This document shows, piece after piece, positions 1 to 40,663 of a DNA stretch of 40,663 nucleotides. Positions within the stretch are counted from its first letter, which is position 1. Every line of letters begins with the position of its first letter. The notes beneath the pieces were generated by a model. That model was not told the origin of the DNA, ran no database searches, and worked only from the letters and a program-made list of their open reading frames with translations. The stretch spans positions 1 through 40,663 of the IMG/VR virus record IMGVR_UViG_3300044844_001104; one strand, given 5' to 3'. This DNA comes from a virus. The position numbers were made by a program, and so were the translations under genes.

Positions 1-127
1 AGGCACACCGACCTCGGTTCGCATCGCGAGCCTATTTGTTCAGGCCATGCCGCAGGCCTTCAGGCAGGCCGCGCAATGAAAGCGCTCATGCTCATGGACG
101 GCCAACCCATCGGCCACGCTCCCACGC
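1..127. repeat. Terminal direct repeat, left copy (circular-assembly overlap)
   Basis: Bases 1-127 are identical to 40537-40663. An exact overlap of 127 nt equals a k-mer length often used by short-read assemblers. It most likely marks a closed circular contig rather than a biological terminal repeat. Coding runs through the junction: a 27-codon gene starting at 40532 finishes inside the repeat. Confidence 0.9.
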
Positions 128-270
128 TCGCCGAGGCAACCGCTCGCCTCGCGCTGGGCCTGGGCCTCGGTTGCCTCTTTGGCGGCAGCCCATTTGCGCG
201 GCGTGCAACCGCGCTTGCAACCTTCTCCGTCGAGCTGGCGGAGCCGAACCGAAACAACAAACCGGAGTGA
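76..270 (+). CDS. Small early protein, unknown function (64 aa)
   Basis: A 64-residue protein with an alanine/leucine-rich middle (about residues 18-50). No family is recognised. The start ATG overlaps the stop of the preceding 27-aa gene (ATGA at 76-79). Its own stop TGA (268-270) overlaps the next ATG at 270. Double coupling and matching strand place it in the early rightward operon that begins at 39836 on the other side of the circular junction. Function unknown. Confidence 0.5.
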   Translation: MKALMLMDGQPIGHAPTLAEATARLALGLGLGCLFGGSPFARRATALATFSVELAEPNRNNKPE

Positions 271-683
271 TGAAGATGGCTGATGATCCCAAGACTCACG
301 AACAACCCGAGGAGGGCCCGCGGTCCTTCGCAACGTTCCTGCGCACCGTCGATGGAGGTTCGTTCCTCATCGAACTAGGGGAGGAACTCCACAGCATGAA
401 CGAGAAGCTGCAGGGCATCGCCTCGCAGTCGGGCCGTGCAACCGGGACACTCAAGCTCGAGTTCAAGTTCAAGCACGAGCAAAACGGCCAGGTAGACGTC
501 CACACGGATCTCGTCGTGAAGCTGCCAAAGACTCAGCGCGCCCGCTCCACCTTCTGGGTTACGCGCGGATTCAACCTCTCTGACCGCGACCCGCGCCAGC
601 TCGGAATCAGCTTCCGGGACGTCAACAAGCCGTCGCCTGCGCGCGACATCACCGAAGCCCCCAAGGCTGCGAGGAGCGTCTGA
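270..683 (+). CDS. Phage protein next to DUF2303, unknown function (137 aa)
   Basis: The start is set by TGATG overlap with the upstream gene; a longer frame open from 36 is rejected because its first 78 residues are arginine/proline-rich noise. The N-terminus is acidic. Residues about 30-60 look helical (EELHSMNEKL), followed by a strand region rich in K/F (LKLEFKFKHE) and a conserved-looking tail with RSTFWV and DRDPRQ. From memory, similar proteins often sit directly before DUF2303 genes in temperate phages, as here. The role is unknown, probably early. An alternative start is the ATG at 276. Confidence 0.7.
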   Translation: MKMADDPKTHEQPEEGPRSFATFLRTVDGGSFLIELGEELHSMNEKLQGIASQSGRATGTLKLEFKFKHEQNGQVDVHTDLVVKLPKTQRARSTFWVTRGFNLSDRDPRQLGISFRDVNKPSPARDITEAPKAARSV

Positions 684-1630
684 TGGCACGCGTCGAAGAA
701 GAAACGATGGAGCACGGGCCCGGGGCTGAGATCGGCTCGGAAGGCTCTAACGCTGCCGCCACGATTTCGGCGATCGAGCGGCTCTCACAAATCGAGGTCA
801 TTCCGAACGCGGACGGGTCCGAGCCGCTGGTAATCGTCGCACCGCTTGGCAAGGCGCTCTACAGCGCCAAGCAGTTCTTCGACGAGGTGCGCCCTGTGCC
901 GGAGCGCCGCAAGGGCACGGTCACCCTGCTCGACCTTTCGAGCTTCGTCGACTACGTGCTTCGCTGGTCGGACCCTGGCCGCACGGTGATCTTTGCGGTG
1001 CGTGACGAGCGCGCCCCGCGGCTGATCTCGATCATTGACTACCACAGCAAGGGCCATAACGGCGACCCGCAGTGGTGCCAACACCGTGCCGTCTACCCGT
1101 TCCCGCTCTCCGAGGAGTGGACGCGTTGGAAGGGAAAGTCCGGGCAAGTCATGTCCCAACAGGACTTTGCGCAGTTCATCGAAGCGGGGATCCTTGAGGT
1201 GCTCTCGCCCGAGTCTGCTGGTGAAGGTGCCAAGGACTTCGCGGCGCGTTGCGGCGTTGAGTTTGCCTCACCCCAGCGCCTCGTGGAGCTTTCCCGGTCG
1301 CTCTCCGTTCGCGTGAAGGACACCGTTCACCAAGCCGTTACGTTGAGCAGCGGAGAGACTCAGCTCAACTACACCTCGACGCACGAGGACGGGGCGGGCG
1401 CACCGATCAAGGTGCCGGGCGCTTTCCTCTTGGGTCTCCCCGTGTTCCGCGCGGGGGAATCTTTCCAGGTCTGCGCCAGGCTTCGTTACCGAGTCAAGGA
1501 GGGCGGGATCTCGTGGTGGTTTGACCTCCACCGAGCGGATCGCGCGTTCGAGGTCGCAGTCGAAGACGCGGCGAAGAGCGCTCAGCAGAGCACCGGGCTC
1601 GCCCTCTTCTTCGGGACGCCTGAGTCATGA
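683..1630 (+). CDS. DUF2303 family protein (YfdQ-like)
   Basis: A 315-aa protein. The C-terminal half shows the hallmarks of DUF2303/YfdQ: a segment reading PGAFLLGLPVFRAGESFQV, then RLRYRVKEGGISWWFDLHR, then a helix ending in LALFFGTPE. The family is common in temperate phages and prophages (E. coli CPS-53 yfdQ); its biochemical role is unknown. The start ATG overlaps the upstream stop (TGATG, 681-685), so it is probably translated from the same early message. Length matches the family (roughly 270-320 aa by recollection). Confidence 0.85.
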   Translation: MARVEEETMEHGPGAEIGSEGSNAAATISAIERLSQIEVIPNADGSEPLVIVAPLGKALYSAKQFFDEVRPVPERRKGTVTLLDLSSFVDYVLRWSDPGRTVIFAVRDERAPRLISIIDYHSKGHNGDPQWCQHRAVYPFPLSEEWTRWKGKSGQVMSQQDFAQFIEAGILEVLSPESAGEGAKDFAARCGVEFASPQRLVELSRSLSVRVKDTVHQAVTLSSGETQLNYTSTHEDGAGAPIKVPGAFLLGLPVFRAGESFQVCARLRYRVKEGGISWWFDLHRADRAFEVAVEDAAKSAQQSTGLALFFGTPES

Positions 1631-2280
1631 CGGACGCGCAAGAGGAACGGGACCACGACGAGCTCGAGCTAAGCCCGTCGGTTCCCGTTCCCGATCGCGC
1701 GGAGCGGGTGGTGAACGACTACTACCCGACTCCGGCTGAATACATCCTTGGGGTTCTTCCGTATCTGCCGAGGTCCCGAACGGTGTTCGACCCTGCAGCT
1801 GGCGCAGGTGAGATCCTCGCGTGCTTTCCCGAAGCTGAAGCGCGCATCGGTCACGAGATCGACCCTGGGCGTGCGCTGCTTTGCCAAAAGAGCGGGCTCG
1901 AACTGCGCGTGACGGTGGCCGATTCGCTCATGCCTAACACGGTGTGGCCTGAGGCCGACCTCGCGGTCTTCAACCCTCCCTTCGAGAACTCCGAGGCCTT
2001 CGTGCGGCGTGCCCTTGAGTGGCTGCGTGAAGACCCTCGCCGAACGGTGGCCGCTTTGCTGCGGCTGACCTTCCTTGAGCCTACGACGAACAAGCGGAAC
2101 AAGCGGAAACTCGCCGCCGGCCTAGTTGGTCGCGGGCAGATCCACCGCGAGAAACCTGCCGATTTCTACGTGCTGCCGTCGCGCCCTCACTTCCGCGCAG
2201 ACATGAAAGGGACCGACTCCGCTACCTGCGCGTGGTTCATCTGGGGACCTGGGCGAGGCGGACGCTGGGGGATCCTGTGA
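1627..2280 (+). CDS. Orphan DNA methyltransferase (probable N6-adenine)
   Basis: A 217-aa S-adenosylmethionine-dependent DNA methyltransferase. Motif I (cofactor binding) is DPAAGAGE at residues 55-62. The catalytic motif IV is NPPF at 116-119, the form typical of N6-adenine enzymes. An upstream YYPTPAEY (32-39) is usual in phage enzymes of this type. No target-recognition domain or partner endonuclease is visible, so it is an orphan enzyme, perhaps protecting phage DNA from host restriction or regulating transcription. It starts by ATGA overlap with DUF2303 (1627-1630) and overlaps the RusA-like gene downstream. Confidence 0.85.
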   Translation: MTDAQEERDHDELELSPSVPVPDRAERVVNDYYPTPAEYILGVLPYLPRSRTVFDPAAGAGEILACFPEAEARIGHEIDPGRALLCQKSGLELRVTVADSLMPNTVWPEADLAVFNPPFENSEAFVRRALEWLREDPRRTVAALLRLTFLEPTTNKRNKRKLAAGLVGRGQIHREKPADFYVLPSRPHFRADMKGTDSATCAWFIWGPGRGGRWGIL

Positions 2281-2621
2281 ACTCGGTGACCTTCGGGATC
2301 CAGCTCATTGGATCGCAGAACGCTCGCGAGCATCCCATGGTGCGCGCTCGTCGCGTGAAGACCGAGCGAAGAGCCGCCAAGCTGCAGTGCCTGGCGTACA
2401 TGGTCAAGCCCAAGTCCTGGCCTGTGCTCGTGAAGCTGACCCGCGTCGGGCCTCGCAAGCTCGACTCGGACAACCTTCAGGGCGCCTGCAAGGCTGTGCG
2501 GGACGGTGTCAGCGACTGGCTCGACGTGGACGATGGCGACGAGACCAAGGTGCGATGGGAGTACGCCCAAGAGCGGGGCGACTACTCGTTGCGTGTCGAG
2601 CTCCTCGAGGTGACGCAGTGA
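2277..2621 (+). CDS. RusA-like Holliday junction resolvase
   Basis: A 114-aa protein starting at GTG 2277, which overlaps the upstream stop (GTGA) and follows a GGGGG run that can act as a ribosome site. A frame open from 2232 would add 15 residues but lose the coupling. The motif KLDSDNLQGACKAVRDGV followed by LDVDDGDE is diagnostic of the RusA family: the Asp pair in LDSDN and the Asp in VDDGD are the metal-binding catalytic residues. RusA enzymes cut Holliday junctions as homodimers. It probably resolves recombination or replication intermediates before headful packaging. Confidence 0.88.
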   Translation: MNSVTFGIQLIGSQNAREHPMVRARRVKTERRAAKLQCLAYMVKPKSWPVLVKLTRVGPRKLDSDNLQGACKAVRDGVSDWLDVDDGDETKVRWEYAQERGDYSLRVELLEVTQ

Positions 2622-3532
2622 CGTGGTTCAAGGTCTGCGATTCGATGCACAGCCACCCGAAGACGGAGAAGGCTGGGCATGAGGCTATCGGGCTTTGGTC
2701 GCTTGCTGGGTCTTGGTGCTCGGACCAACTCACCGACGGCCACATAACGGAAGAGCGCTGCGTCAGGCTCATCGGTGACCGCAAGGTAGCCTTGAAGCTC
2801 GTCCAGCGCCTCGTGGATGCTGGCTTGTGGGTCCGCACCGAGGACGGTTACCGGTTTCACGAGTGGCTACACCGCAACCCGAGCGCCCAAGAGGTGAAGG
2901 CCGAGAAGGACCGCAAGCGCCGGAACGTGGCCGACTACCGGCAGCGGCGTAACCAGTCAGCAACCGACCCTGTAACCGGTAACAAGGACGGTAAGCAACC
3001 GGCCACGTTCTCTGTACCCGATCCCGATCCCGATCCCAGAAGAGAAGATCTTACCAACCACCCCCCGCCGCCGCTCCATCTTGAGAACCCGAAAACGGCG
3101 ACGGCTGGGGTGAGTCCTGAGGCTCCACCGAACCACGAGCCCACCCCGACCGCAGCGCGACCAGACGCGGCAACCCTCGCCATCCTCGAAGCCCTCACGA
3201 CCTCTCGCAAGCTTCGAGGCCTGGCAAACGCCGAGTACGCCCAGCGCCTGGCTGCGCACTGCCGCGAGCACGGCCACACTGGCCCCAAGCCGCTCTCACT
3301 CGTCCTGGACGCCATCCGCGAGGCTGACGCCAAGGCCGACACCATGGAGGCCGGCGGAGAGCCCATCACGAGACTCCCGGCCTTCGTGGCTGCCTGCGTG
3401 AAGGCGGGCCCCAAGCCCACTGCAGGCCGCCCAGCGGCGGGCAAGCAGCCCATGTCCGACCGCTGGGCCCCCAAGATCCTCGACGCTTCCACTCTGCCGC
3501 TCCTCGCCGAGGGCGACCCCGAAAGGTTCTAA
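2618..3532 (+). CDS. Putative phage replication initiator, winged-helix N-terminus
   Basis: A 304-aa protein starting at GTG 2618 (GTGA overlap with RusA); the open frame extends upstream but that part is a shadow of the RusA gene. Residues about 1-90 form a winged-helix-like domain (FKVCDSMHSHPKT, GLWSLAGSW, LVDAGLWVRTEDGYRFHEWL), a type found in replication proteins of many temperate phages. A basic helix (KAEKDRKRRNVADYRQRR) and a low-complexity linker with Asp-Pro repeats follow. The C-terminal 110 residues are helical. It sits just before a DnaC-like loader, as initiator proteins do, so it likely binds the origin and recruits the loader. The origin may lie in this gene, but no iterons were seen. 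Confidence 0.7.
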   Translation: MTWFKVCDSMHSHPKTEKAGHEAIGLWSLAGSWCSDQLTDGHITEERCVRLIGDRKVALKLVQRLVDAGLWVRTEDGYRFHEWLHRNPSAQEVKAEKDRKRRNVADYRQRRNQSATDPVTGNKDGKQPATFSVPDPDPDPRREDLTNHPPPPLHLENPKTATAGVSPEAPPNHEPTPTAARPDAATLAILEALTTSRKLRGLANAEYAQRLAAHCREHGHTGPKPLSLVLDAIREADAKADTMEAGGEPITRLPAFVAACVKAGPKPTAGRPAAGKQPMSDRWAPKILDASTLPLLAEGDPERF

Positions 3533-3535
3533 GCC

Positions 3536-4279
3536 ATGTCTGACCCGACCTCCCCTGTTCAGGCCGTTCAGGCCAGCCCCGACCCCGACGCCCCGTTGCC
3601 CTCGCTCTTTGGCCAGGGCGCAAGCTTCGCAAGCTTCGCTCCCCCCGTCGGCGCTTGGCAGTGCGCCCTCTGCCGCGAGGCCATCCCCACCCCAGGCATC
3701 TGCTCGCCTTGCGGTGAGCGTGGACCACGCAAGGCGCACGAGCGCAAGATGCAGGTCGCCCGCGAGACCGTGCCGGCGCACTTCGCATGGGCTGCGTTCG
3801 GCAGCCGCGAGCTCGCGCAACGCTGCAGCGTGACCGCCATCGATGCCGTCCAGGCGCTTTTCGGTCGACGTCTCCCCACCGGCCTCGTGCTGCGTGGGCC
3901 AAGCGGGGCGGGCAAGACGTCGCTCGCCTGCGCTGTCCTCGCTCGCATCCACTCGGTGGCCTGGGACTCACCTGCCCCTGTCGTGGACCGAGCAGCCCGT
4001 GCCTACTACGTCAGCGTCCCTGAGCTGCGCTCCCAGCTCCTGGAGTGGCGCCGTGGGACCGAAGCTCCCCTGCTGCTGCGTCGCGCCCGAGAGGCCACGG
4101 TGCTCGTGCTCGATGACCTCGACAACGTGGCCCGCACCGAGATCGCAGACCTCATGTCGTCACGTCACGAGCACGACCGCACGACGATCCTGACCACTTG
4201 GCTCACTCGCGAAGAATGCGCGGATGCATGGGGCGAGAGGCTCACACGCAGGGCCTACGAGACGGTGATCGAATGCTGA
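3536..4279 (+). CDS. DnaC-like helicase loader ATPase
   Basis: A 247-aa AAA+ protein. A zinc-ribbon-like cluster lies at Cys43-x2-Cys46 and Cys56-x2-Cys59, as in many phage DnaC/IstB-type loaders. Walker A is GPSGAGKTS at 121-129 and Walker B is VLVLDDLD at 189-196. The protein should load the host replicative helicase at the phage origin, in partnership with the initiator encoded 3 nt upstream. The first 40 residues are Pro/Ala-rich and probably disordered. It is the last gene of the early operon before the control region at 4280-4436. Confidence 0.85.
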   Translation: MSDPTSPVQAVQASPDPDAPLPSLFGQGASFASFAPPVGAWQCALCREAIPTPGICSPCGERGPRKAHERKMQVARETVPAHFAWAAFGSRELAQRCSVTAIDAVQALFGRRLPTGLVLRGPSGAGKTSLACAVLARIHSVAWDSPAPVVDRAARAYYVSVPELRSQLLEWRRGTEAPLLLRRAREATVLVLDDLDNVARTEIADLMSSRHEHDRTTILTTWLTREECADAWGERLTRRAYETVIEC

Positions 4280-4302
4280 GCGCCTTCGCTGCCGGCTTTT
4301 TT
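4279..4302 (+). terminator. Weak candidate terminator after the early operon
   Basis: Directly after the helicase-loader stop there is a 4-bp hairpin (AGCG-CCTT-CGCT, 4279-4290), then GCCGGC, then six T's (4297-4302). The stem is short, so this is only a candidate end of the early message. A C6/G7 palindrome at 4310-4324 follows but has no U-tract on either strand. Confidence 0.25.
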
Positions 4303-4339
4303 GATGGCACCCCCCATGGGGGGGTCGGGGCGATGGCCC

Positions 4340-4377
4340 ACCCTGTTTATCTATACAGTTTCCAGATTTTACAGGGT
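4340..4377 (+). promoter_or_regulatory. Late control region: palindrome cluster, LexA-box-like
   Basis: In the 157-nt gap before the terminase genes is an AT-rich island unlike its surroundings. It contains CTGTTTATCTATACAG (4343-4358), a CTGT-N8-ACAG palindrome of the same form as the enterobacterial LexA box. A second inverted pair, ACCCTGT (4340-4346) and ACAGGGT (4371-4377), encloses it. TTTACAG at 4368-4374 matches the symmetric element at 7902-7924. It probably controls the late rightward operon. Whether the binder is host LexA, the phage repressor or a late activator cannot be told from sequence. Confidence 0.55.
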
Positions 4378-4436
4378 CAGCGCGCTCACAATTGTCGCGC
4401 GAAGAGCAACATTAGGGCCGGGATTGGTGCAGTGAC

Positions 4437-4973
4437 ATGACGCAGCTCAACCCCAAGCTCATTAAGCGGATCCACGAGCTGAAAGCGGAGGGCCTAAGCT
4501 CTCGCGGGATAGAAGCGGCTCTGGCCAAAGACGGAATCGTCTACAGCCACACGAGCATTGCGACGGTGATCCGAACGACGATGCGGCCGCCTGAGAAGTC
4601 GGCAAAGCCGAAGGACCCCCCGAAGGGGAAGCGCGCTGATCCTGCGGTCATGGCAGAGGTGCTGGGAGACGTAGAGGACGACGCGCCGATCGATGTCGTG
4701 AAGGGGCGCCTGGCATCGGTTCGGGAAATCATCACCAAGCTGCGGCCCGAGGTGGAGGCGGGGGACTACGACGCAGGCAAATGGGGGACGCTCGTGAAAC
4801 TCGAGGCTGACCTAGCAAAACGCATCGTAGCGCTGACGCCAACGGCGGCCCCTGACCCGGCGGCGGACCCCTTCAACATCGGGGCGCGTCAACTGATCGT
4901 CGAGACGGTACGGGCCAACGTGCACGCGATCCTGAAGAGGCACGGAATCGATCCGGACGCAGCGAACGGATGA
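4437..4973 (+). CDS. terS: Small terminase subunit (putative)
   Basis: A 178-aa protein immediately before the large terminase, overlapping it by ATGA at 4970-4973. Residues 1-48 carry a helix-turn-helix of the small-terminase/transposase type (HELKAEGLSSRGIEAALAKD, then a recognition helix HTSIATVIRTT). A charged linker and a helical C-terminal oligomerisation region follow. It should recognise the packaging site and regulate the large subunit. It is the first gene after the control region at 4280-4436. Identification rests on HTH plus position; sequence similarity alone is weak. Confidence 0.7.
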   Translation: MTQLNPKLIKRIHELKAEGLSSRGIEAALAKDGIVYSHTSIATVIRTTMRPPEKSAKPKDPPKGKRADPAVMAEVLGDVEDDAPIDVVKGRLASVREIITKLRPEVEAGDYDAGKWGTLVKLEADLAKRIVALTPTAAPDPAADPFNIGARQLIVETVRANVHAILKRHGIDPDAANG

Positions 4974-6601
4974 AGTCCACCTACACAGTCAACGACTTCA
5001 AGCGTCGGTGGGCCGCGATCCGCGCCGAGTGCGATAAGCTGGTTGGGCCAAGCCTGATAGACCAGATAGCGGAGGCAGAACGGCTCGAGCCGGGCAGCGT
5101 CGAGCGCATCCTGGACCAGCTAGGGCCGGCCCGAACAATGACCCTCGCCTACATCCGCGAGGCGTGGAACCGGCCGAAGCAGCGGGCAATTGTGGAGAAC
5201 GATGCGGCGTCTCGTTTGGTCTACATCGGAGGCCGGGGCGCGGGAAAGACTGAGGTAGGCGGCGGATGGGCAGGGAGGCGCATCGAACGCGGGGCGCGAG
5301 AGATCGTGTTCTGTGGCCCAACAAAGGGAGACATCGAAAACTACATGATCGGCGGCCGCAAGCGCCGGTGTGATGGCTTGCTCGGGTCCAGCTTCATCGA
5401 CCAGTTGCACCCATGGTCCAAGGTTGAGTTTCGGATGAAGGACGACCTCCCTCATATCCTCGTATCCGACCGAGCGCGCGTGTTCATTCACTCAGCGATC
5501 TTGCCTGAGTTTCGCGGTCCAAACGTTGACACGGTGTGGATCGATGAGCCGATCAAGATGCGGTATCCCGAGGCTCTGATCTCCAACTTGGAGCTAGCCA
5601 CTCGCGCGATCGGCGCTGTCGAGCCGCAGACGTTGTTCACGACCTCGCCCAAGCGCTTGCGCTTTCTGCGCGATCTCGTGATGCGCCCAAACACCTTCGT
5701 GGTTCATTCCTTCACGTGGGAGAACTTGGGCAATGTCAGCCCACGTTGGTACGCCGAGCAGGTAGAGCGTCTTCACGGTACGCAGCAAGGGCGCGAAGAG
5801 ATAGACGGCGAACTCGAGACCGACGACGGAAGTGAGATGTTCTCTCTGAGTGTGATCGATGGCCAGCGCCGGCCCATGCCTACGACGTTCACGCGAATCG
5901 GGGTCGCTGTGGACCCCAGCGGTAATGACAAGAAACGGAGCGACCTCGCCGGAATTGTCGCGGCTGGTCTCGTCGGCAATATCCACACAGGCCACGGCTA
6001 CATGATTGAGGATGCCAGCGAAAAACTGTCGTGGGACGCCTGGGGCCACAAGACGGTGGTGCTAGCTGAAGAACGCGGGGCGAGCTTCATTCTATGCGAG
6101 ACCAACAAGTTTTCCGGAGGGGTTTCCGCCAACATACGTACGGCGGCGGCGGCTCGCGGATATGTGGCTACGACGAGGCCAGGCACAAAACATCAGATTG
6201 ACCTGGTTCAAGGGTCGCGTCGGATCGAGTTGCTCGAGGTGCACTCGAAGGACGACAAGATTACGCGCGCGGGTCCTGTCTCCACGCTGTACCAGCGCGG
6301 GCGCTTCCATCACGTGGGCCATTGGTTCGAGCTTGAAGACGAGATGAGTGAGTTTAGCGTTGGCTCACTCGCGCACGGGGCATCGCCCAATCGTATGGAC
6401 GCCCTCGTGCACTGCGTCACCGAGCTCTTCGAACTGAATCGAGCTCCGGAGGAGAACTTCGAAGAAGTTAACCGGGGCTACGCTGGGCTCGTGCAGCAGA
6501 TGGGAGGCGGAGAACCGAAGCATTCACCGGCACCGTCTCAGACCCCAAGCTCGGGCTCGTTGGCGCACCTGTTTGGGATGTACCCTCGCCGTCCGGTGTG
6601 A
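4970..6601 (+). CDS. terL: Large terminase subunit (packaging ATPase/nuclease)
   Basis: A 543-aa motor protein. The Walker A-like loop is GGRGAGKT at 87-94 and Walker B is DTVWIDE at 187-193 with the catalytic Glu193. The nuclease domain begins with VAVDPSG (313-319; Asp315 as first metal ligand), and a late NRMDALVH segment is typical of the terminase nuclease end. It translocates DNA into proheads and cuts concatemers. The last 134 nt of the gene overlap, tail to tail, with the minus-strand portal gene, so its C-terminus (a Pro/Ser-rich tail) is encoded opposite the portal C-terminus. Confidence 0.92.
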   Translation: MKSTYTVNDFKRRWAAIRAECDKLVGPSLIDQIAEAERLEPGSVERILDQLGPARTMTLAYIREAWNRPKQRAIVENDAASRLVYIGGRGAGKTEVGGGWAGRRIERGAREIVFCGPTKGDIENYMIGGRKRRCDGLLGSSFIDQLHPWSKVEFRMKDDLPHILVSDRARVFIHSAILPEFRGPNVDTVWIDEPIKMRYPEALISNLELATRAIGAVEPQTLFTTSPKRLRFLRDLVMRPNTFVVHSFTWENLGNVSPRWYAEQVERLHGTQQGREEIDGELETDDGSEMFSLSVIDGQRRPMPTTFTRIGVAVDPSGNDKKRSDLAGIVAAGLVGNIHTGHGYMIEDASEKLSWDAWGHKTVVLAEERGASFILCETNKFSGGVSANIRTAAAARGYVATTRPGTKHQIDLVQGSRRIELLEVHSKDDKITRAGPVSTLYQRGRFHHVGHWFELEDEMSEFSVGSLAHGASPNRMDALVHCVTELFELNRAPEENFEEVNRGYAGLVQQMGGGEPKHSPAPSQTPSSGSLAHLFGMYPRRPV

Positions 6602-7877
6602 GGTTAGGACAGTCGATCCCGAACTCCTTGGCGCTGTTCCTGGCGTAGTCCTGCAGCCATTGTGTGGTGAAACAACCTGCCTCCTGAGCCGCCCGTTTTG
6701 CGGTTTCAAGGTCAGCCCAGAACGCTGCGCGGCGCTCCTTTGCGCTTGCGGCGCGCTGGTCGGCGTCGGCGTCTGGCATCTTCCAAACACGATTGGGAGC
6801 GAGCTCAGACGATCCGTAGTTGATGGCTGCCCATGGTTCCATGGTGCCTTCGCGAAAACCCCGCTCGATCGTGCGCAGATCGCCTTCAACTAGGTCAACT
6901 GAGACGCCAAAAAGGAAGCCGTCCTTGACGTAGTTTCCGCCACTCGCCTTGATGGTTCCGTCATGTCCGTTGTAAATCCGCGCGCCGTCTTCGAGTCCGC
7001 CCTTCACGATCTCCTGGAAGATCTGCCAGGCCGTGGAGGTGTTGACGATCATCTCCGTTTTAGACCCCGACGGACGAATCCCGAAGGGGAGCTGCTGGTG
7101 CATCATCGCCAGCATCTCAATGAAGGCCTGCGCCTGCTCCCCGTCGGTCGGCACTCCAGGCGGGAGCTCCCCGATCCACTTCGCGTTGCCGTGGCTGTTG
7201 GACGATAAAGCTCGATCTCGAATGCCGTAGGCCCGGTCAGCCCACACCAGCGCAGCGGGCACAATGCAACCGTCTTCCCACGGACTGTTTTCGCTGGCTC
7301 GGTACACCGTCCACATGCCGTCAGCGTGGCAGATGTCGAGGATCCCCTGGTCGGTAGTCGTCTGGAAGCATTGGCGCGTCTCACACCACCAAACGCGCTC
7401 CATTGGCCAAGCGTGGTGCTCCACATCGACTCGAGAGCCATCGGCCCGAGCGGTGTGCAGATTGATGCCAATCGCTACTCCAAGTTGCACGAGATTCTCG
7501 GCGATCTTGACGAAGGTTTCGGGTCTCGCTCCAACGCCCTTGGCTCCAAAAAGACCCTCGCCCTCATCGCAGATCTTTTTTGCGCGCGCTGTCTTGGCGG
7601 CTGGCTCAAGTTCCACTGGCAATGAACGAAAGGGAGCTAGCCGATTCTTCAGAGCTGACGCGATTGCTGCATCGGTCTTAACCCTTACAGAGAGCGGGGC
7701 GGACCGGCGAAAGTTGCCAGTCAGATGAGCGTCGCGCGCTGCTGCTACCTGGACCAACTCCCACGCGTAAAGACCGTTCGACTGCCCGCGTGGAGGGGAA
7801 ACGCGGCGCATCAGCGAAGCAACGTCGAATTCTTCCTTAGTACGCACGCGCTTCACGCGCTTACTCGGGCGACCCAT
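6468..7877 (-). CDS. Portal protein, Mu gp29-like (DUF935), inverted
   Basis: A 469-aa protein between large terminase and head protease, the usual portal position, but on the opposite strand. Features of Mu gp29-like portals are a basic N-terminus, a central beta region (EHHAWPMERVWW, DGMWTVYRASENSPWEDG), the helix pair FIEMLAMMHQQLPFGIRPSG, and NGHDGTIKASGG. I chose ATG 7877 (GRPSKRVKRV) over upstream codons because the 40-residue extension looks like noise and would cross the control element. No good Shine-Dalgarno precedes it. It forms the dodecameric DNA gate. A Mu gpF-like neighbour is missing. Confidence 0.82.
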   Translation of the reverse strand: MGRPSKRVKRVRTKEEFDVASLMRRVSPPRGQSNGLYAWELVQVAAARDAHLTGNFRRSAPLSVRVKTDAAIASALKNRLAPFRSLPVELEPAAKTARAKKICDEGEGLFGAKGVGARPETFVKIAENLVQLGVAIGINLHTARADGSRVDVEHHAWPMERVWWCETRQCFQTTTDQGILDICHADGMWTVYRASENSPWEDGCIVPAALVWADRAYGIRDRALSSNSHGNAKWIGELPPGVPTDGEQAQAFIEMLAMMHQQLPFGIRPSGSKTEMIVNTSTAWQIFQEIVKGGLEDGARIYNGHDGTIKASGGNYVKDGFLFGVSVDLVEGDLRTIERGFREGTMEPWAAINYGSSELAPNRVWKMPDADADQRAASAKERRAAFWADLETAKRAAQEAGCFTTQWLQDYARNSAKEFGIDCPNLTPDGEGTSQTGAPTSPSLGSETVPVNASVLRLPSAARAQRSPG

Positions 7878-7901
7878 ACAGTGCAGTCTGCCCCGATTAG
7901 C

Positions 7902-7924
7902 CTGTAAAGGCGCTCGCTTTACAG
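7902..7924. promoter_or_regulatory. Symmetric divergent control element, CTGTAAA-N9-TTTACAG
   Basis: A perfect 7-bp inverted repeat (7902-7908 and 7918-7924) lies in the 71-nt gap between the leftward portal gene and the rightward protease gene. Reading outwards, each TTTACAG is followed by exactly 24 nt and then the ATG (7877 leftwards, 7949 rightwards). The symmetry suggests one dimeric regulator or paired promoter elements that drive both genes equally. The same heptamer occurs at 4368-4374 upstream of the terminase operon. No convincing -10 box is visible at the right distance. Confidence 0.6.
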
Positions 7925-7948
7925 TCTGTCGATTGCCACTCTGGGTTG

Positions 7949-9118
7949 ATGCGACGCCCCTGGCGGAATCCGACCCTCCTCTCGCTGTCGAGAGCATCGG
8001 TGCTTCTCCCTGAGGAGCCTCCGACGGAAACGCGGCTGTTCAAGGCTGGGTGGAATCCCTCCGCAAAGGGTGACTTCCTGTTCGACGCCGAGGCCGCGCA
8101 GTCGGTCATGGCCGCTTACGCCGAGCACGGCGCTGACTTGATGTTCGACCTAGAGCACCTATCGCTCGAAGACGCTGCAGCCTCCGTGAACTTCAACACG
8201 GACGCCATGGCGTGGAGTGCGCTTGAGCTGCGAAACGGCGAACTGTGGGCCGTGGGCGTGCGCTGGACTCCCGAGGGGACCACGCGGCTCACCGAGCGCC
8301 GTCAGCGGTACGTCTCCCCAGCGTTTACCTTCGACGCGTCGACCCGGCGCATCGTTTCGCTTGTCAACGTCGCTATCACCTCGCTGCCGGCGACGCACGG
8401 ACTGCAACCACTCGTAGCCGCGTCGCTCAGAGCGACAGGAGACACCATGGACCCGGAACAGCTGCAGAAGATCATTGAAGCCCTCGGACTCGACGCGGGC
8501 GCAACGTACGAAGACGCGATCGCCGCGATGGCCGCAATCGTGAAGGGTGCGGGGGCTGCCGCCACTGGCGAGGCAGCCACCGAGGCGCCCGAAACCGAGG
8601 CGCCCGAAACAATGTCTGCCGGCGAGGAGAAGCCCGACGACAAGGAGTTGCAGGCGCTGCGCGCTGCTATCCTGCGCGACACCGGAGCCCCGACCTCAGT
8701 GCAGGCGCTGTCGCAGGTAGCGACCTGGAAGGCCTCGCATCTCGCCCTCGAGACCGAGCGGGCCAAGCTATCTCGAGAGAAGGCCGCCCTCGAACTCGGC
8801 GAGCGGCGCTCGATCGTGGTCGAGATGCAGAATCTCGGCATCGAAACGCCTCACACGTCAGGGCTTGCTACTGGCAAGCTTTGCAAGCGGCTGCTCGACG
8901 AGCCCCTATCTGAGATGCGTACGCGTCTCGCCGTCTTGCGCAAGGCGCGGGGAGCAAAGCCCAGCGCAGCCCCGACGCCGGCAGCTCCGGACGCAAGCGA
9001 AGTAGAGCTCACGCCGCGTCAGATGGCGCTCTGCGCGCGTCGCAAGATCGATCCGAAGACTTACGCGGCGACCCTTGCCGCTTTGAACGTGAGCGGCGGC
9101 GCCGCTCAGGAAGGCTGA
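7949..9118 (+). CDS. Head maturation protease, Mu gpI-like, with C-terminal scaffold
   Basis: A 389-aa protein; residues 1-165 resemble the Mu I serine protease (LMFDLEHLSLED, RYVSPAFTFD, LVNVAITSLPATHG). The rest is a helical, Ala/Glu-rich scaffolding region with a Pro/Ala linker near the end. In Mu the protease and scaffold share a frame, and an internal start here (8447) fits that. The protease cleaves the scaffold during prohead maturation. ATG 7949 is preferred; a TTG at 7946 is in frame. It lies 24 nt from TTTACAG and lacks a clear ribosome site, so the start is moderately sure. Confidence 0.82.
   Translation: MRRPWRNPTLLSLSRASVLLPEEPPTETRLFKAGWNPSAKGDFLFDAEAAQSVMAAYAEHGADLMFDLEHLSLEDAAASVNFNTDAMAWSALELRNGELWAVGVRWTPEGTTRLTERRQRYVSPAFTFDASTRRIVSLVNVAITSLPATHGLQPLVAASLRATGDTMDPEQLQKIIEALGLDAGATYEDAIAAMAAIVKGAGAAATGEAATEAPETEAPETMSAGEEKPDDKELQALRAAILRDTGAPTSVQALSQVATWKASHLALETERAKLSREKAALELGERRSIVVEMQNLGIETPHTSGLATGKLCKRLLDEPLSEMRTRLAVLRKARGAKPSAAPTPAAPDASEVELTPRQMALCARRKIDPKTYAATLAALNVSGGAAQEG
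8447..9118 (+). CDS. Nested in-frame scaffold protein (Mu gpZ-like)
   Basis: An internal ATG at 8447, in frame with the protease gene, is preceded by AGGAG (8437-8441) at 5-nt spacing, a better ribosome site than that of the full-length gene. The product (223 aa) starts DPEQLQKIIEALGL and contains only the helical scaffold region (Glu/Ala-rich, coiled-coil-like around residues 80-110). Mu makes its scaffold Z from an internal start in I in the same way. It would form the core around which the gpT-like head protein assembles. Confidence 0.7.
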   Translation: MDPEQLQKIIEALGLDAGATYEDAIAAMAAIVKGAGAAATGEAATEAPETEAPETMSAGEEKPDDKELQALRAAILRDTGAPTSVQALSQVATWKASHLALETERAKLSREKAALELGERRSIVVEMQNLGIETPHTSGLATGKLCKRLLDEPLSEMRTRLAVLRKARGAKPSAAPTPAAPDASEVELTPRQMALCARRKIDPKTYAATLAALNVSGGAAQEG

Positions 9119-9121
9119 GCC

Positions 9122-9529
9122 ATGGCAGAGCGATTCGTCGACCACTTCGGTCCATACCCCACCACGCGACACATCCCGGTAAACGGCGGTTCCGTGTGCC
9201 AAAAGGGCGAAATCATCGGCATCGACGCCCAGGGGATGGCGCGTCCGGGGGCGTTGATCGCAACCGGATACGTGCGCACTCGAGGCGTCGCGGTGAACAC
9301 CGTGAACGCTACGGGTCTTGTGGACAGCGACCTCGCCGTAATGGTCGAGCCTGGAATCCACGGCCCCTTCACCAACAACGGATCCAGCATCGCAATCCAG
9401 GACTGCGGATCCCCTTGCTACGTGGTTGACGCGAACAGCGTCGACCTTTCCAGCGCCACCAACACCCGTGCGCTGGCGGGGACCATCGAACGCGTCACGT
9501 CGCGAGGCGTGTACGTCAACTTCGCCTGA
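9122..9529 (+). CDS. Putative capsid cement/decoration protein
   Basis: A 135-aa protein between scaffold and major head genes. It is beta-rich with no signal peptide: KGEIIGIDAQGMARPG, LAVMVEPGIHGPFTNN and a C-terminal IERVTSRGVYVNF strand. Position and composition fit the small cement proteins (DUF2190-like) that trimerise on the capsid, often encoded just before the major head protein in Mu-like modules. Family assignment is by context and general appearance. Confidence 0.6.
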   Translation: MAERFVDHFGPYPTTRHIPVNGGSVCQKGEIIGIDAQGMARPGALIATGYVRTRGVAVNTVNATGLVDSDLAVMVEPGIHGPFTNNGSSIAIQDCGSPCYVVDANSVDLSSATNTRALAGTIERVTSRGVYVNFA

Positions 9530-9548
9530 CGCCTGAAAGGACTCTGAC

Positions 9549-10499
9549 ATGCCCGACATTGCACGCCCTTACGACCAGGTCGGCCGGAGCGCCCAGATCG
9601 CTCTCACCGACTTCCTCGACGAGTTCACCGCCGAGCTGACTCAGGCGCCGATTGAGAACTGGGCCGAGACGCTCGGCAAGGTGAGGATCAGCGATTCGCT
9701 TGCGACTCGAATTCCTGTCCCCCTGAGCACCGCAGGCTTCGAGGAATTCCGCGGGCAGCCGCGGTATCGCAAGCTCTTCGAGAAGTCACACGAAGTTATC
9801 AAGCGGCACTGGCAGGACGGCGTCGCCGAGCTCGCCACCATCGTCGAGGCCCCCGAGTTCTTTGGTTGGGACGACGAGCCGAAGCGTATGGCGCTCGCGT
9901 GGCAAAGCCTGGCATGCGATCTCGTGGTCGATCTGATCACCACGAACCCCCTTATCTACGACGGTCAAAACTGGCTCGATACGGATCACCCGATCAACGG
10001 CCTAGACGCATCGGGTGGAGTCTTCGCGAACACGTTCACCGGAGGCGGCACGGCGTTCTCGCTGGCGAACTTCAAGCTCGCGAAGGAGCGCTTCACTCAA
10101 ATGAAGGCTCCGAACGGCCGCAGCCTTGGCCTGCGAATGACGGACCTTGTGGTGTGCAGCGCGCTCGAAGAGGACGCGAAGGACATCCTCGAGAACGACA
10201 TGCTCATCGAGACCGTCGGCACCAGCTTCGGCGCAGTCGACAATCGGCATCGCGGAACGGTGCGACTGCACGTCGCTCCGGAGTTTTCTTCCTCGACCGT
10301 CTGGGTTCCTCTCGCCCTGAACAAGGTAATGCGACCGTGGGCGATCATGAAGAAAGGGTCTGGCGGCCCCGACATCATGATCCTCGACCGAACCAGCGCC
10401 CTCTACGAGAAGGAGCGCAAGGTGGGTGCGAGCGCTGACGGAATGATGGGCGTAGGCCCGCTCTTCCCTCATTGCATTCAGCGCTACGTCGGCGCTTGA
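9549..10499 (+). CDS. Major head protein, Mu gpT-like
   Basis: A 316-aa protein with the typical gpT pattern: an early helix (LTDFLDEFTAELT), YRKLFEKSHEVIKRHWQDG, then DLITTNPLIYDGQNWLDTDHP, NRHRGTVRLHVAPEF and a C-terminal MVGPLFPHCIQR-like end. Mu gpT has an HK97-type fold and forms the T=7 capsid. It is preceded by a good ribosome site (GAAAGGA). Synteny (protease, scaffold, cement, head) supports the call. Confidence 0.88.
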   Translation: MPDIARPYDQVGRSAQIALTDFLDEFTAELTQAPIENWAETLGKVRISDSLATRIPVPLSTAGFEEFRGQPRYRKLFEKSHEVIKRHWQDGVAELATIVEAPEFFGWDDEPKRMALAWQSLACDLVVDLITTNPLIYDGQNWLDTDHPINGLDASGGVFANTFTGGGTAFSLANFKLAKERFTQMKAPNGRSLGLRMTDLVVCSALEEDAKDILENDMLIETVGTSFGAVDNRHRGTVRLHVAPEFSSSTVWVPLALNKVMRPWAIMKKGSGGPDIMILDRTSALYEKERKVGASADGMMGVGPLFPHCIQRYVGA

Positions 10500-10517
10500 C
10501 GTCGAAGGGTAACCAAC

Positions 10518-11162
10518 TTGGACGAGATGTACTGCTCAGTGGAGGACGTCCTGCGATACGGGGTATCGCGGGGCGCACTCAAGAACCCCGCGCGCGAGGT
10601 CACGGCCATCGTGAGCGGCAACGTGTTCGTCTGGGCAGGACACAACCTTGAGCTGAACGCGAAGCTTGAATTCGTCGCGTTTCCGGGTGGGACGCTGCCA
10701 GGAGGCGTCTTACTCGGCGTTTCTTACTACGCTATCCCGACAGCCGTAGAAAGCCGGTTTCAGGTCGCTGCGAGTCCGGACGGTGCCGCGGTGTCGCTGT
10801 CGAGCAGTGGCTCAAAGTTCGGCGTAGTTCTTTCGCTGCGCGAGCTCATCGAGACCCACATCCGTGGGTCATCGCAGCGAATCCACAAGTACATCCCAGC
10901 TCATCAGATGCCTGTCACCGCGGACGAAAACGGCAGGTATCCGGAGTCAATACGACACCCCGTCGCGGTGTTTGCGACGCACGCTACCTGCATGGTTCTT
11001 GGGCAGCGCAACGCTCTCGTGGCCGACGAAGTCGCGGCATTGCGAAACGGAGACCTGAAGCTCTTGCTTGATGGCCTTCCGACGCGTGACACCAAGCTAC
11101 CAACCACGCGAGGCAACCTAGCTCTCAGCGGTCAAGCCTCCACCGCAGGGCGGCCGCTATGA
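10518..11162 (+). CDS. Head completion protein, Mu gp36-like (DUF1320), with inserted domain
   Basis: A 214-aa protein. The N-terminus (SVEDVLRYGVSR) and C-terminal half (LIETHIRGSSQRIHKYI ... HPVAVFATHATCMVLGQR) fit DUF1320/gp36-type connector proteins. Between them (about residues 27-105) lies an inserted beta domain, GHNLELNAKLEFVAFPGG ... YYAIPTAVESRFQVAASPDG, a motif that turns up in many phage virion proteins. I take the TTG at 10518, because GAAGGG (10504-10509) lies 8 nt upstream; the ATG at 10527 is the alternative. It probably joins the portal to the tail. Confidence 0.65.
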   Translation: MDEMYCSVEDVLRYGVSRGALKNPAREVTAIVSGNVFVWAGHNLELNAKLEFVAFPGGTLPGGVLLGVSYYAIPTAVESRFQVAASPDGAAVSLSSSGSKFGVVLSLRELIETHIRGSSQRIHKYIPAHQMPVTADENGRYPESIRHPVAVFATHATCMVLGQRNALVADEVAALRNGDLKLLLDGLPTRDTKLPTTRGNLALSGQASTAGRPL

Positions 11163-11539
11163 ACGGATTCGCTCAGCTCGCAGAAATGAAGCGCCAGATC
11201 CGCTCGCTCAACAGCCTGCGCGGCTCCGTTGTTACTGCTGCAGCGCCTGCGCTAACTGCCCAGCTCAAGGCTTCGCACGCCAACGGGACCGACGCTTATG
11301 GTCGACCTTTCGGCACGAACAGCGACGGCTCCGCACGCACGCTGCGGAAGTCCGGCCGACTTGCGGCCTCGCTCCAGGTCATCCCTGGAAGTGCTGGGCT
11401 GAAAGCTGTGGTTGGCGCGTCGTATGGCCGCTTCTGGCCCGTGCTCCCTGGTGTTGCTGGGCTCCCCTCCAAGTGGTCGGCGGAGATTCAGCGCGTGGCC
11501 CAATTTGAGTTCTCTGTGCGAACTGGAGGCAAGCGATGA
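11159..11539 (+). CDS. Putative tail completion protein (126 aa)
   Basis: Overlaps its neighbours by ATGA at both ends. A small basic protein with N-terminal helices (AEMKRQIRSLNSLRG) and TDAYGRPFGTNSDGS followed by RTLRKSGRLAASLQV. This is the layout of virion morphogenesis proteins of the Mu gpG / HK97 gp10 kind (helix, then W/Y-G-x-P, then SGxLxxS). It sits in the right place, between the head connector and tail terminator. Confidence 0.6.
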   Translation: MNGFAQLAEMKRQIRSLNSLRGSVVTAAAPALTAQLKASHANGTDAYGRPFGTNSDGSARTLRKSGRLAASLQVIPGSAGLKAVVGASYGRFWPVLPGVAGLPSKWSAEIQRVAQFEFSVRTGGKR

Positions 11540-12129
11540 GGCTGCCGACGTTGCCCTGGTTCCTCGAGACCATGCGCGAGCACAAATCGTTTCACCTGAT
11601 CGGGTGCGATATCGAGTTTGGGCGTCCGCAGCTCGATTCAGAAGTCGTGACGGAAACGCACCTTTGGATGGACGTCCAGCGCGGAGACGCTGTCGACTCC
11701 TTCAGCTCGCCCGCCTTTAACTCGATGCGGCGCACGCTTCCCGGCTCGACGTATCCGTACCATCGAGCCATTGGCGGCGAGGTGCTGATACACGCGGTCT
11801 CTCCCGCTCCGGGGGCGCGGCGCCAAGAGCACCTCGAGTACTGCGATGCGATGCTCAACGCGCTGGTCTGGTGCGCGTACGAATCCGCGCGCGAGGCGCG
11901 ATGCCTGTTCGCTCCGCTCACCGGCGGGGCTGTACTCGCCCCCGGTGAGACGCCCGACTTGCAGCAGGGCTGGACCGAGAACGGCGCGCGCTACCTGCTG
12001 CGCTTCACCTTAGCGGTGCCCATCGTCGCTCCGCAGCCTTCACGCGTGACCATTGGGGCCGCGCCAAACGTGGCCATTGCATCCCAACACGTCGTTCCCT
12101 TCAACAACCAGGATTGGCCGGCACAATGA
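11536..12129 (+). CDS. Putative tail terminator / head-tail joining protein (197 aa)
   Basis: Starts by ATGA overlap at 11536 and overlaps the sheath gene at 12126. An alpha/beta protein with FETMREHKSFHLIG-type opening, a central LIHAVSPAPGARRQ loop and a C-terminal strand RYLLRFTLAVPIVAP. Proteins of this size and shape directly before the sheath gene (Mu gp37 position) cap the tail or tube. No stronger family link is seen. Confidence 0.5.
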   Translation: MRLPTLPWFLETMREHKSFHLIGCDIEFGRPQLDSEVVTETHLWMDVQRGDAVDSFSSPAFNSMRRTLPGSTYPYHRAIGGEVLIHAVSPAPGARRQEHLEYCDAMLNALVWCAYESAREARCLFAPLTGGAVLAPGETPDLQQGWTENGARYLLRFTLAVPIVAPQPSRVTIGAAPNVAIASQHVVPFNNQDWPAQ

Positions 12130-13832
12130 GTAATGAACTTCCCTCGTCCGAAGTTGAAGTCGTCTCCGGAACAGTCGGCGGCTTTGGCGCAGGCCTCGAC
12201 AACATTTGTGTGATCGGTCCGTCGTCGGCTGGTCCCTTGTTCGCACCTCGTGTAGTCGCAAGCGCAAAGGCGGAGATCGACACCTTCGGCTACGGTGAAG
12301 CGGCGGAGATCGTGGCTCGCATTGTGCGGCGCACGCGCAAGAAGTCGGTTCGAGTTCGTGTGCCTGCTACGACCGCCGGCGCCGTAGCGCGCACCAACAG
12401 CAGCGGAGTATTGGGCTCCAGCGTGATCACGGTCACCGGCACGCCGCATCGCCGCTATGACCTTGTGTTCGAAGTCATAGGGCCGGGCGTCATTGCCACG
12501 GACGGCATCACCTTCCGGTACAGCCTGAACGGTGGCGTAACCTGGACGCCCGAGACGCGCCTCGGCACTGCGAACACCTACACAATCCCGCGGACCGGCC
12601 TGACGCTCAACTTCGCCGCAGGCGACCTTGACGCGGGCGATCGGTTTACGGCGCATGCGACGGGCCCCGAGGGTTCGGTCGCGAACTACGGGCTCGCCAT
12701 CGCTGCGCTTATCGAGTTCAACGTGCGCTTCCGCGTTCTCATCATCACCGGAGAGTTCTCGGCTTCCGAGGCGACCGAGCTGAAGAACCACATTGATACT
12801 CTCTACGCCGCTGGCTTTCAGCCGATCGTCTTCATCGGCGCGCGGGATTGGTACCCCGACGCGGAAGTGACCGGCTCAGGTACAACGCTGGCCTTCGCCA
12901 ACGCGAACCCCGACACGATCACTCGTGTCGGCGGGTCGTTCATCACCGACGGGTTCAGGGCGGGGATGACCATCACGGTCGCCGGCTCCACCTCCAACAA
13001 CGGCGTCTTCACGGTCGCATCCGTCGGAGCCCTTGTTCTAACGCTCAGCGGGGCTGACTCCCTCACCGTCGAGGCAGCTGCCACAGGACGCACGATCACG
13101 GGCGAGGAGACCGAGACCACGTGGATCGCCTCCCTGCTCGCCGACTTGGGCACCTGGGAAGACGCACGCGGACGCGTCGTCATCTCGGCAGGACAAACGT
13201 GGATGGTGTCAGAGGTCGACCAACTGGCGACGCGAGTTCCGGTGTACCTGCCGGCCGTAGAGCGCTGGATGAGCCACGACATCCAGGTGGCTCCGCACCG
13301 CAAGGGTGACGGCGAACTTGCCGGATACTCCGTCTACGACCCGCAGGGCGTGGTGGGTGTCGTCGAGCACGATGCGCGGACCAACAACGCGCTGAACGCT
13401 TCGCGCTTCCTCACCGCGAGGACGTACACCAACAACCCCGGGCAGACCTTCCTGTCTCTCTCGTCGACCATGGGGCCGCCTGGTTCTGCCTTCGGTCACT
13501 TCCCGTGGGTTGCGGTCAGCAACCTCTACGCGGAGGTAGTTCAGCGAGTCACCGAGGACTTCATCGGCGACGACCCGATAACCAAGGACGACGGCACGCT
13601 CGAAGACGAGGAGCTCGCACGCTACAAAGAAATCGTTGAGGAGGAGCTCACGGCAGAGCTGTTGTCCCCAAAGACCGAAGGCCCTCGGGCTTCCGCGGTC
13701 TCGTGGACTCCTTCCGATACAGACATTGTGAACGTCCCCAACGCCACGCTGAACGGCGAAGGTGTGCTGCGAACCCGCGGGCTCATCGGGTCGGTTCGCA
13801 CGCGCGTCGTCGTCAATGCCTCAGAGGAGTGA
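12126..13832 (+). CDS. Contractile tail sheath protein, Mu gpL-like, with inserted domains
   Basis: A 568-aa protein; ATG 12126 overlaps the upstream stop (ATGA), and a TTG at 12114 is ignored. The core reads like Mu-type sheath: DNICVIGPSSAGP near the start, FGYGEAAEIVARIVRR, an Ala-rich GLAIAALIEFNVRFRVL segment, and a C-terminal domain with EEELTAELLSPKTEG and GSVRTRVVVNASE. Two beta insertions stand out: about residues 98-182 and 247-325 (DTITRVGGSFITDGFRAGMT ... NNGVFTVASV), a repeat domain known from other phage virion proteins. They probably decorate the outer tail surface. Confidence 0.88.
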   Translation: MSNELPSSEVEVVSGTVGGFGAGLDNICVIGPSSAGPLFAPRVVASAKAEIDTFGYGEAAEIVARIVRRTRKKSVRVRVPATTAGAVARTNSSGVLGSSVITVTGTPHRRYDLVFEVIGPGVIATDGITFRYSLNGGVTWTPETRLGTANTYTIPRTGLTLNFAAGDLDAGDRFTAHATGPEGSVANYGLAIAALIEFNVRFRVLIITGEFSASEATELKNHIDTLYAAGFQPIVFIGARDWYPDAEVTGSGTTLAFANANPDTITRVGGSFITDGFRAGMTITVAGSTSNNGVFTVASVGALVLTLSGADSLTVEAAATGRTITGEETETTWIASLLADLGTWEDARGRVVISAGQTWMVSEVDQLATRVPVYLPAVERWMSHDIQVAPHRKGDGELAGYSVYDPQGVVGVVEHDARTNNALNASRFLTARTYTNNPGQTFLSLSSTMGPPGSAFGHFPWVAVSNLYAEVVQRVTEDFIGDDPITKDDGTLEDEELARYKEIVEEELTAELLSPKTEGPRASAVSWTPSDTDIVNVPNATLNGEGVLRTRGLIGSVRTRVVVNASEE

Positions 13833-13835
13833 ACC

Positions 13836-14327
13836 ATGCCCGTAAACGAAGCTCCCACAGTCAACGGAATCATTCACTCCTCTGCGGAGTGCTCCCTCTC
13901 CCTGGCGATGTACGGCGGAGGAAAGCCACACCGCGTTTCGGACGTCATCGACTTCAGCTTCAGCGAGAAGCTCGAGCCGGTCGACGTGCTCATCCTGGGA
14001 GGGAAGAAGATCGGCACCACCGAAGGCGTCTACTCGGGAACGGGTTCGATCACCTTGCTGCTGCGCGAGCAGATCAAGCTGGCCCGCCTCATGAAGGAAG
14101 TCGCCAAGGCCCGACGCATCAAGCTCGGCGCCGTCATGTTCTCCGTGCAAGGCAGCTTTCGAGCGACGCTCTCGAGTGACCTGGTGAGGTTTTCCGCCTC
14201 CGGTTGTCGCGTCACCGAGCGCACGCTTGAGGGCGCCGCGGATGCCAACGCGATCCAAGTACCGCTGCCGCTCAACATCCAGCAGCTGCGGATCGACGGC
14301 TGCTCACTCGGCGAAATCCCGCGCTGA
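13836..14327 (+). CDS. Tail tube protein, Mu gpM-like
   Basis: A 163-aa protein directly after the sheath gene, the standard tube position. It is beta-rich: IDFSFSEKLEPVDVLILGGKK, VYSGTGSITLLL, a central helix KLARLMKEVAKARR and VMFSVQGSFRATLSSDLVRF. It forms the inner tube through which DNA passes. Assigned by synteny and strand pattern. Confidence 0.72.
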   Translation: MPVNEAPTVNGIIHSSAECSLSLAMYGGGKPHRVSDVIDFSFSEKLEPVDVLILGGKKIGTTEGVYSGTGSITLLLREQIKLARLMKEVAKARRIKLGAVMFSVQGSFRATLSSDLVRFSASGCRVTERTLEGAADANAIQVPLPLNIQQLRIDGCSLGEIPR

Positions 14328-14344
14328 GGCGCAAAAGGAGACCC

Positions 14345-14755
14345 ATGGCAAACATCAAGGAAATCGAGGCGCGTCGAGAGGCGCGCGCAAAGAAAGAAAA
14401 GCTCGAGCGCGAAGCGCGAGACGCGCGCGACCTCGAGGCGCTCGACGAGCTCGAGGAGAAGCATGGGGGCGCAAACCTCATGCAGATCCCCATGCAGACC
14501 CCGCTGAATCTGCCAGGCATGGCGATCATCCGCCGGCCTGATGGCGCGGAGTACCGCAACTGGATCGCGGTGACACGCAAGGGCTCGAAGGGTGAGCAGC
14601 ACGAAGCTTCTCGTCGCCTGGGCCTGGACTGCTTGCTTTACCCCGACGTTGGAGTCTGGGAGGCGGTAGTCGAGGCATGCCCAGGCATCAGCGACACGAT
14701 CGGCTTCGCCGCCGTGAAGTTTAGCGGTGGAGTGCTCGAGCAAAAAAACGACTGA
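14345..14755 (+). CDS. Tail assembly chaperone, short form
   Basis: A 136-aa protein between tube and tape measure genes, with a strong ribosome site (AAAAGGAG). The N-terminal third is a highly charged helix (EARREARAKKEKLEREARDA). The remainder (LNLPGMAIIRRPDGAEYRNW ... LYPDVGVWEAVVEACPG) resembles the conserved body of tail chaperones. The stop at 14753 follows a slippery A-tract, and a longer product is made by -1 frameshift (separate entry). Chaperones of this type wrap the tape measure until tube assembly. Confidence 0.8.
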   Translation: MANIKEIEARREARAKKEKLEREARDARDLEALDELEEKHGGANLMQIPMQTPLNLPGMAIIRRPDGAEYRNWIAVTRKGSKGEQHEASRRLGLDCLLYPDVGVWEAVVEACPGISDTIGFAAVKFSGGVLEQKND

Positions 14756-14919
14756 AGGCCCGGGTGCGTGAGGCCTCTGGGCCTCACGGCACGGGCGCAC
14801 TTGCGACGGCTCTTTTGCATCTCTTCGGCCACGAGCCGCCTTACGACGAAGACGCTTGGGCCGGCGCCATTGTCCTAGCCGACACCATTCGCATGTTTCG
14901 GTACCCCAACAAGAAGTAG
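14345..14919 (+). CDS. Tail assembly chaperone, -1 frameshift long form (191 aa)
   Basis: Ribosomes slipping back one base on A AAA AAC (14743-14749) leave the zero frame after codon 135 and continue at 14749 (CGA CTG AAG). They read 56 more codons to TAG at 14917-14919, six nt before the tape measure start. The extension (HGTGALATALLHLFGHEPPY ... DTIRMFRYPNKK) is protein-like and lacks its own start or ribosome site. Many tailed phages make G/GT-type chaperones in the same way. A strong hairpin lies 8 nt downstream of the slippery site. Confidence 0.85.
14743..14796 (+). promoter_or_regulatory. Programmed -1 frameshift signal: slippery heptamer plus stem-loop
   Basis: The slippery heptamer A AAA AAC occupies 14743-14749. 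After an 8-nt spacer a stacked hairpin begins: GCCCG (14758-14762) pairs with CGGGC (14792-14796), TGC (14765-14767) with GCA (14789-14791 region), and GTGAGGCC (14768-14775) with GGCCTCAC (14780-14787) around a TCTG loop. That is about 16 pairs in three helices with small bulges. Spacer length and stability fit classic stimulatory structures. Confidence 0.85.
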
Positions 14920-14924
14920 GAACC

Positions 14925-16847
14925 GTGTCCACGTCCGCCGAGTTCTTGATCGCGATCGAGCAGCAGCTCAGGGGAGACGATGCCGTCTCTGAGCTGGATA
15001 AGATCGCGTCCGCGGTAAAGGACGGAGCGGCCAGCTACAAGCAGCTTGATGCTGCAGCCGGCAAGCTGAACGCAGAGTTGGCAAAGACTGCATCCGCATC
15101 TGCGGAGCTGCAGGCATCAATGCAGTCGGCCATGAATGCGAGCAACCCTGCCGCCTTCTGGAAGGCTGCGGCTGCGGCAGACAAGCTCGCCGCCAAAGAG
15201 CGCGACCTCAAGACGTCACTCGCTGCCACAACGGCGGAGATGGCGAAGCAGAAAAGCGCGACCGAGGCGGCAGCGTCTCAACTTGGGAAGGTGCGCGCTG
15301 CTACCCAGCAAGGAAAGATTTCGGCGGCGCTCGCGAGCACAAAGTTCGGCGAGCTCGCGGGCGCGTTTGGGCAACTCGGCGGACCGCTCGGCGGCACCGC
15401 TGGCAAGCTCTTCCAGGTAGGCGATGCATTCCAGAAGCTCGGCCAGTCTGGCGGACCGCTGACGCTGGTTGCTGGTGGCCTCGCGCTGGGCGCGGCTATG
15501 TTCGTGGCTCTTGCTGCGGCCGTCATTGGCGCAGGCGTTGCCATCGTGGCTTACGGCATCAAGGCGGCCAACGCAGCGCGAAACCAGCGCCTTCTGATGG
15601 AGGCGACCTTTGGAGGCGGGGCGGCCGCCGCGAAGATGAGCGCCGAGTTCCGCACGCTCGAGAAGACGACAGGCGCCAGCCGAGACCGTCTCATGGACAT
15701 CTCGAAGCAACTGAAGGCGGCCGGAATTACCGGAGCGGACGCGTCTGCTGCCCTTAAGGGCATAGCCACGCAGGAGGCCGCGATCGGCCAGGATGGAACC
15801 GCCAAGCTCATCGAGGACCTGAAAGCAGGCAAGACAACCGCCGCTGACATGGCGAAGACGATCGAGAAGCAGTACGGCGGAAACGTCAAAGCGAAGATGC
15901 TTGGGCTCGATCAGAGCGTGGAGCGGCTGCAGGGAAACCTGGGCGCCCTCTTCTCGGGGCTCTCGATCGAAGGCTTCCTCACGCAGTTCTCTCGATTCGT
16001 GGACATGTTCGACGAGGGAAGCACGAGCGGAAAGCTGCTGAAGGGAGTCTTCGAGACGATCTTCCAGCCCCTCGTCAACGCAGCAGCGGCCTCGATTCCT
16101 TACGTGATGCTCTTCATCGCGAAGTTCGTAAACCAGGCGCTCAAGATCGCGGTGGCGATGAAACCAGCCGTTGAGAGTGTGAGCTCCTTCTTCAACGTCG
16201 CGCCGAGTGACGCCATGGCGGTCGTCATGATGGCTGCCGAGGTAGCCGCAACGGCGTTGGCGGTCTCTATCGGCGCAGTTATCGCGGTCATAGCGGCGGT
16301 AGGCTTTGCCGCGATTCAGCTGGGCTCTGCGTTCCAAGCAGCGTGGGGCGCCGCCAAGAGCGCGTGGAATGCCATCAGCGGCGCTGTTAGCGGTGCTGTC
16401 GACAAGATCGCCGCGATCGACTTGGGCGCAGTCGGTACGGCTTTGATTGACGGGTTCGTCAATGGCATCAAGGCTGCAGGCGCAAAGGTTACGGCTGCCG
16501 TCAGCGAGCTCGGAAACCTAGCCACGGACGGACTTAAGAACGCGCTTTCGATTCAGTCTCCGTCCAAAGTCTTTGCCGAGTTGGGCGGGTACACGGCCGA
16601 AGGCTTCGCGATCGGCGTGGACGACGGATCCGCGGAAGTCGAGCGCTCCGTTTCCGAGATGGTCTCAGGCGCTGGGGCTCTGCCCGCTGCTCCTCGAGGA
16701 GGACCCACGGGACCTATCCACGTCGAGTTGCACTTCCACGGCGTCACCGAGCGGTCGCTCGTCGAGCGCGTACGACGCGAGGTCGAAGACATGTTTGCGG
16801 ATCTGTCGGTCGAGCTCGGCGGCGCGCCGGACGCGGAGGCAGCATGA
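14925..16847 (+). CDS. Tail tape measure protein
   Basis: A 640-aa protein starting at GTG 14925 behind AGGAA (14917-14921); the frame is open upstream, but that part overlaps the chaperone extension. The N-terminal 150 residues are Ala/Lys-rich coiled coil. Hydrophobic segments follow (GGLALGAAMFVALAAAVIGA near residue 185 and an AVSIGAVIAVIAAVGFAAI stretch near 445). The C-terminus has IQSPSKVFAELGGYTAEGFAIG, a signature of tape measure proteins. It sets tail length and may help DNA cross the inner membrane. Confidence 0.88.
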   Translation: MSTSAEFLIAIEQQLRGDDAVSELDKIASAVKDGAASYKQLDAAAGKLNAELAKTASASAELQASMQSAMNASNPAAFWKAAAAADKLAAKERDLKTSLAATTAEMAKQKSATEAAASQLGKVRAATQQGKISAALASTKFGELAGAFGQLGGPLGGTAGKLFQVGDAFQKLGQSGGPLTLVAGGLALGAAMFVALAAAVIGAGVAIVAYGIKAANAARNQRLLMEATFGGGAAAAKMSAEFRTLEKTTGASRDRLMDISKQLKAAGITGADASAALKGIATQEAAIGQDGTAKLIEDLKAGKTTAADMAKTIEKQYGGNVKAKMLGLDQSVERLQGNLGALFSGLSIEGFLTQFSRFVDMFDEGSTSGKLLKGVFETIFQPLVNAAAASIPYVMLFIAKFVNQALKIAVAMKPAVESVSSFFNVAPSDAMAVVMMAAEVAATALAVSIGAVIAVIAAVGFAAIQLGSAFQAAWGAAKSAWNAISGAVSGAVDKIAAIDLGAVGTALIDGFVNGIKAAGAKVTAAVSELGNLATDGLKNALSIQSPSKVFAELGGYTAEGFAIGVDDGSAEVERSVSEMVSGAGALPAAPRGGPTGPIHVELHFHGVTERSLVERVRREVEDMFADLSVELGGAPDAEAA

Positions 16848-17431
16848 CGCTCGTTGCGCCCTCGGTAGACCCCGTAGCGTGGGCTCAGCCCATCGTGAAC
16901 GGCCGCCGTTGGCTCGGCGATTGTCGCGTCACTGGATGCGACTCCGTTTATCCGTGGGAGGTCAAAAAGGGAAAGGGCACGGACGGAGCGACGACCAGTC
17001 CGCAGGGCAAAGACCTCGCGAAGCCGAAGATCACCTTCCGCTTTTGGCGCGGCTGGCGCGAGGGCGAGTACTGGGACGGATACGCCGCGTGGGCGGAGTA
17101 CCGCGCTGCCATCGAGCCTCCTGCCAACGGCGAGCAGTCGGCCATCGTGGTCGAGCACCCGAAGTTTTCGCTCGCGAAGATTCGCGGCGTGGTGATCGAG
17201 AAGATCGGCGACACGGTCGATACCGAGGGCGGCTACGGCGAAGCGACCGTCGAGTTCCTTGAGTACAGAAAGCCCAAGAAGGCGGCCACGGGTGCACCGA
17301 AGGGCGCGAGTAAGGGATCTGGTGCAGGAACCATCGAGGGCAGCTCGGAGCGTCCGAAGACACAGATCGAGCTTGAAACCGAAAAACTGAACGAGTCGAG
17401 CGCGAAGCTCCTCGAGGAGCTGAAGGCATGA
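16844..17431 (+). CDS. Tail/baseplate protein after tape measure (195 aa)
   Basis: ATGA overlap with the tape measure gene. The first 140 residues are beta-rich with aromatic patches (ITFRFWRGWREGEYWDGYAAW, FSLAKIRGVVIEKIGD, YGEATVEFLEYRKPKK). The last 50 are a flexible, Gly/Ser/Lys-rich helix. Position corresponds to the Mu gpN region (DNA circulation/baseplate hub assembly), but the sequence is not clearly of that family. It probably lies at the inner baseplate. Confidence 0.5.
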   Translation: MTLVAPSVDPVAWAQPIVNGRRWLGDCRVTGCDSVYPWEVKKGKGTDGATTSPQGKDLAKPKITFRFWRGWREGEYWDGYAAWAEYRAAIEPPANGEQSAIVVEHPKFSLAKIRGVVIEKIGDTVDTEGGYGEATVEFLEYRKPKKAATGAPKGASKGSGAGTIEGSSERPKTQIELETEKLNESSAKLLEELKA

Positions 17432-18087
17432 CGTTCGCGCTTGAACTGAATGGGACCCGAGTCACATCGGGCCGTCTTTCCTGGCCATCGAGGGGCTTGT
17501 GGTCCGCGCGCATTATGCTGCCCGACCCGCGCGAGTTTGCGGACGGCGAGGCAGTAACGCTTACGCTCGGGACGCTCACCCTTGTGGGCTCTGTTGTGCG
17601 CGGTGGCTCGTTTGCCGACGGAGCGGAGGTGATGCTTCGCGCTGGTCGATCGGGCTGGGCGAAGAGCGTCAAGCCGCGTTCGTATCGCACAAACAGCTTG
17701 AAGCTATCGAACGCTCTGCGCGACCTCGCCACCGAAGTCGGTGAAACATGGCGCGCCGGGTTCGGGCCGTCATTCCTGGACCGCACGCTCGGATATGCGC
17801 TCATTCGCCGCGGCGGACAGCACGCATCCGAGGCGCTGGCTCAAGTTCTGGGCGCGCGCTGGCACGTGGACGAGCTGGGCGAAACTGTGGCCGGGGATCG
17901 CCCCGCAGGGCGCAGCCTTGCACGGGCTCTTGAGTACATGGCGGCCAGTCGTACCGTCGACCTGTCGGTGGACGGTGTTCTACCTCGTCCAGGCCAGACG
18001 ATGGTGGTCGAAGGCGAAGACCAGGTTATCGATCGCCTGGTTGTGTCGGTCGGCGACGACTCGTCCGTCGTGGGGTATCTACGATGA
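17428..18087 (+). CDS. Baseplate hub protein, Mu gpP / gp44-like (putative)
   Basis: A 219-aa protein coupled by ATGA to both neighbours. It is mostly beta: FALELNGTRVTSGRLSW at the start, a VTLTLGTLTLVGSVVRGG barrel-like part, then a domain with SNALRDLATEVGETW and a C-terminal GQTMVVEGEDQVIDRLVV. This is the architecture of hub proteins (gpP/gp27 family), and the next gene is the spike, as usual. It is shorter than Mu gp44 (about 380 aa), so it may be a reduced hub. Confidence 0.55.
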   Translation: MTFALELNGTRVTSGRLSWPSRGLWSARIMLPDPREFADGEAVTLTLGTLTLVGSVVRGGSFADGAEVMLRAGRSGWAKSVKPRSYRTNSLKLSNALRDLATEVGETWRAGFGPSFLDRTLGYALIRRGGQHASEALAQVLGARWHVDELGETVAGDRPAGRSLARALEYMAASRTVDLSVDGVLPRPGQTMVVEGEDQVIDRLVVSVGDDSSVVGYLR

Positions 18088-18641
18088 ACCGCGGCGCAAT
18101 CGTCGAAGCAATCCGAACGGTGGTGCGGGAGCTCTTCCCCCGCCTCGAGTTTGCTGGCGATTACGAGTATCGCGTGGATGCACAGGCCGGCGCCTTCGTG
18201 GATGTTCGGCCCGTCGATGCCTCGCTGCAGCTGCCGCAGATCCGACAGATGCCGTTTCGTGGTTCGGCTGGCTACGCCGCAACGGTGAAACCAGGAACCC
18301 GCGTGCTCGTCCGATTCGTGAATTCGGACCCAGGGCGCCCCTACGTCACCGGCATCGTCGGCGAGGACGACACCGGGCACGGTCCCTTGTCGGTGAGGAT
18401 TCTGGCAGAGGAATCGCTGACCGTGACGACTCCCGAGGTGACCCTCGGCGATGCTGACACCGACGTCTTCGCCGGAGGCGGGCATGCGCGCGTGCTGCGC
18501 TCTGGCGACCAGGTCAACGTGGTTCTTTCAGGGACCGTGACCGCGGGTGCCCCGGGCAGCATCAACGCGCTTGGCACGATCACGCTGAACGCTGCAACCG
18601 AAGGGCCGCCACCTGGTGGCTACTCGAGAGTGAGGGCCTGA
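18084..18641 (+). CDS. Baseplate central spike protein (gpV/gp45-like)
   Basis: A 185-aa protein. The N-terminal part has an OB-like barrel typical of spikes (YRVDAQAGAFVDVRPVD, KPGTRVLVRFVNSDPGRPYVTGIVG). The C-terminus turns into a beta-helix with repeated short strands (LTVTTPEVTLGDADTDVF ... GSINALGTITLNA). Spike proteins form trimeric needles that pierce the outer membrane. It overlaps the wedge gene by TGATG. Confidence 0.8.
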   Translation: MNRGAIVEAIRTVVRELFPRLEFAGDYEYRVDAQAGAFVDVRPVDASLQLPQIRQMPFRGSAGYAATVKPGTRVLVRFVNSDPGRPYVTGIVGEDDTGHGPLSVRILAEESLTVTTPEVTLGDADTDVFAGGGHARVLRSGDQVNVVLSGTVTAGAPGSINALGTITLNAATEGPPPGGYSRVRA

Positions 18642-19051
18642 TGGCTATCGACCTCGGTACAGACATGTGGTGCCGGTTTGGCGTCGTCTCGACTCGAGTC
18701 GAGCGCGGCAAGGACCGCGTCATCAATCGGATCTGTCGTCGCATCACCACGCCTCGAGGCCGTCTGCACTTCCACCCCGATTACGGGATCGACATGACGA
18801 CCTTCATCGGCGCCGAGCACAGCCCAGAACGCACTCGAAGAATAGAATCAGAGCTGCGAGCTGAGATAGAGGCGGAGGCAACAGTCGATGCATCGTCTGT
18901 ACGGGTCGATACCGTCGAGACGGTCGTCAACCACGTCACCTCCCTCGACTTCCAGATCCGCGCAAACACCACCCAGGGCCCTGTCGACTTCGTTGCGACC
19001 GTGAATGCCGTAACGCTGGATCTCCTCGGCGTGCGTGAGGTGAGCTCGTGA
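18641..19051 (+). CDS. Baseplate wedge protein, gp25/gpW-like (Mu gp46)
   Basis: A 136-aa protein with features of the gp25-like family: an early DRVINRICRRITTPRGRLHFHPDYG (here in two parts), then GIDMTTFIGA, RIESELRAEIEAEATVDASSVRV and a final strand pair. The 'L-x-TPRG-x-L-x-x-x-P-x-YG' pattern is characteristic. The wedge protein initiates sheath polymerisation. Spike, wedge and J follow each other as in Mu and P2. Confidence 0.8.
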   Translation: MAIDLGTDMWCRFGVVSTRVERGKDRVINRICRRITTPRGRLHFHPDYGIDMTTFIGAEHSPERTRRIESELRAEIEAEATVDASSVRVDTVETVVNHVTSLDFQIRANTTQGPVDFVATVNAVTLDLLGVREVSS

Positions 19052-20238
19052 CGACCCTACCCATCGACGCCTTGCTGGCTCCGCTAACCCCCGAGCAAGC
19101 GCTGGTAACCTCTCTTGAAGTCGCCGTTACGGCCGAGCTGCCGGTCACGGCATGGGAGGAGGGCGACACCGCGCTCAGCTTGATCGAGGTGCTTTCGTAC
19201 TGGTTGGCGCAAGAGCGGATCTTGACCCGTGGCATCGTTGCCTCTGGCTTCCTCGACTATGCCGAGGACGACGAGAGCCTCACGCAGAAGGCTCTCCAGG
19301 ATTACGGCGTTTCGCGCATCGTCGCCACGTACGCAGGCACGGTGCTGACGGTCACGAACACGGGAACAGATACCCACGCGGTTGGAGCCAACGACCTCAC
19401 GATCGAGAACAGTACGACCGGCGCAACCTACCGCAACACTTCGCCGGCAACAGGCACCGTCGACATTCTCCCGGGAGCAACTGTCTCTTTCGACGTTGTT
19501 GCGGACGTAGCGGGCTCTGCGAGCTCCTCGGACGCTGGCGACCTCGACACCATCACGAGCGGACAGCTCGGCCTAACTTGCACCAATGCGACCGCCGCAG
19601 TCGGCCGAGATCGCGAGAGCGGAGAGGCACTGAAAGCGCGCTGCAGGCTGAAGGTCCCGGCTATCAGCAAGGTCGGCGCGGGCCCGAAGGGGAAGTATGC
19701 CTACGTGGCTATCACTCCGGAGGAGAACGGGGGCGCGGCCGTTACCCGGTGCGACGTGCGAGGCAACAGCGTCACGGGGGCGCTGGCAGTCATACTCGCT
19801 GGCCCTTCCGGAGCGGTGAGCGGCGGAGACGTCACACTCGTGGAGGCCGCACTCGTAACGCGTGTGGTCGGCCCCTGCGAGACGCTCACCGTTTCGAGTG
19901 CAACGAACGCGACGATCGCGGTGACGTACGCCCTCTGGGTCTACGACGACGTGAACCAGACGGATGACGACATCCGTGCGGCAGTCTCTGCGCGGCTCGC
20001 TGCGCTGTTCGCGCTCTGCCCGATCGGTGGCTGGCGCAAGGCGCTCGATTCGAACGGCAAGGTGAGCAAGAACCTGCTCGAGGCGACGATCAAGAGCGTC
20101 TCGAGTCGCGCGTTTGACGTATCGGTCTCGCTGCCGGCCGCAGATGTGAACCTCACTGAGAACCAGGTACCAGCGCTCGGGGCGGTCACCGGCGCGATTA
20201 CGCGCGAGCCAGCGCCACCGACGGGAGGGACGCTCTAG
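19048..20238 (+). CDS. Baseplate J-like protein (Mu gp47)
   Basis: A 396-aa protein starting at GTG 19048 (GTGA overlap). It opens with helices and then the beta domain GTVLTVTNTGTDTHAVGAND ... GTVDILPGATVSFDVVADVAG, typical of the J family's central fold. The following SGEALKARCRLKVPAISKVG ... YAYVAI and the C-terminal ATIKSVSSRAFDVSVSLPA complete the pattern. J joins wedge proteins around the baseplate ring. Confidence 0.85.
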   Translation: MTTLPIDALLAPLTPEQALVTSLEVAVTAELPVTAWEEGDTALSLIEVLSYWLAQERILTRGIVASGFLDYAEDDESLTQKALQDYGVSRIVATYAGTVLTVTNTGTDTHAVGANDLTIENSTTGATYRNTSPATGTVDILPGATVSFDVVADVAGSASSSDAGDLDTITSGQLGLTCTNATAAVGRDRESGEALKARCRLKVPAISKVGAGPKGKYAYVAITPEENGGAAVTRCDVRGNSVTGALAVILAGPSGAVSGGDVTLVEAALVTRVVGPCETLTVSSATNATIAVTYALWVYDDVNQTDDDIRAAVSARLAALFALCPIGGWRKALDSNGKVSKNLLEATIKSVSSRAFDVSVSLPAADVNLTENQVPALGAVTGAITREPAPPTGGTL

Positions 20239-21062
20239 TGGGATTCCGCGAAGCCATGCTGGCAAACGCTCCCCCGTTCCTCACGGTCGACGACGGCGCG
20301 AAGCTGCTCGACGTGATGGGCGCCATGCTCGACGCGCACGTCGATTGGACGCGTCACGGCATCCGAGCGCGGTGGCCAAGCTACGGCTCCGACGACACAC
20401 TCGCTGCCATCGGAAGGGACCGGCGGATCCTGCGCGGCTTTGCCGAGTCCGCGGAGGCCTATGCTGAGCGCCTGCGCGGCTGGCTCGACGCCTGGTCGCG
20501 CGCTGGCAACCCGTTCGAGATCCTTCGGCAGCTCAAGGGCTACCTAACGCCGCACGCCTTCGACGCACACGTGGTGAATCATCACGGCAGTTGGTACACA
20601 AGCCTCGCAGACGGGACTCTCGAGTGGACGCTGAACGCCTCCAATTGGGATTGGGACTCCGAGACCTACCCATCGGGGCCTGAGCCTTGGTGCCGCTTCT
20701 GGGTGGTTCTGAACCCGCCCGCGGAGTTGTGGACGCGGCTCCCTGCGCTCGACGATCCTGCGCTTTGGGATGGAGCGGTCGACTCTCCAGGCTTCACCGT
20801 CGGCTCGACGGCAACCCCGGAGCAGGTGGCAGCCGTGCGCCGCATTGTCGGCGAGTGGAAGGACGAAAAGTCCGTCTGTCAAAACATCATCGTTTGCTTC
20901 GAGCCTGGGGTCTTCACTCCCGGTGAGACGAACCCACCGAACCCTAACGGGTGGTACGGCAACGCCTCGCGGGTGATCTCCGGCGTCCGCACCGCCACGC
21001 GCTCTCCGGACGCGATCTACTGGCCCGGCTCTGTGGGCTCGCCTTACCAAGGATTGGTCTAA
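20238..21062 (+). CDS. Phage tail protein I-like (Mu gp48-like)
   Basis: A 274-aa protein starting at GTG 20238, one base overlapping the J stop. The N-terminus (FLTVDDGAKLLDVMGAMLDAH) and RLRGWLDAWSRAGNPFEILRQL resemble the tail protein I family that follows J. The middle part is tryptophan-rich (SNWDWDSETYPSGPEPWCRF, then PAELWTRLPALDDPALWDG). It should link the baseplate to the fibres. Confidence 0.65.
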   Translation: MGFREAMLANAPPFLTVDDGAKLLDVMGAMLDAHVDWTRHGIRARWPSYGSDDTLAAIGRDRRILRGFAESAEAYAERLRGWLDAWSRAGNPFEILRQLKGYLTPHAFDAHVVNHHGSWYTSLADGTLEWTLNASNWDWDSETYPSGPEPWCRFWVVLNPPAELWTRLPALDDPALWDGAVDSPGFTVGSTATPEQVAAVRRIVGEWKDEKSVCQNIIVCFEPGVFTPGETNPPNPNGWYGNASRVISGVRTATRSPDAIYWPGSVGSPYQGLV

Positions 21063-21706
21063 TGGGTATTTGGGACGACTACGTAGCAGTAGCAAACTGG
21101 GCGACAAATCGCCCGGTTATCGCCGACGGAGCGCCTCCCACTGCTGAGCAGTGGAGGGTGACCCAAGAGGACATCTACGACCGCCTTGAGCACCTCAAGG
21201 AAGGCGGCACGACCGTGCGCACGCTCACGCGCAACAGCTCGATCGCCGACATGGTGTTCAATCAAGCCCAGTGGCAATTCGAGACCACCGAGGACTGCAT
21301 TTCTCAGATCTCGGCCGGTAACAATCAATACATCTACTGCCGTGTAGACCTGCCGCACGGCTCCACCGTCACCGAGGTTGTTGCCAAGATTGATCCAGCT
21401 GCGCACGGTGCACTGCCGGCAAACATGCCGATCGTGGGCCTCTATCGGCGCAACCATTCGTCCCCCGGCTTCGCGGCTCCTGGTTCGCTCGTGTTCGACG
21501 CGACTGACCCTAGCGCATCAACCGCCGTCTACGACGCTGCGCACGAGTTCGCCGCAACAGGCTCGCACTTCGTAAACCGAGAGTCTTACGCCTACTTCGT
21601 CAGATTCAAGGGCGAGTGGGGAGCCAACAGCGTCAACCAGTTGCGCGTCTACGGGTTCACCGTCGAGTTCTCTACCCCCGCGGCGTTCGATGGAGGTGCA
21701 TCGTGA
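21062..21706 (+). CDS. Tail-associated protein, unknown (214 aa)
   Basis: The start ATG overlaps the upstream stop (TAATG, 21060-21064); an open frame reaching back to 20951 is a shadow. The N-terminus (MGIWDDYVAVANWATNRPVI) and PTAEQWRVTQEDIYDRLEHLKEGG look like a fibre-attachment helix. The rest is a beta-sandwich-like region (YIYCRVDLPHGSTVTEVVAK, then LRVYGFTVEFS at the end). Probably a fibre base or receptor-binding accessory. No family recognised. Confidence 0.6.
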   Translation: MGIWDDYVAVANWATNRPVIADGAPPTAEQWRVTQEDIYDRLEHLKEGGTTVRTLTRNSSIADMVFNQAQWQFETTEDCISQISAGNNQYIYCRVDLPHGSTVTEVVAKIDPAAHGALPANMPIVGLYRRNHSSPGFAAPGSLVFDATDPSASTAVYDAAHEFAATGSHFVNRESYAYFVRFKGEWGANSVNQLRVYGFTVEFSTPAAFDGGAS

Positions 21707-23469
21707 CTGGAGTTTCTCCGGCTGCTCTCAAGAGCTTGCTGTACGGCATCCGCGACATTTGGGTGGGCGGGGTTAAGCAGTCGCTCAGGCCCGCAATTAA
21801 CTTTACTACAGGGGTATCGTGCACCGATAACCCTGCGCGAAACCGACTCGACATCAGCGTGATCGGGCAAGGCCTCGAGTTTGTGACCAAGTTCAGCGGC
21901 GCCACGCTGGACGCAGACAAGCTGAACGATCTAAGTGACAACGAGTCGCCTACCCCCTCCTTCGTCCTCCCAGCTCCCGCAAGCTGGACGGGCCGGCGCA
22001 TCGTCGCGAAGCGCCTAAACCAAGCCGCCTCCGAGGTGACCTTGACGGCGGCGGGTGGTGCCCTGATTGACGGCGCTGCGAGCTATACGCTCGCGGGCTC
22101 AAGCATCGCCGTAGAGTTCTACTCGGACGGTACCAGAGTGCTTGTTGGCGCGAGTTCACCGACGAGCCTAGGCATTGCTGAGCCGTTCTCCTCCGTCGTC
22201 ACCATCGCACGCAACGGAGTCCAGACCGCTACGGCCAACAGCGACGGGCGCATTGTTTGGGGCCTCGCTCCGACTGGTCACGCTACCGGCGCAAGCAAGA
22301 CGCTCGAAATCCCGCCAAACACGGTGGTTGACCCCGAAGACCTCGTCCTATCGCCCGACATGAACGTAGCCAACGCGGCCGCATTCGACCCCGCCAAGCG
22401 ATGCCACGTATTCGTGAGCTGCTTCGGCACGCACTTCTCGGGCCTGCTCGAAGTGGTCGAAGCGCGCGACGCAACAGCCCCCGCGCTCGTCTCGGCGACG
22501 GTTCGCGAGGGCGACAAAGACGCTATCGAGTTGCTCTTTGCGGAGCCTGTAATTCTGCGCGACGCGGCCCTCGTCACCATGTCCTACAGCGCAGGAACGT
22601 CGCGCACGATAACCGGCTACCAATCAGGCAACGGAACCACGCTCATCACGCTCGATATGTCGGGCGACTGGGACGGTACCGAAACAGCGACGGTCACCAT
22701 TGCGGCCAATGCGTTCCAAGACCTCAACGGCAATCTTTCTGCAGCCGACACCGAGGCAATAAGCAACCAAGCTGACGGCGTAGTGTTCTCCAACACCATT
22801 GGATATTGGCGCTCCGATAGCGTCGTAGAGTCCGGCGGCGTGGTGTCCGCAATGACCGACAGGTCAGGCGAGGGGAACCACGTCAACAACTTGATAGCTA
22901 TTCAGCAGCCTGGACTTCTTGCGAGTCGAATCAACGGTCACCCGTCAGTTAATTTTGACGGCACCGACGACTTTCTCGCCAACTACGACATAAAGATCGG
23001 GGGCGCAGAGCCGACCGACCTCAACAGCTACACGATTCTGGCAGTCGTCAAGTTTGACACGACTACAGCAGAGAGCTTGTTTTCTGCATTCCCTGACTCG
23101 CCTGCGACGATCTTCGAAGGAATCCTCATTCTGCTCGAAGTAGGCAACATGAAGTTGTTCGCGCCTAATTCTGCATCGCAGGCGATTAAGGCCTTTTCTT
23201 CGACGGGGTGGAACGAGATCCGCTTCGAGATAACGCAGGCGCAGCGTCGAATGTGGATCAATGGCGTTTTGCAAACAGACGACGGCGGCAACTGGAACAC
23301 TGTTGCTGATACCCCGCCGCTAAAGGGCGTCCGAATCGGGCTTGAGAGCAACGGCACCTATGGCCAAATGAACGGAGAACTTGCCGAACTTCGCTACATC
23401 GGCCGCACGCTGACCGCGCCCGAAGCTACCCAATGGGATAGCTACGTTGCGTCGAGGTACGCGCTGTGA
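21703..23469 (+). CDS. Tail fibre protein with C-terminal LamG-like lectin domain
   Basis: A 588-aa protein starting at GTG 21703 (GTGA overlap). Residues 1-230 are a fibre-like beta region. About 250-355 resembles an Ig-like domain (APALVSATVREGDKDAIELLF ... ATVTIAANAFQDLNGN). About 360-588 looks like a concanavalin/LamG domain: YWRSDSVVESGGVVSAMTDR, PSVNFDGTDDF, WNEIRFEITQAQRRMWINGV and GELAELRYIGRTLT. Such lectin domains bind glycans, so this is the best candidate for host recognition. It is coupled to a hydrolase gene. Confidence 0.7.
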   Translation: MTGVSPAALKSLLYGIRDIWVGGVKQSLRPAINFTTGVSCTDNPARNRLDISVIGQGLEFVTKFSGATLDADKLNDLSDNESPTPSFVLPAPASWTGRRIVAKRLNQAASEVTLTAAGGALIDGAASYTLAGSSIAVEFYSDGTRVLVGASSPTSLGIAEPFSSVVTIARNGVQTATANSDGRIVWGLAPTGHATGASKTLEIPPNTVVDPEDLVLSPDMNVANAAAFDPAKRCHVFVSCFGTHFSGLLEVVEARDATAPALVSATVREGDKDAIELLFAEPVILRDAALVTMSYSAGTSRTITGYQSGNGTTLITLDMSGDWDGTETATVTIAANAFQDLNGNLSAADTEAISNQADGVVFSNTIGYWRSDSVVESGGVVSAMTDRSGEGNHVNNLIAIQQPGLLASRINGHPSVNFDGTDDFLANYDIKIGGAEPTDLNSYTILAVVKFDTTTAESLFSAFPDSPATIFEGILILLEVGNMKLFAPNSASQAIKAFSSTGWNEIRFEITQAQRRMWINGVLQTDDGGNWNTVADTPPLKGVRIGLESNGTYGQMNGELAELRYIGRTLTAPEATQWDSYVASRYAL

Positions 23470-24620
23470 TTCTTCAGCGCCTAGCCAACAGGACCAAGAC
23501 CCCCGGGCGAGCCGGAGCTGTAACGATCTCGGCGGTCGTCTACAGCTCGACCATCGACACGGCGATCACCACGTTGCGCGGTCGCATTGCCTGGGCGGAT
23601 GGCTTCCGCAACCGACCGATCCTCGTGATGATGCATTCATACTCGGGCAGCAACGCTGAGATGGGGACGATCGTGGTCGAGCGCTTCGCCAAGCGCGGCT
23701 TCTTCGTGCTCGTGCCCGACCTCCGAGGGTACGGCTCATCGGGCGGCACCGTCGATATGAGCGCCCGCGAGATGCATGACCTCTGGGATATGGTCTTTTG
23801 GGCGCGCACCAACCACGCGGACAAGATCGATATGCGGCTAGGCCGTGGCGCAATGGTCGGATACAGCGATGGCGGCTGTCACACGCTTTGCTCGTTGGTC
23901 AAGTTCCCCGACCTCTTCAGCTTTTACGCGCCGCACTTCCCGATTACCAATTACGCCGAATGGCACGGCGAGACTGGCGCGCTTTTCCAGGCTTACCTGG
24001 AGACGGCCGTTGGTGGCACGCCCGGCGCAGTCCCCAACGCTTACGCGGCTCGCAATCCTCGTGACGCTGTGCCCTACTTGCTTGCGCTAGGTGGCAATCG
24101 CCGACCACACGTTTGGCTTACCCACGACTCTGCGGATACCACGGTACTCCCCCACCATTCGACTGACCTAACAGCACTGGCGCCGTCGATTGAATACTGG
24201 CCGACGACGACCGACAGGCCACTAGACCAAAGGGCGAACCACGGCACGCCAGAGCCTGATAGCGGGTTTCCCTTGCCTGGCCCGCTATGGCTTGAACGCA
24301 AGTGGGTTGGTCGAGCGCTCGACGCTGAGCCGTGGGAGATGCCTCCGACTGGGCGCGTGTTGGTGAAGGGCTTCCTTCGTTCTGTTGGCGGCTGGAGTGT
24401 GTGGCTCGGGCCGACAAGCGCCACGAATCCACGCACGGAGATCGCAAGCGGCAAGGCCGAGGTTGCGCTGCTCGACTACAGCGTGCCCCGCACGGGTACA
24501 GCGCGCTTCGTTCTGCAGCCTCAAACTGGAGCAATGCGCGTGCGAGTAGAGAACCGAGCAGGCGTGAGCACGACAGCAACAATTGGCGCGGGGACACTCG
24601 CAACTCTGGAGGTCGCATGA
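23466..24620 (+). CDS. Tail-module alpha/beta hydrolase with C-terminal beta domain
   Basis: A 384-aa protein starting at GTG 23466 (GTGA overlap with the fibre gene). The fold is an S15/prolyl-oligopeptidase-like alpha/beta hydrolase: LVMMHSYSGSN near 53-63, DLRGYGSSGG at 85-94, nucleophile elbow GYSDGG with Ser134, probable Asp224 (HDSADTTVLP) and His259 (RANHG). Residues about 300-384 form a small beta domain that could bind glycans or the fibre. There is no signal peptide. It may be a virion enzyme that de-esterifies a surface polysaccharide; the substrate is unknown. Confidence 0.75.
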   Translation: MILQRLANRTKTPGRAGAVTISAVVYSSTIDTAITTLRGRIAWADGFRNRPILVMMHSYSGSNAEMGTIVVERFAKRGFFVLVPDLRGYGSSGGTVDMSAREMHDLWDMVFWARTNHADKIDMRLGRGAMVGYSDGGCHTLCSLVKFPDLFSFYAPHFPITNYAEWHGETGALFQAYLETAVGGTPGAVPNAYAARNPRDAVPYLLALGGNRRPHVWLTHDSADTTVLPHHSTDLTALAPSIEYWPTTTDRPLDQRANHGTPEPDSGFPLPGPLWLERKWVGRALDAEPWEMPPTGRVLVKGFLRSVGGWSVWLGPTSATNPRTEIASGKAEVALLDYSVPRTGTARFVLQPQTGAMRVRVENRAGVSTTATIGAGTLATLEVA

Positions 24621-25234
24621 GCACTACCAACGGCAACGGTCAAAGCGACGTTACGCCATCGAGCGGGATCGACCTCGCAGCCCTTCGGGCTCTTAACCCA
24701 AGCGAGGCCGTCGTCTATCTCGCGGAGCAGATCCGCGAGCAACGCGAGGAAGGCCAGCGACATCGCGCGGTATCGGCGAAGGCTGCGGCTTATGCCGAGA
24801 TGGCGATGAAAGGAGCGGACCGAGCGCGCGACTCTGCCGAGTCTGCTGTGGCTGCTGTCTCCTCGCTGCGAGCTGCTACGCACTCCGACCTCGCAGACCT
24901 CGACGGACGAATCATCGTGGCCTTTGGCGCACAGGCGAACGCCTTGGCGGGGATTCGCGACGAGCAGAAGGAGCTTCGCGCCCTCATCGGCGAAGCCCCG
25001 CGGATGATCGACCCGCGGGAGTCTCGCTCGGGCGAACATACCCCCGAAGACTTGGCCAAGATGGAGAGCGGCACGGGCCTCGCGGGCGTCGTCGGTCGCC
25101 TCAGTGCGCAGGTGTCGAGGCTGTCGAGTTTGCGCATGGCTGTCGTCGGTGGTCTGGGCGGAGCGCTAGGCGCCGGGCTGTCGTCCGCAGCGCCGGGAAT
25201 CGTGCGCGCAATCGTTGAGTCTTTGGGAGGTTGA
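24617..25234 (+). CDS. Coiled-coil protein with C-terminal membrane segment (205 aa)
   Basis: ATGA overlap with the hydrolase gene. After a Ser/Thr-rich start, residues about 30-130 are predicted coiled coil (VVYLAEQIREQREEGQRHRA ... GIRDEQKELRALIG). The last 30 residues hold a glycine-rich hydrophobic segment (MAVVGGLGGALGAGLSSAAPGIV). It precedes the holin-like gene, so a lysis role (membrane-anchored spanin-like or holin accessory) is possible. No family recognised. Confidence 0.55.
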   Translation: MSTTNGNGQSDVTPSSGIDLAALRALNPSEAVVYLAEQIREQREEGQRHRAVSAKAAAYAEMAMKGADRARDSAESAVAAVSSLRAATHSDLADLDGRIIVAFGAQANALAGIRDEQKELRALIGEAPRMIDPRESRSGEHTPEDLAKMESGTGLAGVVGRLSAQVSRLSSLRMAVVGGLGGALGAGLSSAAPGIVRAIVESLGG

Positions 25235-25236
25235 AC

Positions 25237-25809
25237 ATGGAAGATCTGGTTGTTCGCGAGGCTGGTACGGGGAGCACGGTGGCACTCGCCGCGCTTGTGA
25301 TCTGGGTTCTGATCTCGGTGCTCAAGTCGAACGCTGTGCCGATCAACATCCCCCCGCGGGTCCGTCCATGGCTCGCGTTGCTGCTAGGCCAGGCCTACGC
25401 GGTGCTCGTGGTCATGCTGCAGGGCACGCCCGCCCGCGAGGCCATCGTGCAAGGCGCTGTGGCCACGGTGCTAGCGATTGGCGGGCAAGAGCTTGGCGGA
25501 AGCGCTGGGCCTGCCATCCTGGGCGCACTGAGGAAGGGGGCTCCTCCCGCCCTGCTTCTGTTCCTGGCTGTCAGCGTAGGATGCAGCGGAGCAACGGCTG
25601 AGGTCGCACGCTACGCGGAGGCCTCGCGCGACATCCTCGCAGCCGCTGAACCCTGTCTTGTGGCACAGCAACAGCAGCAGCTGGAAGCGTGCAAGGCGGA
25701 CGAGGCGTGCCTTGCGCGTGTGTCGGAGGTGTGGGGTCCAATCAAGCGGTCGCTCAGCGTCGCGCATGACGTTTGGTGCTCCCTCGCCCCCGAGTCGGAG
25801 GGGTGCTGA
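25237..25809 (+). CDS. Holin-like protein fused to a lipoprotein-like domain (190 aa)
   Basis: ATG 25237 follows GGGAGG (25225-25230) at 6 nt. The N-terminal 98 residues have three hydrophobic stretches (about 14-30, 45-61, 69-83), as in small holins. A fourth hydrophobic run ends in a lipobox-like AVSVGC with Cys116, followed by a Cys-containing helical region with QQQQQ. The second half thus looks like a periplasmic lipoprotein (o-spanin-like) joined in frame to a holin. A separate internal start cannot be excluded: AGGAAGGGGG (25531-25540) precedes a CTG codon at 25552. Confidence 0.55.
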   Translation: MEDLVVREAGTGSTVALAALVIWVLISVLKSNAVPINIPPRVRPWLALLLGQAYAVLVVMLQGTPAREAIVQGAVATVLAIGGQELGGSAGPAILGALRKGAPPALLLFLAVSVGCSGATAEVARYAEASRDILAAAEPCLVAQQQQQLEACKADEACLARVSEVWGPIKRSLSVAHDVWCSLAPESEGC

Positions 25810-25913
25810 TGGACTGGGCAAGCCTGCTCGGGTCCCTCGCCGTGATCGTCATTGGAGCGGCGGGGCTGAAGCTGCGCGGCAAAGCTCCGCCCGATGGGTC
25901 GAGGCTCAAATGA
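25809..25913 (+). CDS. Small single-span membrane protein (34 aa)
   Basis: A 34-residue gene starting by TGATG overlap (25807-25811) and ending at 25913, where the next ATG (25910) overlaps. It has one hydrophobic helix (LLGSLAVIVIGAAGL) and a short basic tail. It is sandwiched between the holin-like and endolysin genes, so it is probably part of the lysis module, for example a pinholin or antiholin-like peptide. Confidence 0.5.
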   Translation: MDWASLLGSLAVIVIGAAGLKLRGKAPPDGSRLK

Positions 25914-26098
25914 CGCCGTCGCTTCAGCGCGCCAGGTGGGCAATCGAAGGCCTTCCTACGGTCGACGAGGTCGAGAAGATCTACGAGTTCGCCGCGGAGC
26001 ATCTGCGGTCGCGCAAGGCGCTCGCTGGTCGGTCGGATGCCGACGAGCTCGAGACGCGCCGAACCTTCCCAGCACCCCCACCGGAGAGCCACCGATGA
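25910..26098 (+). CDS. Small protein of the lysis region, unknown (62 aa)
   Basis: Starts with ATGA overlap at 25910 and ends in ATGA overlap with the lysin gene at 26095. It is helical and acidic in the middle (VDEVEKIYEFAAEHLRSR) with a proline-rich end. No signal peptide or membrane segment. Function unknown. Confidence 0.5.
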   Translation: MTPSLQRARWAIEGLPTVDEVEKIYEFAAEHLRSRKALAGRSDADELETRRTFPAPPPESHR

Positions 26099-27447
26099 TC
26101 CTGATCCAACGTGGCACCGGGCCTCACGTCCTGGTGATGGTTTTCACCGGCACGGCAGCCAGCAAGGCCCCCAAGATCCTAGGCCCCACCGTTACGGTCT
26201 ACGCGGTCGCAGGGTCGCGCCTTTCCGACGCAGAGATCCGCGAGGTCCGGCGCTTGCGCGATGCTGCCGCGGCTGCGGGCGGACAGCTTTGGACGTGCGG
26301 TTACTCCGCCGGCGGCGGGGCTGTTCGCGCTTCGCTCGATTCGATTGACCCTGATGGATGCATCATCGCAGACGGCGGCCCTATCTCGCTCCCAGGCCAA
26401 CCGCAGACAATGCCGCGAAGGCAATACGAGCGGTTCGTTGAACTAGCCAAGAAGGGCGAGCGGCAGTTCATCGCGAGCCATACCTACCTCACCTACACCG
26501 AGCAGATCGTCGACGACCCGCGCACGCCGCAGGTCGAGAACCCCTGGGCGTCGACGGTCAACACGCTACGGCAGATCACCGGCTTGGCGCTCCCCGAGCC
26601 TGCTGTCGGGCAGCACACGGTCACCACTTTGGGCGGGATTACGATCCTGAGCTACGAGAGCGGGCCCGCTGACCGCCCGGCGCACGCACGCCAGGTCCAA
26701 GAGGTGCTGCCGATGATGCTCGAGACCTACCTGCGGCCTCGGCTCGCACCACGAGGGGCGCTCGCTGCAGTCGTGGCGGTCGCAGGCTCGATCAAAGCCG
26801 CAGTCATCAGTGCGGCCGAGCAAGCTGTTCAAGCTGTCGACAACATGGGCCAGACCCCAGCTCCCGACGGCTACCTCTCGCACGGCTGGCGCTGTGCGGT
26901 GGCAGAGCTCGTGGCGGACGCGAAGAAGACGGGCCGCTGGCACGAACAGTTCCAGACGAATCAGCCGGGCCAGTATCAGGTCAAAGTCGGCGACCTCGTG
27001 ATCTCGAAGCGCTCGGGGCAAGACCCACGCACGGGCGGAAGCGGACACGTCGAGCGATTGACGCACGTTTGCGAGGGCACCCCAGAAGACGCAAGCGACG
27101 TAACGATCGGGGGCAACGAGTCCAACACGTGGATCGAGGCCAATCTCAACTGGCGCGAAGTCGTTGGAATCATCGACGTCGATTCAGCCATCGGACGGCG
27201 AGCGATTGATCTGTCCCGTGCCGAGCTTCAAGCCCGCGTTGCAGAGCGACCGGGAACGGCAGCCCACCCGCGAATCCAGGCCTACCACGCAGGGGCACGT
27301 CGAGGCGGCAGCGAACTCGCAGGCATGCCTGGGCGTGAGTCCGAAGCGGAGAGCACGCTGGGCCAAAGCGCCTCGGATGAGATTCCGTGGTGCGCCTCGG
27401 CTGCTAGCTGGGCGGCCTATCACGCAGCGCTCGAGGTGATGCCGTGA
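26095..27447 (+). CDS. Candidate endolysin: alpha/beta-hydrolase-like plus NlpC/P60-like domain
   Basis: A 450-aa protein (ATGA start at 26095). Residues 1-210 look like an alpha/beta hydrolase with elbow GYSAGGG (Ser71) and a late His197 (PAHARQVQEVLP). Residues 260-360 contain the second half of an NlpC/CHAP-type peptidase (VKVGDLVISKR, GHVERL with His318, GGNESNTW with Asn341). Residues 390-450 resemble the first half (PRIQAYHAG, then SDEIPWCASAASW with Cys433). His before Cys suggests a permuted domain; Cys267 (GWRCAVAEL) is an alternative nucleophile. Its place after holin-like genes fits cell-wall lysis. Confidence 0.6.
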   Translation: MILIQRGTGPHVLVMVFTGTAASKAPKILGPTVTVYAVAGSRLSDAEIREVRRLRDAAAAAGGQLWTCGYSAGGGAVRASLDSIDPDGCIIADGGPISLPGQPQTMPRRQYERFVELAKKGERQFIASHTYLTYTEQIVDDPRTPQVENPWASTVNTLRQITGLALPEPAVGQHTVTTLGGITILSYESGPADRPAHARQVQEVLPMMLETYLRPRLAPRGALAAVVAVAGSIKAAVISAAEQAVQAVDNMGQTPAPDGYLSHGWRCAVAELVADAKKTGRWHEQFQTNQPGQYQVKVGDLVISKRSGQDPRTGGSGHVERLTHVCEGTPEDASDVTIGGNESNTWIEANLNWREVVGIIDVDSAIGRRAIDLSRAELQARVAERPGTAAHPRIQAYHAGARRGGSELAGMPGRESEAESTLGQSASDEIPWCASAASWAAYHAALEVMP

Positions 27448-27782
27448 GCAATCTTCACGTAGGAGCAAGGGCGCCCTGGGCCGTGCCGTTCGTCCTCGCT
27501 ACCGGTGCGATCGACGGCACCGGCGTGCTGCGCGTGATCGTGCGGATCGTGCTGCCAGACGGAGCGGGGACCGTAGACGTCGACGTCGCGCCCTCCGTCT
27601 CCTCCGTGTCGAGCGTGACCGCGCTGTGGGCCCTGGCCGCTGACGGGTCGAGCGTGACAACCGAGGGGATCGCAACCTGCCGCGCTTTCTTCTACGGGGC
27701 GGCCAATGCCCTCCTCGGCTGGACGACTACTTTCCAACTGCCCATCGACAAGAATCCAGTTCCATTCCCCGTGATCCCCTGA
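27444..27782 (+). CDS. Small beta-rich virion accessory protein, unknown (112 aa)
   Basis: Starts at GTG 27444, GTGA overlap with the lysin gene. The sequence is mostly beta (GVLRVIVRIVLPDGAGTVDVDVAPS) and ends in a strand region ATCRAFFYGAANALLGWTTTFQLPID, like an Ig-type domain. It starts a run of late accessory genes that extends to 31098. No family recognised. Confidence 0.55.
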   Translation: MSNLHVGARAPWAVPFVLATGAIDGTGVLRVIVRIVLPDGAGTVDVDVAPSVSSVSSVTALWALAADGSSVTTEGIATCRAFFYGAANALLGWTTTFQLPIDKNPVPFPVIP

Positions 27783-27791
27783 GGCCCCACC

Positions 27792-28235
27792 ATGGCAAAC
27801 AAAACTTACCCGGCTTTTATCCGCGCTCGCATGGTCGGCTCTTCGACCGAGGATCTCTCTAGCGCTGGCGTCAACGTGAAGGCCGTCTTGATCGACACCG
27901 CCGCCTACACCTACAGCGACGCGCACGACTTCCTCGACGACATCCCTGGCGGCGCTCGCATCGCTACGAGCGCGAACCTGGCGAACAAGGCGGTCACTAT
28001 CGTGGGCGACGACGTCAACCTCACCACCGACAACTTCGACATGGTGATCCCAGCCTTGCAGCCGACCATCGAGGCGATTGCGTTTTACATCGACACGGGG
28101 GTGGCCTCCACGTCGCGCCTACTGCGCTATCACGACACCGGGGCGGGCTTCCCCTTCACTCCAAACGCTGCGGGCGAAACGCGGCAGATCCGGCCTGATG
28201 CAACGGGCTTTATGCGGTTTGTTAACCCTCCCTGA
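27792..28235 (+). CDS. Conserved phage virion accessory protein (147 aa)
   Basis: The motif KAVLIDTAAYTYSDAHDFL followed by DIPGGARIATSANL, then IEAIAFYIDTGVASTSRLL, is a pattern I know from many phage genomes. Proteins of this type lie near tail fibre genes and are beta-sandwich structural proteins of unknown exact role. It has its own weak ribosome site (GAGGCCCC). Confidence 0.65.
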   Translation: MANKTYPAFIRARMVGSSTEDLSSAGVNVKAVLIDTAAYTYSDAHDFLDDIPGGARIATSANLANKAVTIVGDDVNLTTDNFDMVIPALQPTIEAIAFYIDTGVASTSRLLRYHDTGAGFPFTPNAAGETRQIRPDATGFMRFVNPP

Positions 28236-28243
28236 GGTGAGCC

Positions 28244-28672
28244 ATGTCACTCGATAGCCTTCCGTTCACGCCAGACCCGCTTAAGGACATCGCGGTCGAC
28301 ATCGTCGACGGCAAGCAAGTCCAGGTGATGAAGCCGGCCCATGGGGACAACGGCGAGGCGACTATGGTCAGCCGCGCCAACCCAATGCCGATGCAGGAGC
28401 AGGGCGGGGCCAACTCTCTCCTGACCCGACTGTTCAACCTCTTGTCGAGCCCCATCGGCTTCGACAAGGCGCTCGGACGACAGCGCGTCACTGCCGCGGT
28501 GGAAACCCTCCCCACGTTGGCCAACGTGACCACCGTTGCCACCGTCACCACCGTCGCAACAGTCACCAACGCGGCGAACGTCACCAACATCGACGGCCGA
28601 CCCGGCTCGATGATGATCAACCACAACAATCTTCAGGCGTGGGACCACTGCGTTCGCGCGCGGATCACCTGA
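28244..28672 (+). CDS. Virion accessory protein with V-x-T triplet repeats (142 aa)
   Basis: A strong ribosome site (GAGGTGA) precedes ATG 28244. Residues about 88-118 repeat a three-residue unit (VTT VAT VTT VAT VTN), which would make a narrow beta-helix or needle. The C-terminus (DGRPGSMMINHNNLQAWDHC) looks like a small cap domain. Similar triplet-repeat stretches occur in phage tail accessory proteins. Function unknown. Confidence 0.55.
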   Translation: MSLDSLPFTPDPLKDIAVDIVDGKQVQVMKPAHGDNGEATMVSRANPMPMQEQGGANSLLTRLFNLLSSPIGFDKALGRQRVTAAVETLPTLANVTTVATVTTVATVTNAANVTNIDGRPGSMMINHNNLQAWDHCVRARIT

Positions 28673-28673
28673 C

Positions 28674-30293
28674 ATGGCAAACACGTTCAAAAAAATCATC
28701 GACCGGCTCGTTTGGTGCCAGGTCTCGCCGTCTCCGACTGCGCACGCTGCTGCTATGTCGATGTGCAGCGACCTGCGAAACGACTCCACCCGAAACCCTT
28801 TCCTCTACACACTGCACAGCAATGCCCTGCTGAATCGATTCAACGCGGTCACCAAATCCTGGCAAACGGCCGTCGCCAACCCGCTGACAGCCGGAACCTT
28901 CGGGGCTGGCTCGACGTGCGCCTACGCCCCTAGTTTTGCGGCCGTCGGCACAATCGCTGCGGGCGCTACCACGACGAGCGTGGTGCTGAGCACGGCACTT
29001 CCAACGGCCCCTGGGCTCAACATGCTGGCCAACCGCGGCGGGTCGGGTGAGCTTGGATTCAGGCTGCGCATCATCGACGCGACGGCAGGCAAGACCGAAG
29101 AGCGTTGGATCGTGGGCAACACCGCGACAACGACGCCGACGATTCACGTCGATGTGGCCTTCTCCTTCGTCCCTGCAACAGGCGCGCGATACGAGATCCT
29201 GTCCGGTCGAGTGATGATGTTGGGCGCGGGCACTCTCGCCGCGGGTGTCTTCCGTTCGCTTGAGGTCGCGACCAACACGCTCGCAAACCGAGGGACCACG
29301 AACCTCCCTGCAACCATCGGCACCGACAGCGCGATGTGCGTGCTCGACGAGCAGTACGTCCCCTACGACAACAAGCCCGGCGAGGGCATGATCAAGGGCA
29401 CGCACGAGACCGACCTCGCAGGAGGTGGACGGCTCGCAATCATCGCTACCGCGAGCGGAGCCTCATCGCTGACGGGTCGAGCAAGCGGTGGGGATGCGAC
29501 GGTCTTGGCCAACGAGTACCGGAACTTTCAGATCCGAATCGTCGAGGACACGGTCGCCCCTACTGCAGTCGGGCAGCGCCGCATCATCGCCTCGCACACC
29601 TCAGGTCCCTCGCCGGTCTACACGCTTGGAACCGCGTGGGCCGTCACTCCCTCGACCTCGGCCAAGTTCGTCATCGAGTTGCCCAACCTGCTGCTTCTGA
29701 GGTCAACGGCGACGACGACCGTCTACACCTACAATTACAGCGATGCGACCGTGAACAACGGCACCGCTTCAATCGCCGCCGATGCCTGGTCAACAACCTA
29801 TTTCGGGGTGGCTCCTGCAGCGAACGGCGCGGGCTGTCTCTGGGCTCCAGGCTGGGCGATCCAGCCAGATCCAGGCCGCAACGCGCGCCACTCGATGCAG
29901 CACTTTTTCCGAGGTGGCAACGCTGTCACGCTCGACGTGCTCGACATTGCCGGAGCGATCGCTGGGACCTGGGCCGGCGCGGTCACCTATGACGGCAACG
30001 TAAACGCGCTCAATACCGGCACATGCGGTGCCTACGTGCCATTCGCCGACGAGGGCCGCTTCAGCTACTTAAATATCTATGTAGCGAGCGCGGTGAACCA
30101 GGTCTTCCGCTACGACGTCAAGCACCGCGTCTTGTCGCCGTACTTTGCGACCGACTTCATTCAGGCCGGCACAGCGGCTCTAGGCGGTCGCATCGGCGCC
30201 TATGTGGCTGTCGACGGGACGGACAAATACGCTTGCGTGCTGCTCCAGTCCCACCTGTCGACGATCGCACAAGAGCTGATTCCGCTGGTCTAA
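28674..30293 (+). CDS. Large virion accessory protein, unknown (539 aa)
   Basis: The N-terminus NTFKKIIDRLVWCQVSPSP and the following DLRNDSTRNPFLY / LNRFNAVTKSWQ are a pattern I recognise from other phages' late accessory genes. The rest is Thr/Ala/Gly-rich beta structure with repeated short motifs, consistent with a beta-propeller or fibre head. It sits two bases after the upstream stop. Probably part of a tail appendage; exact role unknown. Confidence 0.6.
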   Translation: MANTFKKIIDRLVWCQVSPSPTAHAAAMSMCSDLRNDSTRNPFLYTLHSNALLNRFNAVTKSWQTAVANPLTAGTFGAGSTCAYAPSFAAVGTIAAGATTTSVVLSTALPTAPGLNMLANRGGSGELGFRLRIIDATAGKTEERWIVGNTATTTPTIHVDVAFSFVPATGARYEILSGRVMMLGAGTLAAGVFRSLEVATNTLANRGTTNLPATIGTDSAMCVLDEQYVPYDNKPGEGMIKGTHETDLAGGGRLAIIATASGASSLTGRASGGDATVLANEYRNFQIRIVEDTVAPTAVGQRRIIASHTSGPSPVYTLGTAWAVTPSTSAKFVIELPNLLLLRSTATTTVYTYNYSDATVNNGTASIAADAWSTTYFGVAPAANGAGCLWAPGWAIQPDPGRNARHSMQHFFRGGNAVTLDVLDIAGAIAGTWAGAVTYDGNVNALNTGTCGAYVPFADEGRFSYLNIYVASAVNQVFRYDVKHRVLSPYFATDFIQAGTAALGGRIGAYVAVDGTDKYACVLLQSHLSTIAQELIPLV

Positions 30294-30310
30294 CGCACAA
30301 GGGGGGAACC

Positions 30311-30466
30311 ATGGAAAAACTGATCGAGCTACAAGAGGCAAGGTTGGCCGCGCTCAACCAAGCGGTTGCAACAGCCGAGAGAATTGGAGACCTCGAACGG
30401 CTTGCCGAACTGGCAACCGAAGTGGCCGAGGCTGAAGACATCCTTGCGAGGCTGCGTAACGCGTGA
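30311..30466 (+). CDS. Small coiled-coil protein (51 aa)
   Basis: ATG 30311 follows a GGGGGG run serving as ribosome site. All 51 residues form one helix with heptad spacing (LIELQEARLAALNQAVATA ... LERLAELATEVAEAEDILA). It overlaps the repeat-protein gene by four bases. It may oligomerise with, or act as a chaperone for, its neighbour. Confidence 0.6.
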   Translation: MEKLIELQEARLAALNQAVATAERIGDLERLAELATEVAEAEDILARLRNA

Positions 30467-31098
30467 GCTTGCTGACGCTCCTCGGCCCGTTCAGCTCTAG
30501 CCCAGCGCTGACGCTCGATCTCGGACCTGCCACGGTGGAAACCGGCGGCGGGCTCGAGGTCGTTGCCGTTCTCACGCTCGGCGAGGCTGACGTCGAGACC
30601 GGGGGAGCCGTTCAGCTCGTGGGCGTCGTTCAGCTTGCCGCTGGCGATATCCAGGCCGCGGGAGTCGCCCCTGGCGTCGTGGGCGTGCTGTCGCTCGCCG
30701 CGGGGACCGTTGAGGCTGACGCGGGCGCTGTCACCCACGTCGGCGTTCTTGGCCTAGGGGCTTCCAGCGTCGAGACCGAGGGCGGGCTGTCCCTGGTCCA
30801 ATCGCTGCAGCTGGCGGCCGCTTCGCTGGAGTCTGGTGGCGGGCTCGAGGCCGTTGGAGTGCTGCAGCTCGAGCCGGGCACGGTTGAAGCCGTCGCTGGG
30901 CCGATCACGGTCTACGTGCAGCGCCTGTTCGCGCCCTGCCGCAGCTCTTTGGCGGTCGTTCCCTCGCTGGCGGGCTCTGTTGCTGCTGTGCCCTCGCTGG
31001 CGGCCGTTGTGGCGGTGCCGGCCTCGCACGCTGGGACGGTAGCGGAGGTGCCGGAGGTGATGGCGGTGCTGGCTACTCCGCCGGCGGTGGCGGCTTAG
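30463..31098 (+). CDS. Repeat protein, seven 19-20-residue units (211 aa)
   Basis: Starts at GTG 30463 (GTGA overlap). Residues 18-152 are seven tandem units of 19-20 residues, consensus roughly L-x-L-x-x-x-x-V-E-x-x-G-G-L-x-x-V-G-V. The alternating strand and turn pattern suggests a beta-solenoid. Residues about 160-211 are a second, hydrophobic V/A/P repeat (VPSLAGSVAAVPSLAAVVAV). It is the last late gene before the hairpin at 31100-31155. Probably a virion surface or fibre component; no family recognised. Confidence 0.6.
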   Translation: MSLLTLLGPFSSSPALTLDLGPATVETGGGLEVVAVLTLGEADVETGGAVQLVGVVQLAAGDIQAAGVAPGVVGVLSLAAGTVEADAGAVTHVGVLGLGASSVETEGGLSLVQSLQLAAASLESGGGLEAVGVLQLEPGTVEAVAGPITVYVQRLFAPCRSSLAVVPSLAGSVAAVPSLAAVVAVPASHAGTVAEVPEVMAVLATPPAVAA

Positions 31099-31099
31099 C

Positions 31100-31155
31100 G
31101 TTGCAGCGAGGGAGGATTCTACGACTGCGTAGAATTTCTCGCGAGGTCACGCAAC
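31100..31155. terminator. Nested long hairpin between late operon and attP (candidate bidirectional terminator)
   Basis: Three inverted-repeat layers are stacked: GTTGC (31100-31104)/GCAAC (31151-31155), GCGAG (31106-31110)/CTCGC (31138-31142), and a perfect ATTCTACG (31116-31123)/CGTAGAAT (31128-31135) around ACTG. It starts two bases after the last late stop codon and lies between converging late and integrase transcription. There is no long U-tract, so it may instead be a protein-binding site near attP. Confidence 0.5.
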
Positions 31156-31183
31156 TGGGCCGGCCGGTGGGTGAAGGAACAGC

Positions 31184-31366
31184 ATGGATATCGAAGACGC
31201 CCCCACCGAGCTCGACCTTCACCCGTGGCACCTGACGTCACCCAGCCGTGCGGACCTTGCGCCGACCACTCAGGACGACCTCAGCGAGCTCCACCGCTCG
31301 CGAACTAGCCCGAGGGTCCCCCGCTGCAACAAGTCGAAGGACCTCTTCGGCAAGCTCAACAGCTGA
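31184..31366 (+). CDS. Doubtful small ORF opposite the integrase 3' end (60 aa)
   Basis: ATG 31184 is preceded by AAGGAA at 6-nt spacing and codes for an acidic start (DIEDAPTELDLHPWHL). Its last 129 nt lie antisense to the integrase tail, where composition becomes Arg/Ser-rich. It could be a real gene read from the late direction, or chance. Low confidence. Confidence 0.25.
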   Translation: MDIEDAPTELDLHPWHLTSPSRADLAPTTQDDLSELHRSRTSPRVPRCNKSKDLFGKLNS

Positions 31367-32698
31367 TCTCACCTGGGACTCACCGCGCAGCGCTCTAAGT
31401 GCCTGCGGATACTCGGTTGGCGAACCACTTCCTAAACCGAAGGTCACAAGTTCGATCCTTGTCGGGGGCGCCGCAGAATCGCTGGGGTTTTCGTCGGGCC
31501 CCTGGAAGAGCGTGGTGAGTTCGGCGGTGAGATGGAGGCTGGCCGCTGCTCGCACGGTGACCCCTCCGTCGAGGTGTGCGTAGCGCTCGGTGGTCGTGAT
31601 CGACTCGTGGTCCAACTGAACCTGGACTTCCTCTTTGGACCACGCCTTGCCCCACCAGCCCTGAACCAAGCTCGTGCCGCAGGTGTGTCTGAGGTCATGG
31701 AAGCGCACGTGCTTGCCGTCCCGCCGCGCCTCTGCGGTGAGGCCGAGCTCTTGGAGCCACCTCTGCCAGTGCAGCGGGTCGCCGATGCGTCTGCAGCCGC
31801 GCACGGTGGGCCATAGCCACGGCTCCGCGGGCCTGACCTCGTTGGCTCGCCTAGCTCGAGCTGCGTTCGCTGCCTGCTCCTCGGCGCGCAGTGGCAGCCA
31901 ACACCGCACGGCCTGAGCTGCGAGCGGCAGCAGGGCCACGGTGCGAGGCCTGCCGTTCTTGGTCTTGCGGAAAGTGACGGTCCCAAGCTCGAGCGAGACG
32001 TCGCTCACCCTCACGTGCCACAACTCAATCAGGCGGCCGCCGGTCCCGAGGGCGAAGGCCAGCATCAGGCGCTCTCGCAGCGGGATCGACTCGGCGGTCA
32101 GCAGCCGCGTCTGTTCCTCGGGCGTTAGGTATGTCCAGGTTTTGTGAGACCGGGCCCGCTTGCGAATCGAGGTTGGCAGACGCACCTCGCGGGCAGGGTT
32201 CGAGCGGATAAGTCCCCGCTCGAGCGCATCCTCGAGGACGACGCGGACGAGGTTGATGGCGTTGGTCGCGGTCTGCGGGGAGATCAAGCGCTTGGCTCGT
32301 GCCGCGGCAACGTGGGCACCGTGGCCCGCTCCTGGCTGCGGGCGCCGTTTGGCAAGCTCGTCTACCCAGGCCACGACATCCGCGCGGGTGATGGTCACGA
32401 GGGCCAGGCCACCGAGCGAGGACGTCTGGACGTGCGCCCGCCAAACGGAGCGATAGGAACGCGCTGCTCGCTGGCCTTCCAGCTCGCGGCGGTCGATCAC
32501 CTGCTCGCCCCACGTGCCCAGGGAGAGCCCACCCTCTGCGGGGTCGCGCGCAAGCTGGGCGAGGGCGGCCGCCAGTAGGCGCTCGGCTTCCTCTCGCGTC
32601 GCACAAGGATCGAGGCGAGCGGCCTTCCGCCCTGGCAAACGAGGCACGAAACGACCGTCCCGCGTCGTCTCGATGGTTCCTGTTCCGTGTCTTCTCAT
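31238..32698 (-). CDS. int: Tyrosine integrase with attP inside its coding sequence
   Basis: A 486-aa phage integrase. The N-terminus (GTGTIETTRDGRFVPRLPG) is an arm-binding domain, about 60-170 a core-binding domain. The catalytic residues are Arg222 (GTGGRL), Lys247 (TKNGR), His334/Arg337 (HDLRH), His364 (LDHES) and Tyr373 (TERYAHL). ATG 32698 is chosen because it overlaps the stop of the small upstream gene (ATGA). The attP core (31429-31472) encodes residues about 409-424, so integration would replace the last 60-odd residues, all beyond the active-site Tyr. The phage tail contains a duplicated AVELAE-x-VL motif. Confidence 0.92.
   Translation of the reverse strand: MRRHGTGTIETTRDGRFVPRLPGRKAARLDPCATREEAERLLAAALAQLARDPAEGGLSLGTWGEQVIDRRELEGQRAARSYRSVWRAHVQTSSLGGLALVTITRADVVAWVDELAKRRPQPGAGHGAHVAAARAKRLISPQTATNAINLVRVVLEDALERGLIRSNPAREVRLPTSIRKRARSHKTWTYLTPEEQTRLLTAESIPLRERLMLAFALGTGGRLIELWHVRVSDVSLELGTVTFRKTKNGRPRTVALLPLAAQAVRCWLPLRAEEQAANAARARRANEVRPAEPWLWPTVRGCRRIGDPLHWQRWLQELGLTAEARRDGKHVRFHDLRHTCGTSLVQGWWGKAWSKEEVQVQLDHESITTTERYAHLDGGVTVRAAASLHLTAELTTLFQGPDENPSDSAAPPTRIELVTFGLGSGSPTEYPQALRALRGESQVRSAVELAEEVLRLVAAGDPRASSRAVELAEVVLSGRRKVRTAG
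31429..31472 (+). other. attP core: 3' half of a tRNA-Arg (anticodon CCU) gene
   Basis: On the plus strand the sequence runs from an anticodon loop TTCCTAA (31429-31435) through ACCGA, variable loop, T-arm ACAAG-TTCGATC-CTTGT (31446-31462), acceptor strand CGGGGGC (31463-31469), discriminator G and CC. The matching 5' half (D-arm, anticodon 5' stem) is absent upstream. This is what an attP identical to the 3' end of a host tRNA looks like. It lies inside the integrase gene. Confidence 0.88.
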
Positions 32699-32970
32699 TT
32701 GCCGCCCATAGCCGGGTCGCGAACCCACATTCTCACGTGCCACTCGCAACCAACCATCATCGCTATCCCGTTCGCTCGTCCAACGTGTGTAGCTCGCGCG
32801 CGACTTGGACAGAACGGGCATCGTCGGCGCATGCGCGGACTCGCTGTCATGTCTCGCTTATCCAGCAGTGCGTTGGCGTCTTTGATTCCAACATCAACAA
32901 CGGCCCGCTTTGGAAATCGAACAACGTTGAACAGGTGAGCGCAATGAGGCCGTTCACTCGCCGCTCGCAT
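32695..32970 (-). CDS. Small gene upstream of integrase, unknown (up to 91 aa)
   Basis: The stop (32697-32695) overlaps the integrase ATG, which suggests coupling. The C-terminal half has CPFC and a later Cys (RRRCPFCPSRARATHVGR), a little like zinc-binding restriction-alleviation (Lar) peptides but incomplete. The start is uncertain: ATG 32970, ATG 32850 or ATG 32832; none has a strong ribosome site. It might be an excision factor by position, but nothing in the sequence shows this. Confidence 0.35.
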   Translation of the reverse strand: MRAASERPHCAHLFNVVRFPKRAVVDVGIKDANALLDKRDMTASPRMRRRCPFCPSRARATHVGRANGIAMMVGCEWHVRMWVRDPAMGGK

Positions 32971-33565
32971 TCTTGGCGCCAAGCGCTTCCTCAGCCGCGC
33001 GCATCGCTTCCTTTAGCGTCTTCGCCTCACCCATGTTGATGTCCGGTATTGTCCAACACCAACCCTCGTGACCAGTCTCGGGGTCAGGCTCTGTCGAGTA
33101 GGTGATGACGGCATCAATGTTATCGAGGATTTCAGCGCCGAACCTCCACTTGCCGTCCACGTAATCGATTGGCAGCGGGTATCGCCCATCGCAAACGCGG
33201 CTGGGCTCAAGCACAATGTTGGCGTCAGCCCACGCGCGAATCTCTTCGGGCTTCGCGGGGTCGAACTCGGGGGCCGTGGCGCCTTCCTTGAGTCGGGCGT
33301 AGCCGTCTGTCACCAGGTCGTAGAGCTGCGCGTCGATGCATTCGCAGATTCTCTCAGCGGTCAGCCGCTCGTCATCATCGGCAACAAGGTTGAAGATGTC
33401 GTCATCGTCCAGGAAATCGCTGGGCTCGTAGTCGACCATCGGACCAACCTTGACGCGGTCAAGGCGGCCTTCTTCTGCCCCTTCGGTCACCGCCTCTTGG
33501 ATGACGTCCCACACGTCACTGTCCTCGCTCTGGACTGTGCCTTCTTCGTAGTACCAGCCGTTCAT
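32954..33565 (-). CDS. Acidic protein of the leftward operon, unknown (203 aa)
   Basis: A strongly acidic protein: EPSDFLDDDDIFNLVADDDE near residues 46-65, then an alpha/beta C-terminal part (YPLPIDYVDGKWRFGAEIL, HEGWCWTIPDINMGEAKTL). Its start overlaps the upstream gene by ATGA (33562-33565). Acidity could mean a DNA-mimic or an inhibitor, but there is no direct evidence. It is the last gene in the leftward operon before the integrase unit. Confidence 0.65.
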   Translation of the reverse strand: MNGWYYEEGTVQSEDSDVWDVIQEAVTEGAEEGRLDRVKVGPMVDYEPSDFLDDDDIFNLVADDDERLTAERICECIDAQLYDLVTDGYARLKEGATAPEFDPAKPEEIRAWADANIVLEPSRVCDGRYPLPIDYVDGKWRFGAEILDNIDAVITYSTEPDPETGHEGWCWTIPDINMGEAKTLKEAMRAAEEALGAKNASGE

Positions 33566-33792
33566 ACAACCCTGAACCCCTTCCTTCGCAACGCCTTCGC
33601 GGCTCGCTCTGTATCCAGCGCGGTGACCTGCGTGTCCGGCACGCGCACAGCCCGCCCGGATGCACGCTCCCGCTTATCGGTGGGCTTCGGCCGCTCCTCT
33701 CGTAGGTCGGCCGCAAGCTCCTCGTGCACCTCGGCCAATCGCCGATAGAGAGCCGCTGTCTCGCGGTGGAGCACTGATTGTCGGGTGCTCAT
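33562..33792 (-). CDS. Small basic helical protein, unknown (76 aa)
   Basis: Coupled by ATGA at both ends. Residues 1-35 are helical (LYRRLAEVHEELAADLREE), followed by a basic linker (KPTDKRERASGR) and a short C-terminal helix (TERAAKALRRKGFRVV). It may bind nucleic acid. No family recognised. Confidence 0.6.
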   Translation of the reverse strand: MSTRQSVLHRETAALYRRLAEVHEELAADLREERPKPTDKRERASGRAVRVPDTQVTALDTERAAKALRRKGFRVV

Positions 33793-34469
33793 TCGTCCTC
33801 CGTCTCTTCGCGGTCGTAGTTGCCTGACTCGATAGCCTCGCGGTGCTCGGCTTCAATCTCCGCGTCTATGCAGCCAGGTGCGCAACGCTCGGGACCTACG
33901 GCGTGGCAACCAGGGCAGACGTGGGGAGCTTCCTGCTTCTCGGCGGACAACTCTGCTTTGAGCGTCTCCTGAAATGCAGGCCACAGCGTGCGCATAAAGA
34001 ACGCTAGTTGCCCTGCCTGGTTGCGGTTGAGCTTTGGGCCGAACTGGTGGCCTAGTCGACTGGCGAAGTATCCATTGTCCGTGGAATCGGCGAGAAAACT
34101 CCGGAAGCAGTCGCCCGGCGCACTCCAGCGAAACGTGTAGTTTCCTCCGGAGCTTGTAACCGAGAGCATGCTGTCTTTCTCTGAGAGTATGAAGAAGGCA
34201 GACTCGTTCCCGGCCCTAACCTTGTAGCGGCGCAGGCCGTCCACTACTGCACTTTGCTCCTTCAGCTCGACCCGCAGACATCGGTTCGTATGGACCAGCT
34301 CTTCAACCTCTCGCGCCCTGCCCTCCAGCGCAGACCGCAGCTCAGCAATCGTCGCCAGCGTCGCCCTGTGCTGCTCCTGCGCTCTGATAGGCGTGTAGTG
34401 ACTCGACGCCCCACCAGCGGCGACTGCCTGATAGTCGGTTATCAAGTCTTGGATCGCGTCGTCGCTCAT
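33789..34469 (-). CDS. Phage protein with coiled coil and zinc-finger-like tail (226 aa)
   Basis: ATG 34469 is fixed by ATGA overlap with the upstream gene; the frame continues to 34550 as noise. It has an N-terminal helix, a coiled coil (about 40-75; TLATIAELRSALEGRAREVEE), then a domain with SGGNYTFRWSAPGDCFRSFL and STDNGYFASRLG. This W/FL/GYF pattern recurs in early genes of many temperate phages. A C-terminal CPGC ... CAPGC cluster could bind zinc. Function unknown. Confidence 0.65.
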   Translation of the reverse strand: MSDDAIQDLITDYQAVAAGGASSHYTPIRAQEQHRATLATIAELRSALEGRAREVEELVHTNRCLRVELKEQSAVVDGLRRYKVRAGNESAFFILSEKDSMLSVTSSGGNYTFRWSAPGDCFRSFLADSTDNGYFASRLGHQFGPKLNRNQAGQLAFFMRTLWPAFQETLKAELSAEKQEAPHVCPGCHAVGPERCAPGCIDAEIEAEHREAIESGNYDREETEDE

Positions 34470-34750
34470 GGCCAAACCATCCAGTCGGCCCGCTCGAATC
34501 GGTCGTTGAAAGGGTTGTAGTCGGGCCCCTTGTCGCTGCAGAAGCGCCACTCGATCTGGACGCTCTTGTCATCGTGTGCGGCGACGATCTTCGCCTTGGC
34601 ACCATCCTCGGATGTGGCTCGAACGGCTGCGCAAACGGTCGGCGTATCGCCGTCCTCCTCGCATCGATAGCCAGAAACCCACCAAGGAGAGTGCAGTTCG
34701 AAGGCTTCGTCTTTGACGTACCAGCTCAGCCAAAAGGTGGTCTCGTTCAC
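34466..34750 (-). CDS. Small protein of the leftward operon, unknown (94 aa)
   Basis: Overlaps both neighbours by ATGA. An aromatic-rich alpha/beta protein (TTFWLSWYVKDEAFELHSPWW, then VCAAVRATSEDGAKAKIVAAH). The middle VRA-x-SEDGAKAKI helix is seen in small phage early proteins. No function can be assigned. Confidence 0.6.
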   Translation of the reverse strand: MNETTFWLSWYVKDEAFELHSPWWVSGYRCEEDGDTPTVCAAVRATSEDGAKAKIVAAHDDKSVQIEWRFCSDKGPDYNPFNDRFERADWMVWP

Positions 34751-35079
34751 GCGACCCTCCTCATGAAGCTCAGCTCTTTGGCCGTCGCGCCAATCGACAT
34801 CAGGCGACGTCGGCGCGACTGCGGAGTCCCCTCGCCAAGCAGCCCGACCCGCTCCTCGAAGTAGCGAGCAAGCGCTGTCTTGTTGGCCAAGACGGAATGC
34901 CCGGCGGTCTGGCCCGACACCACGCGGCCGTCATGGCCGCAGTAGTGCACCCGAGCGGCGGTCATGATTGCGCGGTAGTCTCGTGGGTCGGCTGCCCAAG
35001 CGGCGCGCACAGCAAGCTCGGCGGCCGCGAGCTCTTGCTCTTCCTGCTCCGCCGTCGGCGTGTTGCGGGTGACCTTCAT
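34747..35079 (-). CDS. Small helical protein, unknown (110 aa)
   Basis: Coupled by ATGA to its neighbours. The N-terminal half is acidic and helical (TAEQEEQELAAAELAVRAAW) and the C-terminal half basic (PQSRRRRLMSIGATAKELSF). It follows directly behind the recombination pair, so it may assist recombination or bind DNA. No family recognised. Confidence 0.55.
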   Translation of the reverse strand: MKVTRNTPTAEQEEQELAAAELAVRAAWAADPRDYRAIMTAARVHYCGHDGRVVSGQTAGHSVLANKTALARYFEERVGLLGEGTPQSRRRRLMSIGATAKELSFMRRVA

Positions 35080-36131
35080 GACTCGTCCCCCGGCTCACGC
35101 ATGGCGGGCGCTTGCTCTTGTGCCTCTGCAACAGGCTCGATCTCAGCGTCGGGCACCACGACACGCTCGGGCGCTGCTGTGGGTGCCGTTGCTGCCGTGG
35201 CTTGCGCCTTCGGCTTGCGGCGCTCTTCCAGCTTCGAGCGCAACCTCGCAGCCGCTTCGCTCTTGGGCTTCGCTGTTGCTTCTCCCGTCTGCCGATGGGG
35301 TGAAGCCTCAAGGATCTCCGACCAGCGCTCGCCGTCCCGCACGGCTGCGTAAACTCCGCGGAGTTCGCTCCGGTCGGCGGGGGTGAGGGCATCGAGCGGC
35401 TTGCCTGCAAGGTACTCGACGAGGTCGTGGGGCTTGATCCCCAGCTCGGCGAATCGGTCGATCAAGCGCTTGCGCTCGCCGTCCGGGTCGGCGGCGTCGG
35501 CGTTGTCGAGCGTCGTCTGAATCTGCTGGGCGGCCTCGTCGAGCAGGTCGCCCGGAATGAGGCGAAGGCCCAAGGTGCGCAAGGTTTTCGACACCAAGGC
35601 GGCCTCCTTCATCCTGACCTCGTCGTCGGTCGCTGGGAGCAGGTACACGAGGTCGCCGTAGCTGTTGCGACGCTGGGAGAGGGGAACCTCGCCCTCGCGC
35701 AGTTGCTTGCGCTCCTTCGTCTTCTCTATCGAGACCTCCTGGCTCCAGCTGGCTCCGCTCTCGTAGTCGATGACGCTGCAGCGGATGATTCGTTTTTCGG
35801 CCGAGTCGTAGAGGGTCTCGGTGCTGCAGTCGGCGTGCCGCATGCAACGGATCGCCGCCTCAACGAAGCGGATGGACCACCCGGTGATCTTGTCTCGCCC
35901 TACCGAGCGCTCCCAGCGTGCAAGGCCGGCGAACGTGGGTCGCTTGCATTCTTTGAGGAGCGCGAGCCTCACCGCGTCGATGTCGCGAGGCCTTTGCATC
36001 GCCATCACAAAGCGCGCCTGAATCAGCGCTTGCTGGCGCTGCCCTTGCGTCTCGCCCTGCGTCTCGTGTCGCACCATTGCCTGCGAGCCCATTGCGTCCC
36101 GCGTCATCGCCAATTCTGAACCCATGCTCAT
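35076..36131 (-). CDS. Putative single-strand annealing recombinase (351 aa)
   Basis: Coupled to the YqaJ-type exonuclease by ATGA (36128-36131), the usual exonuclease/annealase pairing. The core, residues about 35-200 (RFVMAMQRPRDIDAVRLALL, GWSIRFVEAAIRCMRHADC, ASWSQEVSIEKTKERKQL, KTLRTLGLRLIPGDLLDEAA), matches a phage family found beside such nucleases. The C-terminus is a long Lys/Ala/Pro-rich linker with an acidic end. It would anneal single strands left by the exonuclease. No catalytic motif proves the call. Confidence 0.6.
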   Translation of the reverse strand: MSMGSELAMTRDAMGSQAMVRHETQGETQGQRQQALIQARFVMAMQRPRDIDAVRLALLKECKRPTFAGLARWERSVGRDKITGWSIRFVEAAIRCMRHADCSTETLYDSAEKRIIRCSVIDYESGASWSQEVSIEKTKERKQLREGEVPLSQRRNSYGDLVYLLPATDDEVRMKEAALVSKTLRTLGLRLIPGDLLDEAAQQIQTTLDNADAADPDGERKRLIDRFAELGIKPHDLVEYLAGKPLDALTPADRSELRGVYAAVRDGERWSEILEASPHRQTGEATAKPKSEAAARLRSKLEERRKPKAQATAATAPTAAPERVVVPDAEIEPVAEAQEQAPAMREPGDES

Positions 36132-37096
36132 GATCGTCGCCCTCTCTTCTTCGTGGTTCTCTGCGTTGGCGGGTAGAACCGCCCCAATCTGTATTTCTCG
36201 CCGCGGTGCTGCTCGATGACGTCGGCGGGGATGGTTCCGCCCGCGAGCTGCTCTGCAACGGCGTGCCAGTTCACGCGGCCCGAAACGCTCGGCGCGATGA
36301 ACTTCCCCCAGCCGCCCTCGATGCCGTACTCGTTGCCGACCAGCTCAATCAGCCGCAGCGTCGTTGCCTCCGCGATCTGCTTGGCCTCCTTCTCGTGCTC
36401 GTGGGCCTGCTGGTAGTCGGCGATGGCCTCGCGGACCTCGGCCGAGTCGAGCTCCACGCACTTCGTCGCCTCGCTCCCCGGGTAGCGGATCCGCAGGTAG
36501 CGGCGGCGCTCTTCCAAGTCGGTCGGAGGGGGCGGCGTGTTGGTCTCGATGAACTGCGCCCAAAACTCCTCGACCGTCTCGAGGATCGCTGACTCGATTT
36601 CCGGGTCGCGCTCGATCGTGACGATACGCAGGTCGGTTCCTCCGAGCAGGGCGACGAGGTCCCAGCGGTCCCAGCCCATCACCGCCATGTTCTGGTGGCA
36701 CTGCATGGCGTAGTAGTCGGGGATTGAGTCGTTCTCCCAGTGGTGGAGCATGCGAGCACCCACCACTTTCACCTCGACGCCTCGCCGCTCGGAGTGAACC
36801 AACCCGTCGGGCGAGGCCAGGACGTGGACGCAGTCCGGATGCCGCAGCGTGGTTTGAGGGGCCTCGACCTCGCGCCCCGTTCGCCGTCGGTACAGGTCGA
36901 GCACGGCGGCTTCCAGCGCGCTGCCGACCTCGGACTGTAGCGACTCGCTCGACTCGATGAGCGGGGCACGCTTGGGCGTTGGCTTGCGCAGCCACACGTC
37001 GAGCGGACCCTGATAGGGGGATAGCTCAAGCAGCGCGGCAATCTCGGACGCTCCGACGCCAGTCGCGCGGATCTCCTTCTGCTCTGCGGTCAGCAT
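36128..37096 (-). CDS. YqaJ-type viral recombination exonuclease
   Basis: A 322-aa protein; ATG 37096 overlaps the upstream stop by seven bases. GVGASEIAALLELSPYQGPLDVW (13-35, in two parts) is the typical YqaJ start. The lambda-exonuclease-like active site shows Glu62, Asp97 (ASPDGLV) and Glu108-x-Lys110 (GVEVKVV), followed by YAMQCHQNMAVMGWDRWDLVA. It resects double-strand ends 5'-3' to give tails for the annealing protein. C-terminal 100 residues are helical and basic at the end. Confidence 0.85.
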   Translation of the reverse strand: MLTAEQKEIRATGVGASEIAALLELSPYQGPLDVWLRKPTPKRAPLIESSESLQSEVGSALEAAVLDLYRRRTGREVEAPQTTLRHPDCVHVLASPDGLVHSERRGVEVKVVGARMLHHWENDSIPDYYAMQCHQNMAVMGWDRWDLVALLGGTDLRIVTIERDPEIESAILETVEEFWAQFIETNTPPPPTDLEERRRYLRIRYPGSEATKCVELDSAEVREAIADYQQAHEHEKEAKQIAEATTLRLIELVGNEYGIEGGWGKFIAPSVSGRVNWHAVAEQLAGGTIPADVIEQHRGEKYRLGRFYPPTQRTTKKRGRRS

Positions 37097-37686
37097 GGAA
37101 CACACAACCCTTCCGCGTTGAAGTCGTGCGCGTATTCGCGCGGTGGAACGCACGCCCCGAGCACGGCGACCGGTTGGCCTCCTCGAAGCCAGACGGCCGA
37201 ATGCCGCGCGTAGTCGCGCAGCCTTTCCGGCACGGGCTGGCCGTCTGCGTATCCAGGTAGAACCAGGTGGGCGCTGCGAGCGATGGCGAGTCCAGCATCA
37301 CGGCCTACGGTGGAGGCGACGGCGTCGAAGGTCTCCGGCAGGAACCAGACGCAGCCAGCAGGCCCGGTGGCCATGTGCTCGTGCAGGCATTGCACCTTGC
37401 GGTGCTCGAACTGCATCGAAGACCCCAGCACGAAGCGGTGCTCACACGCGAGCATTCGCTGCATGCGCAGGGCCTGGCTCGTGCTGTGCTCGAACTTCGG
37501 TACGCGCCCGGTGGCAATCAGGCTGATGACGTCATCGGGCCACACGCGGTACGAGACCCACTCACGCACAGCCCAGACCGTTGTCGAAGGCCCCGGCAGG
37601 TCGACGATGACGAGTTGCGGCGGGTCGCACTGCGAAAGGAACAACTCAAGCTCCATCGCAGGTGATAGCGGCGGCTTCGGCGACAT
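37090..37686 (-). CDS. Protein of the leftward operon, unknown (198 aa)
   Basis: ATG 37686 overlaps the upstream stop (TGATG). An alpha/beta protein with an early LVIVDLPGPSTTVWAVREW and the segment HRKVQCLHEHMATGPAGCVWFLP. The FEHRKVQCLHEHM motif has several potential metal ligands (His, Cys). It ends in GLCVPC. No family recognised; expressed with the recombination genes. Confidence 0.6.
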   Translation of the reverse strand: MSPKPPLSPAMELELFLSQCDPPQLVIVDLPGPSTTVWAVREWVSYRVWPDDVISLIATGRVPKFEHSTSQALRMQRMLACEHRFVLGSSMQFEHRKVQCLHEHMATGPAGCVWFLPETFDAVASTVGRDAGLAIARSAHLVLPGYADGQPVPERLRDYARHSAVWLRGGQPVAVLGACVPPREYAHDFNAEGLCVPC

Positions 37687-38012
37687 CACTGCACCTGCCG
37701 CAAGCGGGCGCGCATCACGCTCTTCTCGAGGGCGCGAATCAAACGCATTAGGCCAGCGCTCGGCGGCTCGGCTCCGATGGTGGATTGGCAGTCGGTGCAG
37801 TTGCGGAGCGCGACGCGACCACCGAGTCCGTCGTACTGAACGGCGAACACCGGCCCAACTCGCGGGTGACGACAGACGCGATTGGCGGCGACGCGAGCTA
37901 GCAGCTCGTCGGTCAGTGCCTGGCGTGCGTGCGTGCTGAGCTGGGCAGCCTCACCCGCAGACACCTCGTGATAGGGCAGTAGGCCGCGCGACGTGGGGAA
38001 GAGGCAGCTCAC
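37686..38012 (-). CDS. Small putative zinc-binding protein (108 aa)
   Basis: Starts at GTG 38012, overlapping the stop of the leaderless zinc-finger gene (GTGA). After a helical first half, a C-x-H ... C-x2-C arrangement appears (VCRHPRVG, then RNCTDCQSTIG), consistent with a small zinc site. The C-terminal helix is basic (RALEKSVMRARLRQV). Possibly a DNA- or RNA-binding early protein. Confidence 0.55.
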   Translation of the reverse strand: MSCLFPTSRGLLPYHEVSAGEAAQLSTHARQALTDELLARVAANRVCRHPRVGPVFAVQYDGLGGRVALRNCTDCQSTIGAEPPSAGLMRLIRALEKSVMRARLRQVQ

Positions 38013-38179
38013 GAGGCCACCGCCTTCTTGGCGCAAGCCGCGCAGGTGCACGTCTTGCCGTGCACGTACCGGATGTGCTGGTGGCAGTCAGCGCACGCGT
38101 AGAGCGAGACGTCGACGCCTGGGTCGGTGGAGAGCTGTTGGAGGACGACTTGGACTTCGTGGGAGCAACGGGTGAGCAT
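38009..38179 (-). CDS. First gene of leftward operon: zinc-finger peptide, probably leaderless (56 aa)
   Basis: Starts at ATG 38179-38177, 8 nt after the predicted -10, so the message would begin at or next to the start codon. Two Cys/His clusters (YACADCHQH and CTCAACAKK) suggest one zinc ribbon. It overlaps the next gene by GTGA. By position it is the first product of the leftward early promoter, so a regulatory role is plausible. Confidence 0.65.
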   Translation of the reverse strand: MLTRCSHEVQVVLQQLSTDPGVDVSLYACADCHQHIRYVHGKTCTCAACAKKAVAS

Positions 38180-38223
38180 GCTCCAATAGGTAATTCACCA
38201 AACGGAGCATGTCAAGCGGAGCA
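38179..38223 (-). promoter_or_regulatory. Leftward early promoter with operator half-sites
   Basis: On the minus strand TTGACA (38215-38210), 17 nt, TACCTA (38192-38187), then ATG 8 nt on (38179). TGCTCC/GGAGCA half-sites lie at 38218-38223, 38204-38209 and overlapping the start codon. The 37 bp 38181-38217 match the minus-strand copy at the rightward promoter in 31 positions. The -35 is good; the -10 is weak but conserved between the two copies. Confidence 0.7.
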
Positions 38224-38303
38224 TCAAACTGGGGTGACATACTCCGTCTTAGGCCGTCCGTTGGGCATCGCAGCGGCCCCGCGAGCAGGCGCATCATGAC
38301 GAC

Positions 38304-38906
38304 ATGCTCGACGAAGACACGATTGCCGATCTGGATGGTGACGCGCGGTTACTCAGGCGAACCAGCGGCCTCGACGATGCAGCCGTGCCGTCACCGATCG
38401 CTTTGGCGCTGGCTCTTACTGGCCACCCACCGCTGCTCTGCACGGCACTACGGCAAGAGGCTTGCCTCGCCAGGATAGGGAACAGCTGGCGTGTCGTTGT
38501 GCGCCGTAGCGTTCCCGCAGCCCGCAAGACGTGGCTCGTCGGTCACGAGTGCGCGGAGCTGCACTTGAAAGCGTGCGGCTACGCTGGGGAGGACATCGAG
38601 GCTCGGGCGGATGCGCTTGGTGCGGCACTCGTCTTGCCTCGCGCAACGCTCTGCGCTTTGACTCGCGCCCACGGTCATCGCGTGCACACGATCGCGAAGC
38701 TCACCCGGCTCACTCAGTCGCTCGTGTTGCTTCGGATCGGCGAGGTGGAGCGCCGTCCCGTTGCCTTGATGCGACGAGGCATTGCGACCGTTCGAGGAGA
38801 GCCTTTCGGCTGGCCTCGCAAGCTGTCCATGGCCGTAGCGGGCACTCACCCGCTACGCATCACAGACGAGCCAAGCCGCTTCGGCTTGATGGCTACAGCG
38901 CCTTGA
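38304..38906 (+). CDS. ImmA/IrrE-like putative metallopeptidase with variant motif
   Basis: A 200-aa protein. Residues 76-112 follow the IrrE/ImmA layout: WLVGHECAELHL, then EDIEARADALGAALVLP. In place of HExxH the motif is His81-Glu82-x2-Glu85-x-His87, so the second ligand is changed; Glu99 could be the third. ImmA proteins cut or activate repressors to induce prophages. It lies opposite the leftward operon and converges, with 14 bp overlap, on the lipoprotein gene, rather than sharing an operon with the repressor. Ribosome site poor; start moderately sure. Confidence 0.65.
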   Translation: MLDEDTIADLDGDARLLRRTSGLDDAAVPSPIALALALTGHPPLLCTALRQEACLARIGNSWRVVVRRSVPAARKTWLVGHECAELHLKACGYAGEDIEARADALGAALVLPRATLCALTRAHGHRVHTIAKLTRLTQSLVLLRIGEVERRPVALMRRGIATVRGEPFGWPRKLSMAVAGTHPLRITDEPSRFGLMATAP

Positions 38907-39270
38907 CGGCTGCTTCGATCTTCTCACCGGCAGGCCGAGGCATATCCGAGTTGCACTGAACGAAGATCCGCTTGCCCTTGTTTGCGTACCGGTGCGGACC
39001 CGCAAGCGCTGCCGCAGCGTCAAAGCCTTTGATGGTGCCCTCGAGATCGGCGTCGGTCTTGTGCGCTAGGACCTGGCACTTTTTACCCTTCGGCTCCTCA
39101 ATGTCGAAGTCGTACTTCTCCCAAGCTGCTGCACCAAGACCGCCGGGCGAATCCTTCGTGCAGTTGCTCCCGAGTCCCTGGCCCGTGAGTTTCTCGCAGG
39201 CTGTTTTTGCGTCGAGGTCTGAACCGCAACCGACCACCGACACCACCAGAACCATCAACCAAGCCTTCAT
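38893..39270 (-). CDS. Lipoprotein co-expressed with the repressor (125 aa)
   Basis: A type II signal peptide (MKAWLMVLVVSVVGC) with lipobox VVGC and Cys15 as the lipid site. The mature part has Cys residues (TACEKL, SNCTKD, KKCQVL, VQCNSD) that may form two disulphides, and an alpha/beta look. It is coupled to the repressor by ATGA (39267-39270), so it is likely made in the lysogen. Candidates are superinfection exclusion or other lysogenic conversion. The D-A-x-x-A-C-x-K-L style is common in Myxococcota lipoproteins. Confidence 0.75.
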   Translation of the reverse strand: MKAWLMVLVVSVVGCGSDLDAKTACEKLTGQGLGSNCTKDSPGGLGAAAWEKYDFDIEEPKGKKCQVLAHKTDADLEGTIKGFDAAAALAGPHRYANKGKRIFVQCNSDMPRPAGEKIEAAVKAL

Positions 39271-39761
39271 GCGTCCTCCCCGAAGTCTTCCTCTGTTGCG
39301 TCACGTGTGGCCATCCGCTTCCACGCGTCCACGCGTCGTATCGTGTCGAGGATGGCCTGTCGACACTCGGCCTCGGTGGGGCCGTCACCCTTGTGCACGC
39401 CCAGCCGATCGGTAGCGATGTCGAGCATCGCCTCAGTCACAACCCCAGCCGCAAGGGCATCCCGAGCGTGAATGTTGAACGCGCCATACCTTTGGGCGTA
39501 GCGCTTCCACCTTCCGGGAGTCTCGCGCACTTGGGCTTGGCTTGTCGGAGTGAAGGCATCCTCGGCGTCTGACGCGGTAAGTCCAAGCACGCGTGCCAGT
39601 CTGGTTTGATGCTTCGCTGGGGCACGCAGCCCAGTGATCCACCGCCCGATCGTGGCGATGCTTACGCCGACTTCAGCCGCGAGCTCTTTGCGAGTCATGC
39701 CTTTGGCGACCATCGCGCGCTCGATCGCGATCCCTGCGCCCTGCGGGAGCTTTGCCTTCAC
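39267..39761 (-). CDS. XRE-family repressor (CI-like), putative
   Basis: A 164-aa protein with an N-terminal helix-turn-helix: VAKGMTRKELAAEVGVSIAT then IGRWITGLRAPAKHQ (about 18-52). The C-terminal half is helical and has no LexA-type Ala-Gly/Ser-Lys protease motif visible, so induction should not be by self-cleavage. It reads leftward from GTG 39761 (ATG 39713 is an alternative), opposite the Cro-like gene, and is coupled to a lipoprotein gene. It is the best candidate to bind the TGCTCC/GGAGCA operators. Confidence 0.75.
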   Translation of the reverse strand: MKAKLPQGAGIAIERAMVAKGMTRKELAAEVGVSIATIGRWITGLRAPAKHQTRLARVLGLTASDAEDAFTPTSQAQVRETPGRWKRYAQRYGAFNIHARDALAAGVVTEAMLDIATDRLGVHKGDGPTEAECRQAILDTIRRVDAWKRMATRDATEEDFGEDA

Positions 39762-39799
39762 AGGCTGACTTTCGCGCGCGGGTGGGCTCCTGTCTTTGC

Positions 39800-39838
39800 T
39801 TGACTTGCTCCACTTGGAGCATTACCAATTGGAGGATG
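39800..39838 (+). promoter_or_regulatory. Rightward early promoter with internal palindromic operator
   Basis: TTGACT (39800-39805), 17 nt, TACCAA (39823-39828), then ATG at 39836, so the message is probably leaderless. The perfect palindrome TGCTCC-ACTT-GGAGCA (39806-39821) fills the spacer; a bound repressor would block polymerase. CCAATTGG (39825-39832) overlaps the -10. The region matches the leftward promoter near 38200 in 31 of 37 bases. Confidence 0.75.
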
Positions 39839-40063
39839 GTGATTAAGACAGGGCGTGCCCAACTCGCCGAATGGTTCGTGCGCAGCAACAGGTCGCAGGC
39901 CTCGCTGGCCCGGGAACTCGACACGAGCACTACGAACATCCAGCGATGGTTGCACGGTCACCGCGTCCCTCGCATTGATGTGCTCGCTCGTATTGAGCGA
40001 ATAACGGGGATCCCGTCGTCGGCCTGGGCTGCTGACGATCGAGCGAACGCGAAGGCCTCCTAG
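39836..40063 (+). CDS. Cro-like HTH regulator, probably leaderless (75 aa)
   Basis: Start ATG 39836, directly at the predicted transcription start; GGAG sits one base upstream and is too close to work as a ribosome site. The HTH is RSNRSQASLARELDTSTTNI then QRWLHGHRVPR, with a short C-terminal helix (DVLARIERITGI). It is divergent from the repressor and heads the early rightward operon, as Cro does in lambdoid phages. A GTG at 39839 is a possible second start. Confidence 0.75.
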   Translation: MVIKTGRAQLAEWFVRSNRSQASLARELDTSTTNIQRWLHGHRVPRIDVLARIERITGIPSSAWAADDRANAKAS

Positions 40064-40174
40064 GTGCTTGAGCTCTACGGGCTCGCCGCTCTGATTCTGC
40101 TCGTGCTCGCCATGTGGGCCGCGAGCGCTTGGCAGTCGTTTTGGGTCAACCGTTTTGACGAGGAGGATCGATAG
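40064..40174 (+). CDS. Small single-span membrane protein (36 aa)
   Basis: GTG 40064 follows the Cro-like stop immediately. The 36 residues have one hydrophobic helix (LYGLAALILLVLAMWAASAW) and an acidic tail ending in DEEDR. The reading frame ends at TAG 40172-40174 just before the next ATG. An early membrane peptide of unknown role. Confidence 0.5.
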   Translation: MLELYGLAALILLVLAMWAASAWQSFWVNRFDEEDR

Positions 40175-40507
40175 ATGGCTTTCCCCGCTCAGACTCCGGT
40201 GGTTGTGCGAGCCAAGGCTCTGCCGATTGATGACCGGCACGTGTCGCGCCTGCGTTCGTCGGCTCGTCAGCGTGGGCGCGATCGTCGCGTTGAGATCGTC
40301 GGCGAGGCCATGCGTGCAAGCCGTGCGACTCCGTTGGACGTCGCCGATGCGCTCGAGCTGAGCGAGCGTGCTGCTCGCCGCGCGGTTGAGGGCGGAGCAC
40401 CTGTGGACGTTGGCGACCTGTTTCCGATTGCGGAGTCGGGCCCCGGTGGGCTGCGTCTCGCTCGTCGCATCGTTGCGGCTCTCACGGTCGAGTTGGACCG
40501 GATCTAG
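40175..40507 (+). CDS. Early protein with possible HTH (110 aa)
   Basis: AGGAGG (40161-40166) lies 8 nt before ATG 40175, the strongest ribosome site in the early operon. The basic middle (RQRGRDRRVEIVGEAMR) is followed by TPLDVADALELSERAARRAV, which could form a helix-turn-helix, and a helical C-terminus (GGLRLARRIVAALTVEL). It could be a transcription regulator similar in role to CII, but no family is recognised. Confidence 0.6.
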   Translation: MAFPAQTPVVVRAKALPIDDRHVSRLRSSARQRGRDRRVEIVGEAMRASRATPLDVADALELSERAARRAVEGGAPVDVGDLFPIAESGPGGLRLARRIVAALTVELDRI

Positions 40508-40531
40508 CTGTCCAAGGAAGGGCATTGAGCG

Positions 40532-40615
40532 ATGCTAGGCACACCGACCTCGGTTCGCATCGCGAGCCTATTTGTTCAGGCCATGCCGCAGGCCTTCAGG
40601 CAGGCCGCGCAATGA
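40532..40615 (+). CDS. Tiny early ORF spanning the circular junction (27 aa)
   Basis: ATG 40532 follows AAGGAAGGG (40514-40522) at about 9 nt. The 27 codons (GTPTSVRIASLFVQAMPQAF central part) end at TGA, positions 40613-40615, equal to 77-79 on the left copy, overlapping the ATG of the 64-aa gene (ATGA). It shows that the early operon continues across the assembly ends. Function unknown. Confidence 0.45.
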   Translation: MLGTPTSVRIASLFVQAMPQAFRQAAQ

Positions 40616-40663
40616 AAGCGCTCATGCTCATGGACGGCCAACCCATCGGCCACGCTCCCACGC
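40537..40663. repeat. Terminal direct repeat, right copy
   Basis: Identical to 1-127 over all 127 bases; see the left copy. One of the two copies should be removed to obtain the 40,536-bp circle. Confidence 0.9.

Follow-up and report, generated by a model that had tools for sequence, protein, structure and literature searches.

Two distant stretches of this phage genome, each running into the start codon of an early gene, resemble each other closely. This raises the question of whether one promoter/operator module opens both lytic arms, and whether the messages that begin there carry leaders at all. The window, by which we mean the whole stretch of DNA analysed, is one IMG/VR virus record of 40,663 nt (IMGVR_UViG_3300044844_001104; 64% G+C). 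As it carries an integrase (31238-32821; phrog_1, 7e-47) and a YqaJ/RecE-type exonuclease, it was considered to be a temperate phage.

The immunity region and its repeated block

From left to right, the region is arranged as follows, with further rightward genes beyond the Cro-like gene:

36128-37153, minus strand: YqaJ/RecE-like exonuclease of the leftward operon (PF09588, 4e-23; phrog_434, 1.4e-61)
38009-38179, minus strand: first leftward gene, 56 aa, Cys-rich and zinc-ribbon-like (CxxC ... CxCxxC), with no family match above the cut-off
38177-38217, minus strand: left early promoter/operator block (pL-like), with -35 TTGACA at 38215-38210, -10 TACCTA at 38192-38187 and ATG at 38179-38177
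38304-38906, plus strand: IrrE/ImmA-like (M78) peptidase-like protein (PF06114, E 7.4e-4, 19.7 bits, below the cut-off of 22)
38893-39270, minus strand: predicted lipoprotein directly downstream of the repressor (signal peptide and ...VVGCGSD lipobox, read by eye)
39267-39761, minus strand: XRE/CI-type repressor, 164 aa, between the two promoters and divergent from cro (PF01381, 1e-08; PF07022, 2.3e-05)
39798-39838, plus strand: right early promoter/operator block (pR-like), with -35 TTGACT at 39800-39805, -10 TACCAA at 39823-39828 and ATG at 39836-39838
39836-40063, plus strand: Cro-like HTH regulator, 75 aa (PF01381, 1.3e-07)

The blocks of this integrase-bearing phage therefore have the repressor on one side and, on the other, the opening genes of the two divergent arms. 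The repressor and Cro genes diverge at 39761/39836 and both products match PF01381, which bears out an earlier assignment, made in a preliminary description of this DNA, of a Cro-like regulator to the rightward side.

Several neighbouring genes merit comment. The product of 38304-38906 has GHECAELHL instead of HExxH, with a EARADALGAALVLP motif downstream; it is a possible antirepressor, perhaps a protease or a degenerate one. The predicted lipoprotein gene adjoins the prophage repressor downstream both in the window (38893-39270) and in another viral record, IMGVR_UViG_3300020045_006750 (L006; 3913-4371), and this position suggests a superinfection-exclusion lipoprotein expressed in the lysogen. 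The repressor is read from a GTG at 39761, ahead of which inspection of the sequence found neither a convincing -10 nor a Shine-Dalgarno site, and its start codon or promoter may have been misjudged. A frame for a 36-aa membrane peptide (40064-40174) lies directly behind the cro stop, and the gene that follows it (40175) has a strong Shine-Dalgarno site, GGAGGA.

In a pairwise comparison, minus-strand 38217-38181 and plus-strand 39798-39834 are identical at 31/37 positions, exactly as the preliminary description had stated, and the next-best non-overlapping 37-mer in the whole 40.7-kb window matches the block at only 22/37. Extended to the end of the two ATGs, the match is 34/41 (83%), compared with a best score of 30 among 400 random 41-mers from the region. 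Read toward its gene, the left block is TTGACA-TGCTCCGTTTGGTGAAT-TACCTA-TTGGAGC-ATG (minus strand, 38215 to 38177) and the right block is TTGACT-TGCTCCACTTGGAGCAT-TACCAA-TTGGAGG-ATG (plus strand, 39800 to 39838). The layout proposed earlier, with TTGAC(A/T), a 17-nt spacer, TACC(A/T)A and then the ATG, thus holds at both sites, with 7 nt between the -10 and the ATG. The pattern TTGACW-N17-TACCWA-N7-ATG occurs at exactly these two sites in the record, and a reversed control pattern at none.

As promoters, the blocks are uneven. Their -35 hexamers match TTGACA at 6/6 (TTGACA) and 5/6 (TTGACT) positions and are correctly spaced at 17 nt, but the -10 hexamers TACCTA and TACCAA match TATAAT at only 2/6 and 3/6, a comparison to be read with the caveat that the sigma-70 consensus may not be that of the host. 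Both -10 hexamers are without the -7 T, and a strict sigma-70 promoter scan reported nothing at either block. These weak -10s may be constrained by the operator or dependent on activation.

Operators and start codons

Each block contains two adjacent imperfect 16-bp operators with centres 15 bp apart and a half-site of about TGCTCCAA:

38194-38209, minus strand: left operator O1, TGCTCCGTTTGGTGAA, between -35 and -10 (half-site matrix)
38179-38194, minus strand: left operator O2, ATTACCTATTGGAGCA, over the -10 and the first base of the ATG (half-site matrix)
39806-39821, plus strand: right operator O1, TGCTCCACTTGGAGCA, with 7/8 dyad positions
39821-39836, plus strand: right operator O2, ATTACCAATTGGAGGA, over the -10 and the first base of the ATG (half-site matrix)

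Split into half-sites, the right operators read TGCTCCAC/TTGGAGCA and ATTACCAA/TTGGAGGA, and the left operators TGCTCCGT/TTGGTGAA and ATTACCTA/TTGGAGCA. Right O1 is the only strong dyad of the four; a score of 7/8 or better is reached at 33 of the 40,647 centres in the window. The other three score 3-4/8, so the case for operators rests on repetition across the blocks. In a matrix scan, the four operators scored 19-22 bits and the next site 13.5, although the matrix was trained on these four and their rank is not independent. Further operator-like matches, at 5581 and 7528/7543, fall within coding sequence and were put down to chance. The repressor and Cro are 31% identical over 49 aa of the helix-turn-helix (BLASTP E 3e-05) and share S...I-x-R-W-x-x-G-x-R-x-P at the recognition helix, a kinship that fits binding of both proteins to similar half-sites.

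The half-site TTGGAGCA/TGCTCC is repeated within each block, and the GGAG ahead of each ATG is one copy of it. This GGAG lies 0-1 nt from both ATGs, too close for use as a Shine-Dalgarno site, and neither first gene has a usable one upstream. Among the other genes of this phage in which a ribosome site can be recognised, the distance between site and start is mostly 3-9 nt (as at 683, 11536, 13836, 39270 and 40175). We therefore agree with the preliminary description that the GGAG is an operator half-site rather than a ribosome site. As it forms the inner half-site of the second operator, the operator, the -10, the presumed +1 and the start codon overlap; the compact module described earlier can be recognised in both blocks, where O2 spans from the -10 to the first base of the ATG.

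The position of the -10 bears on where transcription begins. The 100 bp before the Cro ATG contain a single TA step, that of TACCAA at -13, which leaves no second candidate for a TA-type -10 in that stretch; the left site likewise has a TA at -13. With 7 nt between the -10 and the ATG, core promoter spacing would put the +1 on or beside the start codon at both blocks: a start 7-8 nt past the -10 would coincide with the A of the ATG or with the base preceding it.

We propose that the leftward and rightward lytic promoters are copies of one promoter/operator module, at which polymerase would start at the A of the ATG or one base earlier. Neither early mRNA would then have a leader, and ribosomes would recognise the 5' AUG with no Shine-Dalgarno site. 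Each promoter has two imperfect dyads, one over the spacer and one over the -10-to-ATG segment, and a dimer of the XRE repressor, probably joined in this by Cro, would occupy them, thereby blocking polymerase on both arms simultaneously. With the operator, -10, start site and start codon all packed into one stretch of 35-40 bp, the departure of the -10 from consensus and the odd position of the GGAG would both be accounted for by selection on the operator. Judging from sequence, we give a probability of roughly 0.7 to the reading that the two blocks are the lambda-type pL/pR pair of a temperate phage, controlled by one repressor, with both arms probably leaderless. On the points that sequence can address, the preliminary interpretation is borne out. 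The more specific claim, that leaderless messages open both lytic arms and come from a single duplicated module with its operator over the start codon, is put forward tentatively, its chances being somewhat short of even.

Leaderless geometry in other viruses and alternative readings

We also searched for relatives of the phage and for the same geometry elsewhere. The preliminary description had suggested looking for the block in related genomes, an approach that did not succeed, as the exact block is absent from viral_contigs. Queries of viral_contigs with the repressor, RecE, the phrog_3657 protein and the terminase gave no relative except one record reached through RecE (L005); queries of genome_contigs with RecE and a two-row Cro alignment gave none, and INPHARED phages gave only remote CI matches. 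The viral_contigs and genome_contigs searches yielded no close relative able to show base-by-base conservation of the block.

A looser pattern (TTGACN17-19TANNNWN6-8ATG) matched seven times in six whole viral records. Five of these matches are ahead of real genes, namely the two in the window and those at the Cro genes of L003 and its near-copy L004 and at a YdaS/P22-Cro gene of L005; the others, in the L005 and L007 records, were discarded, as their frames are only 21 and 27 aa. In L003 and L004, the layout at the distant Cro relative (34% identity) is TTGACA-17-TATATT-7-ATG. The YdaS/P22-Cro-type gene of L005, a record not reached via Cro, has TTGACA-18-TATCCT-7-ATG and faces a CI-type repressor with a peptidase S24 domain. 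The L003/L004 and L005 Cro genes keep the leaderless geometry with operators different from those of the window. In L007, TATAGAAT is found 6-8 nt ahead of the Cro ATG, but with a poor -35. The same record has TAGCAAAAGATACAT ahead of cro and again 0.8 kb leftward (4071 and 4881), possibly another shared operator. L006, which also has a distant Cro relative, shows no TA-type -10 near the Cro ATG and lacks the geometry, so leaderless starts are not universal among these Cro relatives.

For a broader view, 120 viral stretches (L008-L127, from viral_contigs) were surveyed for TTGACA-N17-TATAAT followed by an ATG within 3-13 nt. Spacings of 6 and 7 nt stood out, with 33 and 28 ATGs compared with 5-14 at other spacings, and the peak was sharper for frames of at least 50 aa (24 and 14 compared with 1-5). 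The base before the ATG is mostly T, as expected if the A of the ATG is the +1. The sample consists mainly of AT-rich, marine-looking phage genes, not Cro genes; by eye, the ATGs at 6-7 nt mostly belong to real-looking genes, many of them marine T4-like. This excess appears to reflect widespread leaderless transcripts. Together, the recurrence at other Cro genes and the survey peak point to leaderless geometry being used by phages in general.

Three other readings of the blocks were considered. The most serious, though still unlikely, is that the operators are shared but the promoters are ordinary, with transcription starting further upstream and a leader supplying a ribosome site or a later start codon. 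The weak -10 hexamers are in keeping with this, as are the further TA steps at -72 and -62 on the left arm and, in pR, a GTG directly behind the ATG. However, such a start must contend with TACCAA being the sole TA step in the 100 bp ahead of cro, with a GGAG standing 0-1 nt from each ATG while the left gene shows no other start that would be suitably spaced, and with the recurrence of TTGAC-17/18-TA-7-ATG, with better -10s, at the Cro genes of L003 and L005. The weak hexamers could also mean that the blocks need activation and are bound by a phage activator, or by Cro only, instead of by the prophage repressor. Two XRE proteins are encoded and the sequence cannot say which of them binds, but the operators span from the spacer to the +1, where binding normally blocks polymerase, and the sites flank the repressor gene, as they do in lambda; we consider this improbable.

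We rejected, as having very little chance of being right, the idea of a phase switch in which recombination between the two copies would invert the 1.6-kb repressor-lipoprotein-peptidase segment. The copies are indeed inverted and 1,580 nt apart, but they are 83% identical rather than exact, what they conserve is promoter hexamers and operator half-sites at a constant distance from the two start codons, and no second recombinase was seen beside them.

If the pL/pR reading with leaderless arms is true, the same bases encode repressor binding and start-codon choice, and control through a 5' leader (such as nut-type antitermination) is excluded on both arms. The switch would be compact, with promoter, operator and start codon forming one element that is used twice. 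Since unrelated Cro genes show the geometry as well and the survey peaks at 6-7 nt, leaderless early transcripts may be more frequent in phages than annotations allow for, which would affect start-codon calling and promoter prediction.

Comparison with known systems

In lambda, pL/OL and pR/OR respond to CI and Cro through one operator sequence common to two divergent early promoters. The window likewise has divergent HTH repressor and Cro genes and the same operator sequence at both early promoters (four 16-bp sites). As in lambda, the divergent early promoters flank the repressor gene, the operator they share overlaps the core promoter, and the rightward genes begin with Cro, with recombination genes on the leftward side. 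The arrangement differs in the number and spacing of the operators: a promoter of the window has two, with 15 bp from centre to centre, and one of lambda has three, spaced by about 23-24 bp. In lambda, leaders precede both cro and N (that of N with a nut site), and the PRM cI message alone is leaderless.

The shared-operator design also occurs in L006, which has the same order of left gene, lipoprotein, repressor and Cro. A 48-nt block ahead of its cro recurs inverted at the left arm (3750-3797, minus strand, and 4950-4997, plus strand; 32/48 identical, compared with 30 for the best of 400 random blocks). As its operator is of a different sequence, GTTGCA...TGCAAC, with one dyad per promoter, the two-arm design is not peculiar to the phage studied here.

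Leaderless regulator transcripts have been described as well, and a study of phage AR9 comments that leaderless transcripts are frequent in phages (PMC5312081). In the telomere phage PY54, RACE places the 5' ends of the cI and cro mRNAs at the AUG (PMC4488713); its Cro binds a single operator (OR3) beside cI, and its leaderless pair is cI and cro, whereas the apparent pair in the window is cro and the first left-arm gene. In CP-933P, a cryptic prophage of E. coli O157:H7, the part of the report that we cite describes a phage-type divergent region of repressor and Cro (PaaR2/YdaS) with a leaderless PaaR2 regulator transcript, identified by RACE and N-terminal sequencing (PMC8630535). There, the leaderless gene is the repressor and not the lytic arms, and that part describes no shared left-arm block (PMC8630535). 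Within our partial coverage of the literature, we found no described case of a leaderless left arm, or of two leaderless lytic arms from one duplicated module. The apparent novelty is that the leaderless pair would be the two lytic arms, both from one duplicated module. As leaderless cI/cro messages (PY54; PMC4488713) and two-arm operators (lambda) are already known, the mechanism is less unusual than first supposed, and the twist is neat rather than unprecedented.
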